Assembly: GCF_024494685.1 (NCBI RefSeq) | Contig: NZ_JANHDM010000010.1 | Location: forward strand, 62,001 to 126,000 | Length of the DNA stretch: 64,000 nucleotides | Reading direction: 5' to 3' | Source: Halorubrum rubrum | Lineage (GTDB): Archaea; Halobacteriota; Halobacteria; Halobacteriales; Haloferacaceae | Part shown: positions 1 through 64,000 of the stretch, one piece after another | Layout: each line of letters starts with the position of its first letter | Numbering within the stretch: the stretch's first letter is position 1 | The notes under the pieces: generated by a model | What the model saw: the letters and a program-made list of their open reading frames with translations, nothing else | Told to the model about the DNA's origin: nothing | Databases searched by the model: none | Program-made: the position numbers and the translations under genes

Positions 1-953
1 CCGCCGAGGGAGAGCCGGGCCTGCTCGTCCCGGCGCTGTACGGGACCCAGGTTCGCGAGGAGACGGGCGTCCCCGACGTGCGGACCTGGGCGGACGGGGA
101 CGACCCACGGGTCGCGATCCGGGAGCTCCTCGAGGCGCGCGGTCTCCGCGGAGGGCGGCTCCTCGTCGACGACACGATGTGGGCGCGGTTCACCCAGGAC
201 CTCCGGGCGGTCGCGCCGGACGCGGAGTGGGGGCTCGCGAGCGAGGCGCTCGCCGCCCTCCGGGTCCGCAAGGACGAGACGGAGCTCGCCGCGTTGCGGG
301 CGGCGGCCGCGGCCGCGGACGCGACCGTCGAGGACCTCCGGGAACTCGGAGCCGACGCGGTCGGGACGACCGAGCGCGACCTCGCCGGATGGATCGCCGA
401 CCGGCTGGCCGCCCACGGCGGCGAGGGGACCTCCTTCGAGACCATCGTGGGCGCGGGCGAGAACGGCGCGAAGCCGCACCACGGCCACGGCGACCGCGAG
501 ATCCGCGCCGGCGACCCGGTCGTCCTCGACTTCGGGACGCGGGTCGACGGCTACCCGTCGGACCAGACGCGAACGCTCGTGTTCGACGGCGATCCGCCGA
601 CGGAGTACGAGGCGGTCCACGAGGTCGTGAGAGAGGCGCAGGCGGCCGCGGTCGACGCCGTCGAGCCGGGCGCGACCGCGGCGGCGGTCGACCGGGCCGC
701 CCGAGACGCGATCGAGGGGGCGGGGTACGGCGACGCGTTCGTCCACCGGACCGGCCACGGGGTCGGGCTCGACGTCCACGAGGAGCCGTATATCGTGGCG
801 GGCAACGACCGGGAGTTGGAGCCGGGGATGGTCTTCTCCGTCGAGCCGGGGATCTACCTCGAGGGGCGGTTCGGCTGTCGGATCGAGGACCTCGTCGTCG
901 TCACGGACGACGGCGCGGAGCGGTTGAACGTGACCGACCGTGGGTGGCGGTGA
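1..953 (+). CDS. M24-family metallopeptidase (Xaa-Pro aminopeptidase/dipeptidase type), 5' truncated by window edge
   Basis: The reading frame is open from base 3 and runs to TGA at 951-953, so the true start lies upstream; the internal GTG at 78 is not convincing. About 316 residues are visible. The C-terminal half has the pita-bread fold metal ligands in order: two Asp in DFGTRVDGYPSDQ, His in TGHGVGLDVHEEP, Glu in FSVEPGIY and Glu in CRIEDLVVV. This is the five-ligand set of M24 peptidases, which cleave Xaa-Pro or N-terminal residues in the cytoplasm using two divalent metals. The N-terminal creatinase-like domain is only partly present. Substrate cannot be told from the sequence. Confidence 0.93.
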   Translation, partial: AEGEPGLLVPALYGTQVREETGVPDVRTWADGDDPRVAIRELLEARGLRGGRLLVDDTMWARFTQDLRAVAPDAEWGLASEALAALRVRKDETELAALRAAAAAADATVEDLRELGADAVGTTERDLAGWIADRLAAHGGEGTSFETIVGAGENGAKPHHGHGDREIRAGDPVVLDFGTRVDGYPSDQTRTLVFDGDPPTEYEAVHEVVREAQAAAVDAVEPGATAAAVDRAARDAIEGAGYGDAFVHRTGHGVGLDVHEEPYIVAGNDRELEPGMVFSVEPGIYLEGRFGCRIEDLVVVTDDGAERLNVTDRGWR

Positions 954-1038
954 GAAACGGGTGGGCGCGGCGAAAGCGGTCGTACCGAAGACGGTTCGTA
1001 CCGAAACCGTTACCACCGACCGAGCGGAACCGCGACGC

Positions 1039-1341
1039 ATGAGCGACACCGACGAGGAGGACACGGAGGCCGAAGAGGACGCCGAGCCCGCCGTCGAACT
1101 CGGCGACGGTCCCGACGTCGCGGGCGAGCCGATCGCCCGCGTCGCCTCCCGGCTCACGTGGCCCGCGACCCGAAGCGACGTGCGCGCCCAGGAGGGCGAC
1201 GCCACCGTCCGAACCCCCGAGGGGGCGGCGAGCCTGGACGAGGTCCTCGAGGAGTCGGCGGTCCCCCTCTACGAGAGCCGGGGCGAGTTCGTCGGGGCGG
1301 TCGAGGACGTGGTCGGGAGCGGCCCGGTCGCAACCGAGTGA
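1039..1341 (+). CDS. DUF5789-like small acidic haloarchaeal protein
   Basis: A 100-residue acidic protein starting MSDTDEEDTEAEE; the ATG at 1039 is preferred over an upstream in-frame start at 940 that would overlap the M24 gene. The core (VELGDGPDVAGEPIARVAS, then a RTPEG motif and a C-terminal GSGPVATE) resembles the haloarchaeal DUF5789 family as I remember it. No catalytic motif or membrane segment is seen. It follows the M24 gene on the same strand after 85 bp and precedes a DUF302 gene. Function unknown. Confidence 0.8.
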   Translation: MSDTDEEDTEAEEDAEPAVELGDGPDVAGEPIARVASRLTWPATRSDVRAQEGDATVRTPEGAASLDEVLEESAVPLYESRGEFVGAVEDVVGSGPVATE

Positions 1342-1422
1342 CCGCTCTCACGAAACGCCTCGCCGCGCCGAGATTGACCGACACGCAACACCCTTTTGTC
1401 CGTACCGGACGCACCGCTTCCC

Positions 1423-1869
1423 ATGACGCTCCCGTTCGATCCGGACGACCTGGACGGCGACGACTTCGGCGAGAAGCGTGCGACCCTCGAGATGGACCAC
1501 GAGGCCGCGATCGAGCGCGTCCGCGAGGTGTGTGCGGACGCGGGGTTCGGCTTCCCCGTCGAGTTCTCCGCCTCGGAGATGCTGAACGAGAAGGTCGACG
1601 CCGACCGCGACCCGTACTACGTCCTCGGCGCGTGTAACCCCGCCGTGGCCGACCGCGCGCTCGACGCCACCGACGGCCGGATCGGCTCGCTGTTCCCGTG
1701 TAACATGGTCATCGAGCAGGTCGAACCGGGCACGCAGGTCGTCCATCACGTCTCGATCATGAAGATCGCGCGGCTGCTCGGCCTCCCGAGCGATGACGCG
1801 GAGATGGACGCGATAATCGAGGACACCGGCGAGATGGTCGGCGAGGTCTTCGAGCGGCTCGAGGAGTAA
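1423..1869 (+). CDS. DUF302 domain protein
   Basis: A 148-residue protein starting MTLPFDPDDLDGDD at ATG 1423. An in-frame GTG at 1396 would add nine residues but lies in the promoter-like stretch containing CCCTTTTGTC at 1391-1400. Residues 25-130 fit the DUF302 fold: an amphipathic helix (EAAIERVREVCADAGF), then YYVLGACNPAVADRAL and FPCNMVIEQVEPGTQVV. The two Cys in these motifs are typical of the family. DUF302 proteins are often near redox or metal genes but their role is not established. Cytoplasmic, no signal. Confidence 0.85.
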   Translation: MTLPFDPDDLDGDDFGEKRATLEMDHEAAIERVREVCADAGFGFPVEFSASEMLNEKVDADRDPYYVLGACNPAVADRALDATDGRIGSLFPCNMVIEQVEPGTQVVHHVSIMKIARLLGLPSDDAEMDAIIEDTGEMVGEVFERLEE

Positions 1870-1882
1870 CCGACCCCGAGAC

Positions 1883-2095
1883 TCACTCCTCGTCGTCGAG
1901 GCGGTCGCGGAGCCGTTCGACCTCCGCCTCCAGCTCCGCGATCCGTTCGTCGCGGTCCGAGCGGCCGCGGAACAGCAGAACCGCCGCAGCCGCGACGGCC
2001 ACGACGGGAACGCCCAGAAGCAGCAACACCAGCAGAATGATCAGGAGCTCCGGGCCGCCAGGGACGCCGAACTGCGCGAGGAGGGCTGTGAGCAT
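1883..2095 (-). CDS. Small single-span membrane protein with coiled-coil tail
   Basis: A 70-residue protein on the minus strand starting MLTALLAQFGVPGG; nine extra upstream residues are possible from an ATG at 2122. Residues 13-42 form one hydrophobic segment (PELLIILLVLLLLGVPVV) followed by FRGRSDR and a charged heptad-like helix to the end. The layout of glycine/proline, one membrane helix and an amphipathic charged helix recalls TatA, and such haloarchaeal proteins are sometimes named TatA-like. It lacks the usual TatA FG motif after the hydrophobic segment, so I would not assign Tat function. Confidence 0.75.
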   Translation of the reverse strand: MLTALLAQFGVPGGPELLIILLVLLLLGVPVVAVAAAAVLLFRGRSDRDERIAELEAEVERLRDRLDDEE

Positions 2096-2178
2096 GTCGA
2101 CATCCTCGCCCGGACGGAGCAAAAACCCTCGGGACGGCGTTCGGTCGCCCGTCCGGGGTCGTCATCCGTTTCGGGCCG

Positions 2179-3477
2179 TCAGCCGTCGCGACCGGCGAAG
2201 TCGGCGAGGTTCGCCTGGAGCCCCGCCGCCATCGTCGACTTCCGGCGGAGGCGGCCGAGCGAGATCGGGAGGTGGTCGGCGACGCCCCGGACCGCCTCGC
2301 CGAACGTCTCGGCGGTCCCGCGTTCGCCCTCGAAGGCGTTCCGGACGGCCTCGCGCACCTGCCAGACGCCGACGGGGCCCCAGTAGTCGTCGGAGACGTG
2401 CCGGCAGACGAGGACCTTCGCCTGTCGCCCGCGCTCGTTGAGGTGTTCTAAGACGCCGAGGCGGGCGGCGTAGTACGCGCCCGCGGTCTCCTCGACGTAG
2501 CCCGTCCGCCCCTCGCGGCCCTCGCTCGCGGCCGCGAGGTAGATCCCGGCGTCGGGGTCGGGGTTCCAGATCGAGCCGGGGGCTTTCAGCTCGACGAGCT
2601 CGTACTCCCAGTTGCCGGGGACGAGGACGACCCAGAAGGCGTTGCCGAGGTACTCGTTGCGGTGGACCTCGATCCGGTCGATCGAGGGAGCGTCGCGGAT
2701 CGACCCGCGGAGGAACTTCCCGACCGTGTCGTCGACGGCGGTGATCGACCAGCGCGTCGGCACGAGCCGGCGGTTCCGCCCGCGCCCGAGCGCGCCCGCG
2801 GAGAGGATCGTGTTGATCTCGTACACGTCGAACCCGCGGCGGTAGAGGTACGTCATCGCGCCCTCCGCGCGCCAGTCGTCGTCCTCCAGCGTCTTCTTCA
2901 CCGGCCGCGGGACGTGCGGGTTCTCGTCGAGCGCCGCCTCCCGCGCCGCCGCCCGCGGGCCGGTGGGCGTCTTCACGTCCTCGAGACCCACCTCGAAGTC
3001 GAGGTCGGGGGTGCCGTCGAGGCCGATCTCGACGTCGACCGGGCGGTCCGCGATCGCGACCTCGCGTTGGACGCCGAGCCAGCCGTCCCACGCGTCGTGG
3101 ACGGTGTCGTTCCCACCCGTTCCCGCGTCGGTCACGTCGACGCCGCGGTTGGCGTTGAGCAGGCTGGTCCGACGCTCGAAGACGTCCGCGATCGAGACGC
3201 CCTCGTCGTACCACGCGCCGGAGGTCCGGAAGCTGTCGGCACGCTCCTCGCGGCCGACCGGCGAGAGCAGCCCGGTCGAGACGTTGGGGTAGTCGGAGCG
3301 GCCGACGAAGATCGACGGGGAGACGCTGCCGACGACGGCGTCGTCGGACACCTCCGCGTCGAACCGCCGCTCGAAGGAGTCGAGGTGGTCGATGATCCCG
3401 TAGTCCTTCTCGCGGGCGAGCCGCCGGCGCTCGGCGCGCTCGTTCGCCTCGAACTCGAGGTACTCGTCGAGCCGCAT
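2179..3477 (-). CDS. nreA: DNA repair protein NreA (Nre family) with C-terminal PCNA-binding motif
   Basis: A 432-residue protein of the archaeal Nre family, recognised from the N-terminal run of short conserved motifs (SPSIFVGRSDYPNVSTG, then GAWYDEG and the LLNAN stretch) and the central KFLRGSIRDA and LVPGNWEYE blocks. Nre proteins act in DNA-damage repair through PCNA. The extreme C-terminus has Q421-A-N-L-A-D-F427, matching the QxxLxxF PIP-box core placed as in known Nre proteins. Start ATG at 3475-3477; the DNA immediately upstream is repeat copy 1, so its promoter borders that repeat. Confidence 0.9.
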   Translation of the reverse strand: MRLDEYLEFEANERAERRRLAREKDYGIIDHLDSFERRFDAEVSDDAVVGSVSPSIFVGRSDYPNVSTGLLSPVGREERADSFRTSGAWYDEGVSIADVFERRTSLLNANRGVDVTDAGTGGNDTVHDAWDGWLGVQREVAIADRPVDVEIGLDGTPDLDFEVGLEDVKTPTGPRAAAREAALDENPHVPRPVKKTLEDDDWRAEGAMTYLYRRGFDVYEINTILSAGALGRGRNRRLVPTRWSITAVDDTVGKFLRGSIRDAPSIDRIEVHRNEYLGNAFWVVLVPGNWEYELVELKAPGSIWNPDPDAGIYLAAASEGREGRTGYVEETAGAYYAARLGVLEHLNERGRQAKVLVCRHVSDDYWGPVGVWQVREAVRNAFEGERGTAETFGEAVRGVADHLPISLGRLRRKSTMAAGLQANLADFAGRDG

Positions 3478-3496
3478 TCGTCCGCCGTTGGGCGCG

Positions 3497-3808
3497 GGCG
3501 GGCTTCAACGTTGCTTCGCTCACGCTCACTGAGTCACGATTCGCGAGGATCCGCAGTCGGCGCGCCTGCGAGCGCCCGGCAGGGCGCGAGCAGACCGCGA
3601 GGGAGCCCGCGGCCGCCGGCGGCGGCCGCGGCGAGGCTGGGGAGGCGTGAGGTGCGGGGCTGTGCGGGACTGGGGCTTTGGCGGCGTTCATCGCGGAAGC
3701 AACGATCGATAGCCGATCGGCTGGGGCTTTGGAGACGGTCACCGCGCCGACAACGACCGAAAACCGATCGACCGGGGAGTGGAAAGTTCTCACCGCATCG
3801 ACAACGAC
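3497..3808 (+). repeat. Structured intergenic repeat, copy 1 (shorter, diverged; with tandem 51-bp units)
   Basis: Non-coding stretch between nreA and tfb. It shares ordered blocks with the copies near 45.5 and 58.3 kb: GGCGCGCCTGCGAGCG, CGCGAGGGAG, GGGGAGGCGTGAGGTGCGG and GACTGGGGCTTTGG. Hairpin 1 is GCGCCC/GGGCGC (3572-3587). Hairpin 2 has 11-bp arms at 3607-3617 and 3621-3631. The 3' part is about 2.9 tandem units of 51 bp, starting at 3670, 3721 and 3772 (CTGGGGCTTTGG in the first two). The last unit ends at the tfb stop codon. Any protein reading of this DNA is spurious. Confidence 0.75.
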
Positions 3809-4810
3809 CTACGCGTGGATCCCCATCGCTTCGATCTGCTCCTGATAGCGGTTTCGGATGGTGACCTCGGTGACCTGGGCGACGTCGGCGACCTCGCGCT
3901 GGGTCTTCTTCTCGTTACACAGAAGCGAGGCGGCGTAGATGGCGGCGGCGGCGTAGCCGGTCGGCGATTTCCCCGAGAGCAGCCCCTGCTCGGCGGTGGT
4001 CTCGATGATCTCGTTGGCCTTCGACTGGACCTCCTCGCTGAGCCCCAGCTCCGAGGAGAAGCGCGGGACGTACTTCTGGGGATCGACGGGGCGCATCTCC
4101 AACCCGAGCTCCTGAGAGATGTAGCGGTAGGTCCGGCCGATCTCCTTGCGGTCGACCCGCGAGACGTCGGAGATCTCCTCGAGCGAGCGAGGGATCCCCT
4201 CCTTGCGGCAGGCGGCGTAGAGCGCGGCGGTGGAGACGCCCTCGATCGACCGCCCGCGGATGAGGTCCTCGTTGAGCGCGCGGCGGTAGATGACGGAGGC
4301 CACCTCGCGCACCGATCGGGGCACGCCGAGCGCCGAGGCCATGCGGTCGATCTCCGAGAGCGCGAACTGGAGGTTCCGCTCGCCCGCGTCCTTCGTCCGG
4401 ATCCGCTCTTGCCACTTCCGTAGCCGATGCATCTGCGAGCGCTTCTTCGAGGAGATGGAGCGCCCGTACGCGTCCTTGTCCTTCCAGTCGATCGTCGTCG
4501 TCAATCCCTTGTCGTGCATCGTCTTCGTCGTCGGCGCGCCGACGCGGGACTTCGACTGCCGCTCGGAGTGGTTGAACGCCCGCCACTCCGGACCGGGGTC
4601 GATCTGCTCCTCCTCGATGATGATCCCGGTCTCCTCGTGTATCAGTTCGCCGTCGGCCGTCCGGGTCAGCTCCGCCGGGTCGAGGTCGTCGGGGTCCAGC
4701 TCGGCGGGATCCACCTCCTCGACGTCCACCTCGTCGGTCTCGGATCCCTCCGCGCCCTCGTCCCGCACGCGCTGCCGGTCGTGATCCCGTTGCCGGGTGG
4801 GCCGTGTCAT
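3809..4810 (-). CDS. tfbG: Transcription initiation factor IIB (TFB), TfbG-like, lacking zinc-ribbon cysteines
   Basis: A 333-residue TFB that recruits RNA polymerase to TBP-TATA complexes. Residues 1-60 are acidic, followed by [20 protein letters not shown], which corresponds to the end of the zinc ribbon. The B-finger/linker and two cyclin repeats follow (first about 125-215, second about 220-320, with [13 protein letters not shown] and the HTH region [17 protein letters not shown]). The four N-terminal zinc Cys are absent: the only Cys residues are in the cyclin repeats. Its place next to rnhA suggests orthology with Halobacterium tfbG (from memory). Start ATG 4810, with a TATA-like TTTTAAG about 33 bp upstream. 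Confidence 0.92.
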
Positions 4811-4838
4811 CGCATTTATATACTACGCCGACCGACTG

Positions 4839-4852
4839 ACTTAAAAGTTCGT
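4839..4852 (-). promoter_or_regulatory. Probable TATA box of tfb
   Basis: Read on the minus strand this is GAACTTTTAAGTC, about 30-40 bp before the tfb ATG at 4810. A second AT-rich run, TATATAAATG, lies between it and the ATG, around the expected transcription start. Placement fits a short or absent leader. The rest of the 4811-5012 gap, upstream of rnhA, holds only short imperfect repeats around CCATCGTGGC. Confidence 0.45.
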
Positions 4853-5012
4853 GAGCGATCGGATCCGGGGGACGGCGCGGCGATGACGTGACGGCGCCAC
4901 GGCGACGCCATCGTGGCCACACGAGACGGCATCGTGGCGGTGCGGCGACGGCACGCCGCCGGGGACCCGTGGACGGACAACGCTTTGGGCCGCCGGCACC
5001 GACCCCCGAGGA

Positions 5013-5609
5013 ATGCCGACGATCGAGTGTGACCCGGCCGACGCGCGGGCCCGCCTGGAGGACGCCGGCGTCCGGGTCGCGGACGGGAACACCGCCCACG
5101 AGCGGTGGCGCGCGGAGCGGGACGGAGCGGTCGCCGTCGCCTACGACGACAAGGTGGTCGTCCAGGGGAACGACCCTGCTCGATTGACGAACCTCCTCTC
5201 GGCGGGCGGCGGGCGCGCGCACGTCTACTTCGACGGCGCGTCCAGGGGGAATCCCGGTCCCGGCGCGGTCGGCTGGTGTCTCGTCACTGCCGACGGCGTC
5301 GTCGCCGAGGGGAGCGAGCGGATCGGTCGCGTCACCAACAACCAGGCGGAGTACGCCGCGCTGATCCGCGCGCTGGAGGCGGCCGACGAGTATGGCTTCG
5401 ACGAGATCGACGTCCGGGGCGACTCCGAGCTGATCGTGAGACAGGTTCGCGGCGAGTGGAACGCGAACGATCCGGAACTGCGCGAGCGGCGGGTCCGGGC
5501 CCGCGAGCTGTTGGACCGGTTCGATCGGTGGTCGCTCGCGCACGTTCCGCGGGAGATAAACGCGCGCGCCGACGATCTGGCGAACGAGGCACTCGATGAC
5601 GCGAACTGA
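5013..5609 (+). CDS. rnhA: Ribonuclease HI, archaeal type
   Basis: A 198-residue protein that hydrolyses the RNA strand of RNA-DNA hybrids. Residues 1-65 are an N-terminal extension typical of the halobacterial enzyme; the RNase H fold starts at about 68. Catalytic acids are D74 (VYFDGASRGNPGPG), E113 (TNNQAEYAAL), D137 (VRGDSELIV) and D187 (ARADDLANEAL). The basic protrusion of the E. coli enzyme is absent. The start ATG at 5013 is the first good one and the next gene begins inside its 3' end, so the two are co-transcribed. Confidence 0.95.
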   Translation: MPTIECDPADARARLEDAGVRVADGNTAHERWRAERDGAVAVAYDDKVVVQGNDPARLTNLLSAGGGRAHVYFDGASRGNPGPGAVGWCLVTADGVVAEGSERIGRVTNNQAEYAALIRALEAADEYGFDEIDVRGDSELIVRQVRGEWNANDPELRERRVRARELLDRFDRWSLAHVPREINARADDLANEALDDAN

Positions 5610-6279
5610 CGACGAGCCACCGGAGTGGGCGAGAGAACGGGCGCGGGAGCTGATGGCGGCCGAAGACGACGCGGACGGAGCCGATCCGGACGACGACCGG
5701 ACCGACCGGGACGACGGAGCAGAACGGGTTCCGGACGTCCCGGCGGAGGTCGTCGAGGAGGCCGAACGCCTCACGCGGCTCGCGCGGGAGGCGATCGACC
5801 CCGCGGCCGCGGAGGGGTACCGCGACCGTCGGGACGAGCTGGTGACCGAGCACGAGTACACCCCGCGGCTCCGCGAGGAGGACGACACGCTCGTGTTGTA
5901 CCCCGAGGAGTGGATGGAGTCGGGGACGGTCCGATTGGATCGGATCGAGGACACCGACCGGGCGGTGGAGGTGTCGCTCTCGGGTCCCGGCGACGCGGAT
6001 CGCTACCGCGAGGTCGCCGCCTACAACGACGCGGTCGTCGAGGCCGTCGCCGAGCGAGCGAACGACGTCCACGCCGAGACCGCCGAGTCGTTCGCGGCGT
6101 TCATGAGCAACCACTACGTGCGCGGGGTCGACGACGCGACCCCGGAGATGCGCGCGGAGTTCCGCGAGGAGTTCTTCCCGCGGAACGGCTGGCCGACCGA
6201 CGAACAGCGGGCGGCTCTCGAGGAGTCACTCGAGACCATCGACCGCGTCGCCGCCGAACTCGACGAGCCGGAACGGTAG
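5596..6279 (+). CDS. rnhA operon protein (uncharacterised haloarchaeal protein)
   Basis: A 227-residue acidic protein whose ATG at 5596 overlaps the end of rnhA by 14 bp, implying translational coupling. Residues 5-50 are low-complexity Asp/Glu. The rest contains conserved-looking blocks: REAIDPAAAEGYRDRRDEL, LVLYPEEWMESGTV and FMSNHYVRGVDDAT. I recall such proteins being named only for their position in the rnhA operon. No signal peptide, membrane segment or known catalytic motif is seen. A link to R-loop or RNA-primer processing is inferred only from the gene order. Confidence 0.85.
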   Translation: MTRTDDEPPEWARERARELMAAEDDADGADPDDDRTDRDDGAERVPDVPAEVVEEAERLTRLAREAIDPAAAEGYRDRRDELVTEHEYTPRLREEDDTLVLYPEEWMESGTVRLDRIEDTDRAVEVSLSGPGDADRYREVAAYNDAVVEAVAERANDVHAETAESFAAFMSNHYVRGVDDATPEMRAEFREEFFPRNGWPTDEQRAALEESLETIDRVAAELDEPER

Positions 6280-6362
6280 CGGCGTCGCGCTCGGCGCATG
6301 AGCCGCGCGACCGAGGCCGCGGCTCGCCGGATCGAATCAGTTCGACCTCTCGGGGAGGGGGC

Positions 6363-6716
6363 CTACTCCTCGATGAGCGCCCGTACCTCTGCCGCGCGGG
6401 CCTCGTCGGTGACGAAGCGGTCGAGAACCCACTCGAGCTGACCAAGAACGACGTCGTGCCCGGCGTCGGTGAGCGCGTACTGGTTCGTGCGCTTGTCGAG
6501 CTCGCTCTTCTCGATGAAGCCGTCCTCGACGAGATCGTCGAGGTTCGGGTAGAGCCGACCGTGGTTCACTTCCGAACCGTAGTACGCCTCGAGCTCACGT
6601 TTGACGGCGAGCCCGTACATCGGCTCCTCGGCGAGGATCGTCAGGATGTTCTGTTGGAACGCGGTCAGGTCGTGTGCGGTCGTCGATGCTCCAGAAACCG
6701 ATCGTGCCTCTGACAT
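6363..6716 (-). CDS. rosR: PadR-family winged-helix regulator, RosR-like
   Basis: A 117-residue PadR-type DNA-binding protein. The winged helix spans about residues 17-90: LTAFQQNILTILAEEP, then YGLAVKRELEAYYG, the recognition-helix region NHGRLYPNLDDLVEDG and the wing KSELDKRTNQYALT. Its place between the rnhA operon and ppa matches Halobacterium RosR, a reactive-oxygen-response regulator (position from memory). The start ATG at 6716 has a TATA box embedded in an inverted repeat about 11-33 bp upstream, which suggests autoregulation. Orthology rests on synteny and general similarity, not on an alignment. Confidence 0.85.
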   Translation of the reverse strand: MSEARSVSGASTTAHDLTAFQQNILTILAEEPMYGLAVKRELEAYYGSEVNHGRLYPNLDDLVEDGFIEKSELDKRTNQYALTDAGHDVVLGQLEWVLDRFVTDEARAAEVRALIEE

Positions 6717-6726
6717 GCCGGATAGG

Positions 6727-6749
6727 AAGGTTCCCTAACTTATAACCTT
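6727..6749 (-). promoter_or_regulatory. Inverted repeat spanning the TATA box of the RosR-like gene (operator candidate)
   Basis: AAGGTT at 6727-6732 and AACCTT at 6744-6749 form a perfect 6-bp inverted repeat with an 11-bp spacer; adding two outer bases gives 7 of 8 matches. On the minus strand the spacer and inner arm contain the TATA-like TTATAAGTTAG of the PadR gene, so a dimer bound here would block TBP/TFB. The layout fits autorepression, but the true binding sequence of this protein is unknown. Confidence 0.5.
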
Positions 6750-7181
6750 TCTCAACGTTCATCGGATTTAGGACCTCTCAACGGCATCGATCCCGACGAA
6801 CGGGCGTTTCGGGCGATCGATCCGACATTTCTGGGCGATGACCCGATGAGGAGCGAGAAACGATCCGTCGGGCTCAGCGGCGTATACATCTACTGTAGAC
6901 AACGAAACCGGTTATACGGTGACGGATCCACGATCGACGATCGTCCCGGACGGGTCCGGATCGGCCCTGATCGCCCCGAGTCATCCTGAGAGAATATCTG
7001 ACGCCTCCCGAGCGAATATGACTGGCGTCCCAGGTCGGTTCCCTCGGTACACCCGTGGACGGGAACGCCGGCTTCGCTGACGCGGTCGGTACTCGTCCGG
7101 TGACGCTCATCGAGGCGGACGTGTGGTCGGCTTGGACCGTCCCGAAAGGATTTTCCACGCGTTCGTCGCAGTGTTCGACAC
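6750..7181. other. Long divergent intergenic region between the RosR-like gene and ppa
   Basis: About 430 bp with no convincing gene. It includes a short perfect palindrome TCTACTGTAGA at 6889-6899, with TATA-like GTATAC just before it and GGTTATACGG shortly after it. Near the 3' end, AAAGGATTTTCC at about 7145-7156 sits 26-37 bp before the ppa ATG and may be its TATA region. Open frames on the minus strand here have no conserved features. An unannotated small RNA or a second promoter is possible but not shown. Confidence 0.4.
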
Positions 7182-7718
7182 ATGGTAAACCTCTGGGAGG
7201 ACCTCGAGACGGGACCGGACGCCCCCGACGAGATCTACGCGATCGTGGAGTGCCTCAAGGGCGAGCGCAACAAGTACGAGTACGACAAGGACGTTCCGGG
7301 CGTCGTCTTGGATCGGGTGCTCCACTCGAACGTCCACTACCCGTACGACTACGGCTTCATCCCGCAGTCGTACTACGACGACGAGGACCCCTTCGACGTG
7401 ATGGTGCTCGTCGAGGACCAAACGTTCCCCGGCTGCGTGATCGAGGCCCGTCCCGTCGCGTTGATGAAGATGGACGACGACGGCGAGCAGGACGACAAGG
7501 TGATCGCGGTGCCGACCAAGGACCCGAGATTCGACCACGTTCAGGACCTCGAGGACATCCCTCAACAGATCCGCGACGAGATAGACGAGTTCTTCTCGAC
7601 GTACAAGAACCTGGAGGAAGGAAAGGAGGTCGAGACGCTGGGGTGGGAGGACAGCTCGGCGGCGAAAGACGCCATCGAGCACGCTCAAGACCTCTACGAC
7701 GAGGAGTTTGCGGCCTGA
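7182..7718 (+). CDS. ppa: Inorganic pyrophosphatase (family I)
   Basis: A 178-residue soluble family I pyrophosphatase, which hydrolyses pyrophosphate from biosynthetic reactions in the cytoplasm with Mg2+. Signature motifs are in order: ERNKYEYDKD near residue 28, HYPYDYGFIPQSYYDDEDPFDVMVL (positions 52-76, holding the metal-binding Asp cluster), and DKVIAVPTKDPRF near 107. Length is normal for prokaryotic enzymes. The many acidic surface residues are as expected for a haloarchaeon. Start ATG 7182 directly precedes MVNLWEDLETGPDAP, the usual N-terminus. Confidence 0.97.
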   Translation: MVNLWEDLETGPDAPDEIYAIVECLKGERNKYEYDKDVPGVVLDRVLHSNVHYPYDYGFIPQSYYDDEDPFDVMVLVEDQTFPGCVIEARPVALMKMDDDGEQDDKVIAVPTKDPRFDHVQDLEDIPQQIRDEIDEFFSTYKNLEEGKEVETLGWEDSSAAKDAIEHAQDLYDEEFAA

Positions 7719-7882
7719 CGGCTCGAGATCCGAATCTCGGGGACGGAGCGTCCGGAACGGGCCCTGGACGCCGACCCGAACCCCGACGGCGTGATAACCG
7801 GTGGGTATGGTGCCCCGCTCTCCGATGTGTTATGCGCATGGGTAATTTTTAGGGAAACGAGCCGGTAGTATCGGGTAGAACC

Positions 7883-8008
7883 ATGACGGCCACCCCCTCG
7901 TCGTTCGGCATCGATCATCCGACGGTCGTGCCGGTCAACTTCGATCCGGAGCGGCGCGACGAGACGGACGATCGCGAGTCGAGCGCCACCGGCGAGACCG
8001 ATCGCTGA
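7883..8008 (+). CDS. Possible 41-residue small protein
   Basis: ATG at 7883 to TGA at 8006-8008 encodes MTATPSSFGIDHPTVVPV followed by an acidic, polar tail ending GETDR. A TATA-like GGTAATTTTTAGGG lies at 7840-7853, about 30-43 bp upstream, so the frame has a credible leaderless or short-leader promoter. The composition is like that of haloarchaeal small proteins. No family is recognised and it could be chance. It sits between ppa and the convergent regulator gene at 8046-8858. Confidence 0.35.
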   Translation: MTATPSSFGIDHPTVVPVNFDPERRDETDDRESSATGETDR

Positions 8009-8045
8009 TACCCTCCGGCGAACGGGCCAGGGAGACTGTCTTCGA

Positions 8046-8858
8046 TCACTCCCGAGTCGCTGACGACTCCTGAACCACCGCAGAGAGCGGAACGGCTTGC
8101 TCCGTGAGCGTTTCGAATCGCTCGTCGACCCACTGGACGACCGTCTCGTCCGTGGATTCGAACACGCAGCGCGGGTTGTTGTGCTCGTCGTAGGCGACCA
8201 CGCAGGCGACGTCGTCGTATCGGAAGAGCCCGTACTCGATGGGGTCGGAAGAGACGGACACCGTCGTGTTCCCGTCGGACAGGGCTCGATCGGTCGCGGG
8301 TCCGAACTCCGCGAGCGACGTCTCCAACACCTCCCGATCGATGATCAACTCGATCTCCGCGCCCGCGTCGAGCGCGGCCCCGGCCGCCTCGTTGTACTGG
8401 CTCGTGACGATCGGCGAAACGGCCCTAACGTCGGATCCGCGCCACGTCCGGATCAGTTCCACGACCCGGTCGAGCGCGGCAAGCGGGTCGCGGTCGGTCG
8501 CCGCGGTGAGATCGCCCGTTTCGAGCCCGGCGGCGGGGAAGTCCGCGCCCGCTCGCTCCAGATCGGCCGCGAATCGCCCGTACCGGTCGGCGCGGTCGAT
8601 CTCGGAGAGCAGGTCCTCGTAGGCGCCGTGGACGCGCTCGCCCGTCGGCGTCACGTGGTAGGCACCGTCGCGTTTGACGACCCACCGCCGCTCGCGGAAT
8701 CCCGCCAGGATGCGCTGGACGGTGGTCCTGGTCGCGTCGACCGCGTCGGTCAGGGCGGCCGGACGCCGCGGTTTCCGGTCGAGCGCCCGGAGGATCGCGA
8801 TCCGTACCGTCGATCCGGCGAGGTACTGCGCGTCATCGTGCCCGCTATCGGACGCCAT
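8046..8858 (-). CDS. Helix-turn-helix transcriptional regulator with FilR1-like C-terminal domain
   Basis: A 270-residue regulator. Residues 10-75 form a winged helix (AGSTVRIAILRALDRKPRR, then LTDAVDATRTTVQRILAGF and a wing with DGAYHVTPTGERV). Residues 120-260 match the pattern of the domain after FilR1-type archaeal regulators: VRAVSPIVTSQYNEAAG, AEIELIIDREVLE, and YGLFRYDDVACVVAYDE. Such proteins are common haloarchaeal regulators of unknown ligand. It is divergent from the 43-residue peptide gene; a TATA-like GGTTATGAC lies about 28-36 bp upstream of its ATG. It may regulate the peptide/CHAT patch. Confidence 0.85.
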   Translation of the reverse strand: MASDSGHDDAQYLAGSTVRIAILRALDRKPRRPAALTDAVDATRTTVQRILAGFRERRWVVKRDGAYHVTPTGERVHGAYEDLLSEIDRADRYGRFAADLERAGADFPAAGLETGDLTAATDRDPLAALDRVVELIRTWRGSDVRAVSPIVTSQYNEAAGAALDAGAEIELIIDREVLETSLAEFGPATDRALSDGNTTVSVSSDPIEYGLFRYDDVACVVAYDEHNNPRCVFESTDETVVQWVDERFETLTEQAVPLSAVVQESSATRE

Positions 8859-8993
8859 CGTCTTCGTGGACGTATGGCCACCCGCGTCATAACCGTGTCG
8901 TCGGGACGGACCCGTCGCCGTCGCGATCCGAACCGCGACTCCGGCGGGAAGGCCTCGGGCGGCCGGGGCTCCGCAGGAGCGGTCCGACCTATT

Positions 8994-9020
8994 TGTTTCA
9001 ACTAATATTCAATTCAAACA
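8994..9020. promoter_or_regulatory. Imperfect palindrome in AT-rich control region (operator candidate)
   Basis: TGTTTCAA (8994-9001) and TTCAAACA (9013-9020) form an inverted repeat with 7 of 8 matches and an 11-bp spacer containing TAATATT. It sits about 30 bp upstream of the TATA box of the 43-residue peptide gene, inside about 90 bp that is clearly AT-rich compared with the GC-rich surroundings. A dimeric winged-helix protein such as the divergent regulator could bind here; this is inference. Confidence 0.45.
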
Positions 9021-9052
9021 TCCGGAACGTACCACTTCGCATAAGACTAGAA

Positions 9053-9060
9053 CTTAATCT
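9053..9060 (+). promoter_or_regulatory. TATA box of the 43-residue peptide gene
   Basis: CTTAATCT lies 21-28 bp before the ATG at 9081. This is the distance expected for a leaderless haloarchaeal transcript. The bases between it and the ATG contain no strong ribosome-binding site. Confidence 0.5.
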
Positions 9061-9080
9061 CACGCGCATTCTGGTGTAAT

Positions 9081-9212
9081 ATGCCCGAAAGTGTTGCGGC
9101 ATACCTGGCAGAGCACCCGAAGATGACCGGCGTCCTGTTCACCGCCATGCTGCTGTTGACGCAGGCGGCCCCCGCAGCGGCGAACGTGGCACAGGCCAAC
9201 CCCGGCCCGTAA
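9081..9212 (+). CDS. 43-residue hydrophobic small protein (DUF7503-like)
   Basis: ATG 9081 to TAA 9210-9212 encodes 43 residues: a polar start (MPESVAAYLAEHPKM), a hydrophobic segment at about 16-36 (GVLFTAMLLLTQAAPAAA) and the tail NVAQANPGP. I recall a haloarchaeal family of about 45 residues with the same YLxxHPKMxGVLFT...GP pattern, probably catalogued as DUF7503, but could not check. It could be a single-span membrane peptide or a secreted peptide cleaved after the Ala run. Its stop lies 13 bp from the stop of the convergent CHAT gene, and it has its own TATA box. Confidence 0.75.
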   Translation: MPESVAAYLAEHPKMTGVLFTAMLLLTQAAPAAANVAQANPGP

Positions 9213-9225
9213 GCGGAGAGACGGC

Positions 9226-11376
9226 TCAAAGCGGAAGCAGTTCGTCGCTCCAGTGGAGTTCACCGTCGTAGAACACGGGGACCGTTTCGAGCTGAAGCAG
9301 ACTGGTTAGTTGCTCGGAGTCGATCCCCTCTATTCTCGCGTCGGTCGGAACGGCATAGTTATCCGAAACGTCCTCGATCGTCGGGCTGTACATCGTACCC
9401 ACCCCGTACGGCCCGTTCGGGTACGCCGACATCGTGAAGTCCAACGCGGAGCCGTTCGACTCGATGTCGATGACGGCCGCGATCCCGCTCCGGCTCTGGC
9501 AGATCGTGGTCGCGCCGTCGCCGACGACGATGTACTGGTGGCCGGTGAGCAGCTCCCGTTTCGCGACGTGGAGGGCGGTCCGGAGGTTGAATCCGCTGTT
9601 CATCAGCCGGGCGACGATCCGGCCGAGCTTCGTCGCCGGGGAGTTCGCGACGTCGCTGAGCGTGACGATCCCGCCGCGGCTCCCGCGGTGGATCAGCGCC
9701 TCACCCTGCTCGTATGACTGACAGGCGTTGAGGAGGAACGCGCTGACGCTGACTCGGAGGTCCTCCTGGGTGAGATCCAGGTAGTCGTCGGTACACTGCA
9801 TCCCTCGGTCGTCGACGTGGCCGATGTAGTGGAGGAAGTCCACGTCCGAGGCGAGCGCCTCCCGCATCTCCGCGCGGGAGAGGTCGTGGCGCACCTCGAT
9901 GTCGAACTGGACCATGTCGCGGAGCCCGTAGAGGTCCGAGACCTTCCCCTCCTCGCGCATCTGCTCGTCGTTACAGACGACGAGCACCGAGATGCGCGAC
10001 TGCTCGACGCTCCCCGTCTCCAGCCGCCGGCGGTAGGCGTCGAGCGTCGCCTTGTTGGCGTCGAGGGGGACCCCGTCGCCGACCCAGGCGTGCTCGACCG
10101 TCTCGACCGGCTCGGGCCGAACGAAGTCGGCGGACCCGAGCGCGGCTCCGGGCTCGCTCGGGGCGTCCGTTCCGCGGGGGTCCGCGCCGCGAGGATCGGA
10201 GACGCCTGGGGCGTCCGCGGTTCCGGCGGCCGCCCCGTCGACGCCCGTCCCGCCGCGGACGAGCGTCCCCGGCTCCGGCTCCGGCGCGCGGAGGAACCCG
10301 ATCCCGCCGCCGGGGCCGGTGTCGGCCGGCGTGGCCGTCTCCGGCGACCGGACGATCGAGAGCTCCCCGGCCACGAAGGGGAGCGACTCGACGTTTCCCG
10401 GATCCGGCCGTACGTCGGTGGTGAGCGTCCACTGCGGAAGCTCCGGTTCGACCCGTTCGAACGGCACCTCGAGGTACGTCCCGAGCCGCTCGGCGAGCGG
10501 GGCCTGATAGAGCGCGGCCCAGTCGAGGTCGGCCGCCGTCGTCTCCCGCTCGTACAGGTCGACCGGGTAGAACCCCTCCGTCCGGGCGATACAGTCGAAG
10601 TGGAACGACTGCCGGAGCGCCTCCGCGGCCCGCCGTTCCACGTCCGGCTCGAGCGAGTGCTCCCAGCCGTCCCCCTCGATCCGCGCGGCGGAACCCGGAA
10701 CGACCTCGGCCGCGAAGTAGTACGCGAGCGGGACGACGGGGTAGAGCGCCCGGTAGGTCGGCGGGACAACGATCCGCACGCCGCTTCCGGGACGGTCGAT
10801 CCGGTCGGGAACGCGGAGCTCCTCGCCCGGTTCGATGAGGGGCGGGTGCCCGCGAAGCGTCGGAAACGAGCGCTCCGGGCTCGTCGTCTGGAGCGCCGAC
10901 CCCAGAAGCGAGACCGCTCGCATCAGCGACTCGGGTTCCGTCGGCGTCGTGATCGTTCCCGCCGGGCGCTGGTGGAGCGACCGGAACCCGAGCGTCACGT
11001 CCGTCGACCCCTGGAGGTCGATCCGAGTGGTTCGATCCGTCGTCGTGACCGTGAAGCCGGACTCGAAGTACAGATACAGCTTCGTCGGTGCGGGGTTGAC
11101 CCCGAGGTGGTACTCCTCGGCCGGCATCTCGAGGTCGTCCCCGCGGGCGAGAAGGGTCCCGTCGCTGGATCGAGTCTCGACCACCGCGATCCGCGGGACC
11201 TCGATCGAGCCGGTCTCGACGGTCACGCTCGCGTCGACCGGGAAGTAGTGGTTCTCGACCGCGGAGGGGCGTGGATCGACCTGCCGATCGGTGTAGAGTT
11301 CGAACTGGGTGTTCTCGATGTGGTCCGTGACCGTGAGACCGGGCGCGTCACACAGCGGGTCGATGTCGATGCTCAT
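9226..11376 (-). CDS. CHAT-domain (caspase-like cysteine peptidase) protein
   Basis: A 716-residue protein with no signal peptide. Residues 1-330 are an uncharacterised beta-rich domain with aromatic and acidic motifs (AEEYHLGVNPAPTKLYLYF, VVPPTYRALYPVVPLAYYF). Residues 335-425 are a Gly/Pro/Asp-rich linker. The C-terminal CHAT domain has the caspase-clan dyad: His520 in DFLHYIGHV and Cys552 in LLNACQSYEQG, followed by RGSRGGIVTLSDV. After it, residues 590-716 contain LLTGHQYIVVGDG and a further unrecognised region. CHAT proteins are peptidases in stress, death and defence systems. It converges with the 43-residue peptide gene. Substrate and trigger are unknown. Confidence 0.88.
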   Translation of the reverse strand: MSIDIDPLCDAPGLTVTDHIENTQFELYTDRQVDPRPSAVENHYFPVDASVTVETGSIEVPRIAVVETRSSDGTLLARGDDLEMPAEEYHLGVNPAPTKLYLYFESGFTVTTTDRTTRIDLQGSTDVTLGFRSLHQRPAGTITTPTEPESLMRAVSLLGSALQTTSPERSFPTLRGHPPLIEPGEELRVPDRIDRPGSGVRIVVPPTYRALYPVVPLAYYFAAEVVPGSAARIEGDGWEHSLEPDVERRAAEALRQSFHFDCIARTEGFYPVDLYERETTAADLDWAALYQAPLAERLGTYLEVPFERVEPELPQWTLTTDVRPDPGNVESLPFVAGELSIVRSPETATPADTGPGGGIGFLRAPEPEPGTLVRGGTGVDGAAAGTADAPGVSDPRGADPRGTDAPSEPGAALGSADFVRPEPVETVEHAWVGDGVPLDANKATLDAYRRRLETGSVEQSRISVLVVCNDEQMREEGKVSDLYGLRDMVQFDIEVRHDLSRAEMREALASDVDFLHYIGHVDDRGMQCTDDYLDLTQEDLRVSVSAFLLNACQSYEQGEALIHRGSRGGIVTLSDVANSPATKLGRIVARLMNSGFNLRTALHVAKRELLTGHQYIVVGDGATTICQSRSGIAAVIDIESNGSALDFTMSAYPNGPYGVGTMYSPTIEDVSDNYAVPTDARIEGIDSEQLTSLLQLETVPVFYDGELHWSDELLPL

Positions 11377-11576
11377 GCGGGGGAAACCGCGGTCGGCCGT
11401 CGAGACGGCGCTGGCTACGGGCCGTTCGACGGAAGCGAGTGTAAACCTTGTGTCGCATCGTCCGACGGGTTCGACCGCGCGATGTCCCGTCGAATTCCCT
11501 GCCGTCGACCGCTTCCGGCGGGCGGAAACCGCCGCCGACCGAACGGATAAAGGGGTCGCCGACCCACGTCCGCGTA

Positions 11577-12533
11577 ATGATCACGCTGGGTACGGCGCGA
11601 GCGTCCCCTGGCGAGACGGACACCGGCCGTCTCGAGGTGGGCGAGACGCGGGACGGGAGCCCGGTCCGGCTTCCCGTCGCCGTCATCAACGGATCGGCGG
11701 AGGGGAAGACCCTCTACGTACAGGCGGTGAGCGACGGCGACGAACTCAACGGATTGGGGGTGGTGAACCGCTTCGTTCCCCGCGTCGATCCGGCGGAGCT
11801 GTCGGGCGCGATCCTCGTCGTCGGGGTCGTCAACTACTTCGCGTTCCAGGTGGCCGAACACCGGAACCCGATCGACGATCGGAAGATGAACCGCGGTTAT
11901 CCCGGCGACGCGGACGGCACGACGAGCGAGCGGATCGCCCACGCCACCTTCGAGGAGGCGCAACGCGCCGACCTGATCGTCGACCTCCACCAGGGGTCGA
12001 CGAGCCGCATGATAAACGAGACGCGGGTCCGGTGCGGGATCAGACACCACCTCCACGGGGACTGTCTCGAGCTCGCGAAGGTGTTCGGCTGTGGGCACGT
12101 CCTCGACATCAAGGGCCCCGACGGCCAGCTCGCGCGCGCCGGCCCCGACCAGGGGATCCCGACGATAGACCCCGAACTCGGCGGCTGCGTCGGGTGGGAC
12201 GAGGAGTCGATCCGGTACGGCGTCGACGGCGTGTTCAACGTGCTCCGGCACTACGGCTTCCTCGACGGGGACGTCGAGATCGAACCGCAGGTCAGAGCCA
12301 GGGGATTCGACCAGTACGGCTCGCCGGCCGGCGGGCTCGTCCGGTTCGAGGCCGAACTCGGCGATCGGGTGTCGGCGGGCGAGGCGCTCTTCGAGGTGAC
12401 CGACACGTTCGGCGAGCGGAAGGGGCGCGTGACCGCCGACGCGGACGGCGTGTTCTGGCGGACCCGGCGGCTCCCGCAGGTCGCCGCCGGCGAGTACGTC
12501 TGTTCGGTCGGCACCAACGTCGACCGGTACTGA
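11577..12533 (+). CDS. Succinylglutamate desuccinylase/aspartoacylase-family protein
   Basis: A 318-residue zinc-carboxypeptidase-fold protein. The start ATG at 11577 is chosen because upstream frames run into promoter-like DNA. The family metal site normally reads HxxE plus a later His; here the first motif is AVSDGDELNG (D53, E56), with Asp in place of the first His, and the later His is H138 in DLHQGST. The C-terminal part (about 230-310) is a lipoyl-like beta domain (GGLVRFEAELGDRVSAGEALFEV written in pieces: GGLVRF, GDRVSAGEALF). It overlaps thrC by one base (TGATG), implying a joint transcript. Substrate unknown. Confidence 0.85.
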   Translation: MITLGTARASPGETDTGRLEVGETRDGSPVRLPVAVINGSAEGKTLYVQAVSDGDELNGLGVVNRFVPRVDPAELSGAILVVGVVNYFAFQVAEHRNPIDDRKMNRGYPGDADGTTSERIAHATFEEAQRADLIVDLHQGSTSRMINETRVRCGIRHHLHGDCLELAKVFGCGHVLDIKGPDGQLARAGPDQGIPTIDPELGGCVGWDEESIRYGVDGVFNVLRHYGFLDGDVEIEPQVRARGFDQYGSPAGGLVRFEAELGDRVSAGEALFEVTDTFGERKGRVTADADGVFWRTRRLPQVAAGEYVCSVGTNVDRY

Positions 12534-13738
12534 TGGCGGGTCCGAACACATCGGCCGACGGCCCACGACGGCTCGCGTGTCCCGACTGCGGGGCGACGTT
12601 CGCCGATCGCTGGCGCTGTACCTGTGGGAACCCCCTCGAGTTCGCGGCGCCGCCGGTTCCGGACCGCGGCCTTCCGGTTCCGGAACGGATGCCGCCGGAT
12701 CCCGACGCGTTCGACGCGCGGTCCGGTCTGTGGGCCTTCGATGCGTTCCTCGCGGTCGGCAGCGATCCGGCCGACCGCGTGACTCTCGGAGAGGGATCGA
12801 CGCCGCTCGTCGACGCGGACGGGGCGGCGGGCGACGCGTCCGACGACCCCTGGAACGCCGAGTTCAAACTCGAGTACGTCTTCCCGACGGGATCGTTCAA
12901 GGACCGCGGCGCGACGACGACGCTCACGCGCGCCCGCGAACTCGACGTCGACCGCGTCGTCGAGGACTCCTCGGGCAACGCCGGGGCCGCGATCGCGACG
13001 TACGCCGCTCGCGCGGGGATCGACGCCGAGGTGTACGTCCCCGCCGACGTGAAGGAGGCGAAGCTCCGGGCGATCCGCCGGGCCGGCGCGACGCCGGTCC
13101 GGGTGGAGGGGTCGCGGGCGGACGTGACGGACGCGTGCGTCGCGGCCGTCGAGGGCGGGGGCGACCCCGACGGCTCCGGAACCGACCCCGCCTGGTACGC
13201 GAGCCATGCCTGGAACCCCGCCTTCTTCGAGGGGACCGCCACCGTCGCCTACGAGATCGCCCGCCAGCGCGACTGGGACGCCCCCGACGCGGTCGTGACC
13301 CCGCTCGGCCACGGCACCCTCTTTCTCGGCGCGTACCGCGGATTCAGCCGGCTCCTGGAGGCCGGGTGGATAGACGAGATGCCGCGGCTCTACGGCGCGC
13401 AGGCGGCGGGGACCGCGCCGATCGTCCGGGAGCTTCACGGCCCCGGAGCGGCCGATCCCGACGGGAAACGCAACGAGGCCGCGGACGGGATCCGGATCGC
13501 GGAGCCGGTTCGGCGCGAGGAGATCCTCGAGGCGATCCGGGAGACCGGCGGCGACGCGGTCGCGGTCACCGGGGCGGCCGGCGAGCGAGAGCTCGACCGG
13601 CTCCACGCCGCCGGCTTCTACACCGAGCCGACGTGCGCGGTCGCGCCGGCCGCCCTTCGCGACCTCCGCGCCCGCGGGGCCGTCGACGACGACGAGGACG
13701 TCGTCGTCCCCCTGACCGGGAGCGGGCTGAAGGGCTGA
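12533..13738 (+). CDS. thrC: Threonine synthase
   Basis: A 401-residue PLP enzyme converting O-phosphohomoserine to threonine. The N-terminus has a rubredoxin-like knuckle (CPDCG near residue 17 and CTCG near 31). The PLP lysine is in PTGSFKDRGA (about residue 125), followed by the phosphate loop SSGNAGAA and a glycine-rich GHGTLFLGA. The C-terminal VPLTGSGLKG closes the PLP site. The ATG at 12533 overlaps the previous gene's stop and gives the usual N-terminus. Assignment to threonine synthase over another fold-II lyase is supported by the N-terminal Cys motif and overall layout. Confidence 0.92.
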   Translation: MAGPNTSADGPRRLACPDCGATFADRWRCTCGNPLEFAAPPVPDRGLPVPERMPPDPDAFDARSGLWAFDAFLAVGSDPADRVTLGEGSTPLVDADGAAGDASDDPWNAEFKLEYVFPTGSFKDRGATTTLTRARELDVDRVVEDSSGNAGAAIATYAARAGIDAEVYVPADVKEAKLRAIRRAGATPVRVEGSRADVTDACVAAVEGGGDPDGSGTDPAWYASHAWNPAFFEGTATVAYEIARQRDWDAPDAVVTPLGHGTLFLGAYRGFSRLLEAGWIDEMPRLYGAQAAGTAPIVRELHGPGAADPDGKRNEAADGIRIAEPVRREEILEAIRETGGDAVAVTGAAGERELDRLHAAGFYTEPTCAVAPAALRDLRARGAVDDDEDVVVPLTGSGLKG

Positions 13739-13799
13739 CCCGGAGCGGGACGCTCACGCCACCGACACCCCTTTTCGCCGGCGGGCCGTTCGGTCGCGC

Positions 13800-14702
13800 A
13801 TGGAGGTCCTCGTCCACGGCGCTGGCGCGCTGGGCAGCCTCGTCGGCGGGCTGTTGGCGCCCGCGCACGACGTGACGCTCGTCGGGCGGAACCCGCACAT
13901 GCGGCGGGTCCGAGAGGAGGGGCTACGGATCGAGGGCGCGGTCGAGGCGCGCGTCCGGCCGCGAGCGGTGACCGACGGCCGGCACCGTTCGGCGGACCTC
14001 GCGCTCGTGACGACGAAGGCGTACGACACCGACGCGGCGGCGCGGGCGCTCGCGACCGGCGAGTACGGCGCGGTCTGTTCGCTCCAGAACGGGCTCACGG
14101 AGGAGCGACTCGTCGCGGCGCTCGAGCCACCCGTCCTCGCGGGAACGGCGAGCTACGGCGCGCGCCTCCTCGGCCCCGGCCGCGTGCGGTGTACCGGCGT
14201 CGGCAAGGTCGCCGTCGGGGCGCTCGCCGGAGGAGAGAGCCCGCTCGCCGACCGGGTCGCGCGGGCGTTCGACGACGCCGGGATCGAGGTGGGCGCCGCC
14301 GCGGACATGCCCCGGCGGCGGTACGAGAAGCTCGCGGTCAACGCCGGTATCAACGGCCCCTCGGCGCTCGCACGGGTCACGAACGGCGAGGTGCTCGAGG
14401 GACCCGCGCGGGGGATCGCCCGCGAGGCGGCGCGCGAGGTCGGCCGAGTCGCGGCGGCTGCGGGAGCGGATCTGACGCCAGACGAGGCGAGCGACGCGCT
14501 CGAGCGCGTCGCCCGCGACACGGCCCCGAACCGCTCGTCGATGTGCGAGGACGTCGCGGCCGGCCGGCGGACCGAGGTCGAGGCGATCTACGGGGCCGTC
14601 CTCGAGCGCGCCGACGAGCGGGGCGTCGCGGTTCCGACGTGCCGGACGCTCGGGTCGGTTATTCGGGCGTGGGAGGCGGGGCGGGAGCTCCGCGAGAAGT
14701 GA
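13800..14702 (+). CDS. panE: Ketopantoate reductase family protein (PanE/ApbA)
   Basis: A 300-residue protein with an N-terminal NADPH Rossmann motif (VHGAGALGSLVGG, residues 5-17), the family motif LVTTKAYDTDAA near 78, SLQNGLTEE near 104, and the catalytic lysine region YEKLAVNAGINGPSAL near 178-193. The C-terminal helical domain has the conserved SSMCEDVAAGRRTEVEAIYG stretch near 254-273. It would reduce 2-dehydropantoate to pantoate for coenzyme A synthesis. The family includes other 2-hydroxyacid dehydrogenases, so the substrate is inferred. A TATA-like CCCCTTTT lies 25-32 bp before the ATG. Confidence 0.9.
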   Translation: MEVLVHGAGALGSLVGGLLAPAHDVTLVGRNPHMRRVREEGLRIEGAVEARVRPRAVTDGRHRSADLALVTTKAYDTDAAARALATGEYGAVCSLQNGLTEERLVAALEPPVLAGTASYGARLLGPGRVRCTGVGKVAVGALAGGESPLADRVARAFDDAGIEVGAAADMPRRRYEKLAVNAGINGPSALARVTNGEVLEGPARGIAREAAREVGRVAAAAGADLTPDEASDALERVARDTAPNRSSMCEDVAAGRRTEVEAIYGAVLERADERGVAVPTCRTLGSVIRAWEAGRELREK

Positions 14703-14738
14703 ACGGACGAGCCGTCGGAAGGGAGCGCGTCGTCGCCG

Positions 14739-14960
14739 TCAGCACCACTCCTCGAGGACGGTCGCGTTCTGCTCGTCGACGGAGAGCCACGCGTTCTCGC
14801 GGGAGACGTCGGCGATCACGAGTTCCGGTCGCGACGACGAGGAATCGATCGACGCCATCACGTCGGTCGAGGAGGGGGCCGTCGCCTCCGCGTCCGTCGG
14901 CAGCGCGGTCCGCCGACGGTCGGGGTCCGGGTCGTCCCAGGGAGTGGAACTCCGTGACAT
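14739..14960 (-). CDS. Small conserved haloarchaeal protein (DUF7556-like)
   Basis: A 73-residue protein from ATG 14960. The N-terminal 35 residues are polar (SRSSTPWDDPDPDRRR); the C-terminal half reads VMASIDSSSSRPELVIADVS then ENAWLSVDEQNATVLEEWC, ending in Trp-Cys. I recall a small haloarchaeal family with the IADVSR...AWLS...EWC pattern, perhaps DUF7556; this is not checked. A TATA-like CTTTTAACT at 14982-14990 on the minus strand lies 22-30 bp before the ATG, fitting a leaderless message. Function unknown. Confidence 0.75.
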   Translation of the reverse strand: MSRSSTPWDDPDPDRRRTALPTDAEATAPSSTDVMASIDSSSSRPELVIADVSRENAWLSVDEQNATVLEEWC

Positions 14961-15257
14961 GATTGTGATTAGTTCACAGACAGTTAAAAGGGTTGCGAAC
15001 CGGCAGGTGAGATTCGCCGGAAAACGCGAGGATTCGTGCCGGGATCGACGACGCAGTCGACCGATCGCCGTCGATCCGTCGGGGCGGGCGGGCGAGAGGG
15101 GGGACGGGCGTGGTATGACGTGGCGTGACGCGGATCGCCGGCGGGGCTCGGCGGCCGCCGAACGGCGACGTCCCGGCGGGAGGCGGTGCGTCGCCGTCGA
15201 TCCGGGCTGCGGCCGCCCTTCGGGGGATACAAGAGGAGCGACGCTGAAAGACGGGGC
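14961..15257. other. Divergent intergenic region upstream of the small protein and the CBS gene
   Basis: About 297 bp. The left end carries the minus-strand TATA CTTTTAACT (14982-14990). The right end carries GGGATACAAGAGG around 15224-15236, 22-34 bp before the CBS ATG, a plausible TATA region. The centre is GC-rich with no convincing gene, palindrome or RNA. Confidence 0.4.
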
Positions 15258-16106
15258 ATGAACGTAGCAGACGCCATGACGCCGCGGGCGGACCTCGTCG
15301 TCGTCGAGATCCCCGGCAGCCGGAACGACGTGTTGGAGTACCTCCAGGAGTACGGTTTCTCCTCGGTCCCCGTCGTCAAGGACGTCGACGGCGAGGAGGT
15401 GTACCGCGGGCTCGTCTCCCGCGACGACCTCATCGACCAGCCGGACGAGGACCAGCTCGCGCTGTTGATGCGCGAGGTGCCGGCGACGAGCGCGGAGGCG
15501 ACGATCGAGGCGGCGGCCGAGACGATGGTCGCCGAGCGCTCCCGCCGGCTGCCGGTCGTCGACGGCGACGAGCTGGTCGGGATACTGACCGTCACCGACG
15601 TGGTACGGGCGATCGCCCGCGGCGAGGTCGAGGGCGACCGCGCGGTCCGCGAGCTCGCCACCCGCGAGGTCAACGCCACCCACGTGGAGACGCCGCTGCC
15701 GGTCGCGGAACGCGAGATCGGCCTCGCGGGCGTCCCGTACGCGGTCGTCCTCGACGACGACGCGGAGATGGCGGGGATCCTCACCGAGGTCGACGTGCTC
15801 GAGGTTGCGCGCGTCGTCGAGGGCGAGGCGAGCACGGGCGACTCGATCGCCGAGCAGGACTCCGAGTGGTCCTGGGAGGGGATCAAGGCGACCGGCGCGC
15901 GCTACCTCCCGACCCGGAACGTCGAGATCCCGGCGGGCGCGACGCGGCACTTCATGACGAACGAGGTCGTCACCGTCAGCGGCACGCGGACCGCGAGGGA
16001 GGTCGCGAAGGAGCTGATCTCCAACGACGTCGAGCAGGTCCCGCTCGTCAACGGGACGGAGCTGTCCGGCGTCGTCCGGGACATCGACCTGTTGGAGGGT
16101 ATCTGA
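15258..16106 (+). CDS. CBS-domain protein with four CBS motifs
   Basis: A 282-residue protein from ATG 15258 (MNVADAMTPR). It has four CBS-like repeats: about 1-60 (DVLEYLQEYGFSSVPVV), 68-125 (RLPVVDGDELVGILTVTDV), 130-185 (YAVVLDDDAEMAGILTEVDV) and 225-282 (FMTNEVVTVSG, then QVPLVNGTELSGVV). CBS pairs bind adenosine nucleotides and act as energy sensors. Its stop overlaps the glyS start (TGATG), so the two are translated together. What it regulates is unknown. Confidence 0.92.
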   Translation: MNVADAMTPRADLVVVEIPGSRNDVLEYLQEYGFSSVPVVKDVDGEEVYRGLVSRDDLIDQPDEDQLALLMREVPATSAEATIEAAAETMVAERSRRLPVVDGDELVGILTVTDVVRAIARGEVEGDRAVRELATREVNATHVETPLPVAEREIGLAGVPYAVVLDDDAEMAGILTEVDVLEVARVVEGEASTGDSIAEQDSEWSWEGIKATGARYLPTRNVEIPAGATRHFMTNEVVTVSGTRTAREVAKELISNDVEQVPLVNGTELSGVVRDIDLLEGI

Positions 16107-17926
16107 TGGCCGGCGCGGACCTCGTCGAGCTCGCGAAGCGTCGCGGGTTCTTTTTCGGCGCGAACGGCGCGTACGGCGGCACCGCGGGATTCTACACGTT
16201 CGGCCCGCAGGGCGCGGCGCTCAAACGCAACCTCGAGGACGCCTGGCGCGACCGGTTCACGCTCCGGGAGGGGAACCGCGAGATCGAGGCTCCGACCGTG
16301 ATGCCCGAGGCGGTCTTCGAGGCGTCGGGCCACCTCGAGGGGTTCGACGACATGCTCGTCGAGTGCGGCGAGTGCGGCGAGTCCCACCGCGCGGACCACC
16401 TCGTCGAGGACGCGACCGATATCGAGGACGCCGAGGCCCTGTCGGGCGAGGAGGTGGAGGGTCTGATCCGCGATCACGACGTCGCCTGCCCCTCCTGTGG
16501 CTCGCCGCTCGCGGGGCGCGACGTCGAGGACTTCAACCTCATGTTCGCGACCGCGATCGGGCCGGGCGACGGCCAGCCCGGCTACCTCCGCCCGGAGACC
16601 GCCCAGGGGATCTTCGTCGAGTTCCCCCGGCTGAAGGAGTACGCCCGCGGCAGCCTCCCCTTCGGGATCACCCAGATCGGCCCCGCCTACCGCAACGAGA
16701 TCTCGCCTCGGGGCGGCCTCCTGCGTCTGCGGGAGTTCACGCAGGCGGAGCTGGAGCAGTTCATCGATCCCGAGGCGGACGAGCCCCCCCTCGAACGGGT
16801 CGCGGACGTCGAGGTTCGGCTGTACCCCGCCGCGGAACAGGAGACGGCCGACGACGACTACCTCGACACCACGGTCGGCGAGGCCGTTTCGGAGGGAACC
16901 ATCGGATCGCCGTGGGTCGGCTACTATCTCGGGGTCGCCCAGGAGTGGTACGAGCGGGTCGGCGTCGACATGGACCGGTTCCGCTTCCGGCAACACCTCG
17001 CGGGCGAGCGCGCCCACTACGCCGCCGACTGCTGGGACGCTGAGAGCGAGGTCGACGGCGACTGGATCGAGATCGCCGGCTTCGCCTACCGCGGCGACTA
17101 CGACCTCTCGAAACACGACGAGTACGGCGACGACTCCTTCACCGTCTTCAAACGCTACGACGAGCCGAGAACGGTCGAGCGCGCGACCGTCGACCCCGAC
17201 ATGTCGGTGCTGGGTCCCGAGTTCGGCGGCGACGCCGCCGCGGTCGCGGAGGCGCTCGAGACGCTCGCCGGCCGCGATCCCGACGCCTTCGGGGGCGACA
17301 CCGTGACCGTCGAGATCGGCGACGGTGGCGAGGACGGTAGCGGCGGCGGGACCCGCGAGGTCGAGGTCGACGCGGACGTGGCGAACTTCTCGGTCGAGGA
17401 GGTCACCGAGAACGGCGAACACGTCACGCCGCACGTCGTCGAGCCCTCCTTCGGCGTCGGTCGGACGGTCCAGACGCTTCTAGCGCACGCCTACGAGACC
17501 GACGAGGTCGACGGCGAGGAGCGGACGTACCTCTCTCTGGTCCCCGAGATCGCCCCGCGGGACGCCGCCGTCTTCCCGCTCGTGACGAACGACGACCGGC
17601 TCACCGCCCTCGCCGACCGCGTCGCCGCCGACCTCCGTGCGGCGGGGCTCGCGGTCGCGTACGACGACTCCGGCTCGATCGGACGGCGATACCGCCGACA
17701 GGACGAGGTCGGTACCCCGTTCTGTGTCACCGTCGACCGCGACGGCGTCGAGGGTGACGGTCCGGAGACCGTTACGGTCCGCGAGCGCGACTCGGCGGCC
17801 CAGATCCGGGTTCCGGTCGGGGATCTGGCCGACGAGCTGGCGGCGCTCCGGTCCGGCGGGGCGTTCGCGGATCTCCTCGACCGGTACGAGGCCGTCGAGA
17901 CGGCCGTCGAGACGACAGAGAACTGA
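16106..17926 (+). CDS. glyS: Glycyl-tRNA synthetase (class II, alpha2 type)
   Basis: A 606-residue enzyme charging tRNA-Gly. N-terminal RRGFFFGANGAYGGTAGF is the family start. Zinc-binding Cys pairs are CGECG (near 92) and CPSCG (near 130). Class II motif 2 is GPAYRNEISPRGGLLR, followed by REFTQAELEQF; motif 3 is EPSFGVGRT near 455. The anticodon-binding domain fills the C-terminus (VFPLVTNDDRL, then YDDSGSIGRRYRRQDEVG). ATG 16106 overlaps the CBS gene stop. An acidic insert with GDGGEDGSGGG sits near 408-418. Confidence 0.97.
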   Translation: MAGADLVELAKRRGFFFGANGAYGGTAGFYTFGPQGAALKRNLEDAWRDRFTLREGNREIEAPTVMPEAVFEASGHLEGFDDMLVECGECGESHRADHLVEDATDIEDAEALSGEEVEGLIRDHDVACPSCGSPLAGRDVEDFNLMFATAIGPGDGQPGYLRPETAQGIFVEFPRLKEYARGSLPFGITQIGPAYRNEISPRGGLLRLREFTQAELEQFIDPEADEPPLERVADVEVRLYPAAEQETADDDYLDTTVGEAVSEGTIGSPWVGYYLGVAQEWYERVGVDMDRFRFRQHLAGERAHYAADCWDAESEVDGDWIEIAGFAYRGDYDLSKHDEYGDDSFTVFKRYDEPRTVERATVDPDMSVLGPEFGGDAAAVAEALETLAGRDPDAFGGDTVTVEIGDGGEDGSGGGTREVEVDADVANFSVEEVTENGEHVTPHVVEPSFGVGRTVQTLLAHAYETDEVDGEERTYLSLVPEIAPRDAAVFPLVTNDDRLTALADRVAADLRAAGLAVAYDDSGSIGRRYRRQDEVGTPFCVTVDRDGVEGDGPETVTVRERDSAAQIRVPVGDLADELAALRSGGAFADLLDRYEAVETAVETTEN

Positions 17927-17928
17927 CC

Positions 17929-18561
17929 GTGACGCTCCCGGCGGCGGCGTGGCGCGATCGCGTGGAGTTCGAGCGGCGGCTGGTCCACGCGAGCGGCACC
18001 CTCTACCCCGTCCCCTACCTGCTCGGGTGGATCTCGTGGACGGAGACCGCCGCGCTGCTCGTCGCCAGCGTCGTCGTCGTCGCGATCCTGGAGTTCCTCC
18101 GGATCGTCGTCGGACTCGACCACGCGGTGTACCGCGCGTTGACCCGCGAGTACGAGGCGGAGGCGGTCGGCGGCTACGCGCTCTACCAGGTCAGCACCGC
18201 CGCGGTCGCGCTCGTCGCGACCACGCCGGTCGCGACGCCGACGCTCGCGGTTCCGACGATGTGGATGCTCTCCGTCGGCGACCCGATAAGCGGCGCGCTC
18301 GGCGAGAACGGCCCGCGGGAGCCGAAGCGTCCCCTCGTGTGGGCCGTGATGTTCGCCGTCTGTCTCGCGGTGACGCTCCCGTTCACGGTGCCCGCGTTCG
18401 GCCCGACGGTCGGGGTCGCCGTCGCCGTCGCGGGCGCGGTGCCCGCCACGGTCGCCGACGGCATCCCGCCGATCGTCTACGGGGTCGTCCTCGACGACAA
18501 CCTCACGATCCCGCCCGCCGCGCTCGCCGGGATGGCGGTCGCCGCGGCGGTACTGGGCTGA
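17929..18561 (+). CDS. Dolichol kinase/phosphatidate cytidylyltransferase-like membrane protein
   Basis: A 210-residue multi-span protein, probably starting at GTG 17929, two bases after the glyS stop. About six hydrophobic segments are visible. The N-terminal FERRLVHASGTLYPVPY resembles the ExxRKxxH motif of polyprenol kinases. Further motifs are MLSVGDPISGALGE near 112 and the C-terminal VADGIPP then LDDNLTIPPAA, which match the CDP/CTP-dependent lipid kinase fold. A role in dolichol-phosphate or archaeal lipid synthesis is inferred. It is likely in the CBS-glyS operon. Confidence 0.75.
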   Translation: MTLPAAAWRDRVEFERRLVHASGTLYPVPYLLGWISWTETAALLVASVVVVAILEFLRIVVGLDHAVYRALTREYEAEAVGGYALYQVSTAAVALVATTPVATPTLAVPTMWMLSVGDPISGALGENGPREPKRPLVWAVMFAVCLAVTLPFTVPAFGPTVGVAVAVAGAVPATVADGIPPIVYGVVLDDNLTIPPAALAGMAVAAAVLG

Positions 18562-18657
18562 TCGGGGTCGGTCCGCTCCGACGGCTCGCTTCGTCCTTCC
18601 CCTCCCGTGTACGGGGGTAGATTCAATGACTCCGCCCGTGTTGGGCGAGTCACCACG

Positions 18658-20076
18658 ATGACCGCGAAGACGGTGTACGAGACGGTCGAATCGGAGCGGG
18701 AGCTGCTGTACGACCTCGCCGAGCGGCTCTGGGAGACCCCCGAGCTGGGCCTCCACGAACACGAGTCGGCGGAGGCGCTCGCGACGACGCTGCGCGAGGA
18801 GGGGTTCGACGTGGAGACGGGTATCGCCGGGATGCCGACCGCGTTCGTCGCGACCTACGGCGAGGGCGACCCGACGATCGGAATCTTAGGCGAGTACGAC
18901 GCGCTCCCCGGACTCTCACAGGAGGTGAAAGCCGAACGCTCGCCGGTGGAGCGGGGCGGGCCGGGTCACGGCTGCGGCCACAACCTCTTCGGGACCGCGA
19001 CGCTCGGAGCCGCGGTCGCGGTGAAGCGAGCGATCGAGGACGGAGAGCTCGAGGGGACGATCCGCTACTACGGCTGTCCGGCCGAGGAGACGCTCGTCGG
19101 GAAGACGTACATGGCCCGCGCGGGCGTCTTCGACGACCTCGACGCCGCGTTGACCTGGCATCCCGGCGACCTGAACACGCCGCGGGTCGGGAGTTCGAAC
19201 GCGCTCAACTCGCTCCTCTTCGAGTTCGAGGGCGAGGCCGCCCATGCGGGTGGTTCACCCGAATCCGGGCGGAGCGCGCTCGACGCAGTCGAACTCACCA
19301 ACGTCGGCGTCGAGTTCATGCGCGAGCACGTCTCCGACGACGCCCGGCTCCACTACTCGATCCCGGACGGCGGCGACGCCCCGAACGTCGTGCCCGCCGA
19401 GGCGTCGGTGTGGTACTTCGTTCGCGCGCCGAGCCGCGAGGAGGTCGAGCGCAACACCGACTGGCTGCGCGACATCGCGCGGGGCGCGGCGACGATGACC
19501 CAGACGACGGTCTCGGAGCGGTTCCTCTCCGGCTGTCACGACTACATCGCCAACGGCTCGGTCACGGACGCCATCTGGGAGAACATGCAGGAAGTGGGAC
19601 CGATCGAGTACGACGAGGCCGACCGCGAGTTCGCCCGCGAGCTGCTCGAGACGGTCTCCGAGAGCAATCGGGCGTCCCGGCTCGAGGAGCTTCCCAAGGA
19701 CCTCCGCGAGACGGTCGAGCCGCACGCGCTGTACCCGGATCCGGTTCCGCCGTTCAACGAGGACGTGACCTCCGGGGGGTCGACCGAGGTCGGCGACGTG
19801 AGCTACATCGCGCCCACCGGGCAGTTCAACGCGGCGACCTGGCCGGTCGGCGCGCCGGGGCACTCGTGGCAGGTCGTCGCCGCCAACGGCGACTTCGGGA
19901 GGAAGGGGATGCTGTTCGCCGCGAAGGTGCTGGCCGGGACGGCCCACGACCTCATGACCGACCCGGAGACGCTGGCGGCCGCACGCGAGGAGTTCGAGGC
20001 GGCGACCGGCGGCGAGCCGTACGAGACGCCGCTGCCGCCGGAGGCGGAGCCGCCGTTCGACATGACCGCCGAGTGA
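18658..20076 (+). CDS. M20-family amidohydrolase (p-aminobenzoyl-glutamate hydrolase subunit B-like)
   Basis: A 472-residue metal-dependent amidohydrolase from ATG 18658; an in-frame extension to 18607 is less likely. Motifs: WETPELGLHEHESAEAL near 24-40, ILGEYDALPG near 78, GGPGHGCGHNLFGTA (metal ligands) near 104, PAEETLVGKTYMA near 140, and the dimerisation insert FEGEAAHAGGSPESGRSAL near 188-206. Length and motif set resemble AbgB, which cleaves folate catabolites, but substrate specificity in the family varies. No signal peptide. Confidence 0.88.
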   Translation: MTAKTVYETVESERELLYDLAERLWETPELGLHEHESAEALATTLREEGFDVETGIAGMPTAFVATYGEGDPTIGILGEYDALPGLSQEVKAERSPVERGGPGHGCGHNLFGTATLGAAVAVKRAIEDGELEGTIRYYGCPAEETLVGKTYMARAGVFDDLDAALTWHPGDLNTPRVGSSNALNSLLFEFEGEAAHAGGSPESGRSALDAVELTNVGVEFMREHVSDDARLHYSIPDGGDAPNVVPAEASVWYFVRAPSREEVERNTDWLRDIARGAATMTQTTVSERFLSGCHDYIANGSVTDAIWENMQEVGPIEYDEADREFARELLETVSESNRASRLEELPKDLRETVEPHALYPDPVPPFNEDVTSGGSTEVGDVSYIAPTGQFNAATWPVGAPGHSWQVVAANGDFGRKGMLFAAKVLAGTAHDLMTDPETLAAAREEFEAATGGEPYETPLPPEAEPPFDMTAE

Positions 20077-20111
20077 GGCCCCAGTGGAGTCCGACCGAGG
20101 CGGCCCCGCGA

Positions 20112-21353
20112 TCACTCGCCGGGCTTCGGACCCTCCCCGGTCGACGTCCCCCCGCCGAGCCACGAGACGGCCGCCCGCTCGAACGGCTCCGAGTGGCCCA
20201 TCAGCGTGGTTCCGAGTATCGCCATCACGAGGACGTAGCCGACGGCGAAGGCGTTGAGCGTCGCGGCCACCGCCGGGTCGAACGTGCCGGCCGTGGCCCC
20301 GCTGGCGGCGACCGTCGCGATGATGAGCGAGAACTCCCCGCGGGTGGTCATCCCGAGGCCGACCCGCGTCGACCGGCGGACGTCGAGGTCGAACGCGCGC
20401 CCGGCGAAGTAGCCCGTGACGAGCTTCGTCGGCGCCGTCACGACCACCGCGAGCGCGACGAGCGCGGCGACGCCCCCGAACAGCGCCGGGTCGGTGACGA
20501 GCCCGATCCAGAAGAAGAAGACCCCGGCGAAGGTGTCGCGGACGGGCTCCAACAGCGTCTCGACCTCGTGGACGTAGTCCGTCGCGGAGAAGGCCATCCC
20601 GATGAAGAAGGCGGCGACCGCTTCGCTGACGCCGAGCGTGAGCGCCGCGCCCGCGACCAACACGACGGCCGCGATCGATCGGAGTGCGACGAACTCCTTG
20701 TTGTCGGTCGCCACCAGCCGGTCGAACGCCGGTGTCCCGAACCGGACGAGCCCCAACAGCACGGCGATGAACCCGATCGCGATCCCGACGTCCGTCGCCG
20801 CCGCGGCGACGTCGCCGCCGCCGAGCACCAGCGCGGACGCGACCGCGAGGTAGACGGCGATGAACAGGTCCTCGTACACCAGGGTGCCGAGGAGCGGCTC
20901 CGCCTCGTCGTTGGCGATCCAGCCGAGGTCGATGAGCGACTTCGTGATCACCGCCGACGAGGAGATGTAGACGATCCCCGCGAGCAGGAACGCCGGCAGG
21001 AACGCGCCGAAGACGAGCCAGCCGAGGACGAGTCCCACGCCGAAGTTCGCGAGGTCGATCGTCCCGGCCGTGCCGATCTCCGAGCGTCGAGCGAGCAGGC
21101 GGTCGAGGTTGAACTCCAGCCCCAGAAAGAAGAGGAGGAAGACGATCCCGAGCTCCGCGCCGAGCGCGATGAACTCCGTCTCCGGGACGTAGACGGTGCC
21201 GAAGCCGGGGAGGGCGAACCGGCCGAGGACGTGCTCGCCGAGCGCCATCCCGACGACGATGTAGAAGGGGATCACCGACTGGCCGAGGCGGTTCGCGGCC
21301 GCGCCGGCGACCGCGATCGCGGCGAACATGACGCCGACGTCGAGCAGCGCCAC
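20112..21353 (-). CDS. Cation:proton antiporter, CPA2/Kef-type membrane subunit
   Basis: A 413-residue integral membrane protein with about 12 hydrophobic segments. Typical CPA2 features are VIPFYIVVGMALGEHVLG near 27-44, LFFLGLEFNLDRLL near 73-86, ISSSAVITKSLIDLG near 130 (substrate region), LVYEDLFIAVYLAV near 158, and GLGMTTRGEFSLIIA near 333. It likely exchanges K+ or Na+ for H+. The gene upstream on the same strand encodes its probable cytoplasmic regulator, so the two form an operon. Confidence 0.93.
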   Translation of the reverse strand: MALLDVGVMFAAIAVAGAAANRLGQSVIPFYIVVGMALGEHVLGRFALPGFGTVYVPETEFIALGAELGIVFLLFFLGLEFNLDRLLARRSEIGTAGTIDLANFGVGLVLGWLVFGAFLPAFLLAGIVYISSSAVITKSLIDLGWIANDEAEPLLGTLVYEDLFIAVYLAVASALVLGGGDVAAAATDVGIAIGFIAVLLGLVRFGTPAFDRLVATDNKEFVALRSIAAVVLVAGAALTLGVSEAVAAFFIGMAFSATDYVHEVETLLEPVRDTFAGVFFFWIGLVTDPALFGGVAALVALAVVVTAPTKLVTGYFAGRAFDLDVRRSTRVGLGMTTRGEFSLIIATVAASGATAGTFDPAVAATLNAFAVGYVLVMAILGTTLMGHSEPFERAAVSWLGGGTSTGEGPKPGE

Positions 21354-21420
21354 TACCGGCCACCTCCGCCGGCGTGCGCGCGACGGCCGCCGGCGTGCGT
21401 CTGACGGTGGGTCGCGTCCG

Positions 21421-21900
21421 TCATCCCGTCAGGAGCTCCTCGAAGGCCTCGCAGTCCTCGCGGGTGCCGACCCCGATCACGGTGTCGCCCTCCCGGAGGA
21501 CCGTGCCGGCGTCGGGGCTGTCGATGACCTCGTCGCCGCGCTGGATGGCGACGACCGCGAGCCCGGTCCGGTTGCCGATGTCGGCGCTCTCCAGCGTCTC
21601 GCCGACGAGCGGGGAGCCCGGCGGGAGCTCGTACCACTCCAGAAGGATGCCGCCCGGCAGGGTGGTCTCCTGGGTCGCCGGCTCGATCGGCTGGAAGTGC
21701 GCGCCCTCGATGATCGACCCGATGGTGCGGGCCAGGTCGTCGCCGAACTCGAACGCCTTCTCGCTGTCGGCGCTCGGCTCCGGACGGTAGAAGAGCTCCC
21801 GTTTGCCCGTGTTGTGGATGACGACGATCATCTCGCCGTCGTCGAGTTCGATCTCGAACTTCTTTCCGACCCCCGGAAGGTCGGATTCGGTGATCGTCAT
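21421..21900 (-). CDS. Antiporter regulatory subunit with TrkA-C domain (KhtT-like)
   Basis: A 159-residue soluble protein from ATG 21900 (MTITESDLPGVGKKFEIEL). Residues 1-70 resemble the N-terminal domain of KhtT-type subunits (DDGEMIVVIHNTGKRELFY). Residues 78-158 form a TrkA-C/RCK-C fold (PGSPLVGETLESADIGNRT, AVVAIQRGDEVI, REGDTVIGVGTREDCEAF). In two-component CPA2 systems this subunit gates the antiporter by binding a ligand. It ends 67 bp before the antiporter gene starts on the same strand. Confidence 0.9.
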   Translation of the reverse strand: MTITESDLPGVGKKFEIELDDGEMIVVIHNTGKRELFYRPEPSADSEKAFEFGDDLARTIGSIIEGAHFQPIEPATQETTLPGGILLEWYELPPGSPLVGETLESADIGNRTGLAVVAIQRGDEVIDSPDAGTVLREGDTVIGVGTREDCEAFEELLTG

Positions 21901-22054
21901 ACGGAACGTACGATCCGCCCCGGTAATAGTCCTGTATACCGCGTCGGGGTCGGGAGCGGGACGCCCTCGTGGGCGGCGGGAACGGAACGCTCCGTCCGAC
22001 GGGCGTCTGCCGGCGGCACCAAACGCTAAGTAGACCGGGTTCGAGGAGACACCC

Positions 22055-22351
22055 ATGTGGCGCTCCCCGAGGAGCCGGGACCGTCGGACCGTGGTCTGCA
22101 TCGCGTGTGGGGAGTCGGTGTTGCGCGAGGACGCGCGCGAGTACGACAAGGAGGGGAACCGCTGGGACCGGCGGGACAAGGAGTTCGAGCACCTCTGTGT
22201 CGACTGCGACGACGAGCTCTGTCACCAGCCGCGGGACGGCCTCGAGTCGCTCGTCCTCTCCATCGAGTCCGACGGCCTCTCACAGGAGGAGTTCCTCGAC
22301 CGGTACACCGACGCCGTCACCGACTCCGCGACGCGACGCGACGACGGGTGA
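22055..22351 (+). CDS. Small zinc-ribbon protein
   Basis: A 98-residue protein from ATG 22055 with two CxxC pairs, VVCIACGESVLRED (near 14-27) and HLCVDCDDELCHQP (near 46-59), a classic zinc ribbon, followed by an acidic helical tail (ESLVLSIESDGLSQEEFLDR). No further domain is recognised. It stands alone between the divergent antiporter operon and RNase R. It may bind nucleic acid or protein, which is inference from the fold only. Confidence 0.85.
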   Translation: MWRSPRSRDRRTVVCIACGESVLREDAREYDKEGNRWDRRDKEFEHLCVDCDDELCHQPRDGLESLVLSIESDGLSQEEFLDRYTDAVTDSATRRDDG

Positions 22352-22476
22352 GGCGGCGAGCGATCGAACGCGACGAGCCGGCACCGTAGCGGCGTCTCAG
22401 CTCGGCGGCGACGCGGCGCGATCCCCCGTCGATCCGCCCCGACAGGCCTTTCTAACGGACCCGCGTTGGTTCGCGT

Positions 22477-23778
22477 ATGTCAGACGACGAGCCGAAACAG
22501 GGCTCCGCCGAGGACCAGGGTCCCGTGACGGTCACCGAGGCGTTGGCCGAGCGGCTGGCCGAGAAGCGGGCGGAGCTGTTCGAGGAGTTCGGCATTCGCG
22601 ACGAGTTCCCGCCGGAGGTCCTCCGAGAGGCCGAGGCCCGAACGGAGGGCGTCGACGGGGAGATCCAAACCGAGATCGACGAGCGACGGGATCTCCGTGA
22701 TCTCACCACCTGGACGACCGACCCGGTCGACGCCCAGGACTTCGACGACGCCATCTCGATCCAGCGCGAGGCGGACGCCTACCGGCTGTGGGTCCACATC
22801 GCCGACGTGACCCACTACGTCACGCCCGACACCGCGATGTGGGAGGAGGCGGTCGAGCGCGCGAACACGGTCTACCTGCCCGACTACACGATCCACATGC
22901 TGCCGCCGGTGCTCGCCGAGACCGTCTGCTCGCTCGTCCCCGAGGAGGACCGGCTCGCTCACACGGTGGAGATGGAGATCGACGACGAGACGCTCTCGTT
23001 CGAGGACGTCGAGATCTACAAGTCCGTCATCAACTCCGACGAGCGGCTCACCTACAAACAGTGTGAGAACCGACTCGAGGACCCCTCCTTGCCCCTCGGC
23101 GAGGAGAACGCGCTCGCGTTCGAGCTCGCGGACCGGATGCACGAACAGCGCAAGGAGGACGGCTCGCTCGTCCTCAATCCGCGGCGCGACCGCGCACACA
23201 CCATCATCGAGGAGTCGATGCTGAAAGCGAACAAGGCGGTGACGCACACCCTGATGTGGGACCGCGGCGTCGAGGCGATGTATCGCGTCCACCCGCAGCC
23301 GACCCCCGACCAGTGGAGCGAGGCGCTCAAGGAGATCCAGGAGCTCGACGGCGTCTCGATCCCCGGCTCGGCGTGGGGCGACGACCCGCGGAAGGCCGTC
23401 AACGCGGCCTTAGAGGAGTCGCCCGACCGCCAGCTCAACAAGATCCAGCGGGCCGTGCTGAAGGTGATGCCGCGCGCGAAGTACATGAACGACCCCTTCG
23501 GCGGCCACCACGCGCTCAACTTCGACATCTACGGCCACTTCACCTCGCCCATCCGCCGGCTCTCCGACACCATCAACCACTGGATCGTCCACGAGAACGA
23601 CGTGCCCGAGAACCTGATCGAGCTCTGTGACCACGCAAGCGACAAACAGAAGGACGGCGAGACCGCCGAACGGCTCTACAAGCAGTTCCTTCAAGAGCAG
23701 GGGCTCGATCCCTACGCCGTGAACAACCGCGGGCTGGAGGTCGTCGAGAACGCCGAGGAGGCGAAACACACGGCCTGA
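22477..23778 (+). CDS. rnr: RNase R-like exoribonuclease, RNB domain only
   Basis: A 433-residue RNB-family 3'-5' exoribonuclease. The catalytic Asp cluster is TTDPVDAQDFDDAIS (near 85-99), followed by LWVHIADVTHYVTP, LPDYTIHMLPPVL and ETVCSLVPEEDRLAHTVEM. Later family motifs are IIEESMLKANKAV and FTSPIRRLSDTINHW. The cold-shock and S1 RNA-binding domains of bacterial RNase R are absent, as in the small haloarchaeal enzyme. Haloarchaea use RNase R for RNA decay and lack an exosome (from memory). Start ATG 22477. Confidence 0.94.
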   Translation: MSDDEPKQGSAEDQGPVTVTEALAERLAEKRAELFEEFGIRDEFPPEVLREAEARTEGVDGEIQTEIDERRDLRDLTTWTTDPVDAQDFDDAISIQREADAYRLWVHIADVTHYVTPDTAMWEEAVERANTVYLPDYTIHMLPPVLAETVCSLVPEEDRLAHTVEMEIDDETLSFEDVEIYKSVINSDERLTYKQCENRLEDPSLPLGEENALAFELADRMHEQRKEDGSLVLNPRRDRAHTIIEESMLKANKAVTHTLMWDRGVEAMYRVHPQPTPDQWSEALKEIQELDGVSIPGSAWGDDPRKAVNAALEESPDRQLNKIQRAVLKVMPRAKYMNDPFGGHHALNFDIYGHFTSPIRRLSDTINHWIVHENDVPENLIELCDHASDKQKDGETAERLYKQFLQEQGLDPYAVNNRGLEVVENAEEAKHTA

Positions 23779-23822
23779 GAGGGGAGTCCCGAAGTGGAAG
23801 AGTGAACGCGGGCGTTTCGACA

Positions 23823-23881
23823 TCCGTTCCGTTCGGGTGAACAGGCTCGAATTCCGTCCGTTCGGGCGAACAGACTCGAAT
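23823..23881. repeat. Two tandem 29-30 bp units downstream of RNase R
   Basis: Units at 23823-23852 and 23853-23881 share CCGTTCGGGYGAACAGRCTCG with three differences. Each contains the short hairpin GTTCGGGCGAAC or its GTTCGGGTGAAC variant. They lie 45 bp after the rnr stop and 18 bp before the end of repeat copy 2. They could act in 3'-end formation or just be a local duplication. Confidence 0.5.
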
Positions 23882-23898
23882 CCGTGGCCAGATCGAGC

Positions 23899-24243
23899 GT
23901 GCTAGTGGTACGAGTGTTTCGGTGGGAGATCGGATGGGCAGGACGGGATCGTTGCTGTCGCGGTGACCGCGTCCAAAGCTCCAGTCGCTCGATCGAACGA
24001 AGTGAGACGACCGACTGCGGAGCCCACCGCCAACGCCCCGGCCGCTCGGCTCACGGCACTGCCGTTCGCTAGTCGAGGGCTCCCTTCGGTCGCCCTCGCA
24101 CGGCTCGCTCCGCTCGCGGTTTCACCGCTCGCTACCGGGGTGCGAGTGAAACGAGCACCTCGCTCGCCGCGTCCCTCGTGTTCCGGTCGCGGGCCGGAGG
24201 CCCGCTTCCGGGCGCGCCACCGCAACGACGCCTCTCACGCACC
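23899..24243 (-). repeat. Structured intergenic repeat, copy 2 (diverged, opposite orientation)
   Basis: Non-coding DNA between the convergent rnr and histidine kinase genes. Read on the minus strand it follows the same order as copies 3 and 4: GGTGGCGCGCCCGGAAGCGG, a 7-bp hairpin GCGGGCC/GGCCCGC with a TCC loop, CGACCGGAACACGAGGGA, a second hairpin around GGTGC/GCACC, CAGTCG...CGACTG, GAGCTTTGGACGCGGTCACC, CAGCAACGA, and CACCGAAACACTCGTACC ending in TAGCAC. The 5' boundary is approximate. The overall length is close to the 351 bp of copies 3 and 4. Confidence 0.65.
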
Positions 24244-24293
24244 TAGTGCTCGGTCTCTCGGTCTCTCGAGCCGTTCTCAAGCGTTCGGGCGGC

Positions 24294-25460
24294 CTAGTCG
24301 TCCAACTCCTCGTGGACCGGCTCCGCGGCGTTGAGGTCGCTCACGCGGAACGCGGTCCCGTCGGCCGAGGTGTCGACAGCGAGGTCCCAGCTGTGCCCCG
24401 AGACGACCCGGAGGACGACCAACAGCCCGAGCCCGAACGACTTGACGTTCTCCGCGTCGGCGTCGGCGAGCGCGGCCTCGACCGCCGGGGGCAGTCCGGG
24501 ACCGTCGTCGGCGACGACGAACCCGTGGTCGTCGCCCGAGACGGTCACCGAGACGTCCGAGCCGCCGTGTTCGACGCTGTTGCGGAACAGGTTCTCGAGG
24601 AGTCGCTGGAGCCGCTCCGCGTCGGCGAGGACGGTCGTTCCGGGATCGACGTCGACCGACAGCGTCGCGTTCCGAGTTCGGACCGTCTCCCAGGCGTCGC
24701 GGACGAGCGCCTCCAGATCGACCTCGTCGCGTTCGCCCACGTCCGCGCCCTCCTTCGCCAGTATCAGACACTCGGCGATCATCGTCTCCATGCGGCCGAG
24801 CGCGCTCCGAACCCGCGAGAGGAACGCCGCCGTCTCGCCCGTCGTCCCCTCCTGTGCCAGCTCCGTGAACCCGATCGCGCCCGCGAGCGGGTTCCGGAGG
24901 TCGTGGGCGATTATCCCGGTGAACTCGTCGAGCCGGTCGTTCTGCGCGCGCAGCTCGGCGTAGTGTTTCCCGCGCTCGAGTTCGTGGCCGACCCAGTCGG
25001 CGAGCACCGAGACGAAGTCGCGCTCCTCGTCGGCGATCGGGTCCGCGCGGGGCTCCGGATCGGAGAAACACAGCGTCCCATACGTCTCGCCGTCGATCTC
25101 GACGGGCGCGCCGACGTAACAGCGCAGGCCGGTCGCCTCCCGCGCGCGGTCGTCGCGGTACGGGCCCTCCGCGGCGTCGGCGAACCCGATCGTCCCGCCG
25201 CCGTCGGCGACGTGGCGACACCACGTCGCGTCGAGCTCGACGACCCCGCCCTCGGCGTACGGCCCGGACTCGATGTTCGTGGCGATCACCTCGTAGCGCC
25301 CCTCGGCGGTGTACGAGAGGACGCCGTTGGCGACGCCGAGGTACCCGCGACCGACGTCGATCGCCTCCCGGATCCGTTCTTCGGGGGTCAGATTCGCGTC
25401 GCTCAACCGGACGAGGCGCTCGAACGGTCGGGAGTGGTCGGGATCGCCGGAGGGGGTCAT
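24294..25460 (-). CDS. GAF-domain sensor histidine kinase
   Basis: A 388-residue soluble kinase. Residues 25-165 form a GAF domain (GRGYLGVANGVLSYT, then YVGAPVEIDGETYGTLCF). The HisKA phospho-acceptor is H186 in FTGIIAHDLRNPLAG. The HATPase domain has the N box LLENLFRNSVEHGG and G box VADDGPGLPP, with a second G box FGLGLLVVLRVV. No membrane segment, so it senses a cytosolic signal. There is no adjacent response regulator, as is common for haloarchaeal orphan kinases. Confidence 0.92.
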   Translation of the reverse strand: MTPSGDPDHSRPFERLVRLSDANLTPEERIREAIDVGRGYLGVANGVLSYTAEGRYEVIATNIESGPYAEGGVVELDATWCRHVADGGGTIGFADAAEGPYRDDRAREATGLRCYVGAPVEIDGETYGTLCFSDPEPRADPIADEERDFVSVLADWVGHELERGKHYAELRAQNDRLDEFTGIIAHDLRNPLAGAIGFTELAQEGTTGETAAFLSRVRSALGRMETMIAECLILAKEGADVGERDEVDLEALVRDAWETVRTRNATLSVDVDPGTTVLADAERLQRLLENLFRNSVEHGGSDVSVTVSGDDHGFVVADDGPGLPPAVEAALADADAENVKSFGLGLLVVLRVVSGHSWDLAVDTSADGTAFRVSDLNAAEPVHEELDD

Positions 25461-25585
25461 CGGTGGATCGTCGTCGGGTTTCGGAGGGACCCTGATAAAA
25501 CCGGAAGTCGTCCCCGCTCCCGTCCGGTCGCGCGGCCGGCGCTCGTCGGGGGCAAGACTTTATCTCGACGGCGACAGGGAACGCC

Positions 25586-27913
25586 GTGCACAGACGCGCG
25601 TTCCTCGGGAAGGTGGGTGCCGCCGGCGCGGTCGGGACCGCCGGCTGCGGGTTCCGCGCAGAGACGGACGGCGACGGGCGCGGAACCGACGCGGGCGGTG
25701 AGAGCGCCCCCGGTGACGAGGCTGACGACGAGGACGGTGACGGCGAGGGGGCCGACGACGCCCGGTCGGAGGGCTCCGACCGGCGCTTCCGCGTCGGCGA
25801 CGACGGCTTCGCGGTCTCCGTCGACGGCGGCCCGTTCGAGGCGGTCGTCCCCCGCGGGGTGAACCTCGGGATGGCCAAGCCCGGCCGCTTCCCCGGCGAG
25901 GCGGCGATCACCCGCGCGGAGTACGACCGCTGGCTCGCGTGGATGGGGGAGTTGAACGTCAACGTCGTGCGGGTGTACACGGTCCACCCGCCGGCGTTCT
26001 ACCGCGCGCTCGCCGCGTACAACCGGGCGCACCCGGACCCGATCTACCTCCTCCACGGCAACTGGATCGGCGAGGAGCACCTGATCGAGGCCGGCGACGC
26101 GTTCGCGCTCGCCGAGGAGTTCGACCGGTCGCTTCGCCGGGTCGTCGACGTCGTCCACGGCGCGACGACGATCGACCCCGAACCCGGCCACGCCAGCGGG
26201 ACGTACGACGCCGACGTGAGCGACGCCGTCCTCGGCTACGTCGCCGGGATCGAGTGGCCGCCGACGGTCGTCGCCGAGACGAACCGCGCGAACGACCCCG
26301 GCCCGTACGACGGCGAGTACCTCTCCTCGACGGTCGACCGGCCGTTCGAGCGCTGGCTCGCCGAGCGGATCGACCGGGCGGTGGCCCACGAGGTCGACGC
26401 GTACGGGAACCAGCGTCCCGCGGCGTTCACCAACTGGGTGACGACCGACCCGCTTTCGCACCCCTACGAGCCGTTCGAGATGGAGGACGCGGTCACCGTC
26501 GACTCCGACGCCGTCGTCGCGACCGACGCCTACGACGCGGGCACGTTCGCGGCCTACCACGTCTACCCGTACTACCCGCCGCTTCTCAACGAGACGCCGG
26601 AGTACGCGAACTACGTCGACCACCGGGGGGAACGAAACGGCTACGCCGGCTACCTGAACGACCTCGTCGGCGCGACCGACCACCCGCTCGTGGTCGCCGA
26701 GTTCGGCGTCCCCTCCTCGCGGGGGATCGCCCAGCGACACGTCCACGGCCGCGACCAGGGCCGCCACACGGAGACCGAGCAGGGGGAGATCCTCGCGGCG
26801 ATGTACGAGGACGTCCGCGAGGTCGGCGCGGCCGGCGGCCTCGTCTTCAGCTGGCACGACGAGTGGTTCAAGCGGACGTGGAACCTCGCCGCGCTCTCGG
26901 ACCCGAACCGCCGGCCGAAATGGTCGAACGTCCAGACGCCCGAACAGCGGTTCGGCCTGCTCGCGTTCGACCCGGCGGACGCGGTCCCGCTCGACGGCTC
27001 CGCAGACGCGTGGACCGACGCGACTGCGGCGACGCCGGCGGGACGGCCCGCGCGATTCGACGACGACACGGGCGGCGCGCACGAACTGACCGCGCTCCGG
27101 GTCACGAGCGACGTCGCGTACCTCTCGATCCGCCTCGAGTTCGCCGACCTGGCCGACCTCGACTGGGACCGCGTCAACTACCTCCTCACGCTCGGCCTGA
27201 CCGGTCGGAGCGGGGTGGCACTTCCCCACGGCGTCGACGCGGCCTCGGCGTCGACCGACTTCGTCGTCCGCCTCGGCGGCCCCGGCGACTCGCGGGTGGC
27301 GGTCCACCCGCGATACGACGCGTTCGCGTACCTGTACGGCGCGGAGGCGGGCCTCGACCTCTCGCGGTACCGCGATCCCGACCCCGGCGCGTTCGCGCCG
27401 ATCCGGACGACGATCGGTCGCGGGTACACGGTGCCGCCGACCGGCGAGCGGGTCCCGTTCCAGTCGGTCGAGACGGGGACGCTCCGCTACGGGAACGGCA
27501 CCCCCGACGCCGCCGAGTACGACTCGCTCGCGGACGTTCACGTCTCGCCGTCGACGGACGCGATCGAGATCCGGCTCCCCTGGCTGCTCCTCAACGTCGC
27601 CGACCCGAGCCGACGCCGCCGGCTCGGCGACCTCCGGACCGGCGGGCTCGACGAGTACGAGCCGTTCGAGGCGATCGACGTCGCCGCCGCCTCCTACGTG
27701 CCGGCCGGGGACGACGGCGACGACGGCGGGTCCGGGTCCGCCGCCCCGATCGACTCGCGGTCGACGAACCTCGCACACGCGGTCCCCGGGATCGAGGACG
27801 GCCGGCTCCGCACGCTCGAGTACGTCCCGCCGACGTGGGACGAGCCGGCGTACGCGGAGCGGCTCAAGGAGTCGGCGGAGTACCTTCGAGAGACCTTCGG
27901 TCGGTACGACTGA
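25586..27913 (+). CDS. Tat-exported lipoprotein, putative glycoside hydrolase (TIM-barrel type)
   Basis: A 775-residue protein starting at GTG 25586. The signal is MHRRAFLGKVGAAGAVGTAGC: RRAFL Tat motif and a lipobox ending at Cys21. A low-complexity acidic linker follows to about 70. Residues 85-440 look like a clan-A (beta/alpha)8 glycosidase: RGVNLGMAKPGRFPG, LNVNVVRVYTVHPP, GIEWPPTVVAE (candidate acid/base E223 or E231) and VVAEFGVPSS (candidate nucleophile E372). Residues 450-750 are an unassigned beta-rich part. Substrate unknown; surface location inferred. The two genes that follow, on the opposite strand, make and activate amino sugar. Confidence 0.7.
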   Translation: MHRRAFLGKVGAAGAVGTAGCGFRAETDGDGRGTDAGGESAPGDEADDEDGDGEGADDARSEGSDRRFRVGDDGFAVSVDGGPFEAVVPRGVNLGMAKPGRFPGEAAITRAEYDRWLAWMGELNVNVVRVYTVHPPAFYRALAAYNRAHPDPIYLLHGNWIGEEHLIEAGDAFALAEEFDRSLRRVVDVVHGATTIDPEPGHASGTYDADVSDAVLGYVAGIEWPPTVVAETNRANDPGPYDGEYLSSTVDRPFERWLAERIDRAVAHEVDAYGNQRPAAFTNWVTTDPLSHPYEPFEMEDAVTVDSDAVVATDAYDAGTFAAYHVYPYYPPLLNETPEYANYVDHRGERNGYAGYLNDLVGATDHPLVVAEFGVPSSRGIAQRHVHGRDQGRHTETEQGEILAAMYEDVREVGAAGGLVFSWHDEWFKRTWNLAALSDPNRRPKWSNVQTPEQRFGLLAFDPADAVPLDGSADAWTDATAATPAGRPARFDDDTGGAHELTALRVTSDVAYLSIRLEFADLADLDWDRVNYLLTLGLTGRSGVALPHGVDAASASTDFVVRLGGPGDSRVAVHPRYDAFAYLYGAEAGLDLSRYRDPDPGAFAPIRTTIGRGYTVPPTGERVPFQSVETGTLRYGNGTPDAAEYDSLADVHVSPSTDAIEIRLPWLLLNVADPSRRRRLGDLRTGGLDEYEPFEAIDVAAASYVPAGDDGDDGGSGSAAPIDSRSTNLAHAVPGIEDGRLRTLEYVPPTWDEPAYAERLKESAEYLRETFGRYD

Positions 27914-28001
27914 GGCGGGGACTGCGGGCGGGGCGCAGACGGAGGGAGGATCGGAGGGAAACGGGAGAGGCCGCAGGCGGAGGGGAGGAGCGCGCTCCGC
28001 A

Positions 28002-29822
28002 CTACTCGACCGTGACGCTCTTCGCGAGGTTGCGCGGCCGGTCGATCGGCCGGCCCTTCTCGTCGGCGACGTGGTAGGCGAACAGCTGCCAGTACACGTT
28101 CGCGACGAGCGGCTCCAGCGCGCCGGTGGCGGGGACGGGCAACTCGACGTCGAGGTACGCCGAGTCGGTCGCTCGCCCGTCGCCGTCGGCGGTCGTCGCG
28201 CCGATCACCGGCGCGCCGCGCGCCTCGACCTCCTTGACGTTGTTCAGCGTCTCGTCCGGCCTGGAGCCGTCGGTCAGAAGCGCCAGCACGGGCGTCTCCT
28301 CGGTGACGAGCGCGAGCGGGCCGTGTTTCAACTCGCCGGCGGGGAACCCCTCGGCGTGGTCGTAGGAGATCTCCTTCAGCTTCAACGCGCCCTCGAGCGC
28401 CACGGGGTGACCGAGCTTTCGCCCGACGAAGAAGAACGCGTCGCTGTCGGCGTACTCGCGGGCGACCTCGCGAACCCGGTCCTCGCGGTCGAGGACGCCC
28501 TGGACCGCGTTCGGGAGCCGCCGGACCGACTCCAGCAGCTCGCGCGCCCGCCCGTACGACAGCGACCCGCGGGCGCGGCCGATACGGACCGCGAGCAGCG
28601 TCAGCGTCGCCACCTGCGAGGCGAACGTCTTCGTCGCCGCCACGCCGATCTCCGGGCCCGCGCGGATGAACACGCTGTCGTCGGTCTCGCGGACGACCGT
28701 GCTCCCGAGCGTGTTGGTGACCGCGAGCGTGCGCGCGCCGGCGCGTTTCGCCCGGCGGATCGCGGAGAGCGTGTCCGCGGTCTCGCCGCTCTGGGTCACC
28801 GCGACCACGAGCGTCCGCCAGGGGTCGCGGCCGCCGTCGAACTCGTACTCGCTCGCGACCTCCACGGTCGCCCGGACGTCGACGATCGACTCCAGCAGCT
28901 CCGCGGCGTACCGCCCCGCGTAGTTGGAGGTGCCGCAGGCGACGATCTGGATCTCCTCGATCGAGTCGACGTACTCGCTCGGGAGGTCGACGTCGATGTC
29001 GGCGGTCCCGTCGTCCGTGTCGATCCGCCCGGAGATCGTCTGTCTGAGCGCCCGCGGCTGCTCGTGGATCTCCTTCAGCATGTAGTGGTCGTAGCCGCTC
29101 TTCTCGGCGGCGTCGGCCTCGTACTCGAGCCGCTCGACCGCCGGCTCGACCGCCTCCCCGTCGCGGTACAGCGAGAGGCCGTCGTCGCCGATGACGGCGA
29201 AGTCGCCGTCCTCGACGTAGGTCACCTCGCGGGTGTGCTCGAGGAAGGCGGTCACGTCGCTGGCGAGGAAGGTCCCGTCCTCGGCGTGGCCGACGACGAG
29301 CGGGCTGTCGCGGCGGGTCGCGTACACCTCGTCGACGCCGGCGATCGTCACGACCACCGCGTAGGTACCCTCGAGCCGGTCGACGGCGGCCTCGACCGCC
29401 GCCCGCGGCTCCGCGCCCGCGTCGAGCGCCTCCTCGATCAGGTGCGGGACGACCTCGGTGTCGGTGTCGCTCGTGAACTCGTGGTCGGCGAGCTCCTCGC
29501 GGAGCGCGTCGTAGTTCTCGATGATCCCGTTGTGGACGACCGCGACCCGGCCGGTACAGTCCGTGTGGGGGTGCGCGTTCTCGTCCGTCGGCGGCCCGTG
29601 GGTGCTCCACCGTGTGTGGCCGATCCCCCGCGTGTGGTCGGTCGACTCGGGGAGGATCCCCTGAAGCTCGCCCACCTCGCCTGACTTCTTGTACACGGAG
29701 AGCGCGTCGTTCGTGAGCGCGACGCCCGCGGAGTCGTACCCGCGGTACTCGAGGTTCGAGAGTCCGGCCGAGAGGATCGGGAGCGCTGGGCGGTCGCCGA
29801 CGTAGCCGATGATCCCGCACAT
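28002..29822 (-). CDS. glmS: Glutamine-fructose-6-phosphate aminotransferase (isomerizing)
   Basis: A 606-residue enzyme making glucosamine-6-phosphate. The N-terminal nucleophile is Cys2 (MCGIIGYVGDRPALP), followed by NLEYRGYDSAG and GIGHTRWSTHG of the class II amidotransferase domain. Two SIS domains follow (about 280-430 and 450-590): VACGTSNYAGRYAAELLES, VTQSGETADTL and PAGELKHGPLALV. C-terminal NLAKSVTVE is the usual end. It starts one base after the stop of the GlmU-like gene on the same strand, a tight two-gene operon for UDP-N-acetylglucosamine. Confidence 0.97.
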   Translation of the reverse strand: MCGIIGYVGDRPALPILSAGLSNLEYRGYDSAGVALTNDALSVYKKSGEVGELQGILPESTDHTRGIGHTRWSTHGPPTDENAHPHTDCTGRVAVVHNGIIENYDALREELADHEFTSDTDTEVVPHLIEEALDAGAEPRAAVEAAVDRLEGTYAVVVTIAGVDEVYATRRDSPLVVGHAEDGTFLASDVTAFLEHTREVTYVEDGDFAVIGDDGLSLYRDGEAVEPAVERLEYEADAAEKSGYDHYMLKEIHEQPRALRQTISGRIDTDDGTADIDVDLPSEYVDSIEEIQIVACGTSNYAGRYAAELLESIVDVRATVEVASEYEFDGGRDPWRTLVVAVTQSGETADTLSAIRRAKRAGARTLAVTNTLGSTVVRETDDSVFIRAGPEIGVAATKTFASQVATLTLLAVRIGRARGSLSYGRARELLESVRRLPNAVQGVLDREDRVREVAREYADSDAFFFVGRKLGHPVALEGALKLKEISYDHAEGFPAGELKHGPLALVTEETPVLALLTDGSRPDETLNNVKEVEARGAPVIGATTADGDGRATDSAYLDVELPVPATGALEPLVANVYWQLFAYHVADEKGRPIDRPRNLAKSVTVE

Positions 29823-29823
29823 G

Positions 29824-31002
29824 TTACCCCCTCCGTACCGTCACGCCGTCCTCGATCCGCCCGCTCACCGACGCGCCGTCGCCGACGACGGCGTCGTTGC
29901 CGAGGACGGTCCCCGGCGAGAGCGCCGCCGCGCCGCCGACGGCCGCGTCGTCGCCGACGACCGCGCCGAGACGGACTCCCTCGTACAGCTCGCCGGCGAC
30001 GGCGACGGTCGCGGTCCCGCCCCGAACGGTGGCGTTCGCGCCCACGGTCGCGCCCGCGCCGACGATACAGTCGCGGAGCACCGCGCCGGCCTCGACCGTC
30101 GCGTCCGGGAGGACGACGGAGCGCTCGACTGTCGCGTTGGGCTCGATCCGCGCGTTCTCGCCGACGGTCGTCCCCGCGGCGACGACCGCGCTCCGGCCCA
30201 CCGAGGCGGTGGGGGCGACGACGCAGCGGTCGTCGACGCCCGCGCCGGGCGCGAGCGTTCCCTCGACTGCCCCGCCGTCTCGATCGAGCACGTCGTCGGT
30301 GACCGCGAGCAGGTCCCAGAGGTACGAGACGTCGTGCCAGCCGCCGCCGTACCTGACGGCGCGGACGCCGCCGTCGCCGATGAGCCGGGCGACGGTGTCG
30401 GGCAGCTCGTACTCGCCCTCGTCGGACGGTTCGGTGTCGCGGATCGCGTCGAACACCGCGGGCGTGAACGCGTACACGCCCGCGTTGATCACCTCGGAGT
30501 CCGCCTCCCGACGGGGCTTCTCGACGATCGTTTCCACGCGCTCGTCGCGGACGGTCACGACCCCGTAGGCCCGCGGCCGGTCGCTCCGGGTCACCGCCAT
30601 CGCGGCCGCGGCGTCGCCGTCGGCCAGCGCGTCGCGGACGTCCGCGACCGCGGCGGGCTCGACGATCCGGTCGCCGTTCAACACGAGGAACGACCCCTCG
30701 ACGCGGGACTCGGCCCGCGAGACCGCGTGGGCGGTGCCGAGCCGCTTCTCCTGAACGACGTACCGGATCGAGACGTCCCAGTCGTCGCCGTCGCCGAAGT
30801 GGGTCTGGATCCGCTCGCGCTCGTAGCCCACGACGAGGACGAACTCGTCGACGCCGGCCGCGCTCGCGGCCTCGATCACGTACTCGAGGAGGGGCTTGTT
30901 GGCGACCGGGACCATCGGCTTCGGCCGCCGGTTCGTCAACGGACTCAGCCGTCGCCCCGCGCCGGCGGCGAGGACGACGGCCGTCGTCGGTCGATCGGAC
31001 AT
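29824..31002 (-). CDS. glmU: Sugar-1-phosphate nucleotidyltransferase (GlmU-like)
   Basis: A 392-residue bifunctional-type enzyme. The N-terminal nucleotidyltransferase has VVLAAGAGRRLSPLTNRRPK (positions 9-28) and the later GVDEFVLVVGYE and LVLNGDRIV motifs. From about 255 a left-handed beta helix of hexapeptide repeats runs to the end (APTASVGRSAVVAAGT, VGENARIEPNATVERSVVL). It probably makes UDP-GlcNAc, supported by tight linkage to glmS. A glucose-1-phosphate specificity is possible. Start ATG 31002, divergent from the folate gene with 106 bp between. Confidence 0.92.
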   Translation of the reverse strand: MSDRPTTAVVLAAGAGRRLSPLTNRRPKPMVPVANKPLLEYVIEAASAAGVDEFVLVVGYERERIQTHFGDGDDWDVSIRYVVQEKRLGTAHAVSRAESRVEGSFLVLNGDRIVEPAAVADVRDALADGDAAAAMAVTRSDRPRAYGVVTVRDERVETIVEKPRREADSEVINAGVYAFTPAVFDAIRDTEPSDEGEYELPDTVARLIGDGGVRAVRYGGGWHDVSYLWDLLAVTDDVLDRDGGAVEGTLAPGAGVDDRCVVAPTASVGRSAVVAAGTTVGENARIEPNATVERSVVLPDATVEAGAVLRDCIVGAGATVGANATVRGGTATVAVAGELYEGVRLGAVVGDDAAVGGAAALSPGTVLGNDAVVGDGASVSGRIEDGVTVRRG

Positions 31003-31108
31003 GCCGGATCCGAACCGTCCGACCGACTTGAAGGGTGGTGGTCCCCGCGCGCTCGCGGACTCGCCCCGGTCCGGTACGCCTAAACGACCCGGAGACGACC
31101 CACGGCGT

Positions 31109-33718
31109 ATGTACTACCACGAGGCGGCGAACTTCCTGTTCGACCTCCGTCGCTTCTCGGTCAAGCCCGGCACCGAGCGGATCGAGGCGCTGCTCGACCG
31201 GCTGGGGAACCCCGAAGCCGATCTCCCCTGCGTCCAGATCGCGGGCTCGAACGGCAAGGGGAGCACGGCCCGGATGGTCGAGTCGGTCCTGCGGGAGTCG
31301 GGGCTCTCGGTCGGGCTCTACACCTCGCCGCACCTCGCCGCGCTCACGGAGCGGGTCCGCGTCGACGGCCGGCCCATGACCGACGCGGTGGTCGTCGACT
31401 TCGTCGAGGAGGTGAAGCCGTGGCTCGTCGAGCGGGCCGCGGGCGGCGAGCCGCTCACGTTCTTCGAGGTGATCACGGCCATGGCGCTCCACGACTTCGC
31501 GCGCCGCGACGTCGACGTGGTCGTCCTCGAGGTCGGCCTCGGCGGCGAGTACGACGCGACCAGCGCCGTCGACCCCGTCGCGACCGCGGTAACGAACGTC
31601 TCGCTCGAACACACTGCCGTCCTCGGCGACACGATCGGGGAGATCGCCCGCACCAAGTCGCGGATCGCCCGCCCCGACGCCTCGATGGTCACGGCCTGCT
31701 CGGGCGAGGCCCTGCGGGTCGTGCGCGAGGTCGCCGGGGAGGCGGGCGCGCCGGTAACGCGGGTCACGGGTCCCGGCGTCGACGACGCGGGGGGCGACGC
31801 CGGCGAGAACGCCCACGTCGACGCCCCCGATCCCGCGATCGCCGCGAGCTACGGGGGGCGCGTGAGCGCGACGGACGCCGAGGTGACCTTCGCCGGCGAG
31901 TCGGCCGGGTCCTACCGGATCCCGCTCGTCGGGGCCCACCAGGCGACGAACGCGGCGGTCGCGGCGGCGCTGGCGCGCAGAACGCTCGACGCGCTCGACG
32001 GGACGGACGACGCGGAGGGCGGAGAGGCTGTTGCCCCCTTCGAGCGCTCGCTCGCGGACGGGCTCGCGCGGGCGACGTGGCCCGGCCGGTTCGAGGTCGT
32101 CGACACGGGGCCGCTGACCGTCCTCGACGGCGCGCACAATCCCGCGGCCTGCGCGACGCTCGCGGAGACGCTCGCGGAGTACGAGTACGCGGACCTCCAC
32201 CTCGTGTACGCCGCGATGCACGACAAGGACCACGCCGGCGCGGTCGGCGCGCTCCCGGCCGCCGCGACCGCGGTCGCCTGCCGACCCGCGCTCGACCGCG
32301 CGGAGGACCCGGCGGTGCTCGCGGCGGCGCTCCGGTCGGCGGGCGTCGACGACGTGACCGAGGGCGACGACGTCGCCGACGCGGTCGCGGCGGCGGTCGG
32401 GCGCGCCGGCGAGGACGACTGCGTGCTCGTCGTCGGCTCGCTGTTCGCTGTCGCGGAGGCGCGCGCGGCGCTGTACCGAACGGTGACCCCGAAATCGGTC
32501 GACGGCCCGGCGGACGCCGCCCGCGCGCTCGAACGCGGCGGGGTCCCGCCGGCGGACGCCGAGCGCGCCCGCGACGGCGTCGACCACCGGACCTGCTCGC
32601 TCCGGCTCCGCGGCGACCGCGCCCGCCGGGTCGCGGCCACGCTCCGGACGGTCGGCGGCGAGGCGGCCGTCGGCGGGGTCGGCGCGGAGGGACGCGGCAG
32701 CGAGGTCGACGGCGGCGGCTCCGCGGGCGGCGAGCTCTCTCCGGTCACGCTCGCCGGCTCGGTCGCCGAGTTCCGCGAGCTCTGTGACCGGCTCGAGGGT
32801 GCGGGCGGCGGCGGTCTCGCGGGCGTCGCGGCCGACCTCCGGGAGCGACTCGGGATCGACGAGGATACGAGCGAAACGACGGCCCCCGACTACCCTTGGT
32901 CCGACGGCACCGCGGTGATGGGCGTGCTCAACGTGACGCCCGACTCCTTCCACGACGGCGGCCGACACGAGGGGCTCGCGGACGCGGTCGCGGGGGCGGA
33001 GCGCATGGTCGCGGCCGGCGTCGACGTGATCGACGTCGGCGGCGAGTCCACCCGACCGGGCGCGGAGACGGTGCCGGTCGACGAGGAGATCGACCGCGTC
33101 GTCCCGGCGATCGAGGCGGTCCGGGAGGTCCCCGCGGTCGCCGACGGCGACGTGCTCGTCTCCGTGGACACCCGGAAGCCGGCGGTCGCGGAGGCGGCCC
33201 TCGCGGCGGGCGCGGACGTGATAAACGACGTGACCGGGCTGGAGGACCCCCGGATGCGGGAGGTCGTCGCCGACGCCGGGTGCCCGGTGGTCGTGATGCA
33301 CAGCGTCGACGCCCCGGTCGACCCCGACGCCGACCCGGAGTACGACGACGTGGTCGCGGACGTGATCGCCGACCTCCGCGAGCGGCTCGCACTGGCCGAC
33401 GTGGCGGGGATCGACCGCGATCGGGTGATCGTCGACCCCGGACTCGGGTTCGGCAAGTCGGCCGCCGAGAACTTCGAGCTGCTCGGTCGGGTCGACGAGT
33501 TCGCGGCGCTCGGCTGTCCGGTGCTGGTCGGCCACTCGTACAAGTCGCTGTACGACGCGATCGGCCTCGGGTCGGACGACCGCGAACACGCGACGGTCGC
33601 CGCGACCGCGCTCGCGGCCGACCGCGGGGCCGACCTCGTCCGCGTCCACGACGTCGCCGAGAACCGCGCCGCGGTGGACGTCGTCGCGGCCGCGACCGAC
33701 CCGGAGCGGCTCGAGTGA
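31109..33718 (+). CDS. folCP: Folylpolyglutamate synthase-dihydropteroate synthase fusion
   Basis: An 869-residue fusion starting at ATG 31109. Residues 1-450 are FolC/MurC-type ligase: AGSNGKGSTARMVESVL (P-loop, near 48), GLYTSPHLAALTERV, LEVGLGGEYDATS and VLDGAHNPAACATLAE. Residues 470-590 are a less conserved connector. Residues 600-869 are dihydropteroate synthase: GVLNVTPDSFHDGG, GGESTRPGAETVP, DTRKPAVAEAAL, INDVTGLEDPRM, DPGLGFGKSAAENFELL and LVGHSYKSL. It joins two steps of folate synthesis in the cytoplasm. Confidence 0.95.
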   Translation: MYYHEAANFLFDLRRFSVKPGTERIEALLDRLGNPEADLPCVQIAGSNGKGSTARMVESVLRESGLSVGLYTSPHLAALTERVRVDGRPMTDAVVVDFVEEVKPWLVERAAGGEPLTFFEVITAMALHDFARRDVDVVVLEVGLGGEYDATSAVDPVATAVTNVSLEHTAVLGDTIGEIARTKSRIARPDASMVTACSGEALRVVREVAGEAGAPVTRVTGPGVDDAGGDAGENAHVDAPDPAIAASYGGRVSATDAEVTFAGESAGSYRIPLVGAHQATNAAVAAALARRTLDALDGTDDAEGGEAVAPFERSLADGLARATWPGRFEVVDTGPLTVLDGAHNPAACATLAETLAEYEYADLHLVYAAMHDKDHAGAVGALPAAATAVACRPALDRAEDPAVLAAALRSAGVDDVTEGDDVADAVAAAVGRAGEDDCVLVVGSLFAVAEARAALYRTVTPKSVDGPADAARALERGGVPPADAERARDGVDHRTCSLRLRGDRARRVAATLRTVGGEAAVGGVGAEGRGSEVDGGGSAGGELSPVTLAGSVAEFRELCDRLEGAGGGGLAGVAADLRERLGIDEDTSETTAPDYPWSDGTAVMGVLNVTPDSFHDGGRHEGLADAVAGAERMVAAGVDVIDVGGESTRPGAETVPVDEEIDRVVPAIEAVREVPAVADGDVLVSVDTRKPAVAEAALAAGADVINDVTGLEDPRMREVVADAGCPVVVMHSVDAPVDPDADPEYDDVVADVIADLRERLALADVAGIDRDRVIVDPGLGFGKSAAENFELLGRVDEFAALGCPVLVGHSYKSLYDAIGLGSDDREHATVAATALAADRGADLVRVHDVAENRAAVDVVAAATDPERLE

Positions 33719-33725
33719 GTCCGGA

Positions 33726-33778
33726 GACGCGGGAGTCCGGCGGCGCGGGAGTGACGACGCGGGAGTCCGGCGGCGCGG
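33726..33778. repeat. Direct repeat between folCP and the DHH gene
   Basis: A 23-bp sequence beginning GACGCGGGAGTCCGGCGG occurs at 33726-33748 and exactly again at 33756-33778, a 30-bp period. It fills most of the 100-bp gap. No promoter motif is obvious within it; the TATA for the next gene may be CGTTTTGC at about 33785-33792. Confidence 0.55.
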
Positions 33779-33818
33779 ACGGCAGCGTTTTGCGTCGCCG
33801 TCCCCTCGGCGGAGACAC

Positions 33819-35378
33819 ATGGTCCGGCGTCTGTTGCTCGGTTGTAGCGCGGTCGGCGGCGCCCTCGTCGATGCCGTCGCCGAGGGGTCAGAGGAGTTCC
33901 TCGCGGTGACCGACGACGCCGGCTGGGCCTCGACGCTGCGCGACCGCAACGTGGCGACCGTGGAGGCCGACCCGACCGACCCGTCCGCGTACCCCGAGCG
34001 CGCCGCGGTCGTGCTGGTCGCGGGCGACGACCCGACCCGGAACGTCGCCGCCGCGTCCGCGGCCCGCGAGCGCTACCCCGACGCGATGATCGTCGCGCAC
34101 GTCGGCACCGCCCCGACCGCGGCGCAGGTCGACGCCCTGGAGTCGGTCGCGGACCGCGTCGTCGACCCGGTCGAGGCGGTGGCGACCCGGATCCGCGACG
34201 CGGTCGGTCTCGACGAGCCCGCGTCCGACTCCGGATCCGTCCCCGAGTCCGTCGACGATGCCGCCACGGAGGGGTCGTCCGAACCGACGGAGCGGCCGCC
34301 CGGCTCGACGAGGTGGCCGCTCGACTCGACCGAGCGCCCGCCGCGGCTGATCCGCACGATACGGGGCCTCGACGGGCCGCTTCTCGTCGTCGCCCACGAC
34401 AACCCCGACCCCGACGCCATCGCGAGCGCGGTCGGGCTGGCGCGGATCGCCGAGGCGGTCGGCGTCCCCGCGGAGCCCTGCTACGGCGGGGAGATCGCCC
34501 ACCAGGAGAACCGCGCGATGGTGAACCTCCTCGACCTCTCGCTCTCGACGGTCGACGGGACCGACCTCGAGGCGTACGACGGGATCGCGCTCGTCGACCA
34601 CTCGCGGGCGGGGATCAACGACTCGCTGCCCGAGGGGACGTCGGTCGACGTCGTGATCGACCACCACCCGCCGCGCGGCCCGGTCGAGGGCTCCTTCGTC
34701 GACGTTCGGCCTGACGCGGGGGCGACGAGCACCCTGATCGCGGAGTACCTCTCGCGACTGGGGATCGAGCCGGACCGCGCACTCGCGACCGCGCTGCTGT
34801 ACGGGATCCGGATCGACACGCGGGATTTCACCCGCGAGGTGTCGATCCCCGACTTCGAGGCCGCCGCGTCGCTGACGCCGCACGTCGACGAGTCGACGCT
34901 CGACCGCGTCGAGAGCCCGAGCGTGAGCGCGGAGACGCTCCGCGTGCTCGCGACCGCGATCGACCGGCGCGACGTCCGCGGCTCGTCGGTCGCGTCCTGC
35001 GTCGGCGAGATCACGGACCGCGACGCGCTCGCGCAGGCGGCCGACAGGCTGCTCGACCTCGAGGGGATCGCCGTGACGTTCGTGTACGGCTACATGGACG
35101 GCGTGATCTACGGATCGGCCCGCACCCGCGGGACCGACCTCGACGTGGGCGAACTGCTCCGCGACGCGCTCGCGCAGGCGGGATCCGCGGGCGGTCACGC
35201 CAACATGGCCGGCGCGCAGGTCCCGCTCGGAATCTTGGAGGCCGTCGCCGAGGACGAGTCGCTCGCGGACGTCGTCGAGGAGTTCGTCGCCGAGCGGTTC
35301 TTCGAGGCGCTCTCCTCGCCGCCGACGCCGCCGGCCGGGACGCCGCAGTCGGCGGTCGACGCGGAGTTCCCGGACTGA
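33819..35378 (+). CDS. DHH-family phosphoesterase with N-terminal Rossmann (TrkA-N-like) domain
   Basis: A 519-residue protein. Residues 1-120 are a Rossmann-like domain (LLLGCSAVGGALVDAVAEG, acidic end of strand 2 at VTDDAG). A polar linker spans 130-175. The DHH domain has HDNPDPDAIASAVG near 190, ALVDHSRAGIND near 258 and VVIDHHPPRG near 282. The C-terminal DHHA1 domain has AGSAGGHANMAGAQVP near 458. Such proteins hydrolyse phosphodiesters such as nanoRNA or cyclic dinucleotides. The fused nucleotide-binding domain suggests ligand control, which is inference. Confidence 0.9.
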   Translation: MVRRLLLGCSAVGGALVDAVAEGSEEFLAVTDDAGWASTLRDRNVATVEADPTDPSAYPERAAVVLVAGDDPTRNVAAASAARERYPDAMIVAHVGTAPTAAQVDALESVADRVVDPVEAVATRIRDAVGLDEPASDSGSVPESVDDAATEGSSEPTERPPGSTRWPLDSTERPPRLIRTIRGLDGPLLVVAHDNPDPDAIASAVGLARIAEAVGVPAEPCYGGEIAHQENRAMVNLLDLSLSTVDGTDLEAYDGIALVDHSRAGINDSLPEGTSVDVVIDHHPPRGPVEGSFVDVRPDAGATSTLIAEYLSRLGIEPDRALATALLYGIRIDTRDFTREVSIPDFEAAASLTPHVDESTLDRVESPSVSAETLRVLATAIDRRDVRGSSVASCVGEITDRDALAQAADRLLDLEGIAVTFVYGYMDGVIYGSARTRGTDLDVGELLRDALAQAGSAGGHANMAGAQVPLGILEAVAEDESLADVVEEFVAERFFEALSSPPTPPAGTPQSAVDAEFPD

Positions 35379-35448
35379 GCCGGATCCCTCCCTCCTTCCG
35401 TCTCCTCCCCGAACCGCCGGTTCCTCCGCCCCGAACCGCGGGCGCAAC

Positions 35449-35458
35449 CTACATATCC
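35449..35458 (+). promoter_or_regulatory. TATA box of trxB
   Basis: CTACATATCC lies 22-31 bp before the trxB ATG at 35480, with a GC-rich BRE-like CGGGCGCAAC just upstream. The intervening sequence has no strong ribosome-binding site, so a leaderless message is expected. Confidence 0.5.
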
Positions 35459-35479
35459 CGCCGCCACGAACAGTATAGT

Positions 35480-36550
35480 ATGAGCGATGAAATACTCGAG
35501 CACCGACGGCTCCTCGTCGCCGGAAGCGGGATCGCCGCGCTCAGCGCGGCGATCTACGCCGCCCGGTCGAACAACGACCCGCTGTTGATCGAGGGCGACG
35601 AGCCCGGCGGCCAGCTCACGCTCACGACCGACGTGGAGAACTATCCGGGCTTCCCCGAGGGGATCTCCGGGCCGGAGCTCATCAACGAGATGCGCGAGCA
35701 GGCGGAGAAGTTCGGGTCCGAGCTCCGGAGCGGGATCGTCGCCGACGTACGGAAGGAGCCCGCGGGACACTTCCGGGTCGAGCTCACGAACGGCGACGTC
35801 TACACCGCGGACGCCGTGATCGCCGCCTCCGGGGCCAGCGCCCGGACGCTCGGCGTCCCCGGCGAGGACGAGCTGATGGGGTACGGGCTCTCGACGTGTG
35901 CGACGTGTGACGGCGCGTTCTTCCGCGGCGAGGACATGCTCGTCGTCGGCGGCGGCGACGCCGCCATGGAGGAGGCCAACTTCCTCACGAAGTTCGCCGA
36001 CACCGTCTACATCGCGCACCGCCGCGAGGAGTTCCGCGCGGAGGACGTCTGGATCGAGCGCGTGATGGACAAGGTCGACGACGGCGAGATCGAGATCCTG
36101 AAGAACACGGAGCTCACCGAGATCCACGGCAGCGCGGAGGAGGGGATCACGGGCGTCACGCTCGTCGAGCATCCCGAGGGCCACCCCACGGAGAAGCTCG
36201 CGGACCCGGCGACCGCCGAGGAGGTCGAGGAGTACGACTTCGACGTGGGCGCGGTGTTCTACGCCATCGGCCACACCCCGAACACGGCGTACCTGGAGGA
36301 GACCGGCGTCGAGCTCGACGACGCCGGCTACCTCCTGACGCGGGGCGGCCGCGACGGGAACCAGACCGCGACCGCGGTCGAGGGGATCTTCGGTGCGGGC
36401 GACGTGGTCGACCACCACTACCAGCAGGCGGTGACCGCCGGCGGGATGGGCGTGAAGGCCGCGCTCGACGCCGACGACTACCTCTCCGACCGCGAGCGCG
36501 CCGGCGAGCTCCGCGAGCCCGCGCCCGTCGCCGCCGAGGGCGACGACTGA
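35480..36550 (+). CDS. trxB: Thioredoxin-disulfide reductase
   Basis: A 356-residue FAD/NAD(P)H flavoenzyme that reduces thioredoxin. N-terminal FAD motif VAGSGIAALSAAIYAARS (positions 12-29), redox CATC in TCATCDGAFF near 139, and NAD(P) motif VVGGGDAAMEEANFL near 154. The C-terminal FAD motif is GIFGAGDVVDHHYQQAVTAG near 315. The protein is about 30 residues longer than bacterial TrxB, with an insert around 235-255 (EGHPTEKLADPATAEEVEE). A thioredoxin gene lies 5 kb downstream. Confidence 0.95.
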   Translation: MSDEILEHRRLLVAGSGIAALSAAIYAARSNNDPLLIEGDEPGGQLTLTTDVENYPGFPEGISGPELINEMREQAEKFGSELRSGIVADVRKEPAGHFRVELTNGDVYTADAVIAASGASARTLGVPGEDELMGYGLSTCATCDGAFFRGEDMLVVGGGDAAMEEANFLTKFADTVYIAHRREEFRAEDVWIERVMDKVDDGEIEILKNTELTEIHGSAEEGITGVTLVEHPEGHPTEKLADPATAEEVEEYDFDVGAVFYAIGHTPNTAYLEETGVELDDAGYLLTRGGRDGNQTATAVEGIFGAGDVVDHHYQQAVTAGGMGVKAALDADDYLSDRERAGELREPAPVAAEGDD

Positions 36551-36605
36551 GCGGGGAGCGACCGAGCGATCCCGTAACGTGCGGTCCGATCGATCCTGAA
36601 CCCCG

Positions 36606-37817
36606 TCAGGAGAGCACCTCCACCTCGTAGCCGTCGGCCTCCAGCTCCTCGACGATGCTCGCGGCGTGTTCGGCGTCGTCGGTCTCGAGCTCGAGTTCGA
36701 GCTCCGCCGCGTTGACCGCGACGTCCCGCGAGGTGCGGTCGTGGTGGACCGCGTACACGTTCGCGCCGGCACGCGCGACGATGCTCGAGACGCGCTCGAG
36801 CTCGCCCGGTCGGTCCTTCAGGTCGACGGTGAGCTTGAGGTACCGACCCATCTGGACGAGCCCGCGGCGGATCACCGTCCCGAGCCGGTTGAGGTCGATG
36901 TTGCCGCCACACAACGCGGCGACGATCGTCTCGTCGTCCTCGTAGTCGAACGCCTCCGAGAGCGTCGCCGCCAGCGCGACCGCGCCGGCCCCCTCGACGA
37001 GGGTCTTCGAGCGCTCCAAAAGCAACGTGAGCGCTAAGGCGATCTCCCGGTCGTCGACGGTCACCACCTCGTCGACGTACTCGCGCATGACCGCGAAGGG
37101 CTCCTCGCCGATCGAGCGGGTGGCGATCCCGTCGGCGATGGTGTCGACGCCCTTGATCTCGCGGATCTCGCCCGCCGAGAGCGACGCGGCCGCCGAGGCC
37201 GCGCCCTCCGCTTGGACCCCCACGACCCGGACGTCGTCGAGCCGCTCCTTGACCGCGACGGCGACGCCCGAGATCAGCCCGCCGCCGCCGATCGGGACGA
37301 CGACGGTGTCGAGGTCGGGGCAGTCGTCGGCGATCTCCAGCCCGAGGGTGCCCTGCCCGGCCATCACGGCTGGATCGTCGAAGGCGTGGACGTACGTCAA
37401 CCCCTGTTCGCGCTCCAGCTGGTGGGCGACCGCCTGCGCCTCGTCGTAGTCGACGCCCTCCAGTCGGACGCTCGCGCCGTAGCCGCGGGTGGCTTTCACC
37501 TTCGAGACGGGCGCGAACTTCGGCATTACGACGGTGGCGTCGACGCCGGCGCGCTCGGCCGCCAGCGCGACCCCCTGTGCGTGGTTGCCGGCGCTGGCCG
37601 TGACGACGCCGGCCTCGCGGGCCTCGGCCGGGAGCGTCGCGATCCGGTTCGTCGCCCCGCGGATCTTGAACGCGCCGGTGCGCTGGAAGTTCTCGAGTTT
37701 GAGGTGGACGTCCGCGCCGGTCATCTCCGAGAACGTCCGCGACCGTTCGAGCGGCGTGCGGCGGGCGACGCCGTCGACCCGTTCGCGGGCGGCCTCGATG
37801 TCGGCCAACGAGATCAT
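36606..37817 (-). CDS. ilvA: Threonine ammonia-lyase (threonine deaminase)
   Basis: A 403-residue PLP enzyme converting threonine to 2-oxobutanoate for isoleucine synthesis. PLP lysine is in NFQRTGAFKIRGATN near 50-64; phosphate-binding GGGGLISG near 180; SAGNHAQGVALAAE near 82. Residues 325-403 form a single ACT domain (VDLKDRPGELERVSSIVAR, NVYAVHHDRTS), typical of the short archaeal/catabolic form. ATG 37817 gives the usual MISLADIEAARERV start; upstream in-frame codons run into the promoter region. Confidence 0.94.
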   Translation of the reverse strand: MISLADIEAARERVDGVARRTPLERSRTFSEMTGADVHLKLENFQRTGAFKIRGATNRIATLPAEAREAGVVTASAGNHAQGVALAAERAGVDATVVMPKFAPVSKVKATRGYGASVRLEGVDYDEAQAVAHQLEREQGLTYVHAFDDPAVMAGQGTLGLEIADDCPDLDTVVVPIGGGGLISGVAVAVKERLDDVRVVGVQAEGAASAAASLSAGEIREIKGVDTIADGIATRSIGEEPFAVMREYVDEVVTVDDREIALALTLLLERSKTLVEGAGAVALAATLSEAFDYEDDETIVAALCGGNIDLNRLGTVIRRGLVQMGRYLKLTVDLKDRPGELERVSSIVARAGANVYAVHHDRTSRDVAVNAAELELELETDDAEHAASIVEELEADGYEVEVLS

Positions 37818-38053
37818 ACGCCCCGTGGCGACGCCGCGGGCTAATCGGTTCCGGTCGTCGCCCGTTCCGGTCGTCCGAGCGGTTCGCGGGATCCTCGCCG
37901 CGTCGCTCGCGATGGAACGCGTGAAAGGAAGGGGGAATGCACGCGTGTGACGTGCGACTGAAGACAGTGGACGGCGATACAAAAAGGTCCGGCAGGCGGA
38001 GTGAAAGTGAAACTGTGGGACTGCGTCGACATCGATCGGTCGTCGGACCGGCG

Positions 38054-38461
38054 TCAGACGGTCGATCCCTGATCGAGACGGACGGCGACGTCGGTTCGAT
38101 CGAGGTGCCGCTCCACCCGCTCGCGGAACTCGCCGTCGCCCGGCCACGTCGCGTCCGCGTCGAGCCGATCGGGGTCGCCGACGTAGACGATCGCCTCCTC
38201 GGGGTAGCCGTCGGGCGCGTCGAGCGGTACCGTGACCCGGAGGTAGAGCCCGTCGTCGACGCCCTCGTACGCGTCGAGCGTCTCGATCTCGTCGGTCCGG
38301 AGGAGCCGCCCCGCCGTCTCCTCGCCGGGTGCGAGCGTCGGGTAGCGCCCCTCGACGAGATGGAGTCCGGAGAGGGTCGCCGATCCGACGAAGACGAACG
38401 AGTCGAGCAGCGCTCCCACGCGATCGGGCTCGGTGAGGGTTCCGTAGACGAAGGCGTCCAT
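38054..38461 (-). CDS. Gamma-glutamylcyclotransferase-like (AIG2/GGCT) protein
   Basis: A 135-residue protein from ATG 38461. The substrate-loop motif AFVYGTLTEPDRV (positions 3-15) and the acid residue region AGRLLRTDEIETLDAYEGVDDGLY (positions 62-85) are the family hallmarks, with YLRVTVPL and AIVYVGD following. These enzymes release 5-oxoproline from gamma-glutamyl compounds. Haloarchaea make gamma-glutamylcysteine as their main thiol, so such compounds could be the substrate; that link is inference. Confidence 0.85.
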   Translation of the reverse strand: MDAFVYGTLTEPDRVGALLDSFVFVGSATLSGLHLVEGRYPTLAPGEETAGRLLRTDEIETLDAYEGVDDGLYLRVTVPLDAPDGYPEEAIVYVGDPDRLDADATWPGDGEFRERVERHLDRTDVAVRLDQGSTV

Positions 38462-38637
38462 GGCCCGTCTGGGTCGTTCGGGCGTTTGAACGTTCGGGCA
38501 GCCGTCCGGTCGGTTGCCGCCGCCCGCCGGTCGTCTTCCGTCCGCCAACTCACCCACCGTCCCCCTCCGTCGATCGCGCGCTACCCGCTCTCGACACGCA
38601 ACGGTTTTTGTTCGAAGCCGCGAAAGACGACCACATC

Positions 38638-39777
38638 GTGTGGAGACCACGAGGATCCGCCGTCGTCGTCGGGATCGGCTGTAGCCTCCTGCTCGTCGCG
38701 ACGGTTCACCACGGGACGGAGATCGAAACCGTCGGGGGGACGCTCGGTCCCGCGCTCGCGCTCGCGCTCGACGGCGGGATCGCCCTCGGCGTCGTCTATG
38801 CGGGGGTCCGGGTCCGAGAAGCCGGCTTCACCCGCCTCGAGGAGGGACGCGTCGCTCGGTGGACCGCGGTAGGAACGCTCCTCGCGGCAGGAGCCATCGG
38901 CGCGACGCTTCTCGTCCGGGCAGTCGAGGGACGTCCCCTCATCGAACCCGTTTTTCCGCTTCTGGTCGCCGCCGGTTCGGGGGCGCTCGGCGGCGCGATC
39001 TCGGGATACCTCGCCGTTCGACAGGAGGCGGAGGCTCGCCGTGCGCACGACGCCACGCGGGCGGTTTCGTTCGTGAACCACCTGCTTCGTCACGACCTCC
39101 GGAACGACCTCTCGACGATCCGGGGATACGCGGACCTCGCCGAAGCGACCAGCCACGGCGATGGGATCGCCGCCGCCGAGCCCGGATCCGACGACGGGAA
39201 CGGCCCCGACGGCCGCGACGCCGCGGCCGTGATCGCGACCAAGGCCGACGAGGGGCTCGATCGACTCGAGACGACGAGCGCCGTCACCGACGCGCTCGTC
39301 GGCGACGCCGATCTCTATCGGGTTGATCTCGCGGCGGTCACGCGAGAGATACTCGAGGGGATCACGGACCGGTCCGACGTGACACTCGATGCCTATCTGA
39401 CGGAGACGGCCCCGGTCACGGCGAACGACGGGCTCCGCTCCGTCGTCGACAACCTCGTCGAGAACGCCGTCGAGCACGCGGGCGGCGACGCCACCCTCCG
39501 GGTCGCCATCACCGAGGGCGACGAAACGGTCACGCTGTCGATCGACGACGACGGCCCCGGAATCCCGCCCGAGCGGCGGGCCACGCTGTTTCCAAACGGC
39601 GGCGGGGACGGCGCGACAGCCGGCGGATCCGGTGACCGCCACGGCGACTCCGAGGGCGGCGGGCTGTTCATCGTCGACAGCCTCGTCGAGGAGTACGGCG
39701 GCACGGTCGCGGTCGGGGAGGCCGACCTCGGCGGCGCCCGGTTCGAGGTGACGCTCCCCCGAGCGGACGAGGACTGA
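38638..39777 (+). CDS. Membrane-bound sensor histidine kinase
   Basis: About 379 residues from GTG 38638. A TTG at 38608 is also in frame but overlaps the TATA-like GGTTTTTG at 38603-38610. Four hydrophobic segments lie at about 6-24, 34-57, 77-95 and 103-126. The phospho-acceptor is H152 in LLRHDLRNDLSTIRGYA. The ATPase domain has VVDNLVENAVEHAGG (N box), SIDDDGPGIPPE and GGGLFIVDSLVEEYGG. It is a haloarchaeal 4-TM kinase with no extracytoplasmic sensor domain and no adjacent regulator. Confidence 0.9.
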   Translation: MWRPRGSAVVVGIGCSLLLVATVHHGTEIETVGGTLGPALALALDGGIALGVVYAGVRVREAGFTRLEEGRVARWTAVGTLLAAGAIGATLLVRAVEGRPLIEPVFPLLVAAGSGALGGAISGYLAVRQEAEARRAHDATRAVSFVNHLLRHDLRNDLSTIRGYADLAEATSHGDGIAAAEPGSDDGNGPDGRDAAAVIATKADEGLDRLETTSAVTDALVGDADLYRVDLAAVTREILEGITDRSDVTLDAYLTETAPVTANDGLRSVVDNLVENAVEHAGGDATLRVAITEGDETVTLSIDDDGPGIPPERRATLFPNGGGDGATAGGSGDRHGDSEGGGLFIVDSLVEEYGGTVAVGEADLGGARFEVTLPRADED

Positions 39778-39897
39778 TTCGATCCTTCGAAGTCCGCCAC
39801 GAGTTCTCGCGTTCGCGACCCCCAGCCGCCGGCCGGCTTCCGACCCGTTCACCGCCTCCGATAGCTAGAACCCGACGGAGTCCCTCCACGGTGACGC

Positions 39898-41304
39898 ATG
39901 GACCTCCCGCGCGTCCGGCGCGTCTGGAAGCGCGTGTTCGCGCTCGCGTGGCCGGTGATGGCCGAACAGACGTTCCGGACCGCGATGCGGACGACGGACG
40001 TCGTCGTCAGCGCGCTCTTCTCGCCGGCCGCGGTGGTCGCGATCGGGCTCGCTGACCTGTACGCGCGGTTCCCGCTCCGGATCGGGCTCGGGCTCGGCGG
40101 CGGCGCGATCGCGCTCTCCTCACAGGACACCGGCGCGGGCGAGACGGCGACCCGCGACGAGGCGATCACGCAGGCGATCCTGCTCGGCGCGCTCGCGGGG
40201 GTCCCGTTCGTCCTCTTCGGGCTGTTCCTCGGCGAGGCCGCGATCGACGTGTTCGGCCGGCTGATCGGCCGGGAGACCCCGCCGGAGGTCGTCTCGCTCG
40301 GCTCGGCGTACCTCGCCATCGTCTTCGCGACGGCCCCGGCGAGACACGTCTCGCTCGTGGCCGCGCGGGCGCTTCAGGGTACCGGCGACACCAGAACGCC
40401 GATGTACGTGAACGTCCTCGCGAACTCCCTCAACGTCGTCGGGTCGGTCCTCCTCGGGCTCGGTCTGCTCGGGCTTCCCCGTCTGGAGATCGTCGGCGTC
40501 GGGCTCGCGACCGGGGCCGCGAACGTCCTCACGGCGGTCCTGCTCTGTGCGGCGATCCGGGGGTCGTGGACCGACGCCGAGTTCGTTCGACCGCGGAATC
40601 CGACGATCGCGGGACAGCTGCTCCGCGTGAGCGCGCCGCGGGTGGCCGAGGGGTTCAGCTCCGAGGCCGCGGAGTTCCCCTTCAACGCCCTGCTCCTCGG
40701 CTTCGGCGAGGCGGTCAACGCCGGCTTCCAGATCGGCCGCCGGGTCTACCAGCAGGTCACCGGCCCGCTCTCGCGCGGGTACAACGTCGCGGCCTCGGTG
40801 TTGGTCGGGCAGGCGCTCGGCGCGGGCGAGCCGGACGACGCCCGGTTCGACGGGTGGGCCGTCGCGGCGCTCGGGCTCCTCTCGGTCGGGGGCGTCGGGC
40901 TCGGGCTCGTCGCGCTCGCGCCGCGCGTCGTCCGGCTCTTCACGTCCGACCCGGCGACCGTCGAGTACGCGGTCGACTTCGCGCGGGTGTACGGCCTCGC
41001 GGGCGGCGCACTCGCCTGTTTCACGTCGCTGTCGGGCGCGCTCCAGGGCGCGAGCGAGACCCGGATCCCCCTCGCGGCGCGGCTCACGGGGATGTTCGGG
41101 CTGTTCCTCGGTGCCTCCTGGGTGTTGAGCCGAACCGCGGGGGTCGGCCCGCCCGGCGCGTACGCCGGGGTGTTCCTCGCGTACTGTTGGATGGCGCTCG
41201 TCGTCGCCGTCGGCTTCCGACACGCGGAGTGGGCGACGCGAGCCGCGACGATGATGGCGGAACGCGGCAGCGGCGGGGACGCGGTCGCGGGTGACGGCGA
41301 CTAG
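39898..41304 (+). CDS. MATE-family efflux transporter
   Basis: A 468-residue integral membrane protein with about 12 hydrophobic helices in two similar halves. MATE landmarks are LAWPVMAEQTFRTAMRTTDVV near 16-36, RALQGTGDTRTPMYVNVLAN near 157-176 in the first half, and SGALQGASETRIPLAARL near 380-397 in the second. The family exports drugs or organic cations using Na+ or H+. Substrate unknown. No local regulator. Confidence 0.93.
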   Translation: MDLPRVRRVWKRVFALAWPVMAEQTFRTAMRTTDVVVSALFSPAAVVAIGLADLYARFPLRIGLGLGGGAIALSSQDTGAGETATRDEAITQAILLGALAGVPFVLFGLFLGEAAIDVFGRLIGRETPPEVVSLGSAYLAIVFATAPARHVSLVAARALQGTGDTRTPMYVNVLANSLNVVGSVLLGLGLLGLPRLEIVGVGLATGAANVLTAVLLCAAIRGSWTDAEFVRPRNPTIAGQLLRVSAPRVAEGFSSEAAEFPFNALLLGFGEAVNAGFQIGRRVYQQVTGPLSRGYNVAASVLVGQALGAGEPDDARFDGWAVAALGLLSVGGVGLGLVALAPRVVRLFTSDPATVEYAVDFARVYGLAGGALACFTSLSGALQGASETRIPLAARLTGMFGLFLGASWVLSRTAGVGPPGAYAGVFLAYCWMALVVAVGFRHAEWATRAATMMAERGSGGDAVAGDGD

Positions 41305-41401
41305 AACGGCGGCTCGGCGCGGTGGGCGTCGGGAGAACGGGCGGTGGGCCGGACGGCGGGAGCCGTCCCGGTCGGAACGGGTCGACCCGAGTCGGACCGG
41401 C

Positions 41402-41551
41402 TCAGGCCGCGCGGCGTTCCTTCGCCTTCGGGCGGAGCTTGGTGTAGCCGCACTTGCGGCAGCGCCCGGCGTCGGGCGCGTTGCGGGCGTTACAGCGCAT
41501 ACAGATCTGTCGGTCGAGGTTGCGGCGTTCCGCAGCGTCGAAGCTGGCCAT
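41402..41551 (-). CDS. rpl40e: 50S ribosomal protein L40e
   Basis: A 49-residue basic protein from ATG 41549-41551 to TGA 41402-41404. It starts [17 protein letters not shown] and has four zinc Cys in [19 protein letters not shown], then the basic tail [14 protein letters not shown]. Length, Cys spacing and charge match archaeal L40e. Its high basic content stands out in this acidic proteome. Confidence 0.95.
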
Positions 41552-41628
41552 ACTCTCCGTGAGCACGCGGGCGCTGTAAAAGGTTGCGAGACGCGTCGGT
41601 GCGGGGATCCGTCGTTCCTATGTGCCGA

Positions 41629-41898
41629 CTACGCGCCGGCTTTCGATATCGCGGCCGTGATGTCCTCCTTCTGGGTGACCCCGACGAACCGGTCGACGAC
41701 GCCGTCGTCGTTCTCGACGATCAGCGTGGGCAGCGACCGGACCTGGTACTGGTTGGCGACGTCCTGCTCCTGGTCGACGTCGACCTTCTGTAGCTCGAAG
41801 GCGTCGCCGAGTTCCTCCTGGACCTCCTCCAGTATCGGGTCCTGCGTCTTACACGGGCCGCACCAGTCGGCGTAGAAATCCAGCACTCGAACGGTCAT
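41629..41898 (-). CDS. trxA: Thioredoxin
   Basis: An 89-residue thioredoxin from ATG 41898 (MTVRVLDFYADWCGPC). The redox motif WCGPC is at 12-16 and the cis-Pro loop is RSLPTLIVEN near 53. The first beta strand and helix of longer thioredoxins are missing. An upstream in-frame ATG at 41943 would only add arginine-rich residues. It likely serves as an electron carrier with TrxB. Confidence 0.92.
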   Translation of the reverse strand: MTVRVLDFYADWCGPCKTQDPILEEVQEELGDAFELQKVDVDQEQDVANQYQVRSLPTLIVENDDGVVDRFVGVTQKEDITAAISKAGA

Positions 41899-42077
41899 GG
41901 TTCGCCGACACGTAGCGTCGGCTCGCCGATAAGGGTTTCTCACGCGGCGGGGAGGTGGGGTGACCGATGACGGGCGGCGGTCGGAGTCCGCCCGAACGGC
42001 CGCGTTCCGGACGAGCGTTCCCGGCGGTCGAGCCCCGAGACGAAACGCTTAGGCCTGCGGACGGAGAACGGTCGAAC

Positions 42078-42242
42078 ATGAGCAGCGGCAGCAACTCCGG
42101 CGGACTGATGTCCAGCGCGGGGCTCGTCCGGTACTTCGACTCGCAGGACCGAAACGCCATCGCGCTCAACCCCAAGACCGTCCTCGCGTTCTGTATCCTC
42201 TTCGGCGTCTCCGTCCAGGTCCTCTCGCTGACGGTCGCGTAA
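42078..42242 (+). CDS. secG: Preprotein translocase Sec61-beta subunit
   Basis: A 54-residue tail-anchored protein: MSSGSNSGGLMSSAGLVRYF, then DSQDRNAIALNPKTV and one membrane helix (LAFCILFGVSVQVLSLTVA). The GLMSSAGLVRYF motif before a single C-terminal helix is the archaeal Sec61-beta/SecG signature. It is part of the SecYE-beta protein-conducting channel. The ATG at 42078 gives the expected N-terminus; about 17-25 bp upstream is AAACGCTTAG, a weak TATA. Confidence 0.95.
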   Translation: MSSGSNSGGLMSSAGLVRYFDSQDRNAIALNPKTVLAFCILFGVSVQVLSLTVA

Positions 42243-42328
42243 GGACGCTCCCACCTCCCCTCAGTCACCCTCCGTCAGTCGTCGGGACCGGACGAAACCG
42301 ACTTATTCGCGAGGCCCCGGATTCCGGT

Positions 42329-43012
42329 ATGGACCGTCGCCACTATCTGCGGTCGCTCGCCGTTCCCGCCGTCGCCGGGAGCGCCGGCTGTCTCGGCGTC
42401 TTGGGGAGTTCCGGAGCCGAAGGGACGGTACTCGATCCACCGGAGCAGGACCTGAGCGAGGCCTCTCACCCGAGTTACGGCGACGAGATGCCGCACGTCT
42501 CCGTCCCGGACCCGATCACCGGCGAGACGGTGTCGACCGAAGACCTGGAGGGCGAGCGGGCCGTCCTGTGGACCTCCTTTTACACCAACTGCCCGGACGG
42601 TGTCTGTCCCGCGCTCATCCTCCGGCTCCGGCGCGCACAGGCGGTCGCCACCGAGGAGGGGTACGACGACGAGGCGGCGTTCCTCGCGCTCACGTTCGAC
42701 CCCGAGCGCGACACCGCCGACGTCCTCCGCGAGTACGCCGACCAGCAGGGCGTCGACCTCGACGCCGGCAACTGGCACTTCCTCCGCCCGGAGAGCTACG
42801 AGCGTGGTCAGGAGCTGTTGGACGAGCACTTCGGGCTCGTGATCGAGAAGGCCGACGCGGACGACTACGAGAACCTGGAGTACCAGTTCCCCCACTACGG
42901 GCTCATCCTCCTCGCGAACAAGGAGGGGATCGTCGAGCGGGCGTACCCGCGAGGGCCGCAGACGGACATCGAACGGCTCGTCGACGACTTCGAACGGGTG
43001 GTGAACGCGTAG
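42329..43012 (+). CDS. SCO1/SenC-family lipoprotein (copper/thiol assembly factor)
   Basis: A 227-residue exported protein. The signal MDRRHYLRSLAVPAVAGSAG has RRHYL (Tat-like) and lipobox Cys21. The thioredoxin-fold domain spans about 55-225. The metal/thiol motif is TNCPDGVCPALI: C88 and C93 are separated by four residues, not the usual three of SCO1. The third ligand His is probably in FPHYGLILLANKEG near 189. SCO proteins insert copper into cytochrome oxidase CuA. The next two genes, TlpA-like and CcdA, form a redox-maturation cassette. Confidence 0.88.
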   Translation: MDRRHYLRSLAVPAVAGSAGCLGVLGSSGAEGTVLDPPEQDLSEASHPSYGDEMPHVSVPDPITGETVSTEDLEGERAVLWTSFYTNCPDGVCPALILRLRRAQAVATEEGYDDEAAFLALTFDPERDTADVLREYADQQGVDLDAGNWHFLRPESYERGQELLDEHFGLVIEKADADDYENLEYQFPHYGLILLANKEGIVERAYPRGPQTDIERLVDDFERVVNA

Positions 43013-43013
43013 G

Positions 43014-43556
43014 ATGGAGCGCCGCCACCTCCTCGCCGGGATCGCGAGCGCCGGCGTGTTGGGCGCGGGCGGCGTCGTCGCGACGGGGAACGTCCCGGCC
43101 GCGCTCGGCGGGTCGTCCGCGGAGCCCGTGGAGCCGATAACGCTCGACACGATCGAGGCCCCCGGCAGCCGAGACGGAGAGGTGACGATCCCCGCCCCCG
43201 ACCGACCGACATTCATCGACTTCTTCGGGACGTACTGTGACCCCTGTTGGGACCAGATGCCGGCGCTCGCCGAAGCGAACGATCGGACCGGCGACAGCGT
43301 GCTGTTCGTCTCGGTGACGACCGAGGACATCGGCGGCTTAGTCTCGGAGTCTCGAGTCGTCGAGATGTGGGAAGAGACCGGCGGCGACTGGCTTGCCGCG
43401 GCGGATCGATCCGCCGAGCTCGCGGCCAAGCTGGATGTCGGCGGCTATCCGACCGCGGTCGTCCTCGATTCGACCGGCCGGATCCGCTGGTCCGACTCCG
43501 GCGTCCACACCGCCGACACGCTCGTCGAGCGGATCGAGAGCGTGCTCGACCGATGA
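43014..43556 (+). CDS. TlpA/ResA-like exported thiol-disulfide protein
   Basis: A 180-residue protein whose ATG is one base after the SCO1 stop. The N-terminal MERRHLLAGIASAGVLGAGG is a Tat-like signal without a clear lipobox Cys. The thioredoxin fold has FIDFFGTYCDPCWDQMPAL (CDPC active site near 72) and the cis-Pro motif GGYPTAVVLDSTG near 145. It likely reduces apocytochrome c heme Cys or SCO thiols outside the membrane, supplied by CcdA. Confidence 0.9.
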   Translation: MERRHLLAGIASAGVLGAGGVVATGNVPAALGGSSAEPVEPITLDTIEAPGSRDGEVTIPAPDRPTFIDFFGTYCDPCWDQMPALAEANDRTGDSVLFVSVTTEDIGGLVSESRVVEMWEETGGDWLAAADRSAELAAKLDVGGYPTAVVLDSTGRIRWSDSGVHTADTLVERIESVLDR

Positions 43557-43592
43557 CGCGAGGCTACGGTCGATGACCCGGAACCTCCTCCG

Positions 43593-44258
43593 ATGACCGG
43601 GACGGCACTCGCGACCGACCTCTCCTTCGCGGTCGCCTCCGGCGTGGCGACGTTCTTCTCGCCGTGCGCGTACCCGCTTCTCCCCGGCTACGTCGGATTC
43701 TACGTGAACCAGACCGACGGGGAGGAGGTCTCCATCGCAGGCGCGGGAACCCGCGGGATCGCGGCCGGGGTCGGCGTGTTGGCGACCTTCGCCGTCCTCG
43801 CGGGCGCGACCGTCCGAATCGGGCACTCGACGCTCTCGAACATCACCGTCTTCGAGTCGCTCGTCGGCGGGCTGCTCGTCGTCTTCGGGCTGCTCGTCGT
43901 CGCCGGGCGGACGCCGTCGATATCGGTCCCGCTCCCCAAGCGCCGCGCGAGCGTCTTCGGGTTCGGGGTCTTCGGCGCGGGGTACGCGCTGGCGGGTGCG
44001 GGCTGTGTCGCGCCGATCTTCCTCGCCGTGGTCGCCCGCGCGATCGCGCTCCCGACCGAGGCCGCGCTGGTGCTCCTCGGCACCTACGCGGGCGTCGTCG
44101 CCGCGCTGATGGTCGCGACCACCGTGGCGACCGGGATGGGGCTGCTCACGAACGCCGGCCGGATCATGGCGCACTCGGGGACGCTGAAGCGCGTCGCCGG
44201 CGCGGTGATGGTGCTCGCGGGCGTCGGCCAGCTCTACCTCGCGCTCGTCGTCTACTGA
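43593..44258 (+). CDS. ccdA: CcdA-like thiol-electron transporter
   Basis: A 221-residue protein with six hydrophobic segments. The two redox Cys are in FFSPCAYPLLPGYVGFY (helix 1) and ALAGAGCVAPIFLAVVA (helix 4), matching CcdA/DsbD-beta. It moves electrons from cytosolic thioredoxin to exported thiol proteins. It follows the TlpA-like gene after 36 bp. Together with SCO1 and TlpA it suggests maturation of cytochrome c or a copper oxidase. Confidence 0.93.
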   Translation: MTGTALATDLSFAVASGVATFFSPCAYPLLPGYVGFYVNQTDGEEVSIAGAGTRGIAAGVGVLATFAVLAGATVRIGHSTLSNITVFESLVGGLLVVFGLLVVAGRTPSISVPLPKRRASVFGFGVFGAGYALAGAGCVAPIFLAVVARAIALPTEAALVLLGTYAGVVAALMVATTVATGMGLLTNAGRIMAHSGTLKRVAGAVMVLAGVGQLYLALVVY

Positions 44259-44340
44259 TCGGGTCTCTCCCGTACTGATCGGGTCGTCGCACGGATCGCC
44301 GTAGCGCGCCCTTTTTGGACGTGCCCCGCCGAGCGGTGGT

Positions 44341-44934
44341 ATGAAAGCTGGCGTCATCGCCGTCCAGGGCGACGTGGCCGAACACGCGGAGGCGGTCCGC
44401 CGCGCCGCGACCGCACACGGCGAGTCCGCCGAGGTCGTCGAGGTCCGGGATTCGGGGATCGTTCCCGACTGCGACGTCCTCCTGATGCCGGGCGGGGAGT
44501 CGACGACCATCTCGCGGCTGATCCACCGCGAGGGGATCGCGGCGGAGATCCGCGAACACGTCGCGGCCGACAAGCCCGTGCTCGCGACCTGCGCCGGGCT
44601 CATCGTGTGCTCGCGGGACGCGAAGGACGACCGGGTCGACGCGCTCGGGCTCGTCGACGTCTCCGTCGACCGCAACGCGTTCGGCAGACAGAAGGACTCC
44701 TTCGAGGCGAAGGTCCCCGTCGAGGGGCTCTCGGAGCCGTTTCACGCGGTCTTCATCCGCGCGCCCGCCATCGACGAGGTCGGCGAGGGCGTCGAGACGC
44801 TCGCGACGGTCGACGGCCGGCCGGTCGCGGTACGCGACGGTCCCGTACTCGCCACCTCCTTCCACCCCGAACTCACCGCGGACTCCCGGATCCACGATCT
44901 CGCCTTCTTCCCCGACAGCGAGGTGGAGGCGTGA
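44341..44934 (+). CDS. pdxT: Pyridoxal 5'-phosphate synthase glutaminase subunit
   Basis: A 197-residue class I glutaminase that supplies ammonia to PdxS. Nucleophile Cys is in VLATCAGLIVCS near 82-86; oxyanion motif MPGGESTTISRL near 49; catalytic His/Glu in TSFHPELT near 178. N-terminal KAGVIAVQGDVAEHAEA is typical. The TATA-like CCTTTTTGG lies about 25-33 bp before ATG 44341. The next gene overlaps by four bases (GTGA). Confidence 0.95.
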   Translation: MKAGVIAVQGDVAEHAEAVRRAATAHGESAEVVEVRDSGIVPDCDVLLMPGGESTTISRLIHREGIAAEIREHVAADKPVLATCAGLIVCSRDAKDDRVDALGLVDVSVDRNAFGRQKDSFEAKVPVEGLSEPFHAVFIRAPAIDEVGEGVETLATVDGRPVAVRDGPVLATSFHPELTADSRIHDLAFFPDSEVEA

Positions 44935-45272
44935 GCGACGACGGGGCGGAACCCGAGGGCGCGGACGCTCCCGACGGAGCCACCGCCGACGACGCGGTCC
45001 TCGACGAGCTGTTCGCGACGATCGAATCGCGCAAGCGAGAGCTTCCCGACGGCTCCTACACCGCCTCGCTTTTCACCCACGAGAAGGGCGAGAACGCGGT
45101 GTTGGAGAAGATCGGCGAGGAGTCGACGGAGGCGATCCTGGCGGCGAAAGACGACGATCTCGATGAGCTCACCTACGAGAGCGCCGACTTAGTCTACCAC
45201 CTATTGGTGTTGCTCTCGATGAAGGACCTCGACCTCGAGGACCTCCGTGGAGAGCTTCGCGACCGGTTCTAG
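44931..45272 (+). CDS. hisE: Phosphoribosyl-ATP pyrophosphatase
   Basis: A 113-residue HisE, second step of histidine synthesis. It starts at GTG 44931, inside the pdxT stop (GTGA overlap), so the two are co-translated. After an acidic 24-residue lead, the MazG-like core is LFATIESRKRELPDGSY, then FTHEKGENAVLEKIGEEST and TYESADLVYHLLVLL (Mg-binding Glu/Asp). Linkage with pdxT rather than a his operon is notable; hisH lies beyond the repeat on the other strand. Confidence 0.95.
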   Translation: MSDDGAEPEGADAPDGATADDAVLDELFATIESRKRELPDGSYTASLFTHEKGENAVLEKIGEESTEAILAAKDDDLDELTYESADLVYHLLVLLSMKDLDLEDLRGELRDRF

Positions 45273-45319
45273 CACGTCGGGCAGGGAGTCATCGAAGGAG
45301 CCTCACCACCAGAACCGGT

Positions 45320-45670
45320 TCGCTTAGTACAGGTGAAGAAGCGGGAGATTCGCGGTGTGGTGGCGCGCCCGGGAGCGGGCCGGAGGCCCGCGACCGGAAC
45401 GCGAGGGAGTTGCGAGCGCGAACGCGCGAGCAACGAGGTTGGGGAGGCGTGAGGTGCGGGGCGGTAGCGGTCGGGTGGGACTCAAAGGGGCAGTCGTGAG
45501 GACGAAGCACGGCGCAGCAAGGACCGAAAGGAGTGAGCGGAGCGAACGACTGAGGACCGCAGCAAGCCGCGCGAGTTCTCACGACTGGGGCTTTGGAGAC
45601 GTTCTCCGCACCAGCAACGACACCGTTCTCATCACCTTGTTCTCTCACGAAACATCCGTTTTATAAGCAC
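45320..45670 (+). repeat. Structured intergenic repeat, copy 3 (351 bp; differs from copy 4 at one position)
   Basis: Non-coding element between convergent hisE and hisH. By eye it differs from 58149-58499 only at the sixth base (T versus C). Features in order: GCGCGCCCGGGAGC; perfect 7-bp hairpin GCGGGCC/GGCCCGC at 45375-45391; an imperfect hairpin TTGCGAGCGCG/CGCGCGAGCAA with opposed GA pairs; GGGGAGGCGTGAGGTGCGG; 10-bp arms CAGTCGTGAG (45491-45500) and CTCACGACTG (45578-45587); GGGCTTTGGAGACG; and a TATA-like CGTTTTATAAGCAC end. No protein of known type is encoded. Confidence 0.85.
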
Positions 45671-45737
45671 GGCCGTTCTGCTAGGTGATTCGGATAGAGA
45701 CGGAGGAAAACGACACGTCGTGAACCGTTCCATGACG

Positions 45738-45759
45738 CCCTCGGGACTGTAGCCGAGGG
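45738..45759. other. Stable hairpin between repeat copy 3 and hisH
   Basis: CCCTCGG (45738-45744) pairs perfectly with CCGAGGG (45753-45759) around an 8-base loop. It lies about 80 bp downstream of the TATA-like end of repeat copy 3 and 11 bp beyond the hisH stop. It may mark the 3' end of hisH or part of a small RNA started from the repeat. There is no T-run typical of archaeal terminators. Confidence 0.4.
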
Positions 45760-45769
45760 GGTCGTCTGA

Positions 45770-46483
45770 CTACCGCTCGGCGCAGTACTCCACGAAGTTC
45801 CGCAGGATCCGGAGCCCCGTCTCCCCGCTCTTTTCGGGGTGGAACTGCGTGCCGAAGACGTTGCCCGCCTCGTTGGCGACGACCGCCGGGAAGTCGACGC
45901 CGTAGTCGGCGGTCGCGACGACGGCGTCCGGATCGTCGGGCTCGGCGTAGTAGGAGTGAACGAAGTAGGCGTACTCGCCGTCGACGGACCAGCCCGTGGG
46001 TCCGTCTGCCTGCGGGGTCTCCGACCCCGCCCTGTTCACGCCCGTGACGATCGGGTGGTCGCGCTCGACCGACAGCTCGTTCCAGCCCATGTGCGGCACC
46101 TTGCGGTCGACGTCGAACCGGACGTTGGTTCCGGGGACCAGATCGAGGCCGGTCACCTCGCCTTCGCCCTCGTGGTCGGCCTCCTCGCTCGAGGTGAGGA
46201 GCATCTGCATCCCGAGGCAGATCCCGAAGAGCGGCCGGCCGGCCGCGGCGTGGTCGGTCAGCGCCTCCCGCAGCGGGCCGGCGTTCTCCATTCCCTCGCG
46301 GAACGCGCCGACGCCGGGGAGGACGACGCCGTCGGCGGCGGCGAACGCCTCGGGATCGTCGGTGATCTCGACCGACGCGCCCGCGCGCTCCAGTCCGCGG
46401 GTGGCCGAGCGCAGGTTCCCGAGGCCGTAGTCGACGAGGACGACGTCCGCCAGCGTCTCCGCGGGCGGTTCGAAGGTGCTCAT
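45770..46483 (-). CDS. hisH: Imidazole glycerol phosphate synthase, glutaminase subunit
   Basis: A 237-residue class I glutaminase that feeds ammonia to HisF. Motifs: VVLVDYGLGNLRSATRGLE near 14-32, VLPGVGAFREGM near 53, nucleophile Cys in FGICLGMQMLL near 87, VPHMGWNELSV near 128 and catalytic His/Glu in GTQFHPEKSGETG near 214. It is about 35 residues longer than bacterial HisH, with an insert near 150-165 (AGSETPQADGPTG). No hisF is nearby. Confidence 0.95.
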   Translation of the reverse strand: MSTFEPPAETLADVVLVDYGLGNLRSATRGLERAGASVEITDDPEAFAAADGVVLPGVGAFREGMENAGPLREALTDHAAAGRPLFGICLGMQMLLTSSEEADHEGEGEVTGLDLVPGTNVRFDVDRKVPHMGWNELSVERDHPIVTGVNRAGSETPQADGPTGWSVDGEYAYFVHSYYAEPDDPDAVVATADYGVDFPAVVANEAGNVFGTQFHPEKSGETGLRILRNFVEYCAER

Positions 46484-46583
46484 ACCTCCCCTCGGAGCGG
46501 CACGGAAAAGTCGGTTTCCCTTGGGGCAGCCGCCTTCGGCCGTCAGCGCGAGGACCGAACCCGAATCGCCGGGAGCCGCCCGG

Positions 46584-47552
46584 TCACTTCAGCGCCGCCT
46601 CGGCCATCCGCTGCGGGAAGCCGAGAAGCAACGCCACGATCCCCTGGGCCTCGTCGCCGTCGCGGAGCGCGGAGCGGATCCGTTGAGAGAAGATCTCCAC
46701 GGAGATGATCAACACGAGGATGACGAGGATCGTCGCCATCATGTTGGTGAACGCGAACAGGCCCTGCTGGACGGAGAGCACGTTCCCGAGCCCGCCGCCG
46801 CCGATGATACCGAGCGAGACGGCGATCCGGACGTTGATCTCGAAGATGTACAGCGTCCACGCGATGAACGGCGTGGTCACCTGCGAGAGCATGCCGAAGG
46901 TGATCGTCTGCGGCTTGTTCGCGCCGGTCGTCTCCATCGCCTCGATCGGGCCGTCCTCGATCTCCTCGAGCTCGTCCGTGAACAGCCGACCGAGGTTCCC
47001 GATCGTGTCGGTGGCGATCGCGAGGGTCGCGGTGACCGGCCCGATCCCGCCGAGCGGGATGTAGATGAGCCCCCACACGAGCGCCGGGATGGCGCGGATG
47101 GAGGACATGATCCCGCGGAAGATGAAGTTGAACGGGAAGGGGGTGACGCGACCGGAGCCTAAGATCCCGAACAGCAGCGCGAGCGGGAACCCCATCACGG
47201 TGCCGGCGAACCCCATCGCGAGCGTGATCCCCGCCTCGCCGAGCAGCGGAACGTCGCCGCCGAGGCCGCCCCAGATCAGGTTCCGCTCCTGGATGAACGC
47301 CCAGTACGCGAGGAACCCGCTCGGGTCGATGAAGGGGAACGAGGGCGCGAGGAACGGGAAGAAGTCGCGTAAGGCGTTGAGGAAGTTCGGGAGGTAGTCC
47401 GGGATGTTCGCCTCGAAGAAGCCGACGGAGATCAGCGCGTAGTAGAAGACGCCGGCGAGAGCGATGACCCCGGCGATCAGGACGAGTGCGCGGACCCGCC
47501 GCGCGAGGACGATCTCCTCGTAACGGTCGCGGACGCGGTCGCTGTAGCTCAC
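46584..47552 (-). CDS. phnE: Phosphonate-type ABC transporter permease
   Basis: A 322-residue permease starting at GTG 47552, which overlaps the phnC stop (GTGA). Residues 26-50 are the first membrane helix; five or six more follow. The permease loop motif is SSIRAIPALVWGLIYIPLGG near 170, and TTGANKPQTITFGMLSQVTTP near 232 is the EAA-type contact with the ATPase. It carries phosphonate, phosphate or a related oxyanion with PhnC and PhnD. Confidence 0.93.
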   Translation of the reverse strand: MSYSDRVRDRYEEIVLARRVRALVLIAGVIALAGVFYYALISVGFFEANIPDYLPNFLNALRDFFPFLAPSFPFIDPSGFLAYWAFIQERNLIWGGLGGDVPLLGEAGITLAMGFAGTVMGFPLALLFGILGSGRVTPFPFNFIFRGIMSSIRAIPALVWGLIYIPLGGIGPVTATLAIATDTIGNLGRLFTDELEEIEDGPIEAMETTGANKPQTITFGMLSQVTTPFIAWTLYIFEINVRIAVSLGIIGGGGLGNVLSVQQGLFAFTNMMATILVILVLIISVEIFSQRIRSALRDGDEAQGIVALLLGFPQRMAEAALK

Positions 47553-48379
47553 TGGCCCGTCCCCCCGTCGGTGGCTCGTGTGGTCGACGCGTCGTCGGAC
47601 CCGCCCGTCGACGGATCGGGACCGTCGGCCGCCTCGCCCTCGGGCGCGAACATGCCCTCCGTGTCGATGTCGCCGTAGATCCGGTCTATCACGTCCATGT
47701 CGAACTCGTCGCGGTAGCCGTCGAACACCTTCTCGCCCTCGCGCAGGCCGATGAACCGCTCGCCGAACTTCCGCGCGAGGTTCACCTGGTGGAGGCTGAT
47801 GACCGCCGAGAGGTCGCGCTCGCGAGCGGCGGTCCGGAGGTATCCCATCACCTGCTGTGAGGAGCCCGGATCGAGGCTCGCGACCGGCTCGTCCGCGAGC
47901 AGGATCGTCGGGTCCTGAACCAGCGCCCGGGCGATCCCGACGCGCTGTTGTTGGCCGCCGGACATGCGCTGTGCGCTCTGTTGGGCCTGATCGAGCAGTC
48001 CGACCGTCTCGAGGGCGTCGAGCGCCTGCAGCTTGTCCGCCTCGCCCTGCCGCTGGAGAAGCGAGTCGAGGAACGTGTTCCTGTTGAGCGACCCGGTGAG
48101 CGCGTTGGAGTACGCGCTCATCTGGTCGATGATGTTGTGCTGTTGGAAGATCATCGCGACGTCGTCGCGGGGACTCGTGACCGGCGTCTCGTCGATCCGT
48201 ATCTCGCCCTCGGTCGGCGTTTCGAGGGCGTTCATACACCGCAGCAGGGTGGATTTTCCCGATCCGGAGACGCCGAGCACGATGGCGAACTCGCCCTGCG
48301 GGATCTCGAAGGAGACGTCGTCGAGCGCGACCGTCTCGCCGAACCGCTTCGTGAGTCCGTCGACTGTGATGCGACTCAT
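47549..48379 (-). CDS. phnC: Phosphonate-type ABC transporter ATP-binding protein
   Basis: A 276-residue ATPase. Walker A VLGVSGSGKSTLLRCM near 34; Q-loop MIFQQHNIIDQMS near 76; signature RMSGGQQQRVGIARAL near 138; Walker B ILLADEPVASLDP near 158; switch His in ISLHQVNLARKFGERF near 195. The PhnC-specific region after the Q-loop (ALTGSLNRNTFLDSL) supports the assignment. The C-terminal 40 residues are a polar, acidic extension. Confidence 0.95.
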   Translation of the reverse strand: MSRITVDGLTKRFGETVALDDVSFEIPQGEFAIVLGVSGSGKSTLLRCMNALETPTEGEIRIDETPVTSPRDDVAMIFQQHNIIDQMSAYSNALTGSLNRNTFLDSLLQRQGEADKLQALDALETVGLLDQAQQSAQRMSGGQQQRVGIARALVQDPTILLADEPVASLDPGSSQQVMGYLRTAARERDLSAVISLHQVNLARKFGERFIGLREGEKVFDGYRDEFDMDVIDRIYGDIDTEGMFAPEGEAADGPDPSTGGSDDASTTRATDGGTGQ

Positions 48380-48403
48380 GAGAAGTGTAGTGACGGGGAA
48401 CCG

Positions 48404-49468
48404 TTACGCGAGGTCCTCGAACTCGAGTCCGAGCTCGTCGAGCACGTTCGCGATCATCTCGTAGTCCTCCAGGGAACCCTCCTGGACGCCGGTGAACCAG
48501 AGCGGCTCGCCGTCGTAGTCCTCGCCGTGGCTGAGGTCGTCCTCGGAGACGTTCAGGATCGCCTCCTCGATCTCGCCTTTGACGGAGTTCTCCCAGTTGG
48601 ATCGCGTCACGAGCGGAGCGCGCGGGATGGGGTCGGAGACGGCGAGCAGCTGGAGTTCGGTTCCGGACTCCTCGATCTGGTCGCCGGCCCCCTCGTACTC
48701 CGACGAGATGTCGACGAAGTCCTGAGACATCTCCTCGAACTGTTCCTGCGGGACGTACGGCGCGGAGGAGAACGCGCCGGTCGTCGCCGCCATCACGTCG
48801 TCCCGCTGGACCATCTGCTCGCGGGCGGTCGTGTGGTCGGAGTACTCCGCGTCGAAGTCCTCCGCGTCGCCGTCCGGCGCGCTCCCGATGTCGAGGCCCG
48901 CGTCCTGGAGGACCGTGAGCGGGACGAGCGTCCCCGACACCGAGAGGATGTCGCCCATGTAGATCAGTTCGCCCTCGATGTCGGTCAGCGACTCGATGCC
49001 GCTGTCGGGCGTCGTCGTGACCGTCGAGAAGTACTGGGCCGCACCGTAGGCGATCCGGAGGCCGACGATGTCCAGGATGTCCTCGCCCGCGATGACCGCC
49101 GACGGCGAGATGTCGGCGATCTCGCCCTGGTCGTTGCGCATCGCCTGGAGGGTCGCGGTGTAGCTCTCCGCGCGGTCCGGTTCGATCTCGACGTCGACCT
49201 CGGACTCGAGGTACTCGAACATCGGCTGGTACTGCCGTTCGATCTCGACGTCCGCCTCCGCCGGGTTCAGGATGAACTGCGCCGTGGGCGTGGAGTCGGT
49301 GTCGCCCGCCGTTCCCCCCTCGGAACCGTCGTCGCCGGAGCCGTCGTCGCCGGAGCCGTCGTCGCCGGAGCCGCCGCCGCCGGTACACCCGGCGAGGCCG
49401 ACGACGCCGGTCGCCCCTGCCGTTTTGACAAACGTCCGCCGATTCGCCGACCACCTGTTGTCGGACAT
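48404..49468 (-). CDS. phnD: Phosphonate-type ABC transporter substrate-binding lipoprotein
   Basis: A 354-residue protein from ATG 49468 (an ATG at 49480 adds four residues). The signal has RRTFVKTAG (Tat) and lipobox VGLAGC. A linker of GSGDD repeats follows, visible in the DNA as a triplicated 15-bp unit near 49328-49372. The PhnD-like domain runs from about 55: FILNPAEADVEIERQYQPM, SPSAVIAGEDILDIVG and SALWTDG-type pocket replaced by GELIYMGDILSVSGTLVPL. Ligand could be phosphonate or phosphate-like; not decidable here. Confidence 0.92.
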   Translation of the reverse strand: MSDNRWSANRRTFVKTAGATGVVGLAGCTGGGGSGDDGSGDDGSGDDGSEGGTAGDTDSTPTAQFILNPAEADVEIERQYQPMFEYLESEVDVEIEPDRAESYTATLQAMRNDQGEIADISPSAVIAGEDILDIVGLRIAYGAAQYFSTVTTTPDSGIESLTDIEGELIYMGDILSVSGTLVPLTVLQDAGLDIGSAPDGDAEDFDAEYSDHTTAREQMVQRDDVMAATTGAFSSAPYVPQEQFEEMSQDFVDISSEYEGAGDQIEESGTELQLLAVSDPIPRAPLVTRSNWENSVKGEIEEAILNVSEDDLSHGEDYDGEPLWFTGVQEGSLEDYEMIANVLDELGLEFEDLA

Positions 49469-49515
49469 ACACCTACGCATCCGGACGACGGGACTAATCG
49501 TTTTCTATGTTCACT

Positions 49516-49530
49516 AGGGAGCGATTCCCT
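49516..49530. promoter_or_regulatory. Palindrome upstream of phnD
   Basis: AGGGA (49516-49520) and TCCCT (49526-49530) form a perfect 5-bp inverted repeat with a 5-bp spacer, about 50 bp before the phnD ATG and just upstream of a likely TATA region (ATAGAAAACGATTAG on the minus strand, 49492-49506). It may be an operator for phosphate or phosphonate control. The remaining gap to 49691 contains short repeated words such as TTCGAACTGTCCGG (two copies). Confidence 0.35.
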
Positions 49531-49691
49531 GAAAACGGTACTCACGCCAGGGAGGTTCGGAGATCGAACGGATCGAGCGGACGTTTCGGAGTGAACGGAC
49601 CGTCGGCACCGTTCGAACTGTCCGGGCTTTCGAATCCTTCGAACTGTCCGGACCGTCCGGATCGCCCGAACCGTCTCGACCGAGATCCGTC

Positions 49692-50339
49692 TCAGAACTC
49701 GCCGAGGCGCGACTGACCGCCGGAGCCGCCGTTCCCGCCCGCGGCGACTCCGCTCAGCTCGCCCGAGCGGGCGATCGTCTCGAGAAAGCCCTCGCGCTGG
49801 CTCCGGTCGTACAGCGTCGCCGCCGGGTGGACCGAGAGCAACACGCGCCGGGACTCCCCGCCGATCCGGGCGTCGACCACGTCGCCGGCCTCGGCGGTGA
49901 TCCGCACCGAGCGACCGAGGAGGTGCTCGCTCGGGACCTTCCCCAGGGTGACGATCAGTTTCGGGTCGAGCCCGGCGATCTCCGCCTCGAGGTGGCCGTG
50001 GCAGTTGGCCAGCTCCTCGATCGTCGGGTCGCGGTTATCGGGGGGACGACACCGCACGCAGTTCGTGATTCGAACGTCGGCGCGTGCGAACCCCGCGTCC
50101 CGAAGCGCCTCGTCGAGCACGTCGCCCGACCGGCCCACGAACGGCTCGCCCTCCTCGTCCTCGGTGGCTCCGGGACCTTCGCCGACGAACAGCAGGTCGG
50201 CGTCCGTCGGCCCGACGCCCTCGACGATCCGGCTCCGCGACTCGACCAGCGCCGGACACCGCCGACAGGTTCCCACGCGCAGGTCGGAATCGAGCGCGCC
50301 GTTCCCGACCGCGCCGTCATCCGCTCCGTCCTCGCTCAT
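49692..50339 (-). CDS. udg: Family-4 uracil-DNA glycosylase with C-terminal PIP-like motif
   Basis: A 215-residue iron-sulfur UDG removing uracil from DNA. Four Cys fit the family: C25, C28, C97 and C113; the 28-to-97 and 97-to-113 spacings equal those I recall for the Thermotoga enzyme. Active-site motifs are FVGEGPGATEDEEGEPFVG (positions 51-69) and SVHPAATLYDRSQR (169-182). The last seven residues are Q209-S-R-L-G-E-F215, a QxxLxxF PCNA-binding pattern after a Gly-rich linker. Start ATG 50339; an ATG at 50366 is possible. Confidence 0.93.
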   Translation of the reverse strand: MSEDGADDGAVGNGALDSDLRVGTCRRCPALVESRSRIVEGVGPTDADLLFVGEGPGATEDEEGEPFVGRSGDVLDEALRDAGFARADVRITNCVRCRPPDNRDPTIEELANCHGHLEAEIAGLDPKLIVTLGKVPSEHLLGRSVRITAEAGDVVDARIGGESRRVLLSVHPAATLYDRSQREGFLETIARSGELSGVAAGGNGGSGGQSRLGEF

Positions 50340-50418
50340 GTCACCGACTGCGGGGGCCGGAGACATAAGTCCGGACGATCGACGGAGCACCGCCGGTGAC
50401 GACCGGTCGAGCCCGCGA

Positions 50419-52026
50419 TCACTCCGCTCTCTCCGCGCCGTCCATCTCCGCACTCCCCGCTCTCTTTGCGCCGTCCACCATCTCCGTGCTCTCCACCATC
50501 TCCGTGCTCTCCACCATCTCCGTGCCCTCCACCATCTCCGCTGCCTTCGCTCTCTCCCCGTCCTCCGTGACGACGACAGCCCGGAGGTCGTTCACGTTCG
50601 TTCCCGTCGGGCCGGTCCGAAGAAGGGCGTCGGCCTCGGCCAGGATCGGGGCCACGTCGTGGCGGTCGAGCGCGTCCCGCGCGGTCGAGGAATTGAGCGT
50701 CGTCGCGTCGACGATCCCGCCCGCGGCGTCGCTCGCCCCGTCGATCCCGTCGGTGTCGACGCTCGCGACGACGACGCCCTCGCGATCGAGTTCGATCCCC
50801 GCGCTCGCGACGAACTCGGCGTTCGGCCCGCCGGATCCGGGGTCGGCGTCGTTGCCGTCATCGTCGCCGGATCCCCCGTCGTCGGTCGCGCCGCCGGAGA
50901 GCGTCACGGTCGTCTCGCCGCCCGTGAGCAACGCCGCGGGCGGGGAGACCGGCACCCCGTCCGCGGCGCACGTCTCGGCGAGCGCGACGTGCTCCCGGCC
51001 CGCGTCGCGCGCCTCGCCCGCGACGTCGTCGGCGACGACGACCCCCTCGTACCCTCGGTCGACGGCGGCGGTCGCGGCGGCGTCGAGCGCGGTCCGCGCG
51101 TTGCCGATAACGAACGTCCGGGCGCGCTCGAACGCGGGGTCGTCGGGCCCCGGCGTCTCGGGACGCTCCCCGGCGGCCCCCGCGTGGAGGTGCTCTCGGA
51201 CGGCGACGGGGAGGTCGAGCCCGTACCGCTCGACCGTCGAGAGCGCGTCGGCGTAGGTCGACGGGTCCGGGACGGTCGGGCCGCTGCCGATCACGGCGAG
51301 GTCGTCGCCGACCACGTCGCTCACGGCGAGCGTGACGACCGTCGCGGGTGCCGCCGTCCGGGCGAGCAGCCCGCCCTTGACCGCCGAGCAGTGTTTCCTG
51401 ACCGCGTTGATCTCGTCGATCGACGCGCCGCAGGCGAGCAGGGCGTCGGTGACCACGCGTAAGTCGTCGACGCCGATCGGGTCGGCCGGGGCGGCGAGGA
51501 GCGCGCTCGCGCCGCCCGTGACGACCGCGATCACGAGGTCGTCCGGGCCGGCGGCCGCCGCGGCGTCGACGACCCGCCGGGCGTTCTCGACGCCGCGCTC
51601 GGTCGGGAGCGGGTGGTCGCCGGCGAGGACCGCGAACGGACGGTCCGCTCCCGGTCCGTCCGGCCCCTCCGACTTCCTCGATCTCCCCGACGCCTCCGAT
51701 CCTTCCGGCTCGTCGGTGATCACCGATCCGCCGGCGAACCGGTCGCCGAGGGGGCCGACCAGCCGGTCGGCGACCGCCGCCGCCGTCCCGTCGGCCGCCT
51801 TCCCGGCCCCGACGATCCGAACCGTCTCGTACGCGCCGAGGTCGTACTCGCCCGTCTCCCCGTCGACCGCCTCGATCCGGAGGGTTCCCTCCGAGACCGC
51901 GACCGCCTCGGCGACGACGTTCGCCGGGAGCGCCGCCTCGATCCCCGCGGCGAGACAGTCGAGTGCGACGCCGTGTTCGGGGGTGTCGACGATCCGCTCG
52001 CGGTCGCGGAAGGTGATGCCGCTCAT
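50419..52026 (-). CDS. Glycerate 2-kinase (GckA/MOFRL family)
   Basis: A 535-residue protein from ATG 52026 (MSGITFRDRERIVDTPEHG). Family motifs: RIVGAGKAADGTAAAVADRL near 71, AGDHPLPTERGVENARRVV near 135, VTGGASALLAAPADPI near 168, NAVRKHCSAVKGGLLA near 209, and MOFRL-domain LLTGGETTVTL then TDGIDGASDAAGGIVD near 437. It phosphorylates glycerate, likely to 2-phosphoglycerate. An acidic insert (DDGGSGDDDGNDADPGSGG) lies near 395. The last 45 residues are a tandem-repeat tail. Confidence 0.92.
   Translation of the reverse strand: MSGITFRDRERIVDTPEHGVALDCLAAGIEAALPANVVAEAVAVSEGTLRIEAVDGETGEYDLGAYETVRIVGAGKAADGTAAAVADRLVGPLGDRFAGGSVITDEPEGSEASGRSRKSEGPDGPGADRPFAVLAGDHPLPTERGVENARRVVDAAAAAGPDDLVIAVVTGGASALLAAPADPIGVDDLRVVTDALLACGASIDEINAVRKHCSAVKGGLLARTAAPATVVTLAVSDVVGDDLAVIGSGPTVPDPSTYADALSTVERYGLDLPVAVREHLHAGAAGERPETPGPDDPAFERARTFVIGNARTALDAAATAAVDRGYEGVVVADDVAGEARDAGREHVALAETCAADGVPVSPPAALLTGGETTVTLSGGATDDGGSGDDDGNDADPGSGGPNAEFVASAGIELDREGVVVASVDTDGIDGASDAAGGIVDATTLNSSTARDALDRHDVAPILAEADALLRTGPTGTNVNDLRAVVVTEDGERAKAAEMVEGTEMVESTEMVESTEMVDGAKRAGSAEMDGAERAE
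50479..50542. repeat. Tandem 18-bp repeat inside the 3' end of the glycerate kinase gene
   Basis: On the plus strand the unit CACCATCTCCGTGCTCTC occurs twice in full and twice with changes, giving EMVEGT, EMVEST, EMVEST, EMVDGA in the protein's C-terminal tail. The frame is kept, so the repeat extends the protein by whole units. It lies after the conserved kinase fold and is likely dispensable. Confidence 0.7.
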
Positions 52027-52208
52027 GGCGGGGCGGTGGGCCGCGGGGGACAAATAGCCGGCCCCTCGACCCGATACGTTATGTGTGAACAGCCCAACAG
52101 GGAGTAGATGCAACTCACGCGATACGCGCGCCCCGGAGCGACGGCCGCCGACTCGTCCCGAACCGATCCCGGCTCGTCCCGAACCGACGACGTCGGGTGA
52201 TGCTCGTC

Positions 52209-53816
52209 ATGGGATCCGACGCGTCGGATGGCGAGGGGGTCGACGGTGGGGCGGCCGCCCGCGAGGAGATCGGCCGCGAGACGGCCGTCCGCCGGGCGCT
52301 CGGCGGGGGCGTCGTCGGCGCGGCGTGGGTCGCCGGGCTGTTCGCGGCCGCGCCGCTCGTCGGCGGGTTCGGGGTCGAACCCGTCGCGGAGGCGATCATC
52401 GCGATCTCGCCCGGCTGGCTCTCGACGCTCGCGATCGATCTCCTCGGGTTCTACGCGACGCCGACGCTCGTGGCCGCCGTGGTCGTCGGCGTCGTCGTCG
52501 CGGCCGCGGCCTGCGGGGTTCTCGTTCCATCCGCGATCGAGCGGACGGGAAGCCACTCGATCGGGGAGACGCTCCGGTCGCGGACGGGCACCGCGGTCGC
52601 GGCGGTCGTCGTCGCCGCGACCCTCCCGCTGTTTCTCGCCGTCGGCGCGGGGCCCTCCCTCGCGCTCGTCGTCGGCGTGGCCGTCGCCGTCGCGCCGCCC
52701 GCGCTCGTCGCCCGCCGGCTTCCGGGCACCGACCGGCTGCGGGGTCGCCGAGGGTTCCTCCGGCGCGTCGGCGGCCTCGCGGTCGCGGGGAGCCTCCCGC
52801 TCGCCGGGCTCCGGTTCCTGTTCGGTCGCCTCGGGGGTCCGGAGGAGAGCGAGCGGGTCGGCGAGCCGCTCGAGCGGTCGGTCTCGCCGCCGAGCGGGGA
52901 CCCCGACTTCGACTTCGGCGGGATGCCGCCCGCGGTCACCCCGCCGGCGGACCACTACGTCGTCGACGTCAACGTGAACCCGCCGGTGGTCGACCCCGAG
53001 GCGTGGAGCCTGGACGTCGACGGCGCGGTCGCGGAGCCGTACTCGCTCGCGTACGACGACCTGGTGGGCCACGAGGAGCGTCTCGAGCAGACGACGACGA
53101 TGGTGTGTATCTCCAACGAGGTCGGCGGCGACCTGATCGGCACGGCCCACTGGACCGGAGTCCAGCTGTCCGACCTCGTCGCGGCCGCGGGACCGGCGGA
53201 GGGCGCGGTCGACGTGGTCACGCACGCCACCGACGGCTACAGCGAGGCGATCCCGATGGAGATCGTCGAGCGCGACGACGTCCTGATCGTCTACGGGATG
53301 GGCGATCGGACCCTGGAGACCGAACACGGGTTCCCGGCCAGACTGCTCGTCCCCGGCCGGTACGGCATGAAGATGACGAAGTGGATCGAGCGGATCGAGG
53401 TCTCCGGCGTCGACCACGAGGCGTACTGGGAGGAGCGCGGCTGGGACGAGGAGGCGGTCGCCAACACGATGTCGTACGTGCGGGCCGGCGTCCGCGAGGG
53501 CGACCGGGTCGTCGTCGGCGGGGTCGCCTTCGGCGGGCTGGAGACCGGCCTCGAGGAGCTGGCGGGCGTCGAGGTCAGCGTCGACGGCGGGGAGACGTGG
53601 AACGAGGGGGAGCTGGAGCCGCAGGTCGCCCCGCACGCGTGGCGGCGCTGGCGGTACGCGTTCGACGCGCCCGACCGGACCGCGTTCGACGTCGTCGTCC
53701 GCGCGGTCCGACGCGACGGGACGGTCCAGACCGAGGAGCGGACGGGACCGCGGCCGGGCGGGTCGACCGGGTGGCACCGGGAGACCCTCGAGGTCGCGCC
53801 GAACTCAGGGGGGTAA
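52209..53816 (+). CDS. Membrane-anchored sulfite oxidase-like molybdopterin protein
   Basis: A 535-residue fusion. The start ATG 52209 is preferred because GGTGAT at 52196-52201 is a good ribosome-binding site with 7-base spacing; GTG 52197 and ATG 52200 are alternatives. Four hydrophobic segments (about 32-51, 84-104, 127-146, 149-165) precede RGRRGFLRRVGGLAVAG (178-194), an internal Tat-like motif. Residues 240-430 are the Moco domain: TTMVCISNEVGGDLIGTA, with the Mo-ligating C300, then HWTGVQLSDL and LLVPGRYGMKMTKWIE. A dimerisation domain ends it. The likely substrate is an exported sulfite- or methionine-sulfoxide-like compound. Confidence 0.88.
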   Translation: MGSDASDGEGVDGGAAAREEIGRETAVRRALGGGVVGAAWVAGLFAAAPLVGGFGVEPVAEAIIAISPGWLSTLAIDLLGFYATPTLVAAVVVGVVVAAAACGVLVPSAIERTGSHSIGETLRSRTGTAVAAVVVAATLPLFLAVGAGPSLALVVGVAVAVAPPALVARRLPGTDRLRGRRGFLRRVGGLAVAGSLPLAGLRFLFGRLGGPEESERVGEPLERSVSPPSGDPDFDFGGMPPAVTPPADHYVVDVNVNPPVVDPEAWSLDVDGAVAEPYSLAYDDLVGHEERLEQTTTMVCISNEVGGDLIGTAHWTGVQLSDLVAAAGPAEGAVDVVTHATDGYSEAIPMEIVERDDVLIVYGMGDRTLETEHGFPARLLVPGRYGMKMTKWIERIEVSGVDHEAYWEERGWDEEAVANTMSYVRAGVREGDRVVVGGVAFGGLETGLEELAGVEVSVDGGETWNEGELEPQVAPHAWRRWRYAFDAPDRTAFDVVVRAVRRDGTVQTEERTGPRPGGSTGWHRETLEVAPNSGG

Positions 53817-54392
53817 CGGGGCGTCGGGAACCGCCTCCCGGTGGGCGCTCGCCGCGATCGACGCGACCCGGAGCGGCTCGGGACGGCGGAACCCGTCGCG
53901 GACGAGCGACCGAACGATCGCGGCGGCGCGGTCGTCCGCGAGGCCGACCGCGCGAACGAAGAGCGGGCCCGCCGGGTTCGACTCCCCGAGCGCGACCCGC
54001 CGCCGGGGCGGTAGCGACCGGTAGACGGCCAGTCGCTCGGCGAGGTCGTCGCCGTCGAACGCCTCGCGGAGCGCGGGTTCGAGGCCGGGGCTCGCCTCGT
54101 AGCTCACCGCGGCGACGGGGCGGTCGAGCTCCTCGCGGATCCGGCGCAGGTCGAGGAGGTTGAACCACGCGGGCGCGATCCCGGCGACGCAGACGTGGCG
54201 AACGTCCGCTCGGTCGAGGTCGACAGCGAGGTCGACGACCGCGTCGGTGGCGTCGGTGCCGCCGACGGTACACGCGCCGTAGGCCAACCCGTCGAAGGTG
54301 CCGTCGGCTCTGAGGACCGCGCCGGCGACCCGGCTCACGCGGTCCCCGTCGGAGAAGGCGATGCCGAGCGTTCGGCTCGGCGGCTCACTCAC
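53805..54392 (-). CDS. DUF99 family protein (endonuclease V-like fold)
   Basis: A 195-residue protein. N-terminal TLGIAFSDGDRVSRVAGAVL and the central motif CVAGIAPAWFNLLDLRRI then LDRPVAAVSYEASPGLEPAL match DUF99, an archaeal family with an endonuclease V-like RNase H fold. Catalytic competence is not clear from the residues seen. Its stop overlaps the end of the convergent molybdoprotein gene by 12 bp. Function unknown. Confidence 0.88.
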   Translation of the reverse strand: MSEPPSRTLGIAFSDGDRVSRVAGAVLRADGTFDGLAYGACTVGGTDATDAVVDLAVDLDRADVRHVCVAGIAPAWFNLLDLRRIREELDRPVAAVSYEASPGLEPALREAFDGDDLAERLAVYRSLPPRRRVALGESNPAGPLFVRAVGLADDRAAAIVRSLVRDGFRRPEPLRVASIAASAHREAVPDAPLPP

Positions 54393-54417
54393 GAGTTCGG
54401 GGTCCCCTCACGATACG

Positions 54418-54600
54418 TCACGTCCCCTCGGATTTGATCTCCTGAAGCCGGTCGAGCAGTTCGTCGTTCGACGCGCCGGGCTCGTACTCGACGGATCCGT
54501 CGTGGGTTTCCTGGGCCGCTCGGACGCCGTCGTCGTCGTCGAAGTCCGCATCCAGGTCCTGGTTCTCCTGTTCGGATTCGTCGTAGCTTCCGAAGCCCAT
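54418..54600 (-). CDS. DUF5786 family small protein
   Basis: A 60-residue very acidic protein starting MGFGSYDESEQENQDLDADF and ending LLDRLQEIKSEGT, with ATG at 54598-54600. The MGFGSYDESEQE start is the haloarchaeal DUF5786 pattern as I remember it. Minus-strand TATA-like GATTTATACG (54627-54636) lies 27-36 bp before the ATG. No function is known. Confidence 0.85.
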   Translation of the reverse strand: MGFGSYDESEQENQDLDADFDDDDGVRAAQETHDGSVEYEPGASNDELLDRLQEIKSEGT

Positions 54601-54730
54601 GTGTACCCGAAAGTAGTGGACCGTAGCGTATAAATCCCGTGGCAGATCAGTAGTTCGGTGGTTTCGTCGGCGGCTCGCGACCGCGCCGCCGTCACACACG
54701 TTTTTGTCCGGCGGGACGGCTAGTGCGTAC

Positions 54731-55357
54731 ATGGAGCCGATCACCGTCACCGCCGACGCCGAGGCGTTCACGTGTAACGCGTACCTGGTTCCCGGCGAGG
54801 CGACCACCCTCGTCGATGCCGGAACGATGCCGGGGGTCGCTGACGTCGTCGCCGAGCACGTCGATGACTTGGACCGGGTCGTCCTCACCCACCAACACCA
54901 CGACCACGTCGGCGAGCTCGACGCGGTCCTCGACCGGTTCGAGCCCCGGCTGCTGGCGGCCGCCGACCACCCGCGCCGGGACGTGGCGATCCGCGACGGC
55001 GACGAGGTGCTCGTCGGCAGCGAACCGTGTACGGTCGTGGAGACGCCCGGCCACGCCGACGACCACGTCTCGCTCGTGGGCGAGGAACGCGTCTACACCG
55101 GCGACGTCGTCGTCTACAACGACGGCGCGTTCGACGACGGCTCCTTCGGCCGGACCGACATGGCGGGGCAGTCGCGGGAGCGCCTGATCGAGAGCCTCCA
55201 CGACCTCCTCGAGCGCCTCCCCGACACGGTCGAGGCGATGTACCCCGGCCACGGCGACGTCTACCGGGCCAGCGAAGGGGACGACACCGTCCGAGAGGTG
55301 ATCGAGCGCGCGACCGAGCGGGCCGAGCGCCGGGAGCCGAAGTATCCCGAGGAGTGA
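54731..55357 (+). CDS. Metallo-beta-lactamase fold hydrolase
   Basis: A 208-residue protein from ATG 54731 (MEPITVTADAEAFTCNAYLV). The zinc motif is LTHQHHDHVGELDAV near 58-72; the second His is in VETPGHADDHVSLVG near 107; the bridging Asp is in YTGDVVVYNDGAF near 128; and the last His is in MYPGHGDVYRASE near 170. This is the glyoxalase II-like branch, which hydrolyses thioesters and related compounds. Substrate unknown. A TATA-like CGTTTTTGTCCG lies about 22-33 bp upstream. Confidence 0.93.
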   Translation: MEPITVTADAEAFTCNAYLVPGEATTLVDAGTMPGVADVVAEHVDDLDRVVLTHQHHDHVGELDAVLDRFEPRLLAAADHPRRDVAIRDGDEVLVGSEPCTVVETPGHADDHVSLVGEERVYTGDVVVYNDGAFDDGSFGRTDMAGQSRERLIESLHDLLERLPDTVEAMYPGHGDVYRASEGDDTVREVIERATERAERREPKYPEE

Positions 55358-55447
55358 ACCGGCGGGCTCTTCCCGGCACCCTTCGTCGCGCCGTGCGGTT
55401 CCCCGGCGACATGCGTTCTTAAGTGTCACACGGCCGAACCGGGAGGC

Positions 55448-56959
55448 ATGGACCTGTCGACGGCCGTCACGGCCACCGTTTCGACCCTCCGACGGCGACC
55501 GGCGGACCTCCTCCCGTTCTACTTCCTCGGGACCGCCGTCCCCGTGATCGCCCGCACCGTGCTCCTCGTCGCGCTCGCGGGCGCGTACCTCCACGCCGAA
55601 CTCACCGGGCGGCTCGACGCCGTCGGCGACGCGCTCGCGGGAACCGACCTGACGCCACCGGACGCGGAGGACCCGGAGGCGGTCCAGCGGTGGACCGAGG
55701 CGATAGCGCCCGCCCTCGAGCCGCTCGTCTCGCCGACGGCGGTCGCGCTCGTCACCGCCGGGAGCGCCGCCGCCGCCCTCCTCGCAGTCCTGACGTACTC
55801 GGCCGTCTCCGCGGGCCAGATGAGTGCCGTGATCGCCCGGTTGCGTGGAGAGCGGGGGTTGACCGCGGGCATCGCCGGCGTCCGCGGTCGCTGGCTCACG
55901 TTCCTCGGCCTCTACGTCGCGGAGACGCTGTTGTGGCTCGGCGTGATCCTGCTCGCGGGCGTCGTCGTGGGCGTCGCGTCGATCGCCGGGGGGCCGCTGG
56001 TCGGCGCGCTCGTCGGGCTCGTCGCGTTCGTCGTCGGGGGGATCGGGTTGCTCCTCGTGCGGATCGTCTTCGCGTTCGCCCCCGCGGCGATCGTCGTCGA
56101 CGACGCGGGCGTGATCGAGGCGGTCGAGGGGGCGGGCGGGTTCGTCCGCGCGAACCCGGTCGACGCCATCGCCTACCTCGTCGTCGCCGTCGGCGTCCTC
56201 GTCGCGATCTCCTCGGCCGCGTCCGCGCTGGCGTTCCTCGGCGGCGGCGCGCTCGTCGCGCTCGCCAGCGCGGTCGTCGCCGCGCCGGCCCTGGATCTCC
56301 TCAAGACCGTCCTCTACGGCGACCACCGGGGCTCGGTCGATCCCGTCGATCCGCCGGAGGCGAGCGTCCGCGCGCAGTTCACCGGCGGCGTCCGTCGCGG
56401 CGTGGCCGAGACGCTCGCGTTCGCCCGGCGGACGCCCGGCACGCACCTCCTCGTCGCCGCCGTCGGCGTCGGGGGCGGGATCGCGGGTTGGACGCTGGTC
56501 GAGCCGTTCGTCGGGATCGTTCCCACCTCGATCGAGGCGCGGCTCGAGGGACACCTCCCGCCGGCCGCGGCCGTCGGGTTCTTCGGGAACAACTGGACGG
56601 TGACGATCGCCACGGCGTTCGGTGGCGTCGCGCTCGTCCTCCCCGCGCTCTCGTCGGTCGCGTTCAACGGGGTCGCCCTCGGCGCGATCGCCGCGCTGGA
56701 GGAGAACCTGCCGGCGCTCGTCGCGTTCGTGATCCCGCACGGGTTCCTCGAGATCCCGGCGATCGTCGTCTCGGGCGCGCTCGGGGTCCGGCTGGGCGTC
56801 GTTGCCTGGCGTACGTTCCGGGGACGGCTGAGCCGCGTCGGGTTCGCCGACGCGGTCGAGAACGCGTTCTGGGTGGCCGCCGGGATCGGCGTCTTCCTCG
56901 CGGTCGCCGCCCTCATCGAGGGCTTCTTCAGCCCGTACTACTGGCGGCCGTTCCTCTGA
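55448..56959 (+). CDS. Multi-span membrane protein with C-terminal SpoIIM-like domain
   Basis: A 503-residue membrane protein. The N-terminal half (1-300) has about five hydrophobic segments and glycine-rich stretches typical of haloarchaeal DUF-type membrane proteins. The C-terminal 190 residues resemble the SpoIIM (stage II sporulation M) domain: FFGNNWTVTIATAFGGVALV, FNGVALGAIAALEENLPAL and VIPHGFLEIPAIVVSGALGVRLG. In archaea this domain is widespread with unknown function. No partner gene is obvious. Confidence 0.85.
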   Translation: MDLSTAVTATVSTLRRRPADLLPFYFLGTAVPVIARTVLLVALAGAYLHAELTGRLDAVGDALAGTDLTPPDAEDPEAVQRWTEAIAPALEPLVSPTAVALVTAGSAAAALLAVLTYSAVSAGQMSAVIARLRGERGLTAGIAGVRGRWLTFLGLYVAETLLWLGVILLAGVVVGVASIAGGPLVGALVGLVAFVVGGIGLLLVRIVFAFAPAAIVVDDAGVIEAVEGAGGFVRANPVDAIAYLVVAVGVLVAISSAASALAFLGGGALVALASAVVAAPALDLLKTVLYGDHRGSVDPVDPPEASVRAQFTGGVRRGVAETLAFARRTPGTHLLVAAVGVGGGIAGWTLVEPFVGIVPTSIEARLEGHLPPAAAVGFFGNNWTVTIATAFGGVALVLPALSSVAFNGVALGAIAALEENLPALVAFVIPHGFLEIPAIVVSGALGVRLGVVAWRTFRGRLSRVGFADAVENAFWVAAGIGVFLAVAALIEGFFSPYYWRPFL

Positions 56960-56987
56960 GAGCGACGACGACTCCCCGTCGACTCTG

Positions 56988-57032
56988 ACCGCCTCGTTTC
57001 CGACCACCTCGTTTCCGACCACCTCGTTCTCG
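56988..57032. repeat. Three tandem 15-bp units upstream of the first Hsp20 gene
   Basis: ACCGCCTCGTTTCCG, ACCACCTCGTTTCCG and ACCACCTCGTTCTCG follow one another in the gap between the SpoIIM-like gene and the first Hsp20 gene. The likely TATA of the Hsp20 gene, GTTCAAGTC (57043-57051), lies just downstream. The repeats could be activator sites or a simple slippage product. Confidence 0.5.
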
Positions 57033-57076
57033 GCCGCCCACACGTTCAAGTCGATCCGGTCCGAATCCTGACCCGT

Positions 57077-57547
57077 ATGACCCGACGCGATCCCCTCCGC
57101 GAGATCGAGGAACTGTTCGAGCGCATGGACCGCGAACTCGAGAAGATCGGCTCGGGCCTCGACCTGCCCACCGACTCGAGCGTCGCCGTCGACGTGATCG
57201 ACGGCGACGAGACGGTGACCGTGATCGCCGATCTGCCGGGGTTCGCCGAGGAGGAGATCAGCGTGGAACTCAGAGACGAGACGCTCACCGTCGGGGCGAC
57301 GCCGAGCGGCGAGGGCGACGCGGCCGGCGAGGACGCGAGCGGCGTGAGCGACACGGACGACGCGGGCGACGAGGAACGCTACCGTCTCCGCGAGCGGCGT
57401 CGAGGATCGGTCTCCCGGCGGATCCCGTTACCGGCGGCGGTCGAGCCGGACGCGGCGAGCGCGACGTACGACGCCGGCGTGCTGACGGTCACCCTGCCGA
57501 AGCGGTCCGCCGCCGACGAGAGCGGGCACCGGATCGACGTCAACTGA
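57077..57547 (+). CDS. Hsp20/alpha-crystallin family protein, first of tandem pair
   Basis: A 156-residue small heat-shock protein. N-terminal amphipathic helix (LREIEELFERMDRELEKI), then the alpha-crystallin domain: VIADLPGFAEEEISVELRD near 55-73, an acidic insert (SGEGDAAGEDASGVSD), and RRGSVSRRIPLPAAVEPD near 115, ending AGVLTVTLPKRS. These proteins bind unfolding proteins as oligomers. A second, more canonical Hsp20 follows 110 bp later. Confidence 0.92.
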   Translation: MTRRDPLREIEELFERMDRELEKIGSGLDLPTDSSVAVDVIDGDETVTVIADLPGFAEEEISVELRDETLTVGATPSGEGDAAGEDASGVSDTDDAGDEERYRLRERRRGSVSRRIPLPAAVEPDAASATYDAGVLTVTLPKRSAADESGHRIDVN

Positions 57548-57616
57548 TCGCGGGACTCCGGCCGGTTTCGACCGGGACCGACGCGTAGCGCGGCGTCAGT
57601 TAGCAACCGTCCATCT

Positions 57617-57626
57617 CTATTTAATA
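57617..57626 (+). promoter_or_regulatory. TATA box of the second Hsp20 gene
   Basis: CTATTTAATA lies 32-41 bp before ATG 57658. This is one of the strongest TATA boxes in the window. GGTGA at about 57648-57652 could serve as a ribosome-binding site, so a short leader is expected. Tight heat-shock control would fit the gene. Confidence 0.55.
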
Positions 57627-57657
57627 CCCTAGCGAACCTTCGTACGGGTGAACAGTC

Positions 57658-58083
57658 ATGAACAGATCGAACCCCTTCGAGGAGATAGAGCAGTTCTTCG
57701 GACGAAGCCCCTTCGGCGAGGGGTTGACGGGCGGTCGCGGCCTCCGGACCGCCGACGTCGACGTGGCCGAGTACGACGACGAGATCGTCGTGATGGCGGA
57801 CCTGCCCGGATACGACCGGGAGGACATCGACGTCCGCGTCGACGACGATCGGCTCGTGATCCGCGCCGAGCGCGACGCGGAGCGCGAGACGGGCGACGGG
57901 GACGGCGGGCACCGGTACCTCCGTCGCGAGCGGCGTCACGAGTCGGTGACCCGGACGATCGACCTCCCGGCCGGCGTGGAAGCGGAGGGCGCGGAGGCGA
58001 CGTACCGGAACGGCGTCCTCACCGTCACCCTGCCCAGCAGGCGGGACGACCACGCGGACGGCCGTCGGATCGACATCGAATAA
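57658..58083 (+). CDS. Hsp20/alpha-crystallin family protein, second of tandem pair
   Basis: A 141-residue small heat-shock protein. FEEIEQFFGRSPFGEGL is the N-terminal region; the alpha-crystallin domain has VVMADLPGYDREDIDVRVDD near 45, RYLRRERRHESVTRTIDLP near 90 and NGVLTVTLPSR near 122. It lacks the long acidic insert of its neighbour. Its own strong TATA box suggests separate regulation. Confidence 0.95.
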   Translation: MNRSNPFEEIEQFFGRSPFGEGLTGGRGLRTADVDVAEYDDEIVVMADLPGYDREDIDVRVDDDRLVIRAERDAERETGDGDGGHRYLRRERRHESVTRTIDLPAGVEAEGAEATYRNGVLTVTLPSRRDDHADGRRIDIE

Positions 58084-58148
58084 CGCACCCGTCCGCGAAC
58101 GAGGAGTGGTGCGGACCGGTATCCGGACCTCGCCGAACGATTCGCCGA

Positions 58149-58499
58149 TCGCTCAGTACAGGTGAAGAAGCGGGAGATTCGCGGTGTGGTGGCGCGCCCG
58201 GGAGCGGGCCGGAGGCCCGCGACCGGAACGCGAGGGAGTTGCGAGCGCGAACGCGCGAGCAACGAGGTTGGGGAGGCGTGAGGTGCGGGGCGGTAGCGGT
58301 CGGGTGGGACTCAAAGGGGCAGTCGTGAGGACGAAGCACGGCGCAGCAAGGACCGAAAGGAGTGAGCGGAGCGAACGACTGAGGACCGCAGCAAGCCGCG
58401 CGAGTTCTCACGACTGGGGCTTTGGAGACGTTCTCCGCACCAGCAACGACACCGTTCTCATCACCTTGTTCTCTCACGAAACATCCGTTTTATAAGCAC
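58149..58499 (+). repeat. Structured intergenic repeat, copy 4 (351 bp; differs from copy 3 at one position)
   Basis: Same element and orientation as 45320-45670; reading both sequences side by side I find one difference (base 6). It sits between the second Hsp20 gene and the TVP38/DedA gene, both on the plus strand. The TATA-like end TTTTATAAGCAC falls about 145 bp upstream of the DedA start, so it could drive a small RNA or a long leader. Downstream sequence to 58641 has no gene and is unlike that after copy 3, apart from a short shared CGGCCGTT. Confidence 0.85.
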
Positions 58500-58641
58500 T
58501 CGAGATAGAACGGCCGTTTCAGAGATGAGATCCTGAAGAGAAGCGTGGTGACCGAGCAGCTTCGTCGAGATCCGGCGATCTCCGACCCGACGACCGTCGG
58601 TTTGATGACGAGCCGAGCGAATCCTCCGACCACGCGTCCCC

Positions 58642-59328
58642 ATGCGAGTGTTCAGATCGCCCGAGAGTCGCCGACGGACGATCCTCGTCGGCGTCGGCCT
58701 GCTCGTCGCCGTCGTCGGTCTCTACGTGCTCGTGCGCGAGTACGCCCCGTTCCTCACCGACAGCGCCGAACTGCGGGCGTTCATCGCGGGGTACGGGCCG
58801 CTCGCGCCGCTCGTCTTCATCGCGATCCAGGCCGCGCAGGTGGTCGTGGCACCCATTCCCGGACAGGTGATCGGGTTCGCTGGCGGCTACCTGTTCGGCG
58901 CGCTCCTCGGGACCGTCTACAGCCTGACCGGCGTCGTGGTCGGGAGCTCGCTCGCGTTCTGGCTGTCGCGTCGGTACGGTCGTCCGTTCGTCGAGGCGGT
59001 CGTCCGGACGGACGCCATGGAGCGTTTCGACGCGTTCGTCGCCGAGGCCGGACTGCCGAGCATGTTCGTCGCGTTCCTGATCCCCGGACTCCCCGACGAC
59101 CTGCTCTGTTTCGCGGGCGGACTGACGGACATCAGGCTCCGGAGGCTCGTCGTCGTCATGGTCGTCGGTCGAACGCCGGCGTACGTCGTCGTCACCCTGT
59201 CGGGGTCGAGTCTCGCGGACGGCGACCTCCGGCTGTCGCTCGTCCTGCTCGCGGTGCTCGTCGGGTCCGCGGTCGTGGGCTACCGCCGCCGCGAACGGAT
59301 CCTGTCCGCGCTCGAGCGACTCGGGTGA
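58642..59328 (+). CDS. TVP38/TMEM64 (DedA-superfamily) membrane protein
   Basis: A 228-residue protein with about five to six hydrophobic segments. The family core reads PGQVIGFAGGYLFGALLGTVYSL near 73-95, then FWLSRRYGRPFVEAVV and FLIPGLPDDLLCFAGGLTDIRL near 147-168. This VTT domain is found in lipid scramblases and undecaprenyl-phosphate carriers. Exact role unknown. The ATG at 58642 follows repeat copy 4. Confidence 0.9.
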   Translation: MRVFRSPESRRRTILVGVGLLVAVVGLYVLVREYAPFLTDSAELRAFIAGYGPLAPLVFIAIQAAQVVVAPIPGQVIGFAGGYLFGALLGTVYSLTGVVVGSSLAFWLSRRYGRPFVEAVVRTDAMERFDAFVAEAGLPSMFVAFLIPGLPDDLLCFAGGLTDIRLRRLVVVMVVGRTPAYVVVTLSGSSLADGDLRLSLVLLAVLVGSAVVGYRRRERILSALERLG

Positions 59329-59379
59329 GCCAGAGGCCGGCCCGCCAGGTTTTACCGCGCCGGGGGTGCTACGTGGGGT

Positions 59380-59979
59380 ATGCCAAAGTACTCGACGGGC
59401 GGCGGAGGCGGCGACGACGACGGCGGCGCCTGCGAGCTCTGCGGACGCGAGACGGCGAACCTCCAGCGGGCGAACGTCGCGGGCGCGCGCCTGCTCGTCT
59501 GTTCGAACTGCCGCCCGCACGACGACTCGCGGCGAGGGTCGGGCGGAGGCGGCGGGGGATCCGGAGGTGGCGGCGGGGGATCCGGAGGTGGCGGCGGACG
59601 CGGCGGAAGCGGCACCGGCGGCTCCGGCAGCGCCGGCGGCGCGGACGGAAGTGACGGCCCGCGCAGCCGCAAACAGGAGATCGCCAACAAGCAGGCGAAG
59701 ATGTACGACGCCGCCACCGGCGACTCCTCCCACTGGGAGGAGGAGGGGACGAACTACGAGGAGGACCGGCTCCCGTACCTCGTCTCGGGGTACGGCGACG
59801 TGACGACCGAGGCGCGTCGGGAGGCGGGCCTCACCGTCGAGGAGCTGGCCGCGGAGCTCGGGATCGACGAGGACGACCTGCTGGCGATCGAGGACGGGCG
59901 GGCGGCGACCGCCGGCGTCGGCGGCTCCGTCGTTCGCGCGGTCGCGGAGCGTCTCGACGTGACCCTCGTCGACGAATGA
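59380..59979 (+). CDS. Multiprotein bridging factor 1-like protein (aMBF1)
   Basis: A 199-residue protein. Zinc ribbon CELCG (near 18) and CSNCR (near 41), a glycine/serine-rich linker from 50 to 90, then RKQEIANKQAKMYDA and a cro/C1-type helix-turn-helix (REAGLTVEELAAELGIDEDDL near 148-168). This is the archaeal MBF1 layout; MBF1 bridges regulators and TBP, or acts at the ribosome. The linker DNA contains two near-exact 24-bp units (GGATCCGGAGGTGGCGG core) near 59557-59604, unusually repetitive. Confidence 0.92.
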   Translation: MPKYSTGGGGGDDDGGACELCGRETANLQRANVAGARLLVCSNCRPHDDSRRGSGGGGGGSGGGGGGSGGGGGRGGSGTGGSGSAGGADGSDGPRSRKQEIANKQAKMYDAATGDSSHWEEEGTNYEEDRLPYLVSGYGDVTTEARREAGLTVEELAAELGIDEDDLLAIEDGRAATAGVGGSVVRAVAERLDVTLVDE

Positions 59980-60042
59980 CGCCCGCCGACGGGCGAATGG
60001 AGGGACGAATGAACGCGAGCGTCGAACGAAGATGAGCGACGA

Positions 60043-61323
60043 ATGAACGCGATCAAGGACAGCGTCCACGGCCACGTCCGGCTGGACCCGGTCGCGACCG
60101 AGCTGATCGACACGCCGGCGTTCCAGCGGCTGCGCCACATCAAACAGCTGTCCACGGTGCGGCTCGTCTACCCCTCCGCGAACCACACCCGCTTCGAGCA
60201 CAGCCTCGGCGTCTACCACCTCGCCCGACGGGCGCTCGACGGACTCGATCTGGACCCCGACACCGCCGCGCACGTCCGGGCGGCCGCGCTGCTCCACGAC
60301 GCCGGACACGGCCCGTACGGCCACCAGACCGAGGGGATCATCCGGCGGCGGACGGGCCGCGACCACGACGACGTCGAGTGGCTCCTGACCGACCCCGACC
60401 GGGAGGTCACCCGCGTCCTCGAGCGCAACGGCCTCGACCCGAAGCGGGTGGCGGGGCTGATCGCGGGCGAGGGCGGCGTGGGCGCGCTCGTCTCGGGGGA
60501 GCTGGACGTCGACCGCATGGACTACCTCGTGCGCGACGCCCACCACACGGGCGTCCCCTACGGCACCGTCGACACCGGGCGGCTGGTGAACGAACTCCGG
60601 CTCGTCGGGGACGGGAGCGGACGGGACGGCGGAGGAAACGGACGGGACGGCGGAGGAAACGGACGGGACGGCGGAGGAAACGGACCGGACGGCGGGGGGA
60701 GCGACACCGACCCCGCGAGCGCCGACCTCGTGCTCGCCGAGGGGAACGTCGCCACCGCCGAGAGCCTGCTTTTAGCCCGCTCTCTGATGAACGCCGTCGT
60801 CTACCGCCACCACGTCTCCCGCGTCGCCGGCGCGATGCTCGAGCGGGCCTGCGAGCGCTATCTGGACCGGACGGGGACGGGCGTCGAGACCTTCCGGCGG
60901 ATGGCCGACCACGACCTGCTCGTCGCCCTCCGCGAGCACGTTCCGGACCTCGGCCGGCGGATCGAGCGGCGCGACCTGTACAAGCGGGCGGTTTGGGCCG
61001 GGCTCGGCGAGGTTCCGGCGGGCACCGTCGACGCCGATCACGGGGCGGCGCTCGCGGCCGAACGCGAGATCGCCGAGCGGGCCGGCGTTGCCCCCGAAAG
61101 CGTCGTGGTCGACGTCCCGTCGCGACCGGGGCTCAAGGAGTCCGGCTCCGCCGTCGTCGTCGACGGGATCACCCAGCGGCTGTCGGACGCCTCGGAGCTC
61201 GTCGCCGGGATCCGGGCGGCCGAACGCAGCCGCTGGCGGCTCGGCGTGTACTGTCCCGCCGGGCACGTCGACGCGGTCCGCGAGGCCGCCCGCGACGTGT
61301 TGGGTCTCCGGATCCCCAGGTGA
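60043..61323 (+). CDS. HD-domain phosphohydrolase, SAMHD1/dGTPase-like, paralogue 1
   Basis: A 426-residue HD protein. Metal ligands: His in YPSANHTRFEHSLGVYHLA (H47 region), HD in LLHDAGHGPYGHQ near 89-95 and Asp in SGELDVDRMDYLVRD near 154. The substrate-pocket motif HHTGVPYGTVDT follows. This arrangement is that of SAMHD1-type dNTP triphosphohydrolases, though archaeal members may act on other nucleotides. A tandem insert of GRDGGGN repeats sits near 193-220. A paralogue lies 0.5 kb downstream, beyond a divergent usp gene. Confidence 0.88.
   Translation: MNAIKDSVHGHVRLDPVATELIDTPAFQRLRHIKQLSTVRLVYPSANHTRFEHSLGVYHLARRALDGLDLDPDTAAHVRAAALLHDAGHGPYGHQTEGIIRRRTGRDHDDVEWLLTDPDREVTRVLERNGLDPKRVAGLIAGEGGVGALVSGELDVDRMDYLVRDAHHTGVPYGTVDTGRLVNELRLVGDGSGRDGGGNGRDGGGNGRDGGGNGPDGGGSDTDPASADLVLAEGNVATAESLLLARSLMNAVVYRHHVSRVAGAMLERACERYLDRTGTGVETFRRMADHDLLVALREHVPDLGRRIERRDLYKRAVWAGLGEVPAGTVDADHGAALAAEREIAERAGVAPESVVVDVPSRPGLKESGSAVVVDGITQRLSDASELVAGIRAAERSRWRLGVYCPAGHVDAVREAARDVLGLRIPR
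60619..60702. repeat. Four tandem 21-bp units in the first HD gene
   Basis: Units starting at 60619, 60640, 60661 and 60682 share GGACGGGACGGCGGAGGAA; the first three are identical and the fourth is degenerate. They encode GRDGGGN repeats in a surface loop absent from the second HD paralogue. The frame is kept. Confidence 0.8.
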
Positions 61324-61353
61324 CCGGAGATCGACCGGTTCCGCTCGCGACGC

Positions 61354-61755
61354 TCACTCGGGCGTCGGCTTCGGGACCGCGAACACGGGGAGGTCACTCG
61401 AGAGTATCACGTCTTGAGTGACGCTTCCGAAGACGGCCTTCCCGCTCGGCCGGCGCTTCCGGCCGGAGACGCAGATCGCGTCGGCGTCGACGTCGGCGGC
61501 GGCGTCGACGATCTCGGGGCCGGGATCCCCGCTCGCCTCGTGGTGGGCGACGGCGACGCCCGCCGCCTCGAGCGCCTCGCGGGCGCGCCTGACCGCCGCG
61601 AGCTGGTTGACCGACGCACCCTCGGGGTTGTCGGTGAACACGTGACAGAGGTGTGCGGTCAGCCCCGCTTCCGCGCCGGGGAGGTCCGCGACCGCGCGCG
61701 CCTGGGCGGTCGCTCGCGCCTCGTCGTCGTCGATGGCGATGAGCACGTCGTACAT
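61354..61755 (-). CDS. Universal stress protein (UspA family)
   Basis: A 133-residue UspA fold. MYDVLIAIDDDEARATAQARA is the N-terminal strand and helix; the nucleotide loop is GRKRRPSGKAVFGSVTQDVIL near 101-121, matching the G-2x-G-9x-G(S/T) pattern. Read from ATG 61755, with TATA-like GTTTATTATC on the minus strand 22-31 bp before it. It is divergent from the second HD gene. Likely ATP-binding. Confidence 0.92.
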   Translation of the reverse strand: MYDVLIAIDDDEARATAQARAVADLPGAEAGLTAHLCHVFTDNPEGASVNQLAAVRRAREALEAAGVAVAHHEASGDPGPEIVDAAADVDADAICVSGRKRRPSGKAVFGSVTQDVILSSDLPVFAVPKPTPE

Positions 61756-61776
61756 ATCGAACGGTCGATCGGGTGG

Positions 61777-61786
61777 GATAATAAAC
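61777..61786 (-). promoter_or_regulatory. TATA box of the usp gene
   Basis: GTTTATTATC on the minus strand, 22-31 bp before the usp ATG. Together with the divergent TATA at 61841-61850 it defines a compact two-way promoter region of about 115 bp. Confidence 0.55.
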
Positions 61787-61840
61787 GGTGGCACCCTCGG
61801 GACGAGACGCGCCACCGGACGGGCGCATCCGGACGCCCGC

Positions 61841-61850
61841 GTTTTTAACC
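61841..61850 (+). promoter_or_regulatory. TATA box of the second HD gene
   Basis: GTTTTTAACC lies 21-30 bp before ATG 61871. The spacing suggests a leaderless transcript. Confidence 0.5.
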
Positions 61851-61870
61851 GATCCCGACGAAGGGTCCGC

Positions 61871-63148
61871 ATGACCACGGTCAAGGACACCGTCCACGAC
61901 CACATCGAGATCGACGGCGTCGCCGCCGCCCTCCTCGACACGCCCGCCGTCCAGCGGCTGCGTCACGTCAAACAGCTCGGCACCGTCCAACTCGTCTACC
62001 CCTCCGCGAACCACACCCGCTTCGAGCACAGCCTCGGCGTCTACCACCTCGCCCGACAGGCGCTCGACGGCCTCGGGATCGAGGGGCGGCAGGCCGACCG
62101 GATCGAGGCGGCCGCGATGCTCCACGACGTCGGCCACGGCCCGTTCAGCCACAACCTCGAGTCGCTCACCCACCGCCGGACCGGGAAGTACCACGACGAC
62201 GTCGCGGAGCTGCTCGAGGGCGGCGAGGTGGGGGAGGTCCTCCGCGAGCACGACCTCGACCCCGCTCGGGTGGCCGGCGTCGTCGCCGGCGAGGGCAAGT
62301 ACGCCGGGCTCGTCTCGGGGGAGCTGGACGTCGACCGCATGGACTACCTCGTGCGCGACGCCTACCACACGGGCGTCCCCTACGGCACCATCGACACCGA
62401 GCGGTTCGTCCGGGAGCTCACCTTCGTCGAGGGGATCGGCGGCGACGCCGAGCGCGCGAGCGACGCCGACCGCGCCGACGGCGCGGGCTCGCCCGCGCTC
62501 GTCCTCGACGAGGGGAACGTCCAGACGGCGGAGAGCCTGCTTCTCGCGCGGGCGCTGATGAACCCGGTCGTGTACACCCACCACGTCGCGCGGATCTCGA
62601 AGGCGACGTTGCGCCGGGCGGCCGCGGGGCTGCTCGACGCGACGGCGACGACCGCGGCCGAGCTCCGTCGGATGGACGACCACGACTTCCTGGCGGCGAT
62701 CCGCGGCTGTTCGGCGACCGCGGAGCTCTCGCGGCGGTACGACGAGCGCGACCTCTACAAGCGGGCGGTGTGGGCGGAGCACGGCGACGTCCCCGAGCGC
62801 GTCCACGACGCCGACCACGCGACGGAGCTGGCCCTCGAACGGGAGATCGCCGAGGAGGCCGACGTCGCCCGCGAGGACGTGATACTCGACGTTCCCCCGG
62901 AGCCGTCGATGCGCGAGTCGACCGCACGCGTGACGGTCAACGGGGAGGTGCGGCGGCTGGAACGGCAGTCGCCGCTCGTCTCCGCGTTGCGGGTCGCCCA
63001 GCGGAACCAGTGGCGGCTCGGCGTCTACGCGCCCGACTCGGCGACCGATCGGGTCGGACGGGCGGCCGCCGAGGTGCTCGGGCTCGACCCCGACGCGCTC
63101 GTGATCGAGGTGCGGAAGGCTATCTCGACGACGCTCGACGAGTTCTGA
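61871..63148 (+). CDS. HD-domain phosphohydrolase, SAMHD1/dGTPase-like, paralogue 2
   Basis: A 425-residue paralogue of the gene at 60043-61323. The same motifs are present: YPSANHTRFEHSLGVYHLA, MLHDVGHGPFSHN, SGELDVDRMDYLVRD and YHTGVPYGTIDTE. The C-terminal regions align along their length (NQWRLGVYAPD here, SRWRLGVYCPA in paralogue 1). The GRDGGGN insert is missing; a shorter acidic segment (ERASDADRADGAGS) replaces it. Blocks of the two genes are almost identical in DNA. Start ATG 61871; upstream in-frame codons overlap the usp gene. Confidence 0.9.
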   Translation: MTTVKDTVHDHIEIDGVAAALLDTPAVQRLRHVKQLGTVQLVYPSANHTRFEHSLGVYHLARQALDGLGIEGRQADRIEAAAMLHDVGHGPFSHNLESLTHRRTGKYHDDVAELLEGGEVGEVLREHDLDPARVAGVVAGEGKYAGLVSGELDVDRMDYLVRDAYHTGVPYGTIDTERFVRELTFVEGIGGDAERASDADRADGAGSPALVLDEGNVQTAESLLLARALMNPVVYTHHVARISKATLRRAAAGLLDATATTAAELRRMDDHDFLAAIRGCSATAELSRRYDERDLYKRAVWAEHGDVPERVHDADHATELALEREIAEEADVAREDVILDVPPEPSMRESTARVTVNGEVRRLERQSPLVSALRVAQRNQWRLGVYAPDSATDRVGRAAAEVLGLDPDALVIEVRKAISTTLDEF

Positions 63149-63202
63149 AGCGGCGTCGCGGCGGGACGGGTCGCCCCGCCGACCGCCGATCCGTCTCGGC
63201 AC

Positions 63203-63209
63203 GTTTTAT
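63203..63209 (+). promoter_or_regulatory. TATA box of the terminal amidohydrolase gene
   Basis: GTTTTAT lies 24-30 bp before the ATG at 63233, in an otherwise GC-rich gap after the second HD gene. Confidence 0.5.
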
Positions 63210-63232
63210 GTCCGTGACGGAGACGCCGGCGT

Positions 63233-64000
63233 ATGGAGATCGAAGGGACCGTCCTCCGCGGCCCCGACTTCGAGCCCGTCGAGGGGCGCGTCGTCGTCGA
63301 GGGAGCGGAGATCGTCGACGTCGAGGAGCGGACGACCGAGAGCGACGCCGTGATCCTCCCGGCGTTCGTGAACGCGCACACCCACATCGGCGATTCCATC
63401 GCCAAGGAGGCCGGTGCGGGGCTCTCGCTCGACGAGCTCGTCGCCCCGCCGAACGGACTGAAACACCGCCTGCTGCGGTCCGCGAGCCACGAGGAGAAGG
63501 TGGCGGCGATGGCGCGGACGCTCCGGTACATGGAGTCGACGGGCACCGGAACCTTCCTCGAGTTCCGCGAGGGCGGCGTCGACGGGGTCCGCGCGCTTCG
63601 GGACGCGCTCGCCGGCGACGGCGTCGAGTTCGCGGAGCGGGACCTCGAGGCGGTGGTCCTCGGTCGCGACGACTCCGAGGTGCTCTCGGTCGCCGACGGC
63701 TACGGGGCGTCCGGCGCGCGCGACGACGACTTCGACTCGGTGCGGACCGCGACCCGCGAGGCGGGCAAGCTGTTCGGGATCCACGCGGGCGAGCGCGACG
63801 CCGACGACGTCAACGCCGCGATGGACCTCGACCCGGACTTCCTCGTCCACATGGTCCACGCCGAACCGATCCACCTCGACCGGCTCGTCGACCGGGGGAC
63901 GCCCGTCGTCGTCTGCCCGCGGTCGAACCTCGTGACGAACGTCGGCGTGCCGCCGATCCGCGAACTCGCGGAGCGGACGACCGTCGCGCTCGGCACCGAC
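63233..64000 (+). CDS. Amidohydrolase-family protein, 3' truncated by window edge
   Basis: From ATG 63233 the frame stays open to the end of the window (256 codons). Amidohydrolase hallmarks are LPAFVNAHTHIGDSIAKE (metal-binding HxH near 47-49), GTGTFLEFREGGVDGV near 103-118, KLFGIHAGERDADD near 180 and LVHMVHAEPIH near 205; VVCPRSNLVTN near 223 and a terminal LGTD (the last metal-ligand Asp) follow. This is the chlorohydrolase/cytosine-deaminase-like branch. Substrate cannot be decided from this part. Confidence 0.88.
   Translation, partial: MEIEGTVLRGPDFEPVEGRVVVEGAEIVDVEERTTESDAVILPAFVNAHTHIGDSIAKEAGAGLSLDELVAPPNGLKHRLLRSASHEEKVAAMARTLRYMESTGTGTFLEFREGGVDGVRALRDALAGDGVEFAERDLEAVVLGRDDSEVLSVADGYGASGARDDDFDSVRTATREAGKLFGIHAGERDADDVNAAMDLDPDFLVHMVHAEPIHLDRLVDRGTPVVVCPRSNLVTNVGVPPIRELAERTTVALGTD

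Follow-up and report, generated by a model that had tools for sequence, protein, structure and literature searches.

What does a large caspase-like peptidase have to do with the 43-residue hydrophobic peptide encoded tail to tail with it, and does the winged-helix regulator beside them belong to the same unit? The three genes lie within a 64,000-nucleotide stretch of Halorubrum rubrum DNA (NZ_JANHDM010000010.1:62001-126000, the whole of which is referred to here as the window), and a preliminary description, made from the sequence alone, had proposed that they form one module. The coordinates given there proved exact for all three genes when checked against the window sequence (Table 1), as did the convergent arrangement, with 13 bp between the end of the 716-residue gene and the stop of the peptide gene, and the divergence of the peptide gene from the FilR1-type gene, whose product matches both FilR1_middle and HVO_A0261_N in Pfam. 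The TATA box attributed to the peptide gene corresponds to a TATA-like CTTAATC upstream of its ATG that is kept between Halorubrum species.

Table 1. Positions of the genes, domains and candidate functional residues in the window.
Feature	Position	Strand	Basis
FilR1-type winged-helix regulator, neighbour judged to lie outside the module	8046-8858	-	Pfam FilR1_middle, E 7.3e-30; 5-member cluster among 101 loci
Peptide-gene promoter region, with TATA-like CTTAATC at 9053-9059	9000-9080	+	Kept between Halorubrum species
Partner peptide, Pfam PF24335 (DUF7503), 43 aa	9081-9212	+	Pfam 72.1 bits, E 2.7e-20
His-Pro-Lys, residues 12-14, the [HN]P[RK] motif that precedes the helix; possible site of cleavage with Lys14 as P1	9114-9122	+	Basic residue in 192/195; cleavage putative
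Hydrophobic helix, residues 15-34	9123-9182	+	Sequence; conserved core GVLFTxxLLLxQA
C-terminal tag NVAQANPGP, variable in sequence, near-fixed in length, Gly-Pro end	9183-9209	+	Gly-Pro in 97/101 loci
13-bp gap, stop codon to stop codon, convergent genes	9213-9225	.	Coordinates
CHAT-like caspase-fold peptidase, 716 aa	9226-11376	-	Coordinates, AlphaFold2 model, fold matches
Caspase-like peptidase domain, residues 428-627	9496-10095	-	Gingipain, separase, SAVED-CHAT and Craspase matches
Catalytic Cys552	9721-9723	-	Invariant in 223 partnered relatives
Catalytic His520	9817-9819	-	Invariant in 223 partnered relatives
Glu476, predicted S1 residue for a basic P1 (position like RgpB Asp163)	9949-9951	-	Invariant in 223; equivalence putative
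Low-confidence, gap-rich stretch between N-terminal and peptidase domains, residues 346-427	10096-10341	-	pLDDT <50 at 360-412; gap-rich at 361-420 in 98 relatives
N-terminal domain, residues 1-345, putative tag reader	10342-11376	-	Model pLDDT 94.4; columns 174, 180 and 99 lie here
Loop, residues 168-180, ERSFPTLRGHPPL	10837-10875	-	Covariation with partner C-terminus, Fisher p = 6e-11
Leu174, within the loop 168-180	10855-10857	-	Covaries with the partner's C-terminus

The linkage of the CHAT-like gene and the peptide gene is far beyond chance. In a set of 101 DUF7503 loci (100 fetched with about 5 kb on each side, plus the window), a CHAT-like gene was convergent with the peptide gene within 270 bp in 98, and in the remaining three it was convergent at 998 bp, on the same strand at 1365 bp, or absent from the stretch; this is the excess over chance co-occurrence on which the preliminary description had made its proposal depend. 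Selection by CHAT in named genomes, a set that shares species with the first and is thus no independent sample, gave a convergent partner for 78 of 85 proteins (76 DUF7503, and two other small frames ending in Gly-Pro, a class in which a few frames may have arisen by chance) and no partner for the other seven. Among 228 close CHAT relatives, 22 (about 10%) had no partner found under the assignment rule (HMM match, or ending plus spacing), some of these being second CHATs beside a pair and a few possibly having partners outside the rule, such as the divergent frames noted by eye at two loci (L216 and L218). DUF7503 was present in 166 of 194 Halobacteria genomes (~86%), and relatives of the window's CHAT-like protein in 179 of the same 194.

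Of the proposed three-gene module, then, the CHAT-peptide pair is class-wide, whereas the FilR1 regulator is a neighbour specific to Halorubrum: its cluster comprises the window and four other loci, three of them Halorubrum, so that every one of the four Halorubrum loci has it, as does a single further locus among the 101, and it was rejected as a part of the module. What recurred elsewhere was, upstream of the CHAT gene, a 33-member cluster of DUF7504 proteins (Pfam identified one example) and, close to the peptide gene, response regulators. Searches of Pfam and NCBIfam for functional names returned only DUF7503 and a sub-threshold CHAT, phage records gave no match to the module, a PDB sequence search gave none, and PADLOC defence models yielded 0 families at E up to 1; the literature searched, which included few subscription journals, yielded no publication on the module.

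The window peptide is a clear member of DUF7503, scoring well above the curated cut-off of 27 bits (Table 1), and shares the layout of that family, in which an [HN]P[RK] motif is followed by a hydrophobic helix, a variable stretch of near-fixed length and a terminal Gly-Pro. Across the 101 loci, each of the four codons for Gly, of the four for Pro and of the three stops occurs at the Gly-Pro end; since every synonymous codon is used, selection must act on the protein, and a DNA-level constraint as the source of the ending is ruled out. Among 195 DUF7503 peptides with a recognised anchor, 192 carry Arg or Lys before the helix, and this residue lies 27-31 residues from the C-terminus (29 in 141 peptides). 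An AxA-like motif precedes the tag in DUF7503 peptides. Possibly the Arg or Lys ahead of the helix does no more than orient the peptide in the membrane; should the resulting orientation put the tag outside the cell, docking of a cytosolic peptidase would need another arrangement.

The same ending is found on other carriers. CHAT relatives without DUF7503 often have, in its place, a small protein of another kind whose ending is likewise Gly-Pro, and in one CHAT clade this partner is soluble and ends in [KR][VI]STYGGP or close variants (e.g. KRVSTYGGP). TYGGP followed by a stop occurs exactly once per genome in 10 of 10 genomes of this clade, adjoining the CHAT gene in those of the ten with known CHAT coordinates, and the idea of Gly-Pro as a general tag on many substrates is thus unsupported for the STYGGP clade. 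One genus has a convergent gene for 13-residue repeats in tandem, such as ADGNGGGISGPMN, in 4 to about 14 copies depending on the species, the last ending in ISGP at the stop. With most Gly-Pro copies of this partner internal, a free C-terminus cannot be needed for each of them, and the repeats vary more in DNA than in protein, the pattern that selection on the repeat would produce. On the tree, the CHATs with STYGGP partners form a single clade, as do those with repeat partners. The STYGGP partners, too, have a basic residue upstream of the tag, and the repeat partners have one in their N-terminal part; neither type has a hydrophobic segment by eye, and a Pfam scan of the non-DUF7503 partners gave no family or weak DUF7503 only. 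Since the same ending occurs on the soluble partners of some CHATs, the hydrophobic helix is dispensable, which weakens the earlier suggestion of a membrane effector as a general reading of the partner.

The name CHAT-like rests on fold, the 716-residue protein scoring below the Pfam cut-off for CHAT (PF12770, 14.7 bits against 24), and only 4 of 70 relatives reached that family at E 0.01. In the AlphaFold2 model of the protein (70 relatives, mean pLDDT 87), the peptidase domain clearly has the caspase/gingipain/separase fold of clan CD, with structural matches of the model to gingipain RgpB (Z 19.4), separase (17.2), SAVED-CHAT (16.5), the anti-sigma factor DdvA (16.4), the Craspase TPR-CHAT (~14) and caspases (~10). 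The His-Cys dyad characteristic of the clan is present as His520 and Cys552, the pair named in the preliminary description; like the acidic Glu476, both are conserved without exception in the 223 partnered proteins. The location of Glu476, after strand one of the peptidase domain, resembles that of the S1 residue Asp163 in RgpB (PMC4357240), and this putative equivalence suggests a basic P1; residue 574 was dropped as an S1 candidate, as it is not acidic in most members. The N-terminal domain, modelled alone with high confidence (Table 1), consists of a beta-sandwich and an alpha/beta part and gave structural matches at background level only, one of them to a beta-supersandwich, spanning residues 1-138. 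The N-domain motif persists in CHAT paralogues that are catalytically dead, and the CHAT-like protein has no evident signal sequence.

It is within this N-terminal domain that the protein covaries with the ending of its partner. The initial set contained seven DUF7503 partners without the Gly-Pro end, and residue 174 (PT-L-RGHPP) was His or Phe in four of their CHATs, against Leu in 182 of 184 Gly-Pro DUF7503 pairs and His or Phe in none. A reverse search for the His174 and Phe174 versions of the motif in 391 genomes of the class yielded six new CHATs, and all five that had a DUF7503-like partner (5/5) faced a non-Gly-Pro ending, no partner being found for the sixth. Overall, residue 174 was Leu in 200 of 204 Gly-Pro pairs and His or Phe in 9 of 12 non-Gly-Pro pairs, with Leu retained in the other three. 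Among 692 columns this residue was the most strongly associated with the ending (p = 6e-11 by Fisher tests, which ignore kinship, on 223 partnered CHATs), and the next most associated columns, residues 180 and 99, also lie in the N-terminal domain. Changes were therefore counted on the tree, where the non-Gly-Pro endings form four clades and where five independent Leu-to-His/Phe changes at residue 174 all fall on branches with non-Gly-Pro partners, which make up 6.65% of the tree length. The tree-fraction product of 1.3e-6 is post hoc with respect to the column, residue 174 having been picked after the 692-column scan; the reverse search, which was set beforehand, adds two new independent changes, for which the 6.65% fraction gives a chance of ~0.004. 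When mutual information was computed between tag and CHAT (effectively 144 sequences, and supportive only), the top pairs joined position -4 of the tag to residues 270 and 171, which adjoin the conserved RTEG and PTLRGHPP motifs. Taken at the level of sequence, the covariation supports direct protein-protein contact between the partner and the peptidase.

The simplest account of the covariation together with the carrier swaps is that the N-terminal domain reads the partner's ending. We consider it probable that the two genes form a module in which a cytosolic clan-CD peptidase docks the tag of its partner via the N-terminal domain, this docking controlling where or when the peptidase acts. Each caspase-fold, CHAT-like peptidase would have one dedicated small partner, encoded tail to tail, whose last residues, usually Gly-Pro, would serve as the tag and dock at the PTLRGHPP/RTEG region; direct docking is what we infer from the covarying residues, as we do peptidase activity and its P1 preference from the fold and its conserved residues. 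The enzyme probably cuts after a basic residue, with the invariant Glu476 placed where an S1 residue is expected; the Arg or Lys conserved upstream of the tag would make the partner itself the first candidate substrate. More speculatively, most partners would hold the peptidase at the membrane via the hydrophobic helix, a small soluble partner would take this place in one clade, and tags in tandem would cluster several peptidase molecules in one genus; cleavage of the partner is equally speculative. A wider reading, tentative and a little short of probable, is that of a family of tag-reading caspase-like peptidases, the ending being a recognition code carried on interchangeable membrane, soluble or multi-tag scaffolds and paralogous pairs being insulated from one another by differences in their tags.

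The partner might instead only regulate the peptidase, as an anchor, an activator or a securin-like pseudo-substrate inhibitor, remaining uncut while the real substrates lie elsewhere. The replacement of the helix by soluble or repeated carriers leaves no cut site common to all partners, the repeats suggest multivalency, and retention of the N-domain motif in catalytically dead paralogues also fits such a role, but the basic residue upstream of the tag, found in 192 of 195 DUF7503 peptides, in STYGGP partners and in the N-terminal part of repeat partners, speaks for a cut, and we regard pure regulation as a serious possibility that is nonetheless somewhat doubtful. It is unlikely that the hydrophobic part is a signal peptide from which a short Gly-Pro-ending peptide is released outside the cell as a pheromone: the conserved helix, the AxA-like motif before the tag and the variable tag of near-fixed length would suit a peptide-signal system of this kind, but the STYGGP and repeat partners, lacking a hydrophobic segment by eye, and the CHAT protein, lacking an evident signal sequence, would not.

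There is equally little probability that the pair is a toxin-antitoxin or abortive-infection system, with a membrane-disrupting peptide whose release or control falls to the peptidase, or which an overlapping convergent transcript regulates. A small hydrophobic peptide, convergent genes with overlapping or adjacent stops, and the role of CHAT peptidases in defence elsewhere (Craspase, SAVED-CHAT) are what such a system might show; however, soluble partners exist, the module peptide occurs in ~86% of genomes, neither PADLOC models nor phage records gave a match, and the covariation is at the level of protein, not antisense RNA. Conserved neighbours that merely share a terminator, without protein contact, would have short intergenic spaces, as seen here, but across loci the spacing ranges from overlap to >200 bp and the flanking genes vary, and both the exchange of partners with the same ending and the covariation would be left unexplained, which makes this explanation very improbable.

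The module, in our favoured reading a peptidase docking the tag of its partner, is conserved in most of the Halobacteria genomes sampled and apparently undescribed, and it offers a genetically tractable archaeal system for regulated proteolysis in which the covariation provides a concrete single-residue hypothesis for partner recognition by a caspase-like enzyme. A further point of interest is an orphan caspase-like activity, resembling that of caspase-4, reported from Haloferax volcanii extracts without a gene homologue (PMC3615174), for which this family supplies candidate genes. DUF7503 occurs in H. volcanii, and we hypothesise that the CHAT-like family is the gene source of this activity, although the activity is caspase-4-like whereas Arg or Lys at P1 is predicted for the family.

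Among known families, the window peptide is a member of Pfam DUF7503, which has no known function, while the linkage to CHAT, the tag and the replacement of the tag carrier are apparently new, being absent from the literature searched. RgpB and separase have the closest folds, and an acidic residue lies near the position of RgpB Asp163, but the protein described here has no evident secretion signal or link to cohesin, its N-terminal domain is unlike theirs, and it has a dedicated small partner. SAVED-CHAT (PDB 8TL0) shares the CHAT peptidase domain, but no SAVED domain was detected here by Pfam, and the putative regulator is a peptide tag rather than a cyclic nucleotide. Craspase differs in that the N-terminal domain here has no evident TPRs in the model (the TPR-CHAT matches of the full model cover only residues ~211-624), the partner is a convergently encoded protein with a C-terminal tag, and no CRISPR genes or type III-E effector were noticed among the recurrent neighbours. 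Notwithstanding these differences, Craspase resembles the present pair in joining a caspase-fold CHAT peptidase (Csx29) to a dedicated protein partner (Csx30), which is bound partly away from the cut loop, and which Csx29 also binds when cleavage is prevented, without allosteric activation (PMC10028731).

Residue 174 of the CHAT proteins, a position in the N-domain loop that covaries with the ending of the small convergent partner peptide, is not the sole determinant, because Leu174 was retained in CHATs whose partners end in GTVT, GTID and STIG (loci L128, L198 and L319). Among the CHAT relatives from four genomes of the same phylum outside Halobacteria (family f18, L208–L211), three of the four carried Phe at the aligned position, and no Gly-Pro partner was found for any of them.

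A distant CHAT paralogue, present in the genome of Halorubrum rubrum itself and in relatives (see table), kept the N-domain motif (PTLRG[HY]PP, RTEG-like) and lacked the aligned catalytic His and Cys; a search for a Gly-Pro partner at these loci found none. The paralogue is likely to be a dead homologue. Separately, an additional CHAT gene without a partner of its own was located near a CHAT-partner pair at L102, L118, L122, L139, L148 and L159.

Within the neighbour set of 101 peptide loci, a DUF7504 family gene was positioned directly upstream of the CHAT gene, and codirectional with it, in most members of a 33-locus cluster, the identity of which derives from one member of the 33 assigned by Pfam. 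Receiver/HalX-type response regulators, one of them confirmed by Pfam, were encoded upstream of the peptide gene on the same strand at several loci.

Positions of the distant paralogue and of neighbouring genes
Feature	Position	Loci
Distant CHAT paralogue	G000:C3 (H. rubrum genome), near 47057, and relatives	L207, L212, L213, L217
DUF7504 gene (example)	2232–2981, relative to peptide end	L063
Receiver/HalX response regulators		L063, L084, L089, L095, L096, L099, L113 and others

CHAT relatives were also carried on large haloarchaeal plasmids (25 plasmid records, for example NZ_CP085330.1), where nearly all of them are annotated as ‘hypothetical protein’.

Follow-up and report, generated by a model that had tools for sequence, protein, structure and literature searches.

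The closest described counterpart of the protein studied here is Sco3746, a Moco protein with five transmembrane domains (TMDs) and a twin arginine (RR) before TMD5 (Tooke et al. 2017, PMC5449189). According to the available part of that paper, export of Sco3746 depends on Tat, while its insertion into the membrane does not; its five TMDs were established by cysteine accessibility, and both the low hydrophobicity of TMD5 and the positive charge on its C-terminal side matter. The same source describes RR-to-KK changes, tat mutants and MBP, AmiA and Bla fusions beside the cysteine accessibility tests, names homologues in actinobacteria, firmicutes, chloroflexi and euryarchaeota, including Haloprofundus marisrubri, and reports conserved histidines in TMD2, 3 and 4 together with a prediction of two heme b (PMC5449189). 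The Sec/Tat mechanism is restated for Rieske proteins in the available part of a review (PMC7317946). An earlier note on a stretch of Halorubrum rubrum DNA, the 64,000 nucleotides that we analysed and refer to as the window, had proposed that one of the encoded polypeptides inserts its first helices by Sec and then exports its cofactor domain by Tat; in view of the Sco3746 precedent, this idea is a known biological principle. Here we describe how this polypeptide (the window protein) and its relatives compare with the known systems.

The gene, its domains and the predicted topology

The gene, which encodes a putative membrane-anchored molybdopterin oxidoreductase of 535 residues and 55.7 kDa, lies at positions 52209..53816 of the forward strand, as do all features of the protein given below. 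It starts with ATG 52209 and ends with TAA 53814-53816; two further in-frame starts, ATG 52200 and GTG 52197, are found a few bases upstream of it. The molybdopterin-binding domain (PF00174, E=2e-40) covers residues 258-407 (52980..53429) and is followed by a Mo-co dimerisation domain (PF03404, E=5e-05) at residues 432-511 (53502..53741), the latter match being barely above the curated cut-off (23.8 vs 22.7 bits). Residues 1-220, scanned alone, yielded no Pfam match at E<=1. Among the matches listed, the nearest named relatives came from Halorubrum and Halobellus.

For comparison we used two alignments. A1 comprises 58 full-length proteins, the window protein and 57 relatives from haloarchaea, Actinomycetota and Chloroflexota; it omits relatives that are split, partial or uncertain in their start (L019, L021, L022, L054, L107), near-copies (among them L007, L034-L038, L040 and L099) and two full-length proteins, L039 and L055. 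A2 has 31 rows and covers the membrane part only. Kyte-Doolittle hydropathy (19-residue windows, at least 1.6) marked residues 30-56, 63-81 (marginal), 74-111 and 125-171. AlphaFold2, run on A1, returned a model with a mean pLDDT of 90.1 and a pTM of 0.84, which specifies helices but not the sidedness of the membrane and places them at residues 13-51, 56-66 (short), 69-113, 116-124 (short), 126-144, 151-176 and 180-208; the membrane part modelled alone on A2 (pLDDT 83.9) had almost identical helices. Accordingly named, TM1 comprises residues 31-51 (52299..52361), at a hydropathy peak within helix 13-51 and behind an N-terminus that carries four K/R in residues 1-30 and is predicted to lie inside. 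Between TM1 and TM2 a short helix (56-66) leads into a conserved SPGW segment (together residues 56-73, 52374..52427), the proline of which, P68, is present in 31/31 rows of A2; G37, P68 and R181 are the invariant columns of this alignment. We read the marginal hydropathy stretch 63-81 as the PGW...LG segment linking TM1 and TM2, and not as an additional upstream span. Hydropathy and AlphaFold2 further support TM2 at residues 81-103 (52449..52517), TM3 at 126-144 (52584..52640) and TM4 at 151-168 (52659..52712). Hydropathy, AlphaFold2 and Pfam agree with the earlier note's anatomy of reading frame 52209-53816, that is, four hydrophobic segments, RRGFLRR, a fifth hydrophobic stretch and then the Moco domain.

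The window protein has four K+R in its N-terminus, none in loop 1, three in loop 2, none in loop 3 and eight in loop 4 with RR, which is a clean N-in pattern. Across A1, K/R occur in the predicted inner loops in2 and in4 in 56/58 and 58/58 rows, and in the outer loop out3 in 7/58. Loop out1, which is free of K/R in the window protein, contains them in 50/58 rows, so that the positive-inside distribution is not clean at this loop across A1. Four predicted helices ahead of RR 180-181 and helix 180-208 amount to an even number of TMDs before an internal RR, the arrangement expected of dual Sec/Tat proteins.

The twin-arginine motif and the fifth helix

The internal motif RRGFLRR occupies residues 180-186 (52746..52766). 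R181 is found in all 58 rows of A1 and R180 in 56, the remaining two (L024, L033) having KR, and the RRxFL consensus extends to F183 (42/58) and L184 (50/58). Loop columns 172-179 vary, their commonest residue being present in just 10-20 of the 58 rows. The alignment thus indicates strong constraint on the twin arginine next to a variable preceding loop. Relatives outside A1 have NRRRFLRR (L039), DRRAFLRR (L022) and DRRRLL (L054). A divergent relative on a Streptomyces mirabilis plasmid (L055:2470-3930), which forms a long branch within the clade of the window protein, carries ARRAPALALAGG in place of RRxFL and then RARR; an RR still precedes the hydrophobic stretch, which makes this protein a natural experiment on the parts of the Tat motif that are indispensable.

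TM5, the putative Tat-dependent helix, comprises residues 187-202 (52767..52814) within AlphaFold2 helix 180-208; it is uncharged apart from R202, with which it ends, and is followed by R207. On the Hessa scale, for which we used position-independent values and not the published delta-G predictor, its best 19-residue sum is 4.9, whereas the best four segments upstream of it reach -1.6, 0.7, 2.4 and 3.2. The window protein thereby shows the combination described for dual Sec/Tat proteins, a weak last TMD, here the weakest of five, with basic residues on its C-terminal side (R202, R207). Across A1, the mean hydrophobicity of the best four upstream segments exceeds that of TM5 in 55/58 rows, and TM5 is the least hydrophobic of all segments in just 20/58, the window protein among these. 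R202 is present in 37/58 rows and R207 in 32/58, and the loop after TM5 holds K/R in 56/58. Such residues are what the Sec-release model requires, yet they run contrary to a simple positive-inside rule. Basic residues after TM5 are not universal, since the stretch counted there has no K/R in five haloarchaeal rows (L026, L028, L029, L032, L045).

The same enzyme domain also occurs behind an N-terminal Tat-like signal, MKFLNRRHFLRISIAGIAP, and without upstream helices in three genomes (L043/L187, L190, L191); such a signal begins MKFLNRRHFLR.... L192 likewise has an RR segment near its N-terminus; in L193 and L194, which are more distant, this segment reads RRNFLK / RRDFIK and is followed by a hydrophobic stretch and Cys. 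From L043/L187, L190 and L191 it follows that TM5 occupies the place of these relatives' Tat signal, with the four-helix module ahead of it. This bears on the possibility that the window protein is inserted by Sec only, with a cytoplasmic enzyme domain and an RR that is nothing more than a topology charge. An RR could indeed also serve as a positive-inside signal, and with a TM5 that does not span the membrane, the C-terminal domain would stay inside after four spans. However, RR-x-F-L is conserved beyond the needs of a charge rule, R181 being invariant in 58/58 rows behind variable loop columns, relatives carry a comparable segment as an N-terminal Tat signal, and the domain is predicted to lie outside if TM5 spans the membrane behind a basic loop; we therefore regard a Sec-only protein as very unlikely.

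Somewhat less improbable, though still unlikely, is that TM5 is cleaved after Tat export, which would free the catalytic domain and leave the four helices as a separate piece. According to PMC7317946, the c-region of Tat signal peptides contains an AxA cleavage site, and the window protein and its close relatives have AVA inside TM5 (residues 191-193). This AVA is not conserved across the A1 family, though, and an AxA starting 18-32 residues past RR, the expected cleavage zone, is present in just 10/58 rows. A lipobox after RR is absent as well, since no row of A1 has a Cys within 40 residues of it. In addition, the final helix of the dual-targeted proteins described so far is said, in the available parts of PMC7317946 and PMC5449189, to integrate into the membrane.

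Taken together, the conserved RR, the basic residues after TM5 and the N-terminal Tat signals of relatives make insertion by Sec followed by export by Tat the best reading. From the observed sequence anatomy, conservation, predicted structure and relatives we infer, with a probability of roughly 85%, that the window protein is a membrane-anchored molybdopterin oxidoreductase made of one polypeptide, with its catalytic domain outside, TM1-TM4 inserted via Sec, and TM5 and the folded, presumably Moco-loaded domain handed over to Tat and left uncleaved. In such a sequence of events, TM1-TM4 would be inserted co-translationally via SRP/Sec with the N-terminus inside. TM5, because it would be too weakly hydrophobic and too basic past its end, would not be translocated by Sec but released on the cytoplasmic side, where the Moco domain would fold and acquire its cofactor. 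Tat would then recognise RRGFLRR and export the folded domain, leaving TM5 as a fifth membrane helix, and the enzyme would oxidise or reduce some extracellular substrate and exchange electrons with some partner. The Sec-then-Tat assembly suggested in the earlier note is supported by the topology, the conserved RRxFL, the weak TM5 with its basic residues, the N-terminal Tat signals of relatives and the Sco3746 precedent, although the membrane domain of the latter could not be related to that of the window protein; it would also suit a cofactor domain that has to fold prior to export.

The genome encodes three TatC domains (L183-L185, G000:C11:3900-7135), and the MoaA family model PF06463 matches in it once. 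Two of the TatC domains lie within one 932-aa open frame, and the single one adjoins it, an arrangement like that of haloarchaeal TatCt and TatCo. Elsewhere in the window, the protein encoded at 48404-49480 on the reverse strand has NRRTFVK and LAGC near its N-terminus and is likely a Tat lipoprotein; its gene adjoins genes resembling an ABC transporter, and it is presumably a solute-binding protein of the phosphonate type.

Distribution and the membrane module

A relative at >=50% identity was found in 18 of the 169 other genomes of the family. Among these, the match in G093 reaches a contig end, that in G161 covers only residues 230-530, with a frame that continues upstream with helices and DRRAFLRR, and that in G144 is split over two frames. 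The latter, in Halorubrum sp. CBA1125 (L019/L040), is an orthologue on a short contig, either a pseudogene or a sequencing error. Many further genomes of the family have a relative that is 30-40% identical along most of its length; the count of 165/170 family genomes refers to any relative of the domain, not to proteins of the window protein's type (window type) alone. With the A2 profile (E<=0.001), 21/196 genomes of the phylum matched, all of them in the same order (33 genomes of this order being listed) and two marginally (G081, G458). The window type is common in a sample of 119 actinobacterial genomes, the source of 27 rows of A1, where the count of 83 covers all relatives and not this type alone, and it also occurs in Chloroflexota (L041, L189). 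A DUF4147/MOFRL protein, a member of the Endo_dU family, a metallo-beta-lactamase and a SpoIIM-like protein are encoded nearby. These neighbours adjoin the gene in 12/24 loci (L005-L011, L034-L038), which represent seven distinct places as five contigs are counted twice, the SpoIIM-like gene being seen just in the five loci with longer flanks. They were found beside it in none of the other 12 (L012-L018, L020, L039-L042), eight of which have a flank of only ~1.5 kb. No cytochrome, copper protein or redox partner was found among the four neighbouring genes scanned.

A group of proteins with histidines in the membrane part (L135-L164) fits the description of Sco3746; we assign Sco3746 to this type by the description in the available part of the paper, not by its sequence. 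These loci come from an actinobacterial genus (61 genomes) that we take for Streptomyces. Since the window type, too, was found in two genomes of the putative Streptomyces genus (L091 in G277, L114 in G193), both types coexist in it. The nine residue positions of Sco3746 printed in the available text had no full match among 176 loci (best 5/9), and a shorter motif from it had none in the same loci, among which the S. coelicolor protein is evidently absent.

This His-bearing type provides the measure for the idea that the window protein belongs to the Sco3746 heme-Moco family in a strict sense and holds two b hemes in its membrane part that exchange electrons with Moco. As in Sco3746, four predicted helices are followed by RR, a fifth helix and a Moco domain, and a euryarchaeal homologue of Sco3746 is named in the available part of PMC5449189. 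The window family, however, has no conserved His in its membrane part, 25/58 rows of A1 are without any His before RR, and the sole one of the window protein, His116, lies between TM2 and TM3; a heme-binding membrane domain was rejected on the grounds that A1 lacks conserved His. In hhalign comparisons of membrane domains, the window type reached a probability of 4.0% against the Sco3746-like type, with only the RR stretch aligned, and of 4.6% against the type of L003, a His-bearing protein of the same genome, vs 59.5% between the two His-bearing types; as the profiles are small, this negative is weak, and a distant kinship is possible. No PF03404 match (E<=0.01) was obtained for the Sco3746-like L126, and the types fall into separate starred clades of the quick Moco tree. 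We thus consider membership in the heme-Moco family barely credible. When L126 was used as a query in haloarchaea, it aligned, among the matches listed, only from its residue 214 on, i.e. with the RR/TM5 and Moco part.

Separate acquisition of the membrane modules is suggested by the missing profile similarity but not proven by the tree. The Moco-domain tree, built from 109 rows by a quick method, has starred sets for the window type (95), which includes L043, for the Sco3746-like type (100) and for the L003 type (99). Constraint tests, run without L022, L043 and L055 and with 15 rows labelled 'oth' relabelled by hand, rejected neither a union of all three membrane types (p-AU 0.247) nor one of window and L003 types (p-AU 0.39). 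The Moco tree hence does not establish an independent origin, a single origin of the three types being unrejected (p-AU 0.247). The relatives with N-terminal signals are compatible with either direction, a gain of the module in one line or its loss in the other. Foldseek searches of the module against the PDB returned no match at E<=0.001 and four at E<=10, and VIA-align placed one of 9 chains at Z 3.2; no known fold was a good match in either search, which does not imply a novel fold. We regard it as an even bet that the window protein represents a dual Sec/Tat molybdoenzyme lineage separate from Sco3746, in which a heme-less four-helix module was put before a Tat-signal-bearing enzyme of the sulfite oxidase type in an event separate from the heme-bearing fusions, and which has since passed between haloarchaea, Actinomycetota and Chloroflexota. 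Beyond anchoring, the module may serve for example in quinone or partner docking. If so, haloarchaea would accomplish the hand-over from Sec to Tat using their own machinery.

The catalytic site and comparison with known systems

A fold comparison of the catalytic part with SorA, chicken sulfite oxidase and SoxC gave Z about 29; together with PF00174 and PF03404 this places it in the sulfite oxidase fold. Scores for the NCBIfam equivalog models were far under their cut-offs (SorA 104.5/600, SoxC 94.8/420, SorT 80.5/570 bits), and the protein is therefore not established as SorA, SoxC or SorT. Cys300 (53106..53108), the putative molybdenum ligand, is present in 58/58 rows of A1 and aligns with Cys185 of chicken sulfite oxidase, the molybdenum ligand of that enzyme. 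Trp315 and Arg378 are equally invariant (58/58 each) and His373 is found in 56/58 rows; conservation of these four residues makes Moco binding likely. The residues of the chicken enzyme that hold sulfite, Arg138, Arg190, Tyr322 and Arg450, are unmatched in the aligned columns of the window family. Arg138 aligns with column 252, which is V, I or T in 58/58, an Arg standing one column earlier in 29 rows, though not in the window protein; Arg190 falls into a loop that is shorter here, with some Arg in columns 303-309 in 9/58; Tyr322 aligns with Trp412 (W in 55/58, Y in 3/58); and Arg450 aligns with column 517, where Arg occurs in 0/58, the window protein having Arg515 two residues off. Sulfite oxidase is thus the name of a fold and not of a substrate: the earlier label 'sulfite-oxidase-like' stands for PF00174, PF03404 and the fold match at Z about 29, but not for the sulfite-binding residues of a true sulfite oxidase, which are absent. 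From this residue pattern we expect that the substrate is not sulfite or that sulfite is bound differently.

With the window protein, the hand-over from Sec to Tat would extend to a second, heme-less type of Moco membrane protein and gain a haloarchaeal example that could be tested in an archaeon accessible to genetics. Separate acquisition of the three Moco membrane modules would mean that the same solution was reached more than once. The window protein also raises the question of what role a conserved, heme-less four-helix domain plays beside a molybdenum enzyme. Titles and abstract openings of the open-access papers listed mention no heme-less dual-targeted Moco family, and the lineage may be contained in the supplementary candidate lists of PMC5449189.

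SorA (2blf), SorT (4pw3) and chicken sulfite oxidase (1sox) have the same catalytic and dimerisation fold as the window protein (Z about 27-30), and the positions of Moco Cys, His and Arg are common to them and the window family; unlike the window protein, they are soluble. As proposed for the window protein, the actinobacterial Rieske protein Sco2149 uses Sec for its first helices and Tat for its last helix and cofactor domain, but it has an Fe-S Rieske domain and three (in some cases five) helices and belongs to the cytochrome bc1 complex. MsrP/MsrQ (YedY/YedZ) likewise combines a Tat-exported Moco subunit with a membrane partner, as stated in the available part of PMC5449189. This system differs in consisting of two polypeptides and in having a partner with heme b. 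To our knowledge, MsrP has no dimerisation domain. Within the same genome, a 391-aa protein (L003:832-2007, G000:C11) has four His-bearing hydrophobic segments, RR before a fifth and PF00174, and is a candidate for a second dual Sec/Tat protein, judging from these sequence features. It differs from the window protein in its membrane His, in having no PF03404 match (E<=0.01) and in belonging to a separate clade; 19 similar proteins were recognised among haloarchaeal and actinobacterial loci. Proteins combining Sec and Tat, which the earlier note had called rare, are an uncommon kind, but they are documented and, with this second candidate in the same genome, less rare than claimed. Compared with Sco3746 as described in the available text, the window family differs in lacking conserved His, in having PF03404 and in a membrane domain without profile similarity to the His-bearing type. 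Both proteins share five TMDs with the N-terminus inside, RR directly before TMD5, a weak TMD5 with basic residues and a C-terminal molybdopterin domain. The Sec-to-Tat principle is already known, and it is the membrane part, heme-less and accompanied by an extra dimerisation domain, that sets the window protein apart from Sco3746.
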